From: Longimicrobium sp.
GTDB lineage: Bacteria > Gemmatimonadota > Gemmatimonadetes > Longimicrobiales > Longimicrobiaceae
Direction of reading: 5' to 3'
DNA length: 32,397 nucleotides
Assembly: GCF_035474595.1 (NCBI RefSeq)
Contig: NZ_DATIND010000058.1
Span: 1 to 32,397 of the forward strand
In this document: in pieces, positions 1 through 32,397 of the stretch
How the letters are laid out: each line of letters starts with the position of its first letter
Numbering within the stretch: position 1 is the stretch's first letter
Position numbers and translations under genes: made by a program
The notes under the pieces: generated by a model
What the model was told of the DNA's origin: nothing
What the model saw: the letters and a program-made list of their open reading frames with translations, nothing else
Databases searched by the model: none

Positions 1-1033
1 CGGCCAGCTCGAAGCGCACCCCCGGCAGGTTGTAGCCCCGCACCCGCCGCAGCAGCTCGGGCGCGTTCAGGTACGGCGCGCCCACGTAGCCGAACGGCGT
101 CGACGTTCCTCGTCCGACGGAGAGGTTCGTCGTCTCCAGCATCACCAGCCCCGAGAAGCTGAGCGCCGCGTCCAGGGTGCGGATGTTGGGCGACGGGTTG
201 ATCCAGGGGAGCCCCGTCTGGTCGAACCAGCGGTTCCCCTGCCAGCCGGCCACGGGAACGACCTTCAGGTCCACGCCCAGCCCGTAGCGTCCGTTCACGT
301 AGCGCGCCAGCTCGCCCGCCGTCAGCCCGTGGCGCAGGGGGACGGGGTACGCGCCGGTGATCAGCGGCCCGTGCGTGCGCATCTCCCAGTGCATCAGCGG
401 GCCCTCCACGCGCGCGGTCACCGGGTTGGGCCGGTCCAGGACGATGAAGGGGATGCCGCGCTTGGCCGCCTCCTCCATGGCGAAGGTCATGGTCCACACG
501 TAGGTGTACGGCCGCGCGCCGATGTCCTGGATGTCGAAGAGGAGCACGTCCACGTCGCGCAGCATGGCGGTGGTGGGCCGCTCGGTGGCGCCGTAGAGCG
601 AGTAGACGGGAACGCCGGTGCGCGCGTCGCGCCCGCCACCGATCTTCTCGCCGCCGTCCACGTTGCCGCGGATGCCGTGCTCGGGGCCGAAGAGCGCCGT
701 CAGCCGCACGCCGGGGGTGGCGAACAGCACGTCCACGTCGCTGCGGCCGTCGCGGGTCACGGCGGTGTGGTTGGTGATGAGCCCCACGCGCCGCCCCCGC
801 ACCAGGTGCAGCGAGTCGCGGATCAGCACCTCGATCCCGGGGATCGGCGCCTCCGCGGCAGAATCACGTCTCACCGCGGCGAGCGGGGATGCGGCGGATT
901 CCGGGCGGGGCGAAGCGAGGTGCGTGGCGACGGCATCGCCCTGCCCGGCGCGGGGCCAGGCCACGGCCGCGGCGAGCGCCGCCGCGGGGACGGCCGCGGC
1001 TGCGGCGCGGAGGAGCGGAAAGGTGGGCATCAT
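1..1033 (-). CDS. DUF1343 / NamZ-type exo-beta-N-acetylmuramidase, 3' end cut by window edge
   Basis: The minus strand reads open for 344 codons from a double ATG (1033 and 1030) to the window edge, so the C-terminus is missing. A hydrophobic Ala-rich N-terminus suggests export. Family hallmarks follow: a GLITNHTAV segment, FGPEHGIRG, DVLLFDIQDIGARPYTY, VLDRPNP and PSPNIRTLDAAL. NamZ enzymes (formerly DUF1343) remove terminal N-acetylmuramic acid from peptidoglycan fragments, supporting cell-wall recycling; this role comes from the family. An AGAGG lies directly before the first ATG, so the second ATG is better spaced. It is divergent from the PIG-L gene, with a 208-nt gap that probably holds both promoters. 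Confidence 0.9.
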   Translation of the reverse strand, partial: MMPTFPLLRAAAAAVPAAALAAAVAWPRAGQGDAVATHLASPRPESAASPLAAVRRDSAAEAPIPGIEVLIRDSLHLVRGRRVGLITNHTAVTRDGRSDVDVLFATPGVRLTALFGPEHGIRGNVDGGEKIGGGRDARTGVPVYSLYGATERPTTAMLRDVDVLLFDIQDIGARPYTYVWTMTFAMEEAAKRGIPFIVLDRPNPVTARVEGPLMHWEMRTHGPLITGAYPVPLRHGLTAGELARYVNGRYGLGVDLKVVPVAGWQGNRWFDQTGLPWINPSPNIRTLDAALSFSGLVMLETTNLSVGRGTSTPFGYVGAPYLNAPELLRRVRGYNLPGVRFELA

Positions 1034-1241
1034 CCTCTATCGAAATGGGGGTCGGTGCGTGTGGTACGCCGCCGGTGGCCGGAAGTTCGGGGCGGAGCGG
1101 CCCCGGGAGCACATCCGTCCGGCGTCGGAATCTGCTACGCCGCAGAGGAACAGATGTGGTGCGGAACCTGCACGGGCGGCGGCGCTCTGGACGGGAGCCA
1201 TCCATCGGGCTTCCAACGGCTTACCCACCGAACGCCAGCGG

Positions 1242-2141
1242 ATGATCGCCTTGCCCCGGCACCAGCCGGCCCACGAGTACGTGCTTCCCGCGTCGCGCCA
1301 GGAGGACCCGCGCGTGGCCGCGCTGCTGGCGTGCTTCCGCGCGCCCGCCGGCGAGCGCACCCCGCCGCGAACGCTGATCGTGGGCGCGCACCCCGACGAC
1401 GAGACGATGGGGCCGGGCGGGATGCTCCCCCGCTTTCCCGACGGGACGCTGGAGGTGCTGCACGTGACCGACGGGGCGCCGCGGAACCGGCGGCAGTGGG
1501 GGCGCAACGAGCACGCGACGTGGGACGAGTACGCCGCCGCCCGCCGGGCCGAGGTGCTGCGCGCGCTGGCCGTCGCGGGGATCGCTCCCGAGCGCGCGCA
1601 CCGGCTGGGGGTGATGGACGCCGAGGCCGCGCTGGACATGGCCGGGCTCACGCGCAGCCTGCGGGACGCCTTCGACCGCCTGCGCCCGGAGGTGGTGATC
1701 ACGCATCCGTACGAGGGCGGCCACACCGACCACGACGCCACCGCCTTCGCCGCGCGCGCCGCCTGCCGCCTGCTGGAGCGCGACGGCGCGCGGCCGCCCG
1801 CGCTGATGGAGTTCACCTCGTACTTCAACCTGCGCGGCGAGCGGATCTACAACCGCTTCCTCCCTTTCGACGGCGCGCCGGTGACCGAGGTGACGCTGAC
1901 CCCCGCCGAGCGCGACCGCAAGCGGCGGATGTTCGACGTCTACCACACGCAGCACGGCGTCCTGCGCGACATGCCCGTGCGCTTCGAGCGCTACCGCCCG
2001 GCCCCGCGCTACGACTTCGGCGCCGCGCCGCACGCCGGCCGCCTGCGCTACGAGCTGTATCCGCAGGGGATGCAGGGAAAGCGGTGGAGGGCGCTCGCGC
2101 TCGAGGCCTTCGAAAAGCTGGGGCTCCCCCGGTTCTACTGA
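1242..2141 (+). CDS. PIG-L / LmbE family deacetylase
   Basis: A 299-residue protein with the PIG-L signature: AHPDDE near residue 48 supplies His/Asp/Asp for zinc binding, and a second metal motif, HPYEGGHTDHDA, lies near residue 150. The family removes N-acetyl groups from GlcNAc-type sugars (MshB, BshB, LmbE). The substrate here cannot be told, and no bacillithiol or mycothiol genes are adjacent. The frame stays open far upstream of 1242, but that part overlaps namZ antisense and has no family similarity. ATG 1242 leaves about 45 residues before the catalytic motif, which suits the family. No strong Shine-Dalgarno is visible, so the start is moderately certain. Confidence 0.88.
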   Translation: MIALPRHQPAHEYVLPASRQEDPRVAALLACFRAPAGERTPPRTLIVGAHPDDETMGPGGMLPRFPDGTLEVLHVTDGAPRNRRQWGRNEHATWDEYAAARRAEVLRALAVAGIAPERAHRLGVMDAEAALDMAGLTRSLRDAFDRLRPEVVITHPYEGGHTDHDATAFAARAACRLLERDGARPPALMEFTSYFNLRGERIYNRFLPFDGAPVTEVTLTPAERDRKRRMFDVYHTQHGVLRDMPVRFERYRPAPRYDFGAAPHAGRLRYELYPQGMQGKRWRALALEAFEKLGLPRFY

Positions 2142-2165
2142 TCTCCCGGCCCGATTGATCCATCG

Positions 2166-2202
2166 CCACCACAACGACTTCCGGCAGATTGCCGGATGGT
2201 GG
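2166..2202 (+). terminator. Hairpin downstream of PIG-L gene
   Basis: A nested inverted repeat: outer arms CCACC/GGTGG and an inner perfect 7-bp stem TCCGGCA/TGCCGGA with a 3-nt loop (2180-2196). It starts 24 nt after the PIG-L stop and before the M28 gene. There is no long T-run, so a termination role is plausible but unproven. Confidence 0.4.
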
Positions 2203-2340
2203 TCTTGCTCGGAAAAGTCCGATGCACGTCCGTCGAACCCGCGTGGAGGGCTCTTCCGACGGGAGATGCGAGTTCACGGGCGGACACGCATATTCCGGCA
2301 GCGGCGCTCCAGCCGTGACGCCATCGAACCGGGACATCCC

Positions 2341-3417
2341 ATGCGCGCACCGCTCTCCATCTCCGCCCGTCTCCTTCCGTTTCTCGCGATTGCGGCGTGC
2401 GCGCGGGGGCCCGCCGCGCCGGGCGTGGGCGGGCCGGGCGCCGCCGCCGTTCCCGCGCGCACGCAGGTCGAGGACGTGCGCCGCGAGATGTACGCGCTGG
2501 CCGACGACTCCATGCAGGGGCGCTACACCGGCTCGCCGGGGATGGAGCGCGCGGCCCGCTACCTGGCCGGCATCTTCCGCGAGATCGGCGTGCAGCCCGC
2601 GGGCGAGGACGGCTACTTCCAGCGCATGCCGCTGGCGTGGACGCGCCAGGGCGGCGAGCGCGTTCCCCGGCTGCTGGGCGCGTGGGCCGATACCGCGGCC
2701 GTCCCCGCGGCGGACCGGGCCGTCGGCATCAACGTGGTCGGCATCGTCCCCGGCACCGACCCGGAGCTGCGCGAGCAGGTGGTGCTCATCGACGCGCACT
2801 ACGACCACCTGGGAACCGCGGGATTCGGATACCAGTGCCACCGCGCGGGCGCCGACACCGTGTGCAACGGCGCGGACGACGACGCCTCGGGCGACGTGGC
2901 GGTGCTGGAGATCGCCCGCGAGCTGCGCCGCGGGCCGCCGCCGAAGCGCACCGTGATCTTCCTGCTCACGACGGGGGAGGAGGTGGGGCTGCTCGGCACG
3001 CGCTGGTACATCCAGCACCCCGCGCGGCCGCTGGAGCGGATGGTGGCGAACATGGAGATCGAGATGATCGGGCGGCCGGACTCGCTGGCGGGCGGCGGCG
3101 GGCGGGCGTGGCTCACCGGCTTCGAGCGGTCGACGATGGGCGAGATGCTGGCGAGCGCGGGAATCCCCATCGTCGCCGATCCGCGGCCGGGCGAGCACTT
3201 CTTCGAGCGCAGCGACAACATCGCCTTTGCCCAGCGCGGCATTCCCGCGCACACCCTGTCGTCGTTCAACCTGCACGGCGACTACCACACCGCGGCCGAC
3301 GGGCCGGAGCGCATCGACTACGAGCACATGCTGCGGGTGGTCCGCGCCGCGGCCGGCGCCGCGCGGCTCCTGGCCGACGGCCCCGCGCCCGTCTGGAAGC
3401 CCGGCGGCCGCCCGTAG
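2341..3417 (+). CDS. M28 family zinc metallopeptidase, predicted lipoprotein
   Basis: A 358-residue secreted peptidase. The N-terminus has a hydrophobic stretch ending in IAAC, a good lipobox, so the mature protein is probably lipid-anchored in the envelope. The M28 metal and catalytic residues appear in order: DAHYDHLG (His), NGADDDASGD (bridging Asp), TTGEEVGLLG (catalytic Glu pair), NMEIEMIGRPD and GDYHTAADGPERI (final His). The usual DDNASG is DDDASG and the usual NMDM-type acidic residue is Glu here; both are tolerable variants. The family releases amino acids from peptide N-termini. ATG 2341 is chosen because the signal peptide begins exactly there; the frame is open further upstream without similarity. 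Confidence 0.92.
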   Translation: MRAPLSISARLLPFLAIAACARGPAAPGVGGPGAAAVPARTQVEDVRREMYALADDSMQGRYTGSPGMERAARYLAGIFREIGVQPAGEDGYFQRMPLAWTRQGGERVPRLLGAWADTAAVPAADRAVGINVVGIVPGTDPELREQVVLIDAHYDHLGTAGFGYQCHRAGADTVCNGADDDASGDVAVLEIARELRRGPPPKRTVIFLLTTGEEVGLLGTRWYIQHPARPLERMVANMEIEMIGRPDSLAGGGGRAWLTGFERSTMGEMLASAGIPIVADPRPGEHFFERSDNIAFAQRGIPAHTLSSFNLHGDYHTAADGPERIDYEHMLRVVRAAAGAARLLADGPAPVWKPGGRP

Positions 3418-3462
3418 CCGCCGCTCGCACCTGATGCCGATCTCCATCCCCCATCCGTTTCG

Positions 3463-4239
3463 ATGACCGAGCCCGCCGCCGCCCCGCCGGTGATCGAGAT
3501 CGCCGGCCTGTCCAAGCACTACGGCGACCGCGTGGCCGTGGACGGGCTCACCTTCTCCGTGCCGCCGGGCGAGATCGTGGGCCTGGTCGGCCCCAACGGC
3601 GCGGGGAAGACGACCACGCTGCGGGCCATCGCCGGCATCCATCCGCCCAGCTCGGGGACGATTCGCGTGGCCGGCTTCGACGTGGTGCGCCACCCCGTGG
3701 AGGCGCGCCGCCATCTTGCGATGGTGCCTGACGAGCCGGCGCTCTTCGCCTCGCTGACGGTGTGGGAGCACCTGGAGTTCACCGCGCGCATCTACGGCGT
3801 GCGCGACTGGCGCGGTCCCGCGGCGGCGCTGCTGGACGAGATGGAGCTGGGCGACCGCCGCCAGTCGCTGGCCGACGAGCTGTCGCGGGGGATGCGGCAG
3901 AAGGTGGCGGTGGCGTGCGCGCTCCTGCACGACCCCGCCGCGCTCCTGTTCGACGAGCCGCTGACCGGGCTGGACCCGCGCGGCATCCGCACGCTGTACG
4001 AGGCCATCCGCCGCCGCGCGGCGGAAGGGGCGGCGGTCCTTCTCTCCAGCCATCTCCTCGGCCAGATCGAGACGCTCTGCACCGGCTTCGCGGTCATGCG
4101 CCAGGGCCGCCTCCTGTTCGCGGGGACGCGGGAGGAGATGCGCGACCGGTACGCGCAGGTGGGCGGCTCGCTGGAGGAGGTCTTCTTCCACCTCACCGAG
4201 GGCGCCGCGCCGCCGGTGATGGAAGCGGGCGCGCGGTGA
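3463..4239 (+). CDS. ABC transporter ATP-binding protein (EcsA-like exporter)
   Basis: A 258-residue ABC ATPase. Walker A GPNGAGKTT is at residues 43-51, the signature LSRGMRQK at 140-147 (Arg replaces the second Gly of LSGG, as is common in EcsA/ABC-2 exporters), Walker B LLFDEP near 161-166, and a switch His in SSH. It energises the permease encoded next: its TGA shares four bases with the GTG start of that gene, so the two are translationally coupled. The substrate is unknown. The M28 peptidase gene ends 45 nt upstream and could be co-transcribed. Confidence 0.95.
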   Translation: MTEPAAAPPVIEIAGLSKHYGDRVAVDGLTFSVPPGEIVGLVGPNGAGKTTTLRAIAGIHPPSSGTIRVAGFDVVRHPVEARRHLAMVPDEPALFASLTVWEHLEFTARIYGVRDWRGPAAALLDEMELGDRRQSLADELSRGMRQKVAVACALLHDPAALLFDEPLTGLDPRGIRTLYEAIRRRAAEGAAVLLSSHLLGQIETLCTGFAVMRQGRLLFAGTREEMRDRYAQVGGSLEEVFFHLTEGAAPPVMEAGAR

Positions 4240-5882
4240 ATCCCGGGCTGCGCCTGCTTGCGCTGCGCCTGGCCCGCGGCCGCATCCGCCTCATCGGCCG
4301 GCGGATGCGCACGGTGCGCGGGGCGATCGGCATCGGGGGGACGGTGCTCTTCCTCCTCGCCTTCGCCGCGCTGCAGGTGTGGCGCGCGACTACGCCGGGG
4401 ATGCGCGGCGGCACGCCGTCTCCCGAGACGCTGCGGACCTTCGTTCCGGCGCTGGTGACGGTGCTGACGATCATCGCCGCGGTCAGCGAGCGCGGGCTAT
4501 ACTTCTCCCCGGCGGAGACCGGCTTCCTCTTCCCCGCGCCCGTGGGCCGGCGCGAGCTGCTGCTGTACAACCTGGTTACGCGGCTCGGCATCCAGGTCCT
4601 CTCCGGCCTCTGGGTCTCCGTCTACACCGTGCTCTACGCGCCCCTCCCCGCCGCCGGCTTCGCGGCGGTGATGCTGGCGTTCGTGTTCATGTACGTGGCC
4701 GCGCAGGCGCTGGCGCTCGGCGCCATGGCGGCAGAGTCGTATCTCTCCCCGCTCGTGCGAAGGCTGGTGCGCGCGGCGGTGATCGCGGGCGTGCTGCTGA
4801 TCGTGGCCTCCGCGGCGATGAGCGCCGCGCCGGGGACGGCCGGTCAGCGCTTCCGCGTGATCCTCGAATCCCCCGTGGTGCGCGCCGTCTCCATCGTCGC
4901 CCGCCCCTTCGGCGAGCTGTTCGCGGCGACCACGGCCGGCGCGGCAATCGGGTGGGGGATCGCGTCGATGGGATTGATCGCCCTGGCCGCGCTTCTCGTC
5001 CTCTCGTTCGACGTCGCCTACACCGAGCGTTCGCTTGCCGTCGGCCAGCGCGTGCAGCGGCGGTTGAGCCGGATGCTGTCCACGAGCGGCGATGGCGAGG
5101 GCGCCGCCGCCGGGCCGCCGCCGCGCTTCCGGCTGCGCGCGCCGCGGGTGGCGCTTCCCGGGCGCGCGGGGCCGCTGGCGTGGCGGCAGATGACGGAGCT
5201 GCTGCGCACGCCGCGGGCGCTGGTGTCGCCCCTCATCTTCGGCGCCGTCTGGCTGGTGGCCATGTTCGGCGGCATCCACGCCTCGGAGGGCGACGCGGAG
5301 GCGATGCAGACGTCGGTGCTCACGACCGCGCTGCTGATGCCGGTGATCTTTGGCAACCCGCTCCCGTTCGACTTCCGGCGCGACCTGGACCGGATGGCGT
5401 TCCTGCGCTCGCTCCCGCTCCGCCCCGTGGCCGTCGCCGTCGGCCAGATCTTCCCCGCCGCGGTCTTCTTCGCGCTCTTCGAGCTGCTGGTGATGTGCGG
5501 CGCCGCGGCGCTCACCGGCGCCGTGCCGGCGGGGTGGATGGTGGTCGCCGCGGCGCTGGTCCTCCCGGTCGCGTGGTGCACGGCGGCGCTGGAGAACCTG
5601 CTTTTCCTGTGGATGCCCTACCGCGTGGGCCCCGACGGCCGCGCCGGCGCGCAGTTCCTGGGCAAGGCATTGCTGCTGATGCTGATGAAGGTGGTCACGC
5701 TGGGCATCGTCGGCTTCGCGGGATTCGCGGCGTGGTACGGGATGCGGATCCTCGGCGCGCCCCTTTCCCTCGCGCTGATCGCGGCGGCGCTGGCGATGTC
5801 GATCCCCTGCATCCCGCTGACGTGGTGGGTGGGGCGGACGTTCGCGCGGTTCGATCTCACGCGGGCGGCGGCGGCGCCGTAG
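4236..5882 (+). CDS. ABC exporter permease, multi-spanning membrane protein
   Basis: A 548-residue protein rich in hydrophobic segments. One lies near residues 30-50, then a cluster covers the first 270 residues. A hydrophilic loop follows (around residues 270-320, rich in Arg/Gly/Pro), and a second membrane half extends to the end. This two-half layout is that of large putative ABC-exporter permeases (EcsB-like or the 'putative ABC exporter' family). The GTG start at 4236 overlaps the ATPase stop by 4 nt. An open frame runs further upstream but only as a shadow of the ATPase. Substrate unknown. Confidence 0.85.
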   Translation: MNPGLRLLALRLARGRIRLIGRRMRTVRGAIGIGGTVLFLLAFAALQVWRATTPGMRGGTPSPETLRTFVPALVTVLTIIAAVSERGLYFSPAETGFLFPAPVGRRELLLYNLVTRLGIQVLSGLWVSVYTVLYAPLPAAGFAAVMLAFVFMYVAAQALALGAMAAESYLSPLVRRLVRAAVIAGVLLIVASAAMSAAPGTAGQRFRVILESPVVRAVSIVARPFGELFAATTAGAAIGWGIASMGLIALAALLVLSFDVAYTERSLAVGQRVQRRLSRMLSTSGDGEGAAAGPPPRFRLRAPRVALPGRAGPLAWRQMTELLRTPRALVSPLIFGAVWLVAMFGGIHASEGDAEAMQTSVLTTALLMPVIFGNPLPFDFRRDLDRMAFLRSLPLRPVAVAVGQIFPAAVFFALFELLVMCGAAALTGAVPAGWMVVAAALVLPVAWCTAALENLLFLWMPYRVGPDGRAGAQFLGKALLLMLMKVVTLGIVGFAGFAAWYGMRILGAPLSLALIAAALAMSIPCIPLTWWVGRTFARFDLTRAAAAP

Positions 5883-5893
5883 GAAAGAAAAGA

Positions 5894-5977
5894 AGTCCCA
5901 AGTGCTGAGTCCCAAGTCCTAAGTGAACTTCTTTCCTCCACTTAGGACTCAGGACTTAGGACTTAGGACTTGGGACT
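5894..5977. repeat. Inverted array of AGTSCYR heptamers
   Basis: Directly after the permease, heptamers such as AGTCCCA, AGTGCTG and AGTCCTA run on the plus strand, followed by about 13 nt of spacer and then the same heptamers inverted. The right arm has one extra 7-nt unit. The transcript could fold into a long hairpin of about 30 bp. The flanking purine run at 5881-5895 can instead pair with the pyrimidine spacer ACTTCTTTCCT, giving an alternative fold. It may act as the exporter operon terminator, but it belongs to a repeat type found elsewhere in the window. Confidence 0.8.
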
Positions 5978-6010
5978 GCGGTTTTCACCCCCCGACCGGA
6001 GAACCTCGCG

Positions 6011-6382
6011 ATGACGGACCTTTCCAGCGGCCGATGCGAACCCTGCCGCAAAGGCGCGCCGATGGTGACGGACGCGGAAGCCGCGGAGCTCCTCGCGCAG
6101 CTGCCGGATTGGACGATCGTGGAGCGCGACGGAATCCGGCGGCTGGAGCGCGTCTTCCCGCTCCCCACCTTCGTGGCCGCGCTCGCCTTCACCCTGCGCA
6201 TCGGCGAGATCGCGGAGGAGGAAGGGCATCACCCCGCGCTCCTCACCGAGTGGGGCCGCGTCACCGTGACCTGGTGGACGCACAAGATCGGCGGGCTGCA
6301 CCGCAACGACTTCGTAATGGCCGCGAAGACGGACGAGGAGTACCGCCGCCTCCAGAGCGCCGCCGAAACGGAAAGTGCGTGA
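6011..6382 (+). CDS. 4a-hydroxytetrahydrobiopterin dehydratase (pterin carbinolamine dehydratase, PhhB/PCD)
   Basis: A 123-residue cytosolic enzyme. The active-site signature is clear: EEEGHHPAL followed by [21 protein letters not shown], giving the conserved His-His-Pro, the Thr-His and the Asp. It dehydrates 4a-hydroxy-tetrahydrobiopterin during regeneration of the cofactor of aromatic amino acid hydroxylases. No such hydroxylase is in this window. A short N-terminal extension holds CEPC, seen in some bacterial members. A second in-frame ATG at 6062 would remove it. GGAG upstream of 6011 supports the first start. Confidence 0.93.
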
Positions 6383-6447
6383 GCGCATCCCTCCGCGCCC
6401 ACGCACTTTGATCTGCCCTACTCTCGTACTCTTCGTACTTCCGTACT

Positions 6448-6861
6448 TCACTCGGTCACGATCACCTGCTGGTCCAGCACCGTCACCGCGTTCCCCGAAG
6501 TCTGGTCCGTCAGCACCAGGTGATAGGTGCCGCCCTTGGGAAGCAGCAGCACCGCGGAGTACGTGAACCACTTCGTGCCGCCGCTGCAGGTGCCGTTCAC
6601 CGCGCGGGCGATGGTCACCCGCAGCTCGTTGCCGCTGCGCGTGCCGCTCAACGACACGTTCTGGTCCGCGCACGGCGTGCTCGCGTCGCCCGAGACCTTC
6701 ACCACGCCGGGGATGGTGACGTCGACCGTGGCGGGCGTAGGGTTGGCGGGCGCGGAGGCCAGCGGCAGCGCCTGGAACGAGAACTGGAAGGTGTTGGCGT
6801 CGGTGGAGATGCTGCACGCCGAGAGCACGGCGGCGCAAAGGGCGAGAACGAGCTTTTTCAC
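6448..6861 (-). CDS. Small lipoprotein of unknown function
   Basis: A 137-residue protein starting at GTG 6861 with GGAG about 10 nt upstream. The N-terminus is a signal peptide with lipobox LSAC, so it is likely lipid-anchored. The mature part is Thr/Ser/Val-rich with alternating hydrophobics, consistent with a small all-beta domain. It has two cysteines that could form a disulfide (STPCADQ and NGTCSGG). I do not recognise a family. It lies downstream of the beta-barrel gene on the same strand, but a terminator at 6930-6959 lies between them. Confidence 0.7.
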   Translation of the reverse strand: MKKLVLALCAAVLSACSISTDANTFQFSFQALPLASAPANPTPATVDVTIPGVVKVSGDASTPCADQNVSLSGTRSGNELRVTIARAVNGTCSGGTKWFTYSAVLLLPKGGTYHLVLTDQTSGNAVTVLDQQVIVTE

Positions 6862-6929
6862 GGCCTGGAGCTCCGGATGTGTGGGCGGAGGGGAGATTTG
6901 TGCCGCGAATACCCCCGCGGAAAGGCGAA

Positions 6930-6959
6930 GTGCCCGGCGGCCGGGAAGCCGCCGGGCAC
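6930..6959 (-). terminator. Strong hairpin after the beta-barrel gene
   Basis: A perfect 11-bp GC stem, GTGCCCGGCGG/CCGCCGGGCAC, with an 8-nt loop begins about 25 nt past the stop of the minus-strand beta-barrel gene. On that strand it is followed by a modest pyrimidine run (CTTCGCCTTT). It separates the beta-barrel from the small lipoprotein downstream. Confidence 0.7.
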
Positions 6960-6983
6960 GCGTTCGTCCTGGGACGAGAACGC

Positions 6984-7715
6984 CTACCGCACGCCCACCG
7001 AGACACCCACGTGGAAGGTCACCAGGTTCGTCTCGCTGCGCACCGGGAACAGGGTGATGGAGCCGTCCGGGTTGTCGACGATGTCGCCGTGGCGCAGGTA
7101 CTCGGCCTCGCCGTTGTGGCGGTACGTCACCCCCAGGTCCAGCGACACCGGGTTCCGCCGTACGCTGAGCGGGATGTAGAGCCCGCCGCCCGCCCCGTAC
7201 GCGAACGAGGCGTCGTCGAAGTTCGTGGTGCTCGCGAAGCTCTCCCCGCTCGACGTGCCGCCCACGTGCGACTCGGTGAAGATGTACGACACGCCCACGA
7301 AGCCGTTCGCGTACGGCCGGAAGGTCCCCGTCGGCAGGCCGATCTGCGGACCGGCGCCCACCAGCGCGATGTTGTTGTCCGTGGTCAGGTCCAGCAGGAT
7401 GCGCCCGCCCACGGTGTTGCTCAGCTGCACGCGCTGCCGCTCGTGGCCGTAGTTCACCAGGCTGGCGTCCGCGCGCAGCCCGAACCACCCGTCGCGGTCC
7501 AGGCGCAGCAGGTAGTGCATCCCGCCGCCCCACCCCTGGTCGATGTAGTTGCTGAACTCGCCCTGTGGCCGGGCGAAGGTGGCCTCGCCGCCCACGTAGC
7601 TGCGGGGAAGGCGGGGCTCGCGGTAGTCGTAGCCGTAACCATCGTCCTGCGCCGCCAGCGGGCGCGTGACCAGCGCCGCGGCTGCGGCGATCAGCAGAAG
7701 GGTGCGAGAGCGCAT
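6984..7715 (-). CDS. Outer-membrane beta-barrel protein
   Basis: A 243-residue protein with a cleavable signal peptide (hydrophobic stretch, then RPLAAQ). The mature chain alternates polar and hydrophobic residues with many Gly and aromatics: YVGGEATF, GGGMHYLLRL, RPYANGFVGVSYIF, YGAGGGLYIPL. It ends in a strand typical of the OmpA/OmpW-like barrel fold (FHVGVSVGVR). The C-terminal residue is Arg rather than the usual aromatic. The function is probably structural or as a pore; no specific family is recognised. GAGG precedes the ATG. Confidence 0.75.
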   Translation of the reverse strand: MRSRTLLLIAAAAALVTRPLAAQDDGYGYDYREPRLPRSYVGGEATFARPQGEFSNYIDQGWGGGMHYLLRLDRDGWFGLRADASLVNYGHERQRVQLSNTVGGRILLDLTTDNNIALVGAGPQIGLPTGTFRPYANGFVGVSYIFTESHVGGTSSGESFASTTNFDDASFAYGAGGGLYIPLSVRRNPVSLDLGVTYRHNGEAEYLRHGDIVDNPDGSITLFPVRSETNLVTFHVGVSVGVR

Positions 7716-8008
7716 GGTGGGGCCTCGTCGTTCGGAAGGGTCACCGCGGGCCGCCATCCGGCCCGCCTGCCCCATCGAACGAGCAACCGCGGTGCCCCGC
7801 GCCTCCATCCGCGCAGGAGATTGCGCCGCAATTACTTGGCTTTCGACGCGCATCTCCGTCCCCCGGTGGATTGACCGCGCGGGAGGACACTTCCCCGTCC
7901 GTTTCCCGGCTCCCTTCGCGGACACCTCGCGGCGGCGGTAGATTCGGGGGATGAAAGAGCGGGCGGCACGGGCGCCGTCCGCCGTCACCCCGGGCGGAGC
8001 GAGAGACG

Positions 8009-8419
8009 ATGGCGGTCGAGATCACCGGCAGCTACACGGGCGACCTGAAGATGGAGCTGCACCACGGCCCTTCGGGGATGCCGCTGGCCACCGCGGCGCC
8101 GCGCGACAACATGGGCGACGGGAGCTCGTTCTCGCCCACCGACCTGCTGGCCGCGTCGCTCGGCTCGTGCATGGTCACGACCATGGCCATCGTCGCGCGC
8201 CGCGAGGGCATCCCCTTCGAGCGCGCCGATTTCTCGCTCGAGAAGCACATGACCGCGCAGCCGCCGCGCCGCGTGGACGCCATCCCCATCACCATCCGCC
8301 TTCCCGCCTCGCTCACCCCCGGGCAGCGCCAGAAGCTGGAAGAGGCCGCGCGCACCTGTCCGGTGCACCGCAGCCTCCTCCCCGAGATCCGCCGCGACGT
8401 CCAGTTCGTCTACGAGTGA
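8009..8419 (+). CDS. OsmC family peroxiredoxin-like protein
   Basis: A 136-residue protein with both family motifs: FSPTDLLAASLGSCM, carrying reactive Cys54, and CPVHRSL, carrying Cys117. OsmC/Ohr proteins reduce organic hydroperoxides through this cysteine pair in the cytosol. The sequence looks more like the OsmC/YhfA branch than classic Ohr. The 293-nt gap to the divergent beta-barrel gene holds a 13-nt palindrome, ATTGCGCCGCAAT (7820-7832), a possible operator; nothing else is evident there. Confidence 0.9.
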   Translation: MAVEITGSYTGDLKMELHHGPSGMPLATAAPRDNMGDGSSFSPTDLLAASLGSCMVTTMAIVARREGIPFERADFSLEKHMTAQPPRRVDAIPITIRLPASLTPGQRQKLEEAARTCPVHRSLLPEIRRDVQFVYE

Positions 8420-8445
8420 GCGCGGCCCGGCCGCGATCACGCGAG

Positions 8446-8500
8446 AAAATGCGACTGAAGTCACGGCTACAACGGCACGCAGTCCGTCTTCGCGGACTTC
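8446..8500 (+). repeat. Double-hairpin dispersed element, subfamily 1, copy 1
   Basis: Architecture: AAAAT, stem I GCGACT-GA-AGTCAC (one mismatch), a 16-nt linker GGCTACAACGGCACGC, then stem II AGTCCGT-CTTC-GCGGACT (one T:G pair). It lies between the convergent osmC-like and mutY genes. Confidence 0.85.
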
Positions 8501-8549
8501 CCCCGCCGGGTATCCGTCCCGTCGATTCGGGTGAAGCTCGCGGCCGACG

Positions 8550-9653
8550 CTACGCCGCCTCGGCCTCGGCCATCCGCGCCGCCGCCAGCCCGGCGATGCG
8601 CTTCTGTGCGACGGGGAGCGCGTACGTCTCCACCTCGGGAGGTGTGACCCACACCCAGTCGTCGTAGCGCAGCGGCACCGGCTGGCCGCCGGTCCAGGCG
8701 CAGCGCACCGCGTGGTAGGTGGCGCGCACGTGGGTGAAGGTGTGCTGCACCGTGGCCACCTCCTCGCCCGCGCGGACGGCCAGGTCCAGCCCCTCGCGCG
8801 CGGCCCGCTCGGCAGCCGCCGCCACGGCCTCGCCGCGCCGCCGCACCGCCTGCGGAAACGCCCACAGCCCGCCCAGCCGCTCGTCCACGGGCCGGCGGAC
8901 GAGAAGAAAGCGGCCCTCGTGCTCGATGATGGCGACGGCGGTGTCCTCGTGCGGGAGCGGCCTGGCCTTCACCGGTGCGGGCCGCTCTTCCTGCGTGCCG
9001 CGGAGGTAGGCCCAGCAGAGGTGGCTGGCGGGGCACCGGTCGCAGCGCGGGTTGCGCGGGGTGCAGACGGTGGCACCCAGCTCCATCAGCGCCTGGTTCA
9101 GCTCGCCGGGGGTGGCGCCGGGGGCGATCTGCGCGGCCATGCGCCAGAGGCGCGACTGCGTGGGGTTGGGCTCGTCGATCCAGCGGGCGAACACGCGGCG
9201 GACGTTGCCGTCCACGATGGGCGCGGGCTCACCGAAAGCGATGGAGGAAACCGCGCCCGCGGTGTAGCGCCCCACGCCGGGGAGCGAGTGGAACGTGTCG
9301 AAGTCGCGTGGAACCTGCCCGTCGTGCTTCATCGCCACCTCCCGGACCGCGCGGTGGAAGTTGCGGGCACGTGAGTAGTAGCCCAGCCCCTCCCACGCCT
9401 TCAGCACGTCGTCGAGCGGCGCGTCGGCCAGCGACTGCAGCGTGGGGAAGCGCTCCAGCCAGCGGCCGTAGTAGCGCAGCACGGTATCCACGCGGGTCTG
9501 CTGCAGCATGACCTCGGACAGCCACACGCGGTACGGGTCCGGCTGCTGCCCCGCCGCGCTGCGCCACGGGAGGTCGCGCCGGTTCGCGCGGTACCACTCC
9601 AGCAGCCGCTCGCGCAGGCCGGCAAGCGCCCGGTCATCGAGGGGTTCGGCCAC
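8550..9653 (-). CDS. mutY: A/G-specific adenine glycosylase MutY
   Basis: A 367-residue DNA repair enzyme that removes adenine mispaired with 8-oxoguanine. It has the HhH motif LPGVGRYTAGA, the catalytic Glu47 in LSEVMLQQT and Asp148 in PIVDGNVRRV. A complete [4Fe-4S] motif is present: Cys197-x6-Cys204-x2-Cys207-x5-Cys213. The C-terminal NUDIX-like 8-oxoG recognition domain includes HTFTHVRATYH. GTG 9653 is chosen because the MutY fold begins about 10 residues later. The frame remains open upstream, but that part translates the heptamer repeat array and is not credible protein. Confidence 0.95.
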   Translation of the reverse strand: MAEPLDDRALAGLRERLLEWYRANRRDLPWRSAAGQQPDPYRVWLSEVMLQQTRVDTVLRYYGRWLERFPTLQSLADAPLDDVLKAWEGLGYYSRARNFHRAVREVAMKHDGQVPRDFDTFHSLPGVGRYTAGAVSSIAFGEPAPIVDGNVRRVFARWIDEPNPTQSRLWRMAAQIAPGATPGELNQALMELGATVCTPRNPRCDRCPASHLCWAYLRGTQEERPAPVKARPLPHEDTAVAIIEHEGRFLLVRRPVDERLGGLWAFPQAVRRRGEAVAAAAERAAREGLDLAVRAGEEVATVQHTFTHVRATYHAVRCAWTGGQPVPLRYDDWVWVTPPEVETYALPVAQKRIAGLAAARMAEAEAA

Positions 9654-9729
9654 TGGGGTGCCCGTGCTGCTTTGGTTTTTCTTCGGCAAATCTAAAAAGT
9701 GGTTCTGGTGGACGCAAGGGGCGAAGGGA

Positions 9730-9820
9730 AGTGCTGAGTGCTGAGTGCTGAGTGCTGAGTGCCAAGTGCCAAGTGCCAAGTGCCAAGTGCCAAGTGCCAA
9801 GTGCCAAGTGCCAAGTGCCA
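9730..9820 (+). repeat. Heptamer tandem array, 13 units
   Basis: Four AGTGCTG units are followed by nine AGTGCCA units without interruption. It lies about 80 nt upstream of the mutY start. It is part of the 576-nt gene-free interval 9654-10229, which is otherwise filled by two double-hairpin elements and an octamer array. Confidence 0.95.
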
Positions 9821-9849
9821 GGTGCGTGAAAGGCGACGTCCGCGTGGGG

Positions 9850-9912
9850 AATGCGACTCAGTCGCGGCTACAAGGGCACGCAGTCCGCCTTCGCGGCGCC
9901 TTCGCGGACTTC
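9850..9912 (+). repeat. Double-hairpin dispersed element, subfamily 1, copy 2
   Basis: Stem I is GCGACT-C-AGTCGC (one loop base lost). The linker is GGCTACAAGGGCACGC. Stem II carries an internal duplication of the GCCTTCGCG part. Copy 3 lies 80 nt downstream in inverted orientation. Confidence 0.85.
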
Positions 9913-9994
9913 ACCGGCCAATCATCCGCGCACGGCTCGACATTGGTGGGATTCACGAGATTCGCACTGGCAATCGCGCGCCGATGGCGCAGTT

Positions 9995-10050
9995 GAAGTC
10001 CGCGAAGGCGGACTGCGTGATGTTGTAGCCGCGACTTGAGTCGCATTTTC
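9995..10050 (-). repeat. Double-hairpin dispersed element, subfamily 1, copy 3
   Basis: The same element inverted: on the minus strand AAAAT, GCGACT-CA-AGTCGC, linker GGCTACAACATCACGC, AGTCCGC-CTTC-GCGGACT. Both stems are perfect. Confidence 0.9.
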
Positions 10051-10124
10051 GCCCTCACCACCGCCCGCTCTCGCCCCCCCGCCCACCAATCCCCGCCCTC
10101 ACGCGCGCCGAAACGTTATCCTCG

Positions 10125-10228
10125 CACTCCCGCACTCCCGCACTCCCGCACTCCCGCACTCCCGCACTTCCGCACTCCCGCACTTCCGCACTCCCGCACT
10201 CCCGCACTCCCGCACTCCCGCACTTCCG
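10125..10228. repeat. Octamer tandem array, 13 units
   Basis: Thirteen consecutive units of CACTCCCG or CACTTCCG on the plus strand (CGGRAGTG on the minus). It ends 1 nt from the last base of the DUF1569 stop codon, so it forms the immediate 3' region of that minus-strand gene. Confidence 0.95.
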
Positions 10229-10229
10229 T

Positions 10230-10682
10230 TCAGACGCCGAACTGGCGGAGGTGATGGTCGGTGTGCTTGTACGTGAGGTCGCCCCAGAGCTTGCCGTTCA
10301 TCCTGCCGAAGACGGGGTGGCGGGGCCAATCGCCGGCGGGGCCGCGGGCGCCCAGGCGCTCGACGAGATCGCCGAAGGTGGCGAGCTCCGCCTGCCACTC
10401 GCCCGGCGGGGTGGCGATCAGCTCCGGCGCGGTCGGCGTTCCGTGCGGCCACGGCAGCTTGTAGATCACCAGCCAGCGAAGCGGCGGAAAGGTCAGCGGA
10501 CTGGGCTTCGGCTTCGCGGCCAGCTCGCCGAGCGCCATCCGCAGCGCGGAGTTGATGTGCGCCAGCATCTGCCCCGCGTTCATCTTCCCCCACTGCGGCC
10601 GCGTGTCGGGCTGGATGCGGGCCATCCGCGCCCGCATCTCCTCCCGCGCCTCGCGATCGAACACCGACTTCGGCTTCGCCAT
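10230..10682 (-). CDS. DinB-fold protein, DUF1569 family
   Basis: A 150-residue four-helix-bundle protein. The family pattern is evident: WGKMNAGQMLAHINSALRMALG near residues 30-50 and WGDLTYKHTDHHLRQFGV at the C-terminus. The conserved His residues (MLAH, HTDHH) form a DinB-like metal site. DUF1569 members have no settled function; DinB relatives include thiol-dependent metalloenzymes. Two in-frame ATGs exist (10688 and 10682). AGGGGG directly abuts the first, giving about 6 nt spacing to the second, which I prefer. Confidence 0.85.
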   Translation of the reverse strand: MAKPKSVFDREAREEMRARMARIQPDTRPQWGKMNAGQMLAHINSALRMALGELAAKPKPSPLTFPPLRWLVIYKLPWPHGTPTAPELIATPPGEWQAELATFGDLVERLGARGPAGDWPRHPVFGRMNGKLWGDLTYKHTDHHLRQFGV

Positions 10683-10726
10683 CTTCATCCCCCTGCCGCT
10701 GAGTCTGGACTGCCAAGGTAGCTGTA

Positions 10727-10797
10727 CATCCCGCGCCCTACATCTCCAGATCTACATCTTCGGATCCACATCTCCCGATCTACATCATCCCGATCTA
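10727..10797 (+). repeat. Degenerate 14-mer tandem array, 5 units
   Basis: Five head-to-tail units begin with CATC: four of 14 nt and the last of 15 nt, for example CATCTCCAGATCTA and CATCTCCCGATCTA. Four of the five contain GATC. It lies 45 nt upstream of the DUF1569 start, within the 377-nt gene-free interval 10683-11059. That interval also holds a double-hairpin element and a heptamer array. Confidence 0.8.
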
Positions 10798-10813
10798 CAT
10801 GCCGTGGTGCGGG

Positions 10814-10868
10814 AAAATGCGACTCAAGTCGCGGCTACAAAGGCACGCAGTCCGCCTGCGCGGACTTC
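10814..10868 (+). repeat. Double-hairpin dispersed element, subfamily 1, copy 4
   Basis: AAAAT, GCGACT-CA-AGTCGC, linker GGCTACAAAGGCACGC, AGTCCGC-CTGC-GCGGACT. Both stems are perfect. Confidence 0.9.
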
Positions 10869-10916
10869 CCGGTCCTCTAGCTTCACCGCGAATCGTTCGA
10901 ATCGTCGCGCTGATCA

Positions 10917-10979
10917 ACTTGGCACTTGGCACTTGGCACTTGGCACTTGGCACTTGGCACTCAGCACTCAGCACTCAGC
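10917..10979 (-). repeat. Heptamer tandem array, 9 units
   Basis: Six ACTTGGC units are followed by three ACTCAGC units. This is the reverse complement of the AGTGCCA/AGTGCTG units at 9730-9820, with the same two variants in blocks. It lies about 80 nt upstream of the VWA gene. Confidence 0.95.
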
Positions 10980-11059
10980 ACTTCCTCGCCTCCCTTCATC
11001 CCCTCGCCCGCCCGGCTTATCTTAGGTCATCGGAATCATTCTCCGCCACCGGAGGCCGC

Positions 11060-12361
11060 ATGCGCTTCACCCGATACGGCAAGTACACCGGGAACCTGGC
11101 CGACGCGCTGAACCTGCAGTCGCTGCTGGACCAGCTGTCGGACTTCCTGCTGCAGAGCGGCTTCGCGGGCGGGCAGATGCACCACCCGTACTGGGGCGAG
11201 TTCGGGGGCGAGGACGACGACCGCTCGCTGGACTCGCTGAAGGACGCCCTTCTCCGCGCGCTGCTGGAGAGCGGGATGCTGACGCCCGAGATGGTGGCGC
11301 AGCTGCGCGGCGACGCCGAGCCCGACGACGAGGTGCGGGCGCAGATCGCCGAGCTGCTGGACCGGCTGATCGAGCGGATGGTGGAGGAGGGGTATCTCAA
11401 CGTGAACGAGCCGCCGCAGATGCCCGGCTCGTACGAGGAGATGAAGGACGGGCAGGGGAAGATCGACGACGCGCGTGAGGCGGCGCGGCAGGTGGAGTTC
11501 AGCCTGACGGGGAAGGGGATCGACTTCCTGGGCTGGAGGACGCTCCGGCATCTGCTCTCGGCGATGGGGAAGAGCAGCTTCGGCTCGCACGAGACGCCGC
11601 ACCTGGCCACCGGCGTGGAGGCCGAGGCCGCCAGCCGCCCGTACGAGTTCGGCGACGTGATGAACCTGGACATCCCCGCCACGCTGAAGAGCGCCCTGGC
11701 GCGCGAGGGGCTGCGGGACGACGGATCGATCCCGCTGGAATACGGCGACCTGCACGTGCACCAGGCCGAGTACCGCTCCAGCTGCGCCACCGTGCTGATG
11801 CTGGACACCAGCCACAGCATGATCCTGTACGGCGAGGACCGCTTCACGCCCGCCAAGAAGGTGGCGCTCGCCCTCACGCACCTCATTCGCACGCAGTTCC
11901 CCGGCGACACGCTGAAGGTGGTGACCTTCGGCGACGAGGCGCACGAGATCCCCATCGGGCAGCTGGCGCAGGCGCAGGTGGGCCCCTTCCACACCAACAC
12001 CGCGGCGGGGCTGAAGCTGGCGCGGCGGCTGCTGCTGGCGCAGAACAAGGACATGCGCCAGATCGTGATGATCACCGACGGAAAGCCGTCGGCCATCACC
12101 ATGCCCGACGGGCGCATCTACAAGAACAGCATGGGGCTGGACCAGCTGGTGCTGCGCGAGACCTTCCACGAGGTGGGTGCCTGCCGCAAGAGCGGGGTGC
12201 TGATCAACACCTTCATGCTGGCGCGCGACCCGTACCTGGTCGCCTTCGTGAACCAGGTCTCGGCCATCGCCCGCGGCAAGGCGTACTTCACCAGCACCAT
12301 GACGCTGGGCCAGTACATCATGCGCGACTTCCTGCGCCGCAAGACCCGCCGCGCGGGGTAG
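11060..12361 (+). CDS. VWA domain-containing protein
   Basis: A 433-residue protein without a signal peptide. The C-terminal half is a von Willebrand A domain with the MIDAS motif DTSHS (residues 249-253) and a later MITDGKPSA strand. The N-terminal 240 residues are helical and acidic, with GGEDDDRSLDSLKDALL-type helices, and I recognise no family in them. Such VWA proteins often work with a MoxR-type AAA+ ATPase as metal-dependent chaperones, but none is next to this gene. GGAGG lies 4 nt before the ATG. A terminator follows at 12456-12485. Confidence 0.88.
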   Translation: MRFTRYGKYTGNLADALNLQSLLDQLSDFLLQSGFAGGQMHHPYWGEFGGEDDDRSLDSLKDALLRALLESGMLTPEMVAQLRGDAEPDDEVRAQIAELLDRLIERMVEEGYLNVNEPPQMPGSYEEMKDGQGKIDDAREAARQVEFSLTGKGIDFLGWRTLRHLLSAMGKSSFGSHETPHLATGVEAEAASRPYEFGDVMNLDIPATLKSALAREGLRDDGSIPLEYGDLHVHQAEYRSSCATVLMLDTSHSMILYGEDRFTPAKKVALALTHLIRTQFPGDTLKVVTFGDEAHEIPIGQLAQAQVGPFHTNTAAGLKLARRLLLAQNKDMRQIVMITDGKPSAITMPDGRIYKNSMGLDQLVLRETFHEVGACRKSGVLINTFMLARDPYLVAFVNQVSAIARGKAYFTSTMTLGQYIMRDFLRRKTRRAG

Positions 12362-12455
12362 GGAAGGGCGAGGGTCTGGGCGTGTTCCGCGCCCGAGGCG
12401 CGGAACCGGGCTGCGCGCGCGGCAGGCAACGATACGACCGTTGCCAACCGCGCCG

Positions 12456-12485
12456 GGCCCCGGCGGATCCGTCTCCGCCGGGGCC
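12456..12485 (+). terminator. Hairpin after VWA gene
   Basis: A perfect 11-bp stem, GGCCCCGGCGG/CCGCCGGGGCC, with an 8-nt loop. It is preceded by a smaller GGCAAC/GTTGCC hairpin. There is no strong T-run. It lies between the convergent VWA and Fic genes. Confidence 0.6.
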
Positions 12486-12634
12486 TTCGCGCGTTCGGGG
12501 ATGCTTCCTCGCGGCCGCCCCGCCGGTTTCCGGCCCTCCGGGCGCGCATCCCTCACGCAACCGCGCGGGCAGGATCGGCCTGTACGAAAACCGCGCGGCT
12601 GGACGCATGGCGTGCGTTCCAGACTTGGCCCGGG

Positions 12635-14008
12635 TCAATCGGGCCGGCCAGTCGCGTTCCGCGGGGGAGACACCTTTTCGGCGGAGCTCGCTTTCAGCCG
12701 GGTGGGCAGGTCTTCAGCCGCCGTGAAGATGAACGCCTTGCCCGCCTTCCGCTTGTCGAGCAGATGCCGCGCGGTGAGGTCGAGAAGGTCCGTTCGCGCG
12801 GTTCCGGTCGAGATCCGATGGCTCGTCTGATGGGATTGCACAGTGTACGAGCGGCCGGGATGTTTCAACGCGTGGCCCAACAGCGCAAGCTGCCGGTGAT
12901 TGAGATCGGCTGACCGCTTCAAGAGCGCCTGCACTTCGCGCAGCTCGGCCATCTTCTTACGGAGGTAGGCCTTGAGATCTTCGATCGCGCGGTCGATCAC
13001 GCTCAGCTGGTACAGGACGAAGTAGGTCAGATCGTTGTCGTCGGTCTCCGTGAAGAGGAACGCGCGCCCGTACTGTCCGGGGGCTTTCTTGAGGATGCGA
13101 GAAATCGAGATGTACTCGGCCAGCCAGTAGCGATCGGCCAGCATGGACCAGTAGAAGAGCGCGCGTGCGGTTCTCCCGTTGCCGTCGACGAAAGGGTGGT
13201 CGAACGCCAGCCAGAAATGCAGCAGGATCGCCCGCACTACGGGATACATGAAGGCACCGTCGGTGCCTTTCGAGTTCGCGAACTCGCACATCGCCGCCAT
13301 TCGATCCGGAAGCTCGCCCGCCGGGGGAGGGACGTGAAGCGTGTTCCCGTACGGGTCGCTCACGACGATGTCGTCTTCATCCGTACGGAACTCGCCTGCG
13401 CTCTTCCCGTCATCCAGGGTCCCATCGGTCACGATCCGGTGCAGTTCGAACACCAGCGCAGGGGTCAGAGGGTTCGCGCGGTTCTCCTGGACGAATCGCA
13501 TGGCGGCGAAATTGTTCAGAATCATGCGTTCGCTGCGGTCGATCGGCCGCCGGCCCGAGCGAATCATGTCCCGGGCGACTTCGGCGGTCGTCGACGCGCC
13601 TTCCAGCTGGCTCGACGTAATCGACTCCTCGATCAGCGAATTGACGATATAGCGATCTCTCGTTCCCGGATTCGTCACTTCCTCGGCGAGTTGAATGCCC
13701 CCGCTCGCGTTCTGATCGATGATGTGCAGAAGCCGGAGCACCGAATCGGGCAGCATGTACTTGAACGGCCGCCCGGCCTTGTCTCGCAACGGGATCGGCT
13801 TCAGGGCGATGCTTCTGGCCAGCTTGACACCGAACCACCATTCTTCGAGGGAAAGATTCGAGGGTGGCTGCCGGTGCCGCAGCTCGTCCCAGTGCAGGTA
13901 CTTGCCGTCCGGCGCCGGTCCCACCCCCATGATCTCGACCGCTTTCCCGCCAAGCTGGACGGATTTGGCCAGGTCGGCCACACCTGGTGCGAAAATCGGT
14001 ATTTTCAT
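12635..14008 (-). CDS. Fic family protein (AMPylase) with N-terminal self-inhibitory motif
   Basis: A 457-residue Fic protein. The catalytic motif HPFVDGNGRTAR begins at His271. The inhibitory helix motif TSSQLEG (residues 131-137) lies N-terminal to it, which defines a class II Fic: the Glu blocks ATP until relieved. Residues about 390-455 look like a winged helix, as in many Fic proteins of this group. Fic enzymes transfer AMP from ATP to target hydroxyls; the target is unknown. GC is visibly lower than in neighbours (13621-13680 is 50% by count), and the upstream gap holds AT-rich sequence, suggesting transfer. AGGA lies about 8 nt before the ATG. Confidence 0.93.
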   Translation of the reverse strand: MKIPIFAPGVADLAKSVQLGGKAVEIMGVGPAPDGKYLHWDELRHRQPPSNLSLEEWWFGVKLARSIALKPIPLRDKAGRPFKYMLPDSVLRLLHIIDQNASGGIQLAEEVTNPGTRDRYIVNSLIEESITSSQLEGASTTAEVARDMIRSGRRPIDRSERMILNNFAAMRFVQENRANPLTPALVFELHRIVTDGTLDDGKSAGEFRTDEDDIVVSDPYGNTLHVPPPAGELPDRMAAMCEFANSKGTDGAFMYPVVRAILLHFWLAFDHPFVDGNGRTARALFYWSMLADRYWLAEYISISRILKKAPGQYGRAFLFTETDDNDLTYFVLYQLSVIDRAIEDLKAYLRKKMAELREVQALLKRSADLNHRQLALLGHALKHPGRSYTVQSHQTSHRISTGTARTDLLDLTARHLLDKRKAGKAFIFTAAEDLPTRLKASSAEKVSPPRNATGRPD

Positions 14009-14259
14009 GCGTGCGATCCTTCAAGCGATTCGTTGATTGTCAGATTGCTGTTAATTTAATAGAAATTGACAACAACTCAACACTTCTGGAATCCAGCGGA
14101 GTACAGGCTCACCGCGGAATCCTGGAGTTTATTTGCTCCCCTTCCAGCCGCATCACCCCGCCGCAAAATCCGGGTGGCCCGCATCCCCCCGCGCGCCTAC
14201 CTTCCGCGCAGCCGATTTCGCAGCATATCCCGCCCGACGAAACCACCCGGCAGCCACCC

Positions 14260-15744
14260 GTGAACGACGCATCCCCATCCCCCGAGCTCACCCTCGATCC
14301 CGCCGACTGGGACGAGTTCCGCGCGCTGGCGCACCGCATGGTCGACGACACCATCGCCCACCTCGCCTCGCTCCGCGATCTCCCGGCGTGGCAGCCGATG
14401 CCGGACGCGGTGCGCGGCTCCTTCGCCGCGCCGCTGCCGGTGCACGGCGAGGGGGATGAGTCGGCGTACCGGGATTTCGTGCAGCTCGTGCGGCCGTACC
14501 CCAACGGCAACCTGGGACCGCGCTTCTGGGGGTGGGTGCAGGGGAACGGCACGCCGCTGGGGATGATGACCGAGATGCTGGCTGCCGCGCTGAACCCGCA
14601 CCTGGCCGGCTTCGACCAGGCGCCGCGCCTGGTGGAGGAGCAGGTGATCGCCTGGCTGGCGGAGATGATGGGCTTCCCCGCGGGTGCGTCCGGCGTGCTC
14701 GTCACCGGCGGGACGATGGCGAACGTGCTGGGGCTCGCCGTGGCCCGCCACGCGAAGGCGGGGTTCGACGTGCGCGCGGAGGGCCATCAGGGCGGACGCC
14801 CGCGGATGATGCTGTACGGCTCGTCCGAGACGCACGGGTGGGTGAAGAAGGCCGCCGAGCTGCTCGGCCTGGGCTCCTCGTCCTTCCGCTCCATCCCCGT
14901 GGACGGCGAGTACCGCGTGGACGTCGACGCGATGCGCGGGGCCATCCGTGCCGACCGCGCGGCGGGGCACCGCCCGTTCTGCGTGATCGGCACGGCGGGC
15001 ACGGTGAACACCGGCGCGACCGACGACCTGCGCGCGCTGGCCGCCCTCTGCCGCGAGGAGGAGCTGTGGTTCCACGTGGATGGCGCGTTCGGCGCGCTGG
15101 TCCGCATCTCCGGCGAGCTGGCGCCGGTCGTGGCGGGGATGGAGGAAGCGGACTCGGTCGGCTTCGACCTGCACAAGTGGATGTCGCTCCCCTTCGAGGT
15201 CGCCTGCGTGCTCGTCCGCGACGCCGAGGTGCACCGCGCCGCCTTCTCCATGCGCGCCAGCTACCTCGCGACCGCGACGCGCGGAGTCACCGCCGGCGGC
15301 CTTCCCTTCTCCGAGCTGGGGATCGACCTGACGCGCGGCTTCAAGGCGCTGAAGGTGTGGATCGGGATGAAGGCGCACGGCGTCCGCGCCTTCGCCGCGC
15401 TGATCGAGCAGAACGTGGCGCAGGCGCGGTACCTGGCGGGGCTGGTGGAGGAAGATGCGGCGCTGGAGCTGCTGGCGCCGGTGCCGCTGAACATCGTCTG
15501 CTTCCGCTACAACCCGCGCGGCTTGGCGGAAGACCGGCTGAACGCCATCAACGAAGAGATCCTGGTGCGGCTGCAGGAAGACGGCATCGCCGTCCCCTCG
15601 GGCACCACGCTGAACGGCCGCTTCGCCATCCGCGTGGCCAACGTGAACCACCGCAGCCGCCGCGAGGATTTCGATCTCCTCGCCCGCTCCGTCGTCCGCC
15701 TCGGCGCCGGGATCGCGAAGCAGCTCTCCGCTCCCTCCGTGTGA
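14260..15744 (+). CDS. PLP-dependent group II amino acid decarboxylase
   Basis: A 494-residue fold-type I PLP enzyme of the aromatic/glutamate decarboxylase group. Visible motifs include PRFWGWVQGNGTPLG, GVLVTGGTMANVLGLAVAR, HVDGAFGALV (PLP-stacking and Asp) and GFDLHKWMSLPFEV, which carries the Schiff-base Lys. The family decarboxylates aromatic amino acids or related substrates to amines; the substrate cannot be assigned from motifs alone. The frame opens upstream at 13987 over AT-rich intergenic DNA, so GTG 14260 is chosen, about 10 residues before family similarity. No clear Shine-Dalgarno is visible. Confidence 0.88.
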   Translation: MNDASPSPELTLDPADWDEFRALAHRMVDDTIAHLASLRDLPAWQPMPDAVRGSFAAPLPVHGEGDESAYRDFVQLVRPYPNGNLGPRFWGWVQGNGTPLGMMTEMLAAALNPHLAGFDQAPRLVEEQVIAWLAEMMGFPAGASGVLVTGGTMANVLGLAVARHAKAGFDVRAEGHQGGRPRMMLYGSSETHGWVKKAAELLGLGSSSFRSIPVDGEYRVDVDAMRGAIRADRAAGHRPFCVIGTAGTVNTGATDDLRALAALCREEELWFHVDGAFGALVRISGELAPVVAGMEEADSVGFDLHKWMSLPFEVACVLVRDAEVHRAAFSMRASYLATATRGVTAGGLPFSELGIDLTRGFKALKVWIGMKAHGVRAFAALIEQNVAQARYLAGLVEEDAALELLAPVPLNIVCFRYNPRGLAEDRLNAINEEILVRLQEDGIAVPSGTTLNGRFAIRVANVNHRSRREDFDLLARSVVRLGAGIAKQLSAPSV

Positions 15745-15801
15745 TGCAAACGCTCGCCGGCTTCACGCCAGCGCCGTCACCCGGCCCCGATGCCGGACAG
15801 C

Positions 15802-15846
15802 AGTCCCGCAGGGACTTCGTGCTTTTGTTGCCGCGAATTCATTCGC
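15802..15846 (-). repeat. Double-hairpin dispersed element, subfamily 2, copy 1
   Basis: On the minus strand: GCGAAT-GA-ATTCGC, a 16-nt linker GGCAACAAAAGCACGA, AGTCCC-TGC-GGGACT. It has the same architecture and linker length as subfamily 1. It lies between the convergent decarboxylase and methyltransferase genes. Confidence 0.85.
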
Positions 15847-15879
15847 CCTCAGCCCCAGAATTCCGCCCGGCACCCGCCA

Positions 15880-17043
15880 TCAATCCCCGACCGGCGCGGT
15901 AACGAGGCGGACGGGGATGCCGCCGTTGCTGGTGCGGAAGACCTCGGCGAACGGGAGCCCCACCTGCCCCTCCAGCTTCCGGTCCGCCGAAAGGAGCGCG
16001 ACCGTCCAGCCGGGGCACTTCGCGCGGGCGACGCGGCCCAGCGCGGCGTACAGGTTCCGCAGCGCGTCCGTCTCGCCCACGCGCACCCCGTACGGCGGGT
16101 TGGCGATGAGGAGCCCCGGCCCCTCCGGCGGCTCGATGGCGGAGACCGGCCGCACGTCGAACCCCACGTCGTCCGCCACGCCCGCGCGCCCGGCGTTCGC
16201 CGCCGCCGCCTCGATCGCCCCCGCGTCGCGGTCCGAGCCCTGGATGGCGACGGGCGGCGACGGCCGCTCCGCCTCGCGCGCCCCGGCGACGACGCGCGCC
16301 CATGCTTCCGCGTCGAACCCCGGCCACGCGGTAAAGGCGAACGCGCGCGGCTGGCGATCGGCCGAGGCCAGCCCCGGCGCGACGTTGCGCGCGATCAGCG
16401 CCGCCTCGATCGGGATCGTCCCCGAGCCGCACATCGGGTCCACCAGCGGCGAATCGCCGCGCCAGCCGGAGCCGAGCAGCATCGCCGCGGCCATCGTCTC
16501 GCGCAGCGGCGCCTTCGCGACCGCCTGGCGGTAGCCGCGCAGGTGCAGCAGCGCGCCGGATGCGTCCGCGCTGATCGTCACCTCGTCGCGCGCCACGCGG
16601 ACCACGAACAGCTGCGCGTCCGTCGCCTCCGCCGCTTCGTCCTCCGGCCCCTTCTCGGCCGACGCGGCGCCGATCCCGCCCACCCGGTCATCGATGAAGC
16701 CCAAGATCCGCTCGGCGATGGCGCCTTCGTGATACAGCTTGCTCTTCTTCGACGTCACCCGCAGCCGCACCGGCCGCCCCTTCGCCACCCACCGCCCCCA
16801 CGGCACCCTGCGCGCGTGCCGCTCGAGCTCGATGAACGACCGCGCGCGGAACGTGGCGGCGCGCACCACCACGCGGCTGGCCGTGCGCAGCCACAGGCTG
16901 GCGCGCATGAGGTCGTCCGCGCCGCCCTCCCACGCCACGCCGCCCGGCTCCGGCGCGGCGGAGATCCCCAGCGCCCGCAGCTCCGCCGCGCAGATCGCCT
17001 CCAGCCCGGGCGCGGTGATGGCGAACAGCGAAAGCGGCGGCAT
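15880..17043 (-). CDS. THUMP-domain class I SAM-dependent RNA methyltransferase (RlmL N-terminal-like)
   Basis: A 387-residue protein. Residues about 1-160 form a ferredoxin-like/THUMP RNA-binding region, beginning with FAITAPGLEAICAAELRALG. A UPF0020-type methyltransferase domain follows, with DPMCGSGTIPIEAALIARN (SAM binding), an acidic GSDRDAGAI and the catalytic NPPYG. By family it should methylate guanine N2, probably in 23S rRNA as RlmL does; it lacks the C-terminal RlmK half. ATG 17043 is chosen because upstream codons translate an octamer repeat that abuts the start, so no normal Shine-Dalgarno is visible. Confidence 0.9.
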   Translation of the reverse strand: MPPLSLFAITAPGLEAICAAELRALGISAAPEPGGVAWEGGADDLMRASLWLRTASRVVVRAATFRARSFIELERHARRVPWGRWVAKGRPVRLRVTSKKSKLYHEGAIAERILGFIDDRVGGIGAASAEKGPEDEAAEATDAQLFVVRVARDEVTISADASGALLHLRGYRQAVAKAPLRETMAAAMLLGSGWRGDSPLVDPMCGSGTIPIEAALIARNVAPGLASADRQPRAFAFTAWPGFDAEAWARVVAGAREAERPSPPVAIQGSDRDAGAIEAAAANAGRAGVADDVGFDVRPVSAIEPPEGPGLLIANPPYGVRVGETDALRNLYAALGRVARAKCPGWTVALLSADRKLEGQVGLPFAEVFRTSNGGIPVRLVTAPVGD

Positions 17044-17046
17044 GGA

Positions 17047-17084
17047 AGTGCGGGAGTGCGGGAGTGCGGGAGTGCGGAAGTGCG
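17047..17084 (+). repeat. Octamer array abutting methyltransferase start
   Basis: About 4.75 units of AGTGCGGG/AGTGCGGA, the same octamer type as 10125-10228. It begins 3 nt upstream of the minus-strand ATG at 17043, occupying the ribosome-binding region of that gene. Confidence 0.9.
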
Positions 17085-17295
17085 CTGGCTCGGAAGCGCG
17101 GAAGGTACTTGGGTGGAGATCGGGGGACAACGATGGAGGGATGGAGATCGGCCGGCCGTGTGTTCCTTAAATCTTGGTGACAAATCTGCCCCGGGCCGCA
17201 ACTCTGCTACCCGATTTCGTCCGGCGAGGTTAAATTCATCATCCCGGCACCCTTCCCGCCGGGAAGCGTTGGAACCCGCGAAGCAAGACATCCCC

Positions 17296-17931
17296 ATGCG
17301 CAACCGAGTGCTCGCCACCGCCGCCCTCGCCGCGGCGACGCTGTTCGCGGCCGCCTGCGACGGCGGCAGCGCAACCGCCCCGCGCGACGGCCACCTCACT
17401 CGCGCCGAGGCGCTGGCGCTGAGCCATGCGACCTTCGGCGTCGGATCGAGCTTCGCGGGGGGCGGCGTACCCGGCGGCGCGCGCGGGGCCCGCATCCTTG
17501 CGGCCAACGGGAGCAGCACCTTCACCTTCAGCTTCGACACCAGCGCGCCGTGCCCGTCGGGCGGCAGCGTGGGGCTGAAGGGTTCGCTCGGTGGCGGCTT
17601 CGACGCCGTGGCCAGCGTCGGCGAGGTGACGGCGAACGTGACCGTGGCGCACGCCGGCTGCAAGGTGGCCACGGACCAGGGCGGCGTCTTTACCCTGAAC
17701 GGCGACCCCGACATCATCGTCGGGCTGGCGGCCACGTCCGGCCCGAACGGGCTCACGGGCTTCCACCTGACCGAGACCGGCGCCTTCACCTGGGACCGCG
17801 GCGACGGCAACTCCGGGCGCTGTACCGTGGCTGTTACCGCCGACCTGGTCGCGGGGACGCAGAACGTGGCGCTCAGCGGCAGCTTCTGCGGCTTCCCGGT
17901 GGACGGCGTCATCGAGCACGTCGGAAGCTGA
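17296..17931 (+). CDS. Predicted lipoprotein, unknown function
   Basis: A 211-residue protein with a signal peptide and lipobox FAAAC, so likely lipid-anchored in the envelope. The mature region is Gly/Ser/Thr-rich with predicted beta strands and four further Cys (APCPSG, AGCKVA, GRCTVA, SFCGFP), which could form two disulfides in the periplasm. Long N-terminal Gly-rich linker regions precede the beta part. No family recognised. It is followed by a 15-bp terminator, so it is probably a single-gene unit. ATG 17296 starts exactly at the signal peptide. Confidence 0.75.
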   Translation: MRNRVLATAALAAATLFAAACDGGSATAPRDGHLTRAEALALSHATFGVGSSFAGGGVPGGARGARILAANGSSTFTFSFDTSAPCPSGGSVGLKGSLGGGFDAVASVGEVTANVTVAHAGCKVATDQGGVFTLNGDPDIIVGLAATSGPNGLTGFHLTETGAFTWDRGDGNSGRCTVAVTADLVAGTQNVALSGSFCGFPVDGVIEHVGS

Positions 17932-17958
17932 CGCGCGTCGCAGCGGTCGGATCGTATC

Positions 17959-17993
17959 GAGCCCCCGCCCGGCACTTCGCCGGGCGGGGGCTC
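17959..17993 (+). terminator. Strong rho-independent-type terminator
   Basis: A perfect 15-bp stem GAGCCCCCGCCCGGC/GCCGGGCGGGGGCTC with a 5-nt loop, starting 27 nt after the lipoprotein stop and followed by TTCGC. Confidence 0.8.
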
Positions 17994-18082
17994 TTCGCAT
18001 CCGCGGCCAATCTGCTTGCCCGCCGCGGCGCCATCTCCCATCCTTCGTCATCTCCATCGCCCAATCCCCTTCCGAGGACCCG

Positions 18083-18352
18083 ATGACCCGCTCCCGCCTT
18101 GCAGGTCTCGCCGCCGCCGTGCTGCTCCTGGGCGCGTGCGGGAAGAAGGACGCCGAGCCCGGCGCCGCCCCGGCCGATTCCACCGCCGCCGCCGCGTCCG
18201 CCACCCCCGCGCCCGAAGCCGCCGCGCCAACGGGCATCGGCGGGACGCCCGCCGCGGCGCAGCGCGGGGTGGACAGCGCCGAGGCCGCCTACCGACGCCA
18301 GGAAAGCGCGGTCGACAGCCTCAGCCAGCAGGCCGGCGGCGCGACGCCGTAA
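18083..18352 (+). CDS. Small Ala-rich lipoprotein
   Basis: An 89-residue protein with a signal peptide and lipobox LLGAC followed by GKKD. The mature part is a low-complexity Ala/Pro/Thr linker, then a short charged helix with ARG/GLU/ASP (DSAEAAYRRQESAVDSL) that may be a coiled coil. No family recognised; it is probably an envelope tether or structural peptide. GAGGA lies about 5 nt before the ATG. A strong terminator follows at 18372. Confidence 0.7.
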   Translation: MTRSRLAGLAAAVLLLGACGKKDAEPGAAPADSTAAAASATPAPEAAAPTGIGGTPAAAQRGVDSAEAAYRRQESAVDSLSQQAGGATP

Positions 18353-18371
18353 CTCTCATCATCAACGGTAG

Positions 18372-18412
18372 ATGACGAGCGGCGCCGCGGGACAGGGGGC
18401 GCCGCTCGTCAT
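18372..18412 (+). terminator. Strong terminator after small lipoprotein
   Basis: A perfect 15-bp stem ATGACGAGCGGCGCC/GGCGCCGCTCGTCAT with an 11-nt loop, followed by the T-rich ATCTTCTTC. Confidence 0.88.
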
Positions 18413-18458
18413 ATCTTCTTCATCGGCAACGCTGTCCGATCCCCGGCCACATCCCGAG

Positions 18459-19202
18459 ATGACCGATCCACAACCCGCCCCGGCGACCGGCGGCCGCTTC
18501 CTGACCGCCGCGTGGCGCACGCTGGTGATGCTGAACTGGGAGGTCGATCCCGGCATCCTGCGCCCGTTCGTGCCGCGTGGGACGGAGCTGGACGCGTGGC
18601 AGGGGAAGACGTTCGTGAGCGCGGTGGGTTTCCTCTTCCTCGGGACGCGCGTGCTGGGGATTCCGGTGCCCTTCCACCGCGACTTCGAGGAGGTGAACCT
18701 GCGCTTCTACGTGGGCCGGCAGGGGCCGGAGGGGTGGCGCCGCGGTGTCTGCTTTGTCCGCGAGATCGTGCCTCGTTGGGCGATCGCGACGCTCGCGCGC
18801 GCCGTCTACAACGAGCGCTACGTGGCCCTTCCCATGCGCCACCGCGTGGAGATCTCGGCGGATGCGGGTGAGGCGGAGTACGCGTGGGCGCTCGGCGGGC
18901 GATGGAACACGCTGCGGGCGCGTTTCGCCGGCTCGCCCGCGCCGCTGGTGCCGGGATCGGAGGAGGAGTTCATCACCGAGCACTACTGGGGCTACACCGC
19001 GCAGCGCGACGGCGGGACGGTGGAATATCGCGTGGAGCACCCCTCGTGGCGCGTATGGACCGCCTCCGAGGCCGCCCTCGACGCGGACGTCGCCGCGCTC
19101 TACGGCGTCGAGTTTTCTCAGGCACTGTCTCAGCCCCCGTCCTCCGCCTTCGTCGCGGACGGCTCGCCCATCGTCGTCCGCCGCCCCCGCCGGGTGGCGT
19201 AA
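18459..19202 (+). CDS. DUF2071 (YqjF-like) protein
   Basis: A 247-residue soluble protein matching DUF2071/YqjF, an acetoacetate-decarboxylase-like beta fold. Typical segments are WRTLVMLNWEVDPGILRPFVP near the start, SAVGFLFLGTRVLGIPVPFH, FEEVNLRFYV and a late EEFITEHYWGYT. Family function is not established. An earlier in-frame ATG at 18372 lies inside the preceding terminator and is unlikely. ATG 18459 gives the family-typical N-terminus. Confidence 0.88.
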   Translation: MTDPQPAPATGGRFLTAAWRTLVMLNWEVDPGILRPFVPRGTELDAWQGKTFVSAVGFLFLGTRVLGIPVPFHRDFEEVNLRFYVGRQGPEGWRRGVCFVREIVPRWAIATLARAVYNERYVALPMRHRVEISADAGEAEYAWALGGRWNTLRARFAGSPAPLVPGSEEEFITEHYWGYTAQRDGGTVEYRVEHPSWRVWTASEAALDADVAALYGVEFSQALSQPPSSAFVADGSPIVVRRPRRVA

Positions 19203-19274
19203 ATTTGTCCAGCGGTGTCCCTGCGCTGGCGCGTAAGTAGCGCTCTGGCAGCAGGTTGGAAGAATGCTGCGTGC

Positions 19275-19315
19275 TTGACAGATCGCCCCGCCCGCAGCAC
19301 TGTTGGCGACCCAAC
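19275..19315 (+). promoter_or_regulatory. Possible promoter/operator of the HEPN cassette
   Basis: A perfect -35 TTGACA (19275-19280) is followed after 17 nt by a weak -10, CACTGT. A short inverted repeat GTTGG-CGAC-CCAAC (19302-19315) overlaps the -10/+1 region, as an operator would. The gap to the first cassette gene is 137 nt. Speculative. Confidence 0.3.
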
Positions 19316-19339
19316 GTTCCACTCCACACGGGAAAGACG

Positions 19340-19771
19340 ATGGTGACGCTCGCGCACTCCACCTCGGGAGAGTTCGGACGGCCGCGCACCGCGACGGCCG
19401 GCGCCCGCGCCGCGCTGGAGCGCGCGGTCGATGCCGCCCCGAGCCGCATTCCGCCGCCGCGCGGGTGGCTGCGCCGCCTCTTCGCGCGCGACCGCTCCGC
19501 CCGCGCGCTGATCGAGCGCTACCGCCTCTGGCCCGAGATCGAGTACGCGTACGAGCGCATGGCCCAGGAACTCGGTGAGGTTCGCGTGGAGATGTTGGCG
19601 CAGGACGATGACGGCGAACCGTACCTGGCGCTGAACTTCCACACTGCCTTGCGGGACGTCGACGAGTTGCTCGATGTGGAGGATCTGGTCCGTGGCGAAC
19701 TCCGGGCACGCAGGCGGGGGAAGTCGCTCCGCCGGCTGAGCGTGCTCGTTCATCCAGACCCCAGCATGTGA
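19340..19771 (+). CDS. Cassette gene A, copy 1: unknown partner of HEPN-like protein
   Basis: A 143-residue protein. Residues 1-40 look disordered (Ser/Thr/Pro/Arg). A basic amphipathic stretch follows, RGWLRRLFARDRSARALIER. Residues about 78-140 look like a small beta-alpha-beta domain with acidic loops (VRVEMLAQDDDGEPYLAL, LSVLVHPD). No nucleotidyltransferase GSxxxG motif is present, so it is not a classic MNT antitoxin. It has a second copy at 20258. The HEPN-like gene follows 12 nt after its stop. By position it could be an antitoxin-type partner; that is inference. GGAAAG precedes the ATG. Confidence 0.7.
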   Translation: MVTLAHSTSGEFGRPRTATAGARAALERAVDAAPSRIPPPRGWLRRLFARDRSARALIERYRLWPEIEYAYERMAQELGEVRVEMLAQDDDGEPYLALNFHTALRDVDELLDVEDLVRGELRARRRGKSLRRLSVLVHPDPSM

Positions 19772-19783
19772 GGACATCCTTCG

Positions 19784-20200
19784 ATGGCGTTTGATCCGGA
19801 GCGGTGGCTCGACGTCGCCGAGATCTGCTGCAGCACGATCCCGGGCGTGAGCCGCGAGGCGCTGCTGAGGACGGCGCTGAACCGTGCCTACTACGCGGCA
19901 CTTCTCGCCCTCAAGCAGCGCATCGAAGCTGTCCAGGGGGTTGGCGCCGTTCCGGCGTGGAGAACGCACGACGCGATCAAGCAGGCCATCCGTATGGGCG
20001 GAGATTCGTTCGAAGAGATCCGCAAAGATCTCGAAACCCTGCGGAAGGCACGGGAGCAGGCGGATTACGTTCTCTCGACCGAAGACTTGCAGCGGGACTC
20101 GGTGCATCTGTCCGTGACGCGCAGCCGGCGTCTGATCCGCAACCGCATCAAGGCGCTGCCGGAGGCCGAGTTCCGCCGGCTGCGCGTTCCGCGTGGGTGA
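19784..20200 (+). CDS. Cassette gene B, copy 1: HEPN-like domain protein
   Basis: A 138-residue all-helical protein with HEPN/UPF0332-type features: LNRAYYAALLALKQRIE (compare SRAYYAxFHAAK of HEPN proteins), a later THDAIKQAI His, and LRKAREQADYVL (compare LRxxADY). The canonical RNase motif R-x4-6-H is not evident. The nearest, RDSVH, has three residues between and is lost in copy 2, so nuclease activity is doubtful. HEPN proteins act as RNases or AMPylation-controlled toxins with small antitoxins, or as non-catalytic partners. GAGGA lies about 9 nt before the ATG. Confidence 0.75.
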   Translation: MAFDPERWLDVAEICCSTIPGVSREALLRTALNRAYYAALLALKQRIEAVQGVGAVPAWRTHDAIKQAIRMGGDSFEEIRKDLETLRKAREQADYVLSTEDLQRDSVHLSVTRSRRLIRNRIKALPEAEFRRLRVPRG

Positions 20201-20257
20201 GTGAGTCCCGGGCGCTCACTTGATCGTGATCCAACCCGCTGAGGCAAGGAAATAACG

Positions 20258-20710
20258 ATGGCCACGCTCGCGCACCCCACATCGGGAGAGTTCGGACGGC
20301 CGCGCACCCCGACCGCCATGGCCCGCGAGGCGCTGGAGCGCGCGGTCGATACCGCCCCGAGCCGCATTCCGCCGCCGCGCGGGTGGCTGCGCCGCCTCTT
20401 CGCGCGCGACCGCTCCGCCCGCGCGCTGATCGAGCGCTACCGCCTCTGGCCCGAGATCGAGTACGTGCACGAGCGTATCAGCCGCGAGCTTGGCCCTGCA
20501 CGGGTCGAAGTGACGGCGGAGGACGAGTTCGGCTACCCGTACGTGGCTGTCGACTACTATGTGGCGCCTGGGGCGGGAGACGAACATCTCGATCTGGAGA
20601 ATGCATTGGGCCGTGAGCTGATCGCGCGGCTCGGCAGCAAACGCTTTGCGCGCCTGCTGGTGGTGATCCATCGGGACTGGAGCAGGAAGACTGGGAACCA
20701 TGAGCTTTGA
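20258..20710 (+). CDS. Cassette gene A, copy 2
   Basis: A 150-residue paralogue of the gene at 19340. The first 69 residues differ at only about six positions; the C-terminal half is strongly diverged and has a longer tail (SRKTGNHEL). A 114-nt block (20352-20465) is identical to 19434-19547, including all third codon positions. The C-terminal domain keeps the same beta-alpha-beta look (ARVEVTAEDEFGYPYVAVDYYV, LLVVIHRD). AAGGAA precedes the ATG. Its 3' end overlaps copy 2 of gene B by 11 nt. Confidence 0.7.
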   Translation: MATLAHPTSGEFGRPRTPTAMAREALERAVDTAPSRIPPPRGWLRRLFARDRSARALIERYRLWPEIEYVHERISRELGPARVEVTAEDEFGYPYVAVDYYVAPGAGDEHLDLENALGRELIARLGSKRFARLLVVIHRDWSRKTGNHEL

Positions 20711-21116
20711 TCCGGAGAATTGGCTCGGGGTGGCTGAGGTTTGCTGCATCACCGTTCCCGGGACCGATCGGGAGGCGATGCTGAGAACGGCAGTGAACCG
20801 CGCGTATTATGCGGCGCTGCTCGCGCTGAAGCAGAGGATCGAAGCGGTACAGGGGCCCGGCGCAGTTCCGCGCGCGGGGACCCACGAGGCTCTCACGCAA
20901 GCCGTGAGGGTCGGCGGCTACCAGTTCGAGGAAATCAGCCGCGAACTCGGCAGGCTGCGCCGGGCACGCGAGGGGGCTGATTATGTGCTGGATACTGATC
21001 CGCTGCAGTGGACCACCGTTCGCGATTACGTCAAACGGAGCCGCGCGCTCATCCGCAACCGAATCAAGGCGCTGCCGGAGGCCGAGTTCCGCCGGCTGCG
21101 CGTGCCGCGGGGGTGA
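20700..21116 (+). CDS. Cassette gene B, copy 2: HEPN-like domain protein
   Basis: A 138-residue paralogue of the gene at 19784. A hand alignment needs no gaps and gives about 70% identity. NRAYYAALLALKQRIEAVQG and the last 20 residues are identical. At the DNA level the 41 nt at 21063-21103 match 20147-20187 exactly. The residues aligned to RDSVH of copy 1 are changed, so no R-xn-H motif remains. The start codon lies within the end of gene A copy 2 (11-nt overlap), implying translational coupling and a stoichiometric pair. Confidence 0.75.
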   Translation: MSFDPENWLGVAEVCCITVPGTDREAMLRTAVNRAYYAALLALKQRIEAVQGPGAVPRAGTHEALTQAVRVGGYQFEEISRELGRLRRAREGADYVLDTDPLQWTTVRDYVKRSRALIRNRIKALPEAEFRRLRVPRG

Positions 21117-21225
21117 CTCCGGATGCGCCGCGGCGCGGCGGCAGTTCCCCATCTGCGCAGATCGTTGTAACATCATGGCCGCCGCGAGTTGAGCGCGGCT
21201 CACTCCCCCGCTGAAAATCTCCACG

Positions 21226-23292
21226 ATGCGCAAGCCCCTTTCCCTGGCCGCGTGGGCCGTGGTCGCCGTGCTCGGCGCGTTCTCGCTCGGGCTCATCGCC
21301 CTGCACCGCGGCGAGACGATCAACGCCGCGTGGCTGGTGACCGCAGCCGTGTGCACCTACGCGGTGGCGTACCGCTTCTACTCGCGCTTCCTGGCGCGGC
21401 GCGTGTTCGGGCTGGACGACCGCCGTGCCACGCCCGCCGAGCGGCTGAACAACGGCGTCGACTTCGTCCCCACCAACCGCTTCGTGCTGTTCGGGCACCA
21501 CTTCGCGGCCATCGCCGGCGCGGGGCCGCTGGTGGGGCCGGTGCTCGCGGCGCAGTTCGGCTATCTGCCGGGAACGCTCTGGCTGATCATCGGCGTGGTG
21601 CTGGCGGGGGCGGTGCAGGACTTCGTCATCCTCTTCTCCTCCATGCGCCGCGACGGCAAGTCGCTGGGGCAGATGGCGCGCGAGGAGATCAACACCGTGG
21701 CCGGTTTCACGGCGATGGTGGCGGTGCTGGCCATCATGGGCATCCTCCTGGCCGTGCTGGCGCTGATCGTGGTGAACGCGCTGAAGCACAGCCCCTGGGG
21801 GATGTTCACCATCGCCTGCACGGTACCCATCGCGCTGCTGATGGGGTGGTGGATGCACTCGTTCCGCCCGGGGCGCGTGGGCGAGGCGTCGGCCATCGGC
21901 GTGGTGCTCGTCCTGGCGGCCACGGTCGGGGGGAAGTGGGTGGCGGAGAACCCCGCCCTCGCTGCGATGTTCACGGTGGAGGGGAAGACGCTGGTCTGGC
22001 TGCTGATGGGCTACGGCTTCATCGCCTCCGTCCTTCCCGTCTGGGTGCTCCTCTGCCCGCGCGACTACCTCTCCACCTTCCTGAAGATCGGGACCATCCT
22101 GGCGCTCGCGGCCGGCATCCTCATCACGTTGCCGACCATGCACATGCCCGCGCTGACGCAGTTCATCGACGGCACCGGGCCGGTGTTCGCCGGGAAGCTC
22201 TTCCCCTTCGCCTTCATCACCGTGGCGTGCGGGGCGATCAGCGGCTTCCACGCGCTGGTGGCCTCGGGGACCACGCCGAAGATGCTGGTGCGCGAGGGCG
22301 ACGCGCGCGTGGTGGGGTACGGCGCGATGCTGATGGAGAGCTTCGTGGGGGTGATGGCGATGGTGGCCGCGGGGATCCTGCAGCCGGGCGTGTACTTCGC
22401 CATCAACTCGCCCGCGGGCGTGGTGGGCGGCACGCTGGCCGAGGCGACGCGCACCATCGCCGCGTGGGGATTCGTGGTCTCGCCCGGCGACATGCAGGCA
22501 CTGGCGCGGCAGGTGGGCGAGCAGACGCTGCTGGCGCGCACCGGCGGCGCGCCATCGCTCGCGGTGGGGATGGCGCAGATCTTCTCGGGGGTGTTCGGCG
22601 GCGGGACGCTGGTGGCCGTGTGGTACCACTTCGCCATCATGTTCGAGGCGCTGTTCATCCTCACCACCATCGACACGGGGACGCGCGTCGGGCGCTTCAT
22701 GCTGCAGGAGCTGCTGGGGCACGCGTGGAAGCCGCTGGGGCGCACCTCGTGGTACCCGTCGGTGGTGCTCAGCAGCGGGCTGATGGTGGCGTTCTGGGGA
22801 TACTTCCTCTACCAGGGCGTGGTCGATCCGCTGGGCGGGATCAACTCGCTCTGGCCGCTCTTCGGCATCTCCAACCAGCTGCTGGCGGCCATCGCGCTGT
22901 GCGTGGGGACCACGGTGCTGATCAAGATGGGGAAGGCGCGCTTCAGCTGGGTCACCCTGGGGCCGCTGGCCTGGCTCAGCGCGGTGAACTTCACCGCGGG
23001 ATGGGAGAAGGTGTTCTCGGCCGATCCCAAGCTCGGCTTCTTCGCGCACGCGGGGATGATCCAGGCCAAGCTCGCGAGCGGCGCCCTTCCCGCGGGTGCG
23101 AAGACGGTCGGCGACGCGCACCGGATGCTCTTCAACGACCGGCTGGACGCCGTAGTGACCCTCGCCTTCATGGCGGTGGTGGTGATGGTTCTCGTCGCCT
23201 CGATCGCGCAGTGGGTGCTGATCCTCTCCCGCCGCCGCCCCGCGGTGCTCACCGAGACGCCGTTCGTCGCCAGCGCCTTCGCGGGCGATTAG
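21226..23292 (+). CDS. cstA: CstA family carbon-starvation peptide/pyruvate transporter
   Basis: A 688-residue, highly hydrophobic polytopic protein. Clear CstA segments include NNGVDFVPTNRFVLFGHHFAAIAGAGPLVGPVLAAQ near residues 75-112, CGAISGFHALVASGTTPK in the middle and a long C-terminal set of membrane helices. CstA/BtsT proteins take up peptides or pyruvate under carbon limitation at the inner membrane. The usual small DUF466 (YbdD) companion is not found next to it. The 109-nt gap upstream shows no strong Shine-Dalgarno; ATG 21226 gives a normal family N-terminus. Confidence 0.95.
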   Translation: MRKPLSLAAWAVVAVLGAFSLGLIALHRGETINAAWLVTAAVCTYAVAYRFYSRFLARRVFGLDDRRATPAERLNNGVDFVPTNRFVLFGHHFAAIAGAGPLVGPVLAAQFGYLPGTLWLIIGVVLAGAVQDFVILFSSMRRDGKSLGQMAREEINTVAGFTAMVAVLAIMGILLAVLALIVVNALKHSPWGMFTIACTVPIALLMGWWMHSFRPGRVGEASAIGVVLVLAATVGGKWVAENPALAAMFTVEGKTLVWLLMGYGFIASVLPVWVLLCPRDYLSTFLKIGTILALAAGILITLPTMHMPALTQFIDGTGPVFAGKLFPFAFITVACGAISGFHALVASGTTPKMLVREGDARVVGYGAMLMESFVGVMAMVAAGILQPGVYFAINSPAGVVGGTLAEATRTIAAWGFVVSPGDMQALARQVGEQTLLARTGGAPSLAVGMAQIFSGVFGGGTLVAVWYHFAIMFEALFILTTIDTGTRVGRFMLQELLGHAWKPLGRTSWYPSVVLSSGLMVAFWGYFLYQGVVDPLGGINSLWPLFGISNQLLAAIALCVGTTVLIKMGKARFSWVTLGPLAWLSAVNFTAGWEKVFSADPKLGFFAHAGMIQAKLASGALPAGAKTVGDAHRMLFNDRLDAVVTLAFMAVVVMVLVASIAQWVLILSRRRPAVLTETPFVASAFAGD

Positions 23293-23329
23293 CTGGTAAT
23301 CAGCGGGATATCCCTCAATCATTCGGCAT

Positions 23330-23374
23330 GGAGATGGGGAACGCCGCCGCCGCGATCGCGCGCTCGCCATCTCC
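23330..23374 (+). terminator. Possible terminator hairpin after cstA
   Basis: Arms GGAGATGG/CCATCTCC (8 bp) enclose a GC-rich loop containing the palindrome CGCGATCGCG. There is no T-run. It lies 38 nt past the cstA stop. Confidence 0.35.
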
Positions 23375-23423
23375 CCTGCACGCCGAATCTTCTCCCGGCG
23401 CGGGATCGTAATTACGGTTGTGG

Positions 23424-25256
23424 ATGTGTGACCGTATCGATGCCGCGCCGGATCTTGTGAATACGCCGATTCTCTTGCCTTCTCCCGACATCTCCCAGCC
23501 TCATCACGGCGTTCCGCACTCGCGCACCGGGGCGCTCGTGTTCCGCGCGAAGGCGGCGGGGCTCCGCCTCCGGCGCACGGCGGGCGACCTGCTGCGCGGC
23601 CCGCGGCGGCATCCGCGCGCCGCCGCGCCGTGCGACGCGCCGGTGCTGGCCGAGTCCGCGACGCCGCTGTGGACAAATGCCGGGCCGGGCGAGCTCGCGC
23701 TGGTCGCGGGGAAGGTGCACAACCTCCGGCTGGCGGCGCGCCGCATCGACGGGGTGGAGCTCCCCGCGGGCGCGGTGTTCGGCTTCTGGGCGCAGGTCGG
23801 CCGGGCGTCGCGGCTGCGCGGGTTCGTGGCGGGGCGCGAGCTGCGCGAGGGGTGCCTGATTCCCTCGGTGGGCGGCGGGCTCTGCCAGCTTTCGAGCGCG
23901 CTGTACGACGCCGCGCTGCGGGCCGGCTGCGAGATCGTGGAGCGGCACGCGCACACCCGCGTGGTCCCCGGCTCGGCGGCGGAGCTGGGGCGCGACGCCA
24001 CCGTCTTCTGGAACTACGTGGACCTGCGCTTCCGCGCGCCGCGGCCGCTGCGCATCGAGGCGCGGATGGACGACCGCACGCTCACGGTGCGCCTGCGCGG
24101 CCCGCGCGCGGCCGAACCCGTGCGCTCGCCGGACGCGCCCTTGCGCGTGCTGCGGGTGCTGGGCGCTCCGCCGCGGAGCTGTCCGAGCTGCGGCGAGGCC
24201 GCGTGCTTCCGCCATCGCCCCGTGCCGCTGGAGTTCGCCGGGCGCACGGCGCACCTGCTGGACGAATGGTCGCCGGAGATCGACGGCTACCTGGCGGGCA
24301 TCCGCCGCGACGGCGATGTGATGGGGATTCCGCTGGACGGCCGGCGGTTCCGCAAGCCGGCGTACGCGTGGACGACCGGCGGCGCAGCGCGCGTGCGGCA
24401 GAGCTGGCGCGTGGTGCTGGCGCGGTCGTGGCGCTCGCGGCGGCTGGCGGCGCAGGGCGCCGCGCGGCAGCGGGCGCTCCTCGACTCCGCGGCGGCGCTC
24501 GCGGAGAGCTACGCGCCGCTCCTCGGCTGGGACGTGACGCACGTGGTGGTCGCGCAGAACCTGCTGCCGTTCCTCTGGCGAAGCGGGCACCTGGGCGGCC
24601 GCACCTTCGACGTGCTGATGACCGCGCCGCCGATGGCCGAGCTGCACGCCCGGCTGGACGTCGCCGCCCGCCTGCACCCCGCGAGCCCCACGCTGGCCGA
24701 CTTCCGCGCCGACGAGGCGCTGCTGCACGACGAGGCCGAGGCGCTCGTCCACGCGCGGCGGATCGTGACGCCGCACCGGGATGTCGCCGCGCTCTTCCCC
24801 GGACGGGCCGAGGTGCTGGACTGGGCTCGCCCGGCACCAAAGCGCGTGCGACAGAACGCAGGGACGCGCCCGCGAATCGTCTTCCCCGGCCCCACCGCGG
24901 GGCGAAAGGGCGCATACGAGCTGCGCGAGGCGCTGGCGGGCATGGACGTGGAACTGGTGGCGATGGGATCGATGCTGGAAGGCGCCGGCTTCTGGGACGG
25001 GATTCGCCTCGCGCCGGCGGAGGCGCAGTGGCTCGACGGCGCGGACCTCGTCGTCCTCCCCGCGTTCGTGGAGAACCGGCCGCGCAGGCTGCTGCAGGCG
25101 CTCGCGAGCGGCGTCCCCGTGATCGCCACGCCCGCGTGCGGCCTGGGAGCGGAAGACGGCCTCACGCTCGTCCCCGCGGGCGATGCAGGCGCCTTGCGAG
25201 AAGCAATCGTCGATGTGCTCGCCGCCCGATCATCCAACTTCGTTCAAATCGGCTGA
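23424..25256 (+). CDS. VanW-domain protein fused to a GT-B-like glycosyltransferase domain
   Basis: A 610-residue two-domain protein. Residues about 95-205 are a VanW domain (YoaR-type), with GAVFGFWAQVGRAS, GGGLCQLSSALYDAAL and HAHTRVVPGS. A short Cys cluster follows, CPSC...C..H (residues 253-264), resembling a small zinc ribbon. From about residue 280 to the end lies a glycosyltransferase-like region, with PRIVFPGPTAGRKG and the nucleotide-sugar side motif ENRPRRLLQALASGVPVIATP. No signal peptide is evident. VanW function is unknown (named from vancomycin-resistance clusters). The fusion suggests envelope glycan work. ATG 23424 is preferred to TTG 23418. Confidence 0.8.
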   Translation: MCDRIDAAPDLVNTPILLPSPDISQPHHGVPHSRTGALVFRAKAAGLRLRRTAGDLLRGPRRHPRAAAPCDAPVLAESATPLWTNAGPGELALVAGKVHNLRLAARRIDGVELPAGAVFGFWAQVGRASRLRGFVAGRELREGCLIPSVGGGLCQLSSALYDAALRAGCEIVERHAHTRVVPGSAAELGRDATVFWNYVDLRFRAPRPLRIEARMDDRTLTVRLRGPRAAEPVRSPDAPLRVLRVLGAPPRSCPSCGEAACFRHRPVPLEFAGRTAHLLDEWSPEIDGYLAGIRRDGDVMGIPLDGRRFRKPAYAWTTGGAARVRQSWRVVLARSWRSRRLAAQGAARQRALLDSAAALAESYAPLLGWDVTHVVVAQNLLPFLWRSGHLGGRTFDVLMTAPPMAELHARLDVAARLHPASPTLADFRADEALLHDEAEALVHARRIVTPHRDVAALFPGRAEVLDWARPAPKRVRQNAGTRPRIVFPGPTAGRKGAYELREALAGMDVELVAMGSMLEGAGFWDGIRLAPAEAQWLDGADLVVLPAFVENRPRRLLQALASGVPVIATPACGLGAEDGLTLVPAGDAGALREAIVDVLAARSSNFVQIG

Positions 25257-25264
25257 AAAACTGA

Positions 25265-25295
25265 GCGCCGGCGGCTGATCATCAGCCGCCGGCGC
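25265..25295. terminator. Bidirectional-type terminator hairpin
   Basis: A perfect 14-bp stem, GCGCCGGCGGCTGA/TCAGCCGCCGGCGC, with a 3-nt loop. It lies between the VanW fusion (ending at 25256, +) and the MNIO partner gene (ending at 25334, -). An A-run (GCTGAAAAACTGA) on the left could give U's for the minus strand. Confidence 0.75.
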
Positions 25296-25333
25296 CTGTC
25301 GCCTTGAATCCACCATCTTCCAGTCTCTCCCAT

Positions 25334-26140
25334 TCAGCGCGCGGCGAGGAGTTCTCCGGCCGCGCGCCCGTTCGCGTCCGTCTCGGCGTCTGGACCGACG
25401 CGCACCAGCAGCCCCGCCGCGGCCAACTCCTCCCGCTCGTGCGCGACTGGATCTTCCCCCGCGGCAGCCGCGATCATCGCGCGGGCGAGGCGGGCGTCCA
25501 GCGGGCGCTCGTGGTACGCGCCGTCGCGGCGGTCGAGGAGGAGATGGTACTCGCCCTCGGGGACGTCGTCGAACGGAGGTTTGCGCTTCGCGGCGAGATG
25601 CGGGAGCAGCACCGCAGGATCGTGCGCGAACGCGGCGACGCGGACGAGCGGATGCGGCGCGAACGGAGTTTCCGCATCGCCCGTCTCCACCTGCTGTTCG
25701 AGGAGGCCCGGCTGCGGCGCGGCGGCCAGTTCGTAGCGCATCATCTCGAAATCCACCACCTCGCGCAGGTACGGCGACGCGAGGCGGCCGCTGGCGACAG
25801 CGGCGCGGATGAAGCCGGCGAAGCGCTCGGCCTCGCGGCGCATGTTGCGGTCGGGGGGATGCGCCGCCCAGAACTCGTCGGCCACGGCGCGCGCCTCGCC
25901 GCCCAGCAGGTGCACGGTGCCGGGGAGGATGGCCACCAGCGTGGTGATGCGGTTGTAGCGGTAGAGCGAGCAGTTCACTCGCATCCCGCGCTGCCCCGCG
26001 GCCGCGGCCAGGCGCCGCCGCTCGAGCGGCGTCAGCTCGTAACCGGCCAGCGCCGCGTCGGGGTCCGCCGCCACGCGCGCGCAGAAGGCGTGCGACGCCG
26101 TCATGTCGGCCAAGGCCAGCTGGAACGCGAGGAGCGACAT
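25334..26140 (-). CDS. MNIO partner protein (DUF2063-like, RiPP recognition type)
   Basis: A 268-residue protein whose ATG overlaps the stop of the MNIO gene by one base (TGATG), so the two are coupled. Residues about 1-55 form a helical LigA/Nif11-like stretch (ADPDAALAGYELTPLERRRLAA). Residues about 55-145 match the DUF2063 pattern: SLYRYNRITTLVAILPGTVHLLGG, then an AHPPDRNMRREAERFAGF turn and SPYLREVVDFEMMRYEL. The C-terminus (LARAMIAAAAGE, ELAAAGLLVRVG) looks like the winged helix of such partners. In MbnC/TglI/BufC-type systems the partner binds the precursor leader and presents it to the oxidase; I infer that role here. Confidence 0.78.
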   Translation of the reverse strand: MSLLAFQLALADMTASHAFCARVAADPDAALAGYELTPLERRRLAAAAGQRGMRVNCSLYRYNRITTLVAILPGTVHLLGGEARAVADEFWAAHPPDRNMRREAERFAGFIRAAVASGRLASPYLREVVDFEMMRYELAAAPQPGLLEQQVETGDAETPFAPHPLVRVAAFAHDPAVLLPHLAAKRKPPFDDVPEGEYHLLLDRRDGAYHERPLDARLARAMIAAAAGEDPVAHEREELAAAGLLVRVGPDAETDANGRAAGELLAAR

Positions 26141-27069
26141 CAGCTTGCGCGGTGCTGGTTCCAGACCTCGCGGGCGGTGCGCAGCTCGCGCAGCACTCCC
26201 TCGGCGCCCATCATCGGGAACCATCCCTCGTGGAACTCGAAGGTGATGGCGCACAGGTTGGGACAGGCCGCGACCACTTCCGGCAGCAGCTCCCACACGG
26301 CCCGCGCCACCGGCCCCGCGTGCGAGTCGGTGTACAGCCCCTCCATCTCGCTCCCGCCCGCGATGTGCAACTCCACCACCGGCTCCAGGTCCAGCGCGAA
26401 GATGAAGGCGCGCGGGTCGAAGCCGTGGTTGGTGGCGTTCACCACCACGTTGTGCACGTCCAGCAGAAGCCCGCACCCGGTGCGCGCGGCCAGCGCGTTC
26501 AGGAACTCGGGCTCCGTCATCTCCTGCTCGGGGAGATCGACGTAGTACACGTTGTTCTCCAGCAGGAAGGGCACGGGGATGCGCGCCTGCACCTGCTCCA
26601 CCCGCTCCACCATCATCTCCAGCACCTCGCGGTCGTACGGCACCGCCAGCGCCATGCTGGCCGACAGTTCGGTGTGCGCGTCCACGCCGGGAAGGCGGAT
26701 GAAGGAGAGATGGTCGCTGTGCCACGGCATGCGGTAGCGCTCCTGCCACCGCGCGACCTGCTCCACGTGGCCCGTATCGAGCGGGTCCGCGCTCCCGATG
26801 GACAGCCCCACGCTGTGCCCGACGATCGTCAGCCGTTCGGCCGCGCCGTTGAGGATGCGCACCTGCTCCTCGCTCTCCACGAACCGCGCCGGTGCCGCCG
26901 CGCCTTCGTCCGACCATGCGCGGTCGGGGATGATGGCCAGGTAGTCCAGCTCGGCCGCGTGCTCCCGCACGAACGCCTGCAGCGACGGGTTGTACAGCAC
27001 GCCCACGCCCAGCCGGGGAAGCCCGGCCAGGCGCGCGGCGGACGGGAGATGGAGTTCGGAAACGCTCAT
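26140..27069 (-). CDS. DUF692 multinuclear non-heme iron oxidase (MNIO, MbnB/BufB-like)
   Basis: A 309-residue TIM-barrel-type protein of DUF692. Likely metal ligands in order: His85 (VGHSVGLSIGS), His117/His120 (HSDHLSF), Glu171-Asn172 (FLLENNVYY), Asp204 and Asn207 (LLLDVHNVVVNATNHG), His235 (ELHIAGG), Asp248/His250 (DSHAGPV) and Glu278 (TFEFHEGW). Compared with my memory of common MNIOs, IAGG replaces LAGH and DSHAG replaces DTHDH, so this may be a divergent branch. MNIOs oxidise cysteines in precursor peptides to oxazolone/thioamide, thiooxazole or related groups. A 48-residue Cys-containing peptide is encoded just upstream. Confidence 0.9.
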   Translation of the reverse strand: MSVSELHLPSAARLAGLPRLGVGVLYNPSLQAFVREHAAELDYLAIIPDRAWSDEGAAAPARFVESEEQVRILNGAAERLTIVGHSVGLSIGSADPLDTGHVEQVARWQERYRMPWHSDHLSFIRLPGVDAHTELSASMALAVPYDREVLEMMVERVEQVQARIPVPFLLENNVYYVDLPEQEMTEPEFLNALAARTGCGLLLDVHNVVVNATNHGFDPRAFIFALDLEPVVELHIAGGSEMEGLYTDSHAGPVARAVWELLPEVVAACPNLCAITFEFHEGWFPMMGAEGVLRELRTAREVWNQHRAS

Positions 27070-27101
27070 CGCACTCTACTGCGCGGGTGATGCGGGAAGT
27101 A

Positions 27102-27134
27102 CCGCTTCCGGGCGGGCGAACCGCCCGGAAGCGG
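27102..27134 (-). terminator. Attenuator hairpin between precursor and MNIO genes
   Basis: A perfect 14-bp stem, CCGCTTCCGGGCGG/CCGCCCGGAAGCGG, with a 5-nt loop (GCGAA). It lies 8 nt beyond the precursor stop and 32 nt before the MNIO start. It has no T-run, so it could terminate partially or protect the short upstream mRNA. Either way the precursor would be made in excess of its enzyme. Confidence 0.7.
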
Positions 27135-27142
27135 CGGCCGGG

Positions 27143-27289
27143 TCAGCCCTCGGCCGCGGGAACCGCGGTGATCTCCAGGATCGGATCGTTCGGGTCCGTC
27201 GGGCCGGTGCCGGACAGGCAGGCCGGGCAGTACGTCGGCGGATACGGCTCCTTGGTGATGGGATAGGTCGGCTCGGTGGTCGTGGCCAT
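27143..27289 (-). CDS. Candidate RiPP precursor peptide, 48 residues, with a CxxC core
   Basis: A tiny ORF on the minus strand, with GGAG 6 nt before its ATG. The peptide is Thr/Pro/Tyr-rich. It starts MATTTEPTYP, has a single Cys pair in TYCPACLSGTG near residues 20-30, then an acidic tail ending in AVPAAEG. It has no signal peptide and no other Cys. It directly precedes the MNIO and partner genes. MNIO substrates are Cys-containing peptides, so I infer that the CPAC motif is the modification site. It does not resemble methanobactin, TglA or bufferin precursors as I remember them. Confidence 0.75.
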   Translation of the reverse strand: MATTTEPTYPITKEPYPPTYCPACLSGTGPTDPNDPILEITAVPAAEG

Positions 27290-27700
27290 GAGGTGCTCCG
27301 TGTGGATGTGGGTTCCGGGGGAGTGAAGAGCACGGAGTCCGTCCCGGATCGGGCTCCTTGCACGCGATGTGATCTGCTGATGACGAAAAAGGCGCGGAGT
27401 GGGGATGGAGATTCGCGCCCCGGTTTCGCCGGGCCAGCAATGATAACCGTGCGCGCCCGAATGCCGCAACGAGCAAATGGCGGTAAACGTCAGTGTATCT
27501 CCGGCCCGCATCGCTCGCGCCGCTCCGGGCGAGCGGCGTCGAAACGCCAGCCCCGCGGCGGCGCTATTCATCGGATCCCTCTATCGAACCCGGCGGGCCG
27601 GGTGGCGAATCCCCGCTGGTTGCACCGGCGCGTGCGGTATGATCTATTCCGCCTTTCATCCCCCGCTCGCGCCTGATCTCCGCACCCGCACCGCTTCGGC
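27290..27700. other. Gene-free divergent region between RiPP locus and symporter
   Basis: This 411-nt gap separates the minus-strand precursor from the plus-strand symporter. It includes the possible precursor promoter and a CCCCGGTTTCGCCGGGG-type hairpin near 27418-27435. Open frames here have no RBS or protein character. No RNA gene recognised. Confidence 0.5.
27440..27469 (-). promoter_or_regulatory. Possible promoter of the RiPP operon
   Basis: On the minus strand, -35 TTGCGG (27469-27464), an 18-nt spacer and -10 TATCAT (27445-27440, 5 of 6 to TATAAT). It would give a 5' leader of about 140 nt before the precursor ATG. Weak -35; tentative. Confidence 0.3.
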
Positions 27701-29179
27701 ATGCACGCCTTCACCGCGCTCGACTGGGCCGTCCTGCTCGCATACCTGGTCGGCGTCACCGCGATGGGAACGCTGCTGGGGCGGCGGCAGAAGGACGCGC
27801 GCGACTACTTCCTGGCCGACCGCACCATCCCGTGGTGGGCGATCTGCTTCTCGGTCGTCGCGACGGAGACGAGCGCGCTGACCTTCATCAGCGTGCCGGC
27901 GACGGCGTATGCGAGCGACTTCTGGATGCTGCAGCTCGCGGCCGGCTACGTGATCGGCCGCGTCGCCGTCTCGGTCCTGCTGCTGCCGGGCTACTTCCGC
28001 GGCGAGACGCTGACCGCGTACGCGCTGCTGGAGCGCCGCTTCGGGCCGGGGACGCGCCGCTTCGCCTCGGTGGTCTTCCTGGTCACGCGCGTGCTGGCCG
28101 ACGGGGTGCGCGTGTTCGCCACCGCCATCCCCATCCGCCTGATCACCGGGCTGCCGTACTGGGAGGCCATCCTGCTCACGGGCGTCTTCACCGCCGTGTA
28201 CACCTGGTACGGCGGGCTGCGCGCGGTGGTGTGGGTGGACGTGGTGCAGCTCTTCGTCTACCTGTTCGGGGGACTGGCGGCGCTGTGGGTGCTGGCGCGG
28301 CTGGTGCCGGGGGGATGGGGCGGGATCGTGCACGCCGCGCCGGGGAAGATGCGGATCGTGCACCTGGAGGGCGGATTCCGCAGCCCCGGGTGGGTACTGA
28401 CGGGCGTGGTGGGCGGCACCTTCCTGTCGATGGCGTCGCACGGCGTGGACCACATCATCGTGCAGCGGCTGCTGGCGTCGCGCTCGCTGCGGGACGCGCG
28501 CAGGGCGCTGGTGGCGAGCGGCGTGGTCGTCTTCCTCCAGTTCGCCCTGTTCCTGAGCGTGGGGACGGGGCTCTTCGTGTTCTATCGCGGACGGAGATTC
28601 GCTGCGCCGGACGAGATCTTCCCCACCTTCATCGTGGAGCAGCTGCCGCCGGGGGTGACCGGCCTGGTGATCGCCGCGATCCTGGCGGCGGCGATGAGCA
28701 CCATCTCCAGCTCGCTGAACTCGCTGGCCAGCGCGGCCACGCACGACCTTTACGCGCCGCTGACGGGGCGGACCGGCGAGGCGCACCTGATGCGCGTGGG
28801 GCGGATGCTGACGCTGGGGTGGGCGGTGGTGCTCATCGGCGCGGCGATGCTCTTCCAGCTGGCGCAGCAGGGGACGCCGGTGGTGGTGATCGCGCTGCAG
28901 ATCGCCAGCTTCACCTACGGCGGGCTGCTGGGCGGCTTCCTGCTGGGGCTGGTTTCGAGGCGCGCCGCGGCTGCCGACGCGGTGGCGGGCATGGCGGTTG
29001 CCATCGCGCTGATGGCGGCTCTCTGGGCGGCGCAACAGTACGGCGTGGTCCCGAAGGTGATCGACAGCCTGTGGTTCGCGCTGCTGGGCTCGGCGGTGAC
29101 GGTGGGGATCGGGTGCGCGCTGGCGGCGGTGCGGGGGCGCGCAGCGGCGCCGGGTCCTGGTGACGAGCCCGCGCGGTAG
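27701..29179 (+). CDS. Sodium:solute symporter (SSS family)
   Basis: A 492-residue inner-membrane transporter with about 13 hydrophobic segments. SSS hallmarks: an N-terminal YFLADRTIPWWAICFSVVATETSALTF-type first half, YTWYGGLRAVVWVDVVQ, a helix with SMASHGVDHIIVQRLLAS, and AAAMSTISSSLNSLASA, the conserved Na+-site region. The family imports sugars, amino acids or other organic solutes with sodium; the substrate is not assignable. It is divergent from the MNIO locus, so a functional link is not implied. No clear Shine-Dalgarno before ATG 27701. Confidence 0.92.
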   Translation: MHAFTALDWAVLLAYLVGVTAMGTLLGRRQKDARDYFLADRTIPWWAICFSVVATETSALTFISVPATAYASDFWMLQLAAGYVIGRVAVSVLLLPGYFRGETLTAYALLERRFGPGTRRFASVVFLVTRVLADGVRVFATAIPIRLITGLPYWEAILLTGVFTAVYTWYGGLRAVVWVDVVQLFVYLFGGLAALWVLARLVPGGWGGIVHAAPGKMRIVHLEGGFRSPGWVLTGVVGGTFLSMASHGVDHIIVQRLLASRSLRDARRALVASGVVVFLQFALFLSVGTGLFVFYRGRRFAAPDEIFPTFIVEQLPPGVTGLVIAAILAAAMSTISSSLNSLASAATHDLYAPLTGRTGEAHLMRVGRMLTLGWAVVLIGAAMLFQLAQQGTPVVVIALQIASFTYGGLLGGFLLGLVSRRAAAADAVAGMAVAIALMAALWAAQQYGVVPKVIDSLWFALLGSAVTVGIGCALAAVRGRAAAPGPGDEPAR

Positions 29180-29200
29180 ATGGATTCCGGCGTGGGGCGG

Positions 29201-29245
29201 GCGAATGAATTCGCGGCAACAACCGCACAAAGTCCCTGCGGGACT
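29201..29245 (+). repeat. Double-hairpin dispersed element, subfamily 2, copy 2
   Basis: GCGAAT-GA-ATTCGC, a 16-nt linker GGCAACAACCGCACAA, AGTCCC-TGC-GGGACT; both stems perfect. It starts 22 nt after the symporter stop. Confidence 0.85.
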
Positions 29246-29430
29246 GCGGCCGCGTCATCGGGGCGGTGCGATGGGCATCCTGCCCGCCACGCCAGCCTTC
29301 GTCGCAACGCCACGAAGTAGGGGGGCCGGCGGGGGCAGGGCTCGCGCGCAACGGTCAGGGACACGCCCACATCCGCAGCCAGCATCTGCGGTTCATCTGA
29401 AACGATTTACGAAGAGAACGGACGGGCGCG

Positions 29431-30246
29431 GTGGATCCGATCCTGTTGGCCAAGGCGGCGGTGATGGGGCTGGTGGAGGGGGCGACGGAGTTCATCCCCG
29501 TTTCGTCGACCGGGCACCTGATCATCGCGGGCCGGTTCCTGGGCTTCGACGCATGGCACGGCGCGAAGACCTTCGACGTGTTCATCCAGCTGGGCGCCAT
29601 CCTGGCGGTGGTCTGGCTGTACCGCGCGAAGATCGTGAACGTGCTGCGCACCGCGCCCGGCGACCGGAAGTCGCGGCGGCTCATCCTGAACCTGGTCATC
29701 GCCTTCCTTCCCGCGGCGATCGTGGGGTTCCTGGCGAACGACTTCATCGAGGAGAAGCTGTTCAACCCCGTCACGGTGGCCATCGCGCTGGTGGCCGGCG
29801 GCATCGTCATCCTGCTGATCGAGGGGTGGCACCGGCGCGTGCGCACCGAGACCGTGGACGACGTGACGCCGAAGGAGGCGCTGGGCGTGGGGCTGGCGCA
29901 GCTGCTGGCGCTGGTGCCGGGGACGTCGCGGTCGGGCGCCACCATCATGGGCGGCATCGGGCTGGGGTTGAGCCGCGTGGCGGCCACCGAGTTCAGCTTC
30001 TTCCTCGCCATCCCGGTGATGTTCGCGGCCACGCTGTACTCGCTGTGGAAGGCGCGCCACGGGCTCTCGGCCGCGGACGCGCCGGTGTTCGCCGTCGGCT
30101 TCGTGGTGTCGTTCGTCTCCGCGCTGCTGGTGATCCGGTGGCTGCTGCGCTTCGTGGCGAACAACAGCTTCCGCGGCTTCGCCTGGTACCGCATCGTCTT
30201 CGGGCTGATCCTGCTGGGGCTGTACTTCACCGTGCTGCGGGGGTAG
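29431..30246 (+). CDS. uppP: Undecaprenyl-diphosphatase UppP (BacA)
   Basis: A 271-residue integral membrane enzyme that dephosphorylates undecaprenyl pyrophosphate to recycle the lipid carrier for peptidoglycan and other glycans. Two signature motifs are present: EGATEFIPVSSTGHL (residues 16-30) and PGTSRSG near residue 163. Length and eight or so membrane segments fit the family, and its C-terminal strand-like end is normal. The start is GTG at 29431; no good Shine-Dalgarno is visible. The upstream gap of 251 nt holds a double-hairpin element. Confidence 0.96.
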   Translation: MDPILLAKAAVMGLVEGATEFIPVSSTGHLIIAGRFLGFDAWHGAKTFDVFIQLGAILAVVWLYRAKIVNVLRTAPGDRKSRRLILNLVIAFLPAAIVGFLANDFIEEKLFNPVTVAIALVAGGIVILLIEGWHRRVRTETVDDVTPKEALGVGLAQLLALVPGTSRSGATIMGGIGLGLSRVAATEFSFFLAIPVMFAATLYSLWKARHGLSAADAPVFAVGFVVSFVSALLVIRWLLRFVANNSFRGFAWYRIVFGLILLGLYFTVLRG

Positions 30247-30330
30247 GCGATCGCGGACCTGTACGGAGGGGAATTCTGGTTACTTGTTTGTGGATCAGGA
30301 TTCTCGATACCGTAACCGTGGAGGGTCGGC

Positions 30331-30516
30331 ATGAGCAGGGAATTCGTATTCGCACGGCCGTCCGAGGAGACGCAGCTTCGCGTCAGGGATCTGATGCACC
30401 ACGAGAAGACGGTAGGGCTGACTCGGGATGAAACCGCTGAGCGCGATGGCTATCTGGAGATGGAGCACCAGATGAGGATCGCCAAGGCCCGCGCGCGGCA
30501 GAAACATGCGGGTTGA
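30331..30516 (+). CDS. Small charged protein, 61 residues, unknown
   Basis: A compact ORF with an excellent GGAGG 6 nt before its ATG and a strong terminator after it, so it looks like a real single-gene unit. The protein is hydrophilic and helical: LRVRDLMHHEKTVGLTRDE, then a DGYLEMEHQMRIAKARARQ stretch. The tail resembles the ELDRYLELEHLLRLAKARAR-like segment of small antitoxin-like proteins that I recall beside nuclease genes. No toxin is adjacent here. Function unknown. Confidence 0.75.
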   Translation: MSREFVFARPSEETQLRVRDLMHHEKTVGLTRDETAERDGYLEMEHQMRIAKARARQKHAG

Positions 30517-30536
30517 CGAGAGCCAGATCGAAACAC

Positions 30537-30576
30537 GAGCGCCGCGGATCGAGATTCCGCGGCGCTCCCGTTTTTT
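30537..30576 (+). terminator. Rho-independent terminator with T-run
   Basis: An 11-bp stem GAGCGCCGCGG/CCGCGGCGCTC with a 9-nt loop, followed after CCG by TTTTTT. The clearest classic terminator in the window. Confidence 0.92.
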
Positions 30577-30631
30577 GCATCCCCCGCTCACGCCCACTCC
30601 TCATCCCACCGCCGCGCTGCCGGAGGATCAC

Positions 30632-32338
30632 GTGAATCGACGCACGTCCGCCATTCCGCTCATCATCTTCGCCCTGGCTCTATCGGCCAGTTCTGCACAG
30701 TCTCAGGCGCGGGCGACGTCGGCGGCCACGCAGCCCGGGGTGGCGCGGGCGGAGCAGAGGATCACGGGAGATGGGCTGCTGGCGCACATCCGGGTGCTGG
30801 CGTCGGACCGGTTCGAGGGGCGGGGGCCGGGGACGCGGGGCGAGGATTCCACCATCGCCTACCTGAGCGACCAGTTCCGGCGGATGGGGCTGCGGCCCGG
30901 CAACCCCGACGGCAGCTACGTGCAGATGGTGCCGCTCGTCGGCAGCACGTCAGCCGTGACGGCGTCGGTCACCACGCGTGGCGGGCAGACGCAGGCGCTC
31001 CGGCAGCCGGACGACTACGTCGCCTGGTCGATGCGGCCCGATCCGCTCGTCAGCGTCTCCAATTCCGACATCGTGTTCGTGGGATACGGAGTCGTGGCGC
31101 CGGAGTTCGGGTGGGACGACTTCAAGGGCGTGGACGTGCGCGGGAAGACGGTGGTGATGCTGGTGGGCGACCCGCCCGTCCCCGATCCGCGCGACCCGTC
31201 ACGGCTCGATCCGCGCACCTTCCGCGGTCCGGCGATGACGTACTACGGGCGCTGGACGTACAAGTACGAGATCGCGGCCGAGCGGGGCGCGGCGGCGTGC
31301 ATCATCGTCCACCAGACCGGGCCGGCGGGGTACGCGTGGGGCGTGGTGGCGTCGAACACCGGCCGCGAGCGCTTCGACATCCAGGGCGCCGGCGCGCGCC
31401 ACATCCCCATCGAGGGGTGGATCCAGCTGGACGTGGCGAAGCGGCTGTTCGCGGCCGCCGGGCAGGACTTCGACGCGCTGCAGCGCGCGGCGGGAACGCG
31501 AGCCTTCCGCCCCGTGCCGCTCGGCGCGACGGCGAGCTTCACCGTGCGCAACGCGCTGCGCGAGGTCCGCTCGCGCAACGTGGTCGCGCGGCTGGACGGC
31601 AGCGACCCCGTGCGCCGCGGCGAGTACCTGCTGTACACCGCGCACTGGGACCACTTCGGGATCGGGCGGACGATCGGCGGCGACTCGATCTACAACGGCG
31701 CGCTGGACAACGCGGCGGGGGTGGCGTGGCTGCTGGAGACGGCGCGCGCGTACCGGGCGCTGCCCCGCGCGCCGCGGCGGACCGTGGTCTTCATGGCGGT
31801 GACGGCGGAGGAGCAGGGGCTGCTGGGCGCGCGCTGGTACGCCGCGCACCCGCTGTATCCGCTCGCCAGGACGCTGGCGGACATCAACATGGACATCCCC
31901 AACCCGTGGGGACGCTCGCGCTCCATCGTGAGCGTGAGCCACGGCCAGAGCACGCTGGAGAACCTCCTCGCCCGCCAGGCGGCGCGCGTGGGACGGGTCG
32001 TGAAGCCCGATCCGGAGCCGGAGAAGGGCTACTTCTACCGCTCGGACCACTTCGAGCTGTCGCGTCAGGGCGTTCCCGCGCTGGCGTTCCTATTCCCCGG
32101 CGCGGACTACATCGGCCAGCCGGCGGACTACGGCACCCGCGTCCGCGCGAACTACGTCGCCAACGACTACCACAAGCCGACCGACGAGGTGAAGCCGGAC
32201 TGGGACCTCACCGGGATGGTGGACGACACGCGCCTGCTCTTCCGCGTGGGGCTGGACGTGGCGAACGGCTCCGCGTGGCCGCAGTGGAACCCCGGCACCG
32301 AGTTCCGCGCCGCCCGCGAGCGAATGCTGGGGAGGTAG
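30632..32338 (+). CDS. Secreted M28 metallopeptidase with PA domain
   Basis: A 568-residue protein with an N-terminal signal peptide (hydrophobic ALALSASSAQSQA, no lipobox). Residues about 110-290 form a PA (protease-associated) domain, with DIVFVGYGVVAPEFGWDDFKG and GKTVVMLVGDPP. The M28 catalytic domain then carries AHWDHFG, NGALDNAAGV, TAEEQGLLG, DINMDIPN and DYHKPTDEV, all metal and catalytic residues intact. By family it is a periplasmic or extracellular aminopeptidase. Its start is GTG 30632 with GGAGG 5 nt upstream. The other M28 gene lies near the opposite end of the window. Confidence 0.94.
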   Translation: MNRRTSAIPLIIFALALSASSAQSQARATSAATQPGVARAEQRITGDGLLAHIRVLASDRFEGRGPGTRGEDSTIAYLSDQFRRMGLRPGNPDGSYVQMVPLVGSTSAVTASVTTRGGQTQALRQPDDYVAWSMRPDPLVSVSNSDIVFVGYGVVAPEFGWDDFKGVDVRGKTVVMLVGDPPVPDPRDPSRLDPRTFRGPAMTYYGRWTYKYEIAAERGAAACIIVHQTGPAGYAWGVVASNTGRERFDIQGAGARHIPIEGWIQLDVAKRLFAAAGQDFDALQRAAGTRAFRPVPLGATASFTVRNALREVRSRNVVARLDGSDPVRRGEYLLYTAHWDHFGIGRTIGGDSIYNGALDNAAGVAWLLETARAYRALPRAPRRTVVFMAVTAEEQGLLGARWYAAHPLYPLARTLADINMDIPNPWGRSRSIVSVSHGQSTLENLLARQAARVGRVVKPDPEPEKGYFYRSDHFELSRQGVPALAFLFPGADYIGQPADYGTRVRANYVANDYHKPTDEVKPDWDLTGMVDDTRLLFRVGLDVANGSAWPQWNPGTEFRAARERMLGR

Positions 32339-32363
32339 GGGACAGGGGACAGGGGGACAGGGA
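32339..32363 (+). repeat. Short GGGGACA tandem repeat
   Basis: Three near-identical GGGGACA-type units follow directly after the M28 stop. Short and imperfect. Confidence 0.6.
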
Positions 32364-32374
32364 AACGGCGGGGG

Positions 32375-32397
32375 CCGGCGCATCGCGGATGCGCCGG
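32375..32397 (+). terminator. Terminator hairpin at window end
   Basis: A perfect 10-bp stem CCGGCGCATC/GATGCGCCGG with a 3-nt loop, 36 nt after the M28 stop; the window ends at its 3' arm. Confidence 0.65.

Follow-up and report, generated by a model that had tools for sequence, protein, structure and literature searches.

A tandem HEPN cassette of Longimicrobium with a small partner of apparently undescribed kind: a candidate toxin-antitoxin module

In the HEPN-T variant of the HEPN family, an aspartate replaces the motif histidine and an alternative histidine is located between helices 2 and 3 (PMC3710099, in its accessible part). According to the accessible part of a preprint on retron-Kva2 (PMC13405049), the active site of its HEPN protein is formed by H64 and R122 from both monomers. 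The mutations H64A, R122A and Y40-42A each abolish defence against phage T5, and activation of the system leads to tRNA degradation (PMC13405049). HEPN-MNT toxins of "Class II" lack the RX4HXY motif and keep a conserved tyrosine, which has been suggested to be the AMP acceptor (PMC7641770, in its accessible part). Here we describe a locus in which a HEPN gene, B, follows a small gene, A, in two consecutive cassettes, B resembling the proteins above and A being a partner without nucleotidyltransferase features.

The locus and its uneven repeat

The window, that is, the whole 32,397-nt stretch of Longimicrobium sp. DNA that was analysed, contains the co-directional genes A1-B1-A2-B2 between positions 19340 and 21116 (Table 1). 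The initial annotation had read this locus as A-B-A-B, with a gap of 12 nt in the first pair and an overlap of 11 nt in the second, and the ORF coordinates agree on each point (A1-B1 gap of 12 nt, A2/B2 overlap of 11 nt); 57 nt separate B1 from A2. The array is flanked by DUF2071 (18372-19199) and CstA (21226-23289) genes. A promoter and terminator scan of the locus gave one promoter-like site, within B2, and no terminator-like site. Since B1 and B2 differ by dN 0.23 versus dS 1.08 (dN/dS ~0.22), B is under purifying selection. This ratio, a third A-B pair elsewhere in the same genome (contig C127) and three further pairs in two other genomes of the genus together indicate that the A and B genes are real.

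Table 1. Features of the tandem A-B locus (positions in the window)
Feature	Coordinates	Strand	Basis or detail
A1 partner gene, 143 aa	19340..19771	+	ORF; N-terminal region ~1-61, predicted alpha-beta-beta-alpha-beta domain ~62-143
B1 HEPN gene, 138 aa	19784..20200	+	Pfam PF05168, model, 2hsb, Kva2 profile match
B1 key residues			R34-A-Y36-Y37, H62, R90-x3-D94-Y95
A2 second partner gene, 150 aa	20258..20710	+	ORF; 66% identical to A1 (protein)
B2 second HEPN gene, 138 aa	20700..21116	+	ORF; 72% identical to B1 (protein); conserved residues same as B1
A1 codons 1-70, near-identical to A2 block 20258-20467	19340..19549	+	42/44 fourfold sites
B1 codons 116-138, second well-conserved block	20129..20197	+	DNA 90% identical to 21045-21113

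A tandem duplication had been proposed for this locus. Two adjacent copies are indeed present, but some parts of the repeat are far more alike than others, and a simple recent duplication was rejected on the pattern at fourfold-degenerate sites. Between the cassettes, 42 of the 44 such sites are identical in A codons 1-70, which include an identical run of 114 nt (19434-19547), versus only 6 of 17 in the rest of A; in B the counts are 16 of 45 for codons 1-115 and 11 of 15 for codons 116-138. Over the same A block, A1 shares only 21 of 36 sites with the third copy on contig C127 (Fisher p 6e-5), and in the C-terminal half of A and most of B the divergence between the two cassettes is roughly as large as that between either of them and the distant paralogue. 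It follows from the contrast between the start of A and its remainder that the former was recently converted between neighbours. Judged from sequence, the neighbouring cassettes are thus old paralogues in which the 5' half of A has been recently gene-converted. Their outer ends (A start and B end) have been homogenised, but the C-terminal domain of A and the core of B have stayed diverged, a pattern that suggests these last two as a matched unit. A and B distances correlate weakly over the six close pairs (Mantel r 0.67, with 34 of 720 permutations as high).

Other tandem arrays were observed. A second one in the same genome (L095, G000:C28:24442-26749) holds three A-B cassettes beside rimP, with partners that are 76-81% identical and HEPNs that are only 37-45% identical to the middle copy. 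The third HEPN of this array was rejected as an intact gene, its middle being out of frame. A genus relative (L091, G379:C54:26329-27829) has two A-B cassettes beside a gene that looks rimP-like by eye, a setting that apparently matches that of the C28 array.

HEPN fold and putative active site of B

The description of B as HEPN-like in the initial annotation is supported by model, structure matches and profile matches. B1 matches the Pfam HEPN family PF05168 with 23.2 bits (cut-off 22, E 7.9e-5), and B2 scores 16.7 bits, under that cut-off. The family is matched by 11 of 22 B relatives at E <= 0.01, while NCBIfam matched 0 of 22 B proteins. The predicted model of B1, built from 22 sequences (pLDDT 94.7, pTM 0.88), has the four-helix HEPN fold. 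Its best fits among solved structures are HEPN proteins, led by AF0298 (2hsb; Z 13.1, rmsd 2.7 over 113 residues), and it fits sacsin HEPN with Z 11.6 and the MntA-HepT toxin (6m6w) with Z 9.4. Foldseek alone also places 2hsb and 2q00 on top, but with E-values of 0.05-0.07. On the predicted model, B belongs with the HEPN proteins of PF05168/AF0298 type.

B had also been said to lack a clear R-x4-6-H. The absence stands, as the canonical Rx4-6H is missing from B and the Class I motif RX4HXY from both B1 and B2, but a putative active site is conserved nevertheless: none of R90, D94, Y95 and H62 varies among 22 diverse B relatives from bacteria and archaea. These four residues lie outside the peptide pattern used to recruit the 22 relatives, whereas R29, T30, R34, Y36, Y37 and A38 lie inside it and owe their conservation partly to selection by the search. 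B fits the AF0298 variant, with the motif arginine kept (R90), aspartate in place of the motif histidine (D94) and a conserved histidine upstream (H62).

Searched against solved structures, a profile of B relatives matched 9xbd (3e-9) and 9xbc (5e-8), both HEPN, as well as the retron-Kva2 HEPN 36ht (E 1.1e-4) and AF0298 2hsb (E 2.4e-4). In the main stretch of the profile alignment, R34, Y36, Y37 and H62 of B correspond to R39, Y41, Y42 and H64 of Kva2, and in a weak second stretch R90-x3-D94-Y95 corresponds to R122-GIV-DY. As the equivalent residues of Kva2 are needed for defence and tRNA is degraded upon activation, RNase activity may be expected of B, which by this analogy is a candidate HEPN RNase. 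At the conserved DY position, one of the sequences of 9xbd and 9xbc has Y and the other F, apparently to probe that tyrosine.

Partner A and recurrence of the pair

Gene A had been left without a recognised family and without MNT motifs, and our searches agree with both statements. A1 and A2 have no match in Pfam, and A1 has none in PADLOC or among solved structures. No MNT or nucleotidyltransferase family matches any of 26 partners, A1 and A2 included, and no GSx10DxD motif was seen in the partners inspected by eye. The partners of L062 and L151, flagged as MNT by a motif pattern, were judged false by eye. A1 residues 62-143 are predicted to form an alpha-beta-beta-alpha-beta domain in a medium-confidence model (pLDDT 77, pTM 0.65) that covers these residues only. 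Modelling was restricted to this region because alignments with trimmed partners misplaced the first helix, which still stands opposite gaps in most rows of the alignment behind the model. The solved structures closest to the domain score Z 6.5-7.7 without a clear winner and therefore show the fold class only; they are C-terminal domains of cation-diffusion facilitators, the N-terminal domain of RimP, BolA and a probable RNA-binding protein. Foldseek of the domain against viral models gave nothing at E <= 0.001, and the best match of partner profile A8 among solved structures (Cas1, E 0.31) was taken as chance. The same holds for a weak NCBIfam match of A to a hydroxylase, far under the cut-off, and for PADLOC matches of single partners to Csn2, RT_UG22, AbiEi or TPR. 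The aligned domain has no invariant residue among distant partners. Several relatives' partners carry long N-terminal regions, and in some phages the N-terminal part of the A-type protein is TPR-like, by weak matches. As far as its sequence tells, A is a partner of an apparently undescribed kind, non-enzymatic in appearance.

All 6 of the 6 close A genes, from three genomes of the genus, directly precede a B. A single-sequence search of the phylum found A in 4 and B in 12 of 395 genomes, the match in the fourth genome with A (G146) being partial and inside a 405-residue frame. A scan of 84,980 species genomes yielded 21 B relatives in Gemmatimonadota, Chloroflexota, Latescibacterota, Proteobacteria, Desulforhopalus, Planctomycetota and archaea, including a Lokiarchaeon. 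At 20 of these 21 loci, counting L054 (44-nt overlap) and leaving out L055 as not a pair, a co-directional upstream gene ends close to the start of the HEPN gene, from 44 nt past it to 18 nt short of it, and the end of this upstream gene resembles the A domain by eye. Five loci were found in viral contigs; one repeats a genome locus, and the other four all have a partner-like upstream gene. A profile search detected HEPN relatives in 29 of the 395 phylum genomes, in 13 of 321 genomes of the class to which the Kushneria genome belongs, and in 12 of 12 genomes where one had been found before. Searched by tblastn, neither the 72,556 plasmid records nor the 50,697 phage records contained a match to B1. 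A-B pairs, which the initial annotation had proposed to look for in other genomes, are thus found widely, in bacteria, archaea and (pro)phages, as a two-gene module: small, adjacent, co-directional genes paired again in distant taxa.

In a held-out test, in which the profile was trained without the tested cluster and the rivals were 39-324 six-frame stretches, the true upstream gene came out on top at 11 of 27 loci and among the best three at 20 of them (combined Fisher p 1.7e-14 over 22 clusters). The matches of L053 (4e-7), L041 (9e-6) and L048 (1e-5) were significant alone and many others were not; in the window, A2 ranked first and A1 12th of 324 frames. Because a six-frame null favours real genes, upstream MNT genes were used as a control, and among upstream genes outside the training set 10 MNT-less partners outscored 12 MNT genes (Mann-Whitney p 0.0009).

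Proximity to defence islands, also raised in the initial annotation, is not evident in the window, where the neighbours are DUF2071 and CstA, but related pairs do lie in viral contigs and a phage-plasmid. CstA was rejected as a shared insertion site, as in 5 relatives with CstA neither A nor B was found within ~1.5 kb upstream of it, and the wider stretch had no DUF2071 in 4 of 4 relatives tested. In a Pseudomonas phage and in P. aeruginosa plasmids, a HEPN relative immediately follows the gene of an S24-peptidase repressor and is itself followed by a YafO toxin gene, a position that may be expressed during lysogeny. One such plasmid stretch (L098, 3208-5715) is possibly a lysogeny-expressed defence or addiction cluster; the partner there has a domain resembling that of A by eye and is not in the profile top 5 of 94. 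In two Chloroflexi loci (L038 and L042) the pair stands directly before an apparent purH (by eye), in like order. By eye, the downstream gene is DUF262-type-like in L037 and CRISPR-Cas-protein-like in L046.

HEPN genes partnered by MNT were compared with those of the A-B type. Among 22 additional loci from the last two of the profile searches above, in which one partner label was corrected by eye, an A-like partner is present in 10 and an MNT gene in another 10, and in 2 no upstream gene was found; the MNT-partnered ones are the weaker profile matches. We built a tree of 55 HEPNs, sampled with a profile of the MNT-less type and thin on the MNT side, of which 12 are MNT-partnered and 43 MNT-less, meaning that the partner has no MNT motif and that its fold was in many cases judged by eye. 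On this tree a single change accounts for partner type; the same holds for 94% of 200 bootstrap trees, branch support is 91/76, and 0 of 500 shuffles were as low (mean 11.1). Left off the tree were duplicates or near copies (L062-L067, L069, L090, L017, L075, L077, L079, L081, L122-L133), L048 (short HEPN), L057 (identical to L039), L055 (upstream gene regulator-like by eye), L068 (degenerate DY motif, close to the L040 group), and L073, L082, L086-L089, L149 and L154 (upstream gene unclear or match short). The RxxxDY motif is retained by 42 of the 43 MNT-less rows and by 11 of the 12 with an MNT partner, and it is hence not specific to AMPylation. Its tyrosine, Y95 in B, may be the one proposed to accept AMP in Class II toxins. 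Besides the A-B cassettes, the genome of the window has three MNT-HEPN loci, so that both partner kinds coexist in it. The HEPN genes of these three loci (G000:C27:16946-17374, C19:11863-12285 and C46:253049-253432) match PDC-M05B, a PADLOC candidate, and the MNT gene upstream of each has an extended N-terminal region.

Proposed mechanism, alternatives and known systems

A HEPN fold, a conserved active site, a recurrent pairing and the lack of MNT were all computed for the A-B pair. We think it fairly probable that the cassette is a toxin-antitoxin or abortive-infection module, in which the HEPN RNase B is held inactive by A without nucleotidyl transfer. By analogy with its homologues, B would be a dimeric, metal-independent RNase whose active site comprises H62 and R90, with Y36-Y37 and D94-Y95, in place of the canonical Rx4-6H, and its likely target would be tRNA or another cellular RNA. 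We infer that A inhibits B: it would be made first, bind the B dimer through its C-terminal alpha-beta-beta-alpha-beta domain and silence it without covalent modification or nucleotidyl transfer. The variable N-terminal part of A would be the sensing or localising part that sets the trigger for release. Once A is lost, degraded or engaged, for instance by a phage, B would be freed and growth would stop.

It is scarcely credible that the cassette is instead an ordinary HEPN-MNT (type VII) module, with A as an unrecognised MNT that AMPylates a tyrosine of B. B does belong to the same HEPN class as the "Class II" modules (PMC7641770, accessible part) and keeps Y95, but A1, A2 and the 24 other partners match no nucleotidyltransferase family, the partners inspected by eye show no GSx10DxD, MNT-less and MNT-partnered HEPNs split on the tree with one change, and RxxxDY is kept on both sides of that split, which speaks against a role specific to AMPylation. 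The missing Rx4-6H, the housekeeping genes adjoining the cassettes and the existence of non-catalytic HEPNs such as MtlR (PMC3710099, accessible part) would agree with a catalytically inactive B that binds RNA or protein, A-B being then a regulatory complex and not a toxin system. We regard this as unlikely, given that H62, R90, D94 and Y95 are invariant over bacteria and archaea and that Kva2 depends for its defence on the residues equivalent to H62, R90 and the YY stretch (PMC13405049).

The roles could also be reversed, with the activity residing in A and B serving to inhibit or scaffold it. A precedes B and its N-terminal parts are variable, and long in several relatives; however, the A domain has no invariant residue in distant partners whereas B has an invariant putative active site, which makes this arrangement very improbable. 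A selfish or decaying duplicated cassette without present function would be in line with the patchy distribution in the phylum (A in 4 and B in 12 of 395 genomes by single-sequence search) and with the one of three tandem C28 HEPNs that is out of frame in its middle. The dN/dS of ~0.22 between B1 and B2 and the intact active-site residues of both render it quite improbable.

Taking the cassette as a HEPN RNase held by A, it is tempting to propose, tentatively, that composite H/R HEPN RNases, pan-prokaryotic, have been given at least three unrelated controls: MNT, the retron RT-msDNA-winged-helix assembly and A-type partners. The constant C-terminal domain of A would lock the dimer, its variable N-terminal part would sense invaders, and tandem cassettes would multiply insulated triggers. 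If true, homogenised ends and diverged cores would be the means by which tandem cassettes multiply such triggers per genome. A widespread, apparently undescribed regulatory partner would be added to a very large prokaryotic family of RNA-cutting toxins, and "motif-less" HEPNs would gain a testable putative active site. The tyrosine kept without a neighbouring AMPylating gene bears on the reading of "Class II" HEPN-MNT systems, and the copies in phages and prophages open a defence role to direct tests in laboratory strains.

Among known systems, MntA-HepT (HEPN-MNT, type VII) resembles A-B in having a small upstream partner and a downstream HEPN in one operon, and in the fold of the toxin. It differs in that A is not a nucleotidyltransferase, B is without RX4HXY, and the two stand apart on the HEPN tree. 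The PADLOC candidate PDC-M05B is HEPN-like, as B is, and PDLC04377 is matched by 5 of 22 B relatives; unlike in A-B, B1 has no match at E <= 0.01 and the three PDC-M05B matches in this genome have an upstream MNT. PDC-M05 models had no match among the 26 partners. AbiV (9bj5-9bj7), presented in its PDB title as the RNase of a two-component antiphage system, is like B a HEPN with an alternative conserved histidine (PMC3710099, accessible part), while its structural similarity to B (Z 6.1-6.3) is low and within the range of unrelated helical bundles. A toxin-antitoxin pair of Acidovorax was rejected as a relative, being BrnT-like and not HEPN in the accessible part of its description (PMC10714953).

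The retron-Kva2 (type IX) HEPN (PDB 36ht) shares with B the Y-Y, H64 and R122-x3-DY equivalents and the lack of Rx4-6H, but it is controlled by a complex of RT, msDNA and winged-helix protein (PMC13405049, accessible part), whereas the only partner of B is a small alpha/beta protein. Scanning of five window neighbours found no RT gene. The PADLOC label HEPN_IX we take, from its name, to be the type IX retron HEPN. HEPN-T/PF05168 (AF0298, 2hsb) resembles B in its fold (Z 13.1), in the aspartate standing for the motif histidine and in the alternative histidine between helices 2 and 3. In the accessible part of PMC3710099, HEPN-T proteins are standalone, MNT-fused or near R-M genes, with no alpha-beta-beta-alpha-beta partner there, and we found no description of the partner family and its HEPN pairing in the open-access literature that was searched. 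The toxin type is thus already known, from HEPN-T and retron-Kva2, and what appears to be undescribed is the partner family and its pairing with a HEPN protein.

Follow-up and report, generated by a model that had tools for sequence, protein, structure and literature searches.

A cassette of three genes in the genome of a Longimicrobium species very probably represents a peptide-modification pathway, because the same trio recurs in three phyla with peptides that are alike only in a C-x-x-C-x-S-G (CxxCxSG) core. On the strength of sequence comparisons and structure models, we consider it highly probable that the trio is a RiPP cassette in which an MNIO enzyme and its partner protein would modify the peptide encoded beside them. 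The fuller statement, in which the modification would also be a single joint four-electron oxidation of the CxxC motif, is given a little under an even chance.

The window (the whole stretch of DNA analysed, 32,397 nucleotides) comes from a genome of 6.57 Mb in 163 contigs (G000) and carries the cassette on its minus strand within 25334-27289, in the order 48-codon peptide, MNIO, DUF2063-like partner. The original prediction of a small peptide ORF with one Cys pair, an MNIO and a coupled partner gene is borne out: all three are real and stand in a row on the same strand, the partner ATG sharing one base with the MNIO stop. The features of the locus are as follows.

27143..27289 (read 27289 to 27143), minus strand: precursor peptide gene; 48 aa, without signal peptide, core CPACLSG (CxxCxSG) at residues 21-27.
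27209..27229, minus strand: core codons C-P-A-C-L-S-G; position calculated, conservation taken from the precursor alignment.
27098..27135 (boundaries approximate), minus strand: G+C-rich hairpin in the gap between precursor and MNIO genes; uninterrupted 15-bp stem, -45 kcal/mol, z -4.9.
26140..27069 (read 27069 to 26140), minus strand: MNIO (DUF692) enzyme gene; 309 aa, PF05114 E 9.6e-63.
25334..26140 (read 26140 to 25334), minus strand: partner gene; 268 aa, helical DUF2063-like domain (1-151) and RRE-like winged helix (about 158-250).
25264..25296 (boundaries approximate), no strand: near-perfect palindrome, 15-bp stem, z -4.3, between the cassette and a convergent VanW/glycosyltransferase gene.

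The palindrome is the probable end of the transcription unit; since a clear T tract is missing, we only infer its role as a terminator. The convergent gene is a single ORF with a VanW domain and a glycosyltransferase domain (23418-25256, plus strand), and elsewhere in the window 12635-14008 on the minus strand encodes a Fic/DOC family protein.

The window precursor reads MATTTEPTYPITKEPYPPTYCPACLSGTGPTDPNDPILEITAVPAAEG (48 aa), and the letters ahead of its ATG are CACGGAGCACCTC. Its core is internal, followed by 21 residues. By inspection it has only two Cys and no hydrophobic N terminus, and the earlier description of it as lacking the signal peptide and Cys-rich repeats of bufferins is correct. 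Searches of NCBIfam and Pfam returned no family match for the peptide. When the precursor was aligned with 17 homologues, the only invariant residues among the 18 sequences were Met1, both Cys, the Ser and the Gly; the Pro of the core is not conserved among clade precursors. The gene is under purifying selection, with rough dN/dS values of 0.09-0.72 over eight pairs. The constraint is tightest for L038/G657 (0.09) and looser within Gemmatimonadota (0.55-0.72); all of these are crude counts from short, partly gapped alignments. An artefactual or chance ORF is ruled out as the precursor by this selection, by conservation and by the chance estimate given below. At one locus (L032:4076-4418) two tandem precursor genes with little in common beyond CxxCxSG precede a single MNIO gene.

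Clade MNIOs are here the MNIOs found that score above about 300 bits on the clade HMM, plus the divergent L059; the boundary is set by definition because the HMM was built from clade members. At every clade locus (20 loci plus the divergent one), in genomes that were sampled and not exhaustively covered, a short peptide with C-x-x-C-x-S-G is encoded upstream of the MNIO. These loci span Gemmatimonadota, Acidobacteriota and Pseudomonadota, the MNIO identity falls to about 40%, and CxxCxSG is the sole stretch common to the precursors across the three phyla. Within the host family the MNIO occurs in five of 21 genomes; the MNIOs of the four relatives are 65-87% identical to that of the window, and each MNIO has its upstream CxxCxSG peptide. 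Wider searches, by contig scan and at phylum, class and order level, added loci from Holophagales, Acidobacteriaceae, Burkholderiales (Hydrogenophaga) and Luteimonas, as well as other Acidobacteriota and further members of the order of Luteimonas. Upstream of lower-scoring MNIOs of other types the motif was found at none of 31 scored loci, of which L041 and L046 test little, as their upstream sequence extends for just a few dozen bases. The one C..C.SG string encountered beside such an enzyme, at L080 in the Acidobacteriota set, falls in the tail, rich in Gly and Cys, of a long protein encoded upstream and is regarded as coincidental. By chance, C..C.SG would turn up 0.002-0.004 times in 300 nt of upstream sequence. 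The co-occurrence of peptide and enzyme, which the original prediction had put forward as its test, thus held at all clade loci, both Cys included.

The converse search gave the same picture. In the host family, strong matches to the window peptide arose only in MNIO genomes (G000, G011 and G001); a match in G017 was weak but at the right place, and other weak matches look like chance. A Hydrogenophaga-type peptide was present in two of 349 Burkholderiales genomes, both with an adjacent MNIO. Plasmid-borne copies were rejected, the best match having 33% identity and no core motif. Around the edges of the clade, an MNIO of intermediate score (L079) lies downstream of an 80-aa precursor whose motif is CEACGR, not CxxCxSG, and which may represent a sister class of precursors. 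Many other Acidobacteriota MNIOs (L084-L105) lie behind signal-peptide precursors with repeats of the CKGKGGC/CAGKNSCKG type, and at L096 the precursor has many tandem ASCKGEK units.

CxxC by itself is widespread among zinc, haem and thioredoxin-like sites. The peptide might for that reason serve in metal or redox binding without being modified, or its small ORF might have no link to the MNIO, which in either case would act on something else, but strict co-occurrence, adjacency and purifying selection, an RRE-bearing partner, and the tandem L032 precursors that share little but the core make such a reading quite improbable.

The gap between precursor and MNIO genes holds a further recurrent element. 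Among seven relatives with a long precursor-MNIO gap, six have a stem of 12-16 bp there, which exceeds those of almost all random segments drawn from these loci. In the window and in L055-L058, L032 and L063 the position of the hairpin is conserved while its sequence differs, the elements being too diverged to align for covariation. The hairpin is a possible mRNA processing or attenuation element and may set the peptide-to-enzyme ratio.

The MNIO of the window scores 212.3 bits against PF05114 (gathering threshold 25), and its AF2 model (pLDDT 87) is a TIM barrel that superimposes on TglH (8hi7_B) with Z 33.0 and an rmsd of 2.5 over 284 residues; 3bww and MbnB follow at Z about 27. The nine iron ligands of TglH (PMC10880893) map one to one onto H85, H120, E171, D204, N207, H235, D248, H250 and E278, the predicted iron ligands of the window enzyme. 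All nine are invariant in the 21 rows of the clade alignment, in which L033 and L076 represent the same gene and L039, which nearly duplicates L035, does not appear. The original prediction that most metal ligands are intact was right as to their presence and understated their number. The IAGG and DSHAG motifs, which it described as changed, are not degraded: AGG also occurs in TglH, and in D-S/A-H both the D and the H bind iron.

Outside the ligand set, the clade departs from both described active sites. An Asp near the Glu ligand has been proposed as catalytic in MbnB, and Asn73 is essential in TglH (PMC10880893). The former, located two residues past the last Glu ligand, is present in 38 of 38 other MNIOs that keep that Glu, versus at most one of the 21 clade rows, and the window enzyme does not have it, which argues against MbnB-like chemistry. 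The TglH Asn73 is also absent, its place being taken by Val or Ile, and residues specific to the clade include W52, D146 and V174.

This pattern bears on two readings of the chemistry. TglH is the closest solved enzyme, TglI is among the closest partner structures, and the D-x-H-N and A-G-G motifs are common to TglH and the clade, so that a TglH-like excision of the beta carbon of Cys, of the pearlin type, might be envisaged. We judge it highly improbable, for the substrate Cys of TglH is C-terminal and added, both Cys are internal in all clade precursors, the essential Asn73 is missing and no additional conserved gene accompanies the trio. A reaction new to MNIOs, in which for example Ser-Gly would be oxidised or the backbone cut there while the Cys pair binds iron or aids recognition, would suit an active site with neither the MbnB Asp nor Asn73 and with W52, D146 and V174 in their clade-specific state. 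It would also suit the Ser and Gly being as invariant as both Cys, and Asp, Asn and Phe are already known as residues on which MNIOs can act (Antoine et al. 2025, PMC12452194). Nevertheless, where the precursor contains Cys, most MNIOs modify that residue, and the invariant Ser-Gly may merely shape a turn entering the active site; we place this reading among the unlikely ones.

By sequence profile, the enzyme stands apart from all curated families. Against the NCBIfam equivalogs it scored 178.7 bits for BufB (cut-off 310), 149.5 for HvfB (360), 54.3 for ChrH (600) and 31.3 for MbnB (325), and the clade MNIOs matched no further NCBIfam model. Membership of the window MNIO in the bufferin, ChrH, ApyH, HvfB or MbnB families was rejected, every curated cut-off being missed. 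In a tree made without ChrH and ApyH sequences, 16 of 17 CxxCxSG MNIO loci group together (92% ultrafast bootstrap, 91% SH-aLRT); the 17th, L059, the most divergent of them, forms a long branch of uncertain place outside the rest. The separate branch proposed originally is supported by this grouping and by scores far below all NCBIfam MNIO cut-offs. The closest profiles by bits, BufB and then HvfB, point towards an alternative in which one or both Cys would independently be turned into 5-thiooxazole or oxazolone/thioamide, as in bufferins, oxazolins and methanobactins, and the product would be a small peptide that binds copper. Cys is the target of most characterised MNIOs, and two Cys three residues apart could form a bidentate metal site. 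The failure to reach any equivalog cut-off, the near absence from the clade of an Asp found in all 38 comparable MNIOs, and an invariant Ser-Gly past CxxCx that is foreign to the bufferin-like precursors of this sample weigh on the other side; we regard such modification as unlikely, if slightly less so than a reaction at Ser-Gly.

The partner protein matches DUF2063 with E 0.0019 and 18.9 bits, below the cut-off of 27.2. Antoine et al. 2025 reserve PME type 1 for partners that pass the Pfam DUF2063 cut-off, and by their definition this partner is PME type 2 (PMC12452194). Its AF2 model (pLDDT 86) has an all-helical N-terminal part and a winged-helix C-terminal part. A sequence profile of the partner found no homologue among solved structures, but a fold search did: Foldseek ranked TglI (8hi7_A) first (E 4.5e-6), and VIA-align gave Z 13.7 for NGO1945 (3dee), 13.5 for TglI and 4.7 for the TbiB1 RRE (5v1v) over residues 158-249. 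The partner gene follows the MNIO gene in the other 17 neighbourhoods examined, L033 being cut by the locus end. In L059:5167-6660 (Gemmatimonadota, G257) a partner-like domain (profile E about 1e-20) is fused to the MNIO in one polypeptide, adjoining a CKGCVSG precursor, and this natural fusion is independent evidence that the two work together. The RiPP-type trio proposed in the original prediction is supported. When the neighbourhoods were compared all against all, the trio alone was common to them; no protease, exporter or methyltransferase was conserved.

For the proposed pathway, we infer that the RRE-like domain of the partner would bind the N-terminal part of the precursor and deliver the CxxCxSG core into the TIM barrel of the MNIO, where a two- or three-iron centre would oxidise it with O2. 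The likeliest reaction would be one four-electron oxidation that starts at the second Cys and involves both, leaving the CxxC cross-linked or heterocyclised and the peptide about 4 Da lighter. As no protease or exporter is conserved nearby, release and export would proceed via general machinery, or the product would stay in the cell. That the product serves in metal or redox handling is no more than a guess.

The closest precedent for this oxidation is chryseobasin. In ChrA, CPACGMG is converted to a macrocycle and an imidazolidinedione: the first Cys becomes joined through its thiol to the beta carbon of the second, and the carbonyl of the second Cys moves between the next two amide nitrogens (PMC10214503). 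Both Cys are needed, and DybH, a relative of ChrH, recognises the heptapeptide alone (PMC10214503, PMC12636315). In the clade both Cys are invariant, with the C-x-x-C-x-x-G spacing of ChrA, and ChrA and the window peptide share CPAC; the clade core also has the backbone atoms that the ChrA reaction needs. The outcome would resemble that of ChrH/DybH on CPACGMG, reached by another MNIO branch with a TglI-like partner. There are differences. The ChrA core is mostly C-terminal, whereas the window core is internal and has Leu-Ser for Gly-Met, so that it departs from the usually C-terminal CPxCGxG core of the ChrH subfamily; ChrH carries an additional C-terminal domain and lacks the RRE partner that the clade has. 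Because the enzyme falls outside the ChrH family, works beside an RRE partner and meets a Ser where ChrA has Met, our preference for the joint oxidation is guarded, and thiooxazole-type and unprecedented chemistry are kept as serious rivals.

Other characterised systems resemble the cassette in part. The order precursor, MNIO, DUF2063/RRE partner and the best NCBIfam bit score recall bufferins (BufABC), but bufferin precursors have a Sec signal peptide and several Cys, and the E-x-D motif is missing from the clade (at most one of 21 rows with the Asp). The methanobactin and oxazolin enzymes (MbnB, HvfB) are set apart by the missed equivalog scores and, in the window enzyme, by the lack of the Asp after the E ligand. 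TglHI of the 3-thiaglutamate pearlin (PDB 8hi7, 8hci) shares nine identical iron ligands, D-x-H-N, A-G-G and one of the two closest partner structures; it differs in the Asn73 of TglH and in the C-terminal Cys of TglA, added post-translationally, where the clade has an internal CxxC core.

The original proposal of a new RiPP system is not supported as it stood, since the locus is no isolated case. Antoine et al. 2025 list adjamnio-7, signal-less CxxC precursors beside MNIO cluster #7 with a representative in Novilysobacter, in little more than one main-text sentence and with no product given there (PMC12452194). The window likewise has a CxxC precursor without signal peptide beside an MNIO gene, and a locus of the same class lies in Luteimonas (L037, precursor GCRPCLSG), a relative of Novilysobacter; identity of the window class with adjamnio-7 is therefore likely, if unproven. 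Their main text does not contain the Ser-Gly of the core, the partner fold, the Gemmatimonadota and Acidobacteriota members, the fusion or the active-site signature. In literature searches, 'adjamnio' appeared in no other paper of the collection searched, and the core motif string and MNIO combined with Longimicrobi- gave no match. New here are the Ser-Gly-containing CxxCxSG core, its three-phylum spread, the hairpin between precursor and MNIO genes, the active-site signature, and a partner that resembles TglI, has an RRE-like domain and is naturally fused to the enzyme in L059.

MNIO branches have yielded a new reaction in nearly every case examined. Slightly more tentatively than the joint oxidation itself, we suggest that the CxxCxSG branch may perform an oxidation new to MNIOs, in an active site with neither of the described catalytic residues, and produce a new class of short modified peptide in three phyla. 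The cassette is compact and co-expressible, with three genes and a core of seven residues that comparison between three phyla has delimited, and about twenty natural MNIO variants carry active-site signatures that set the branch apart from the MbnB/bufferin-like and TglH types. The action of an MNIO on a CxxC core thereby becomes directly testable and comparable with the ChrH reaction.
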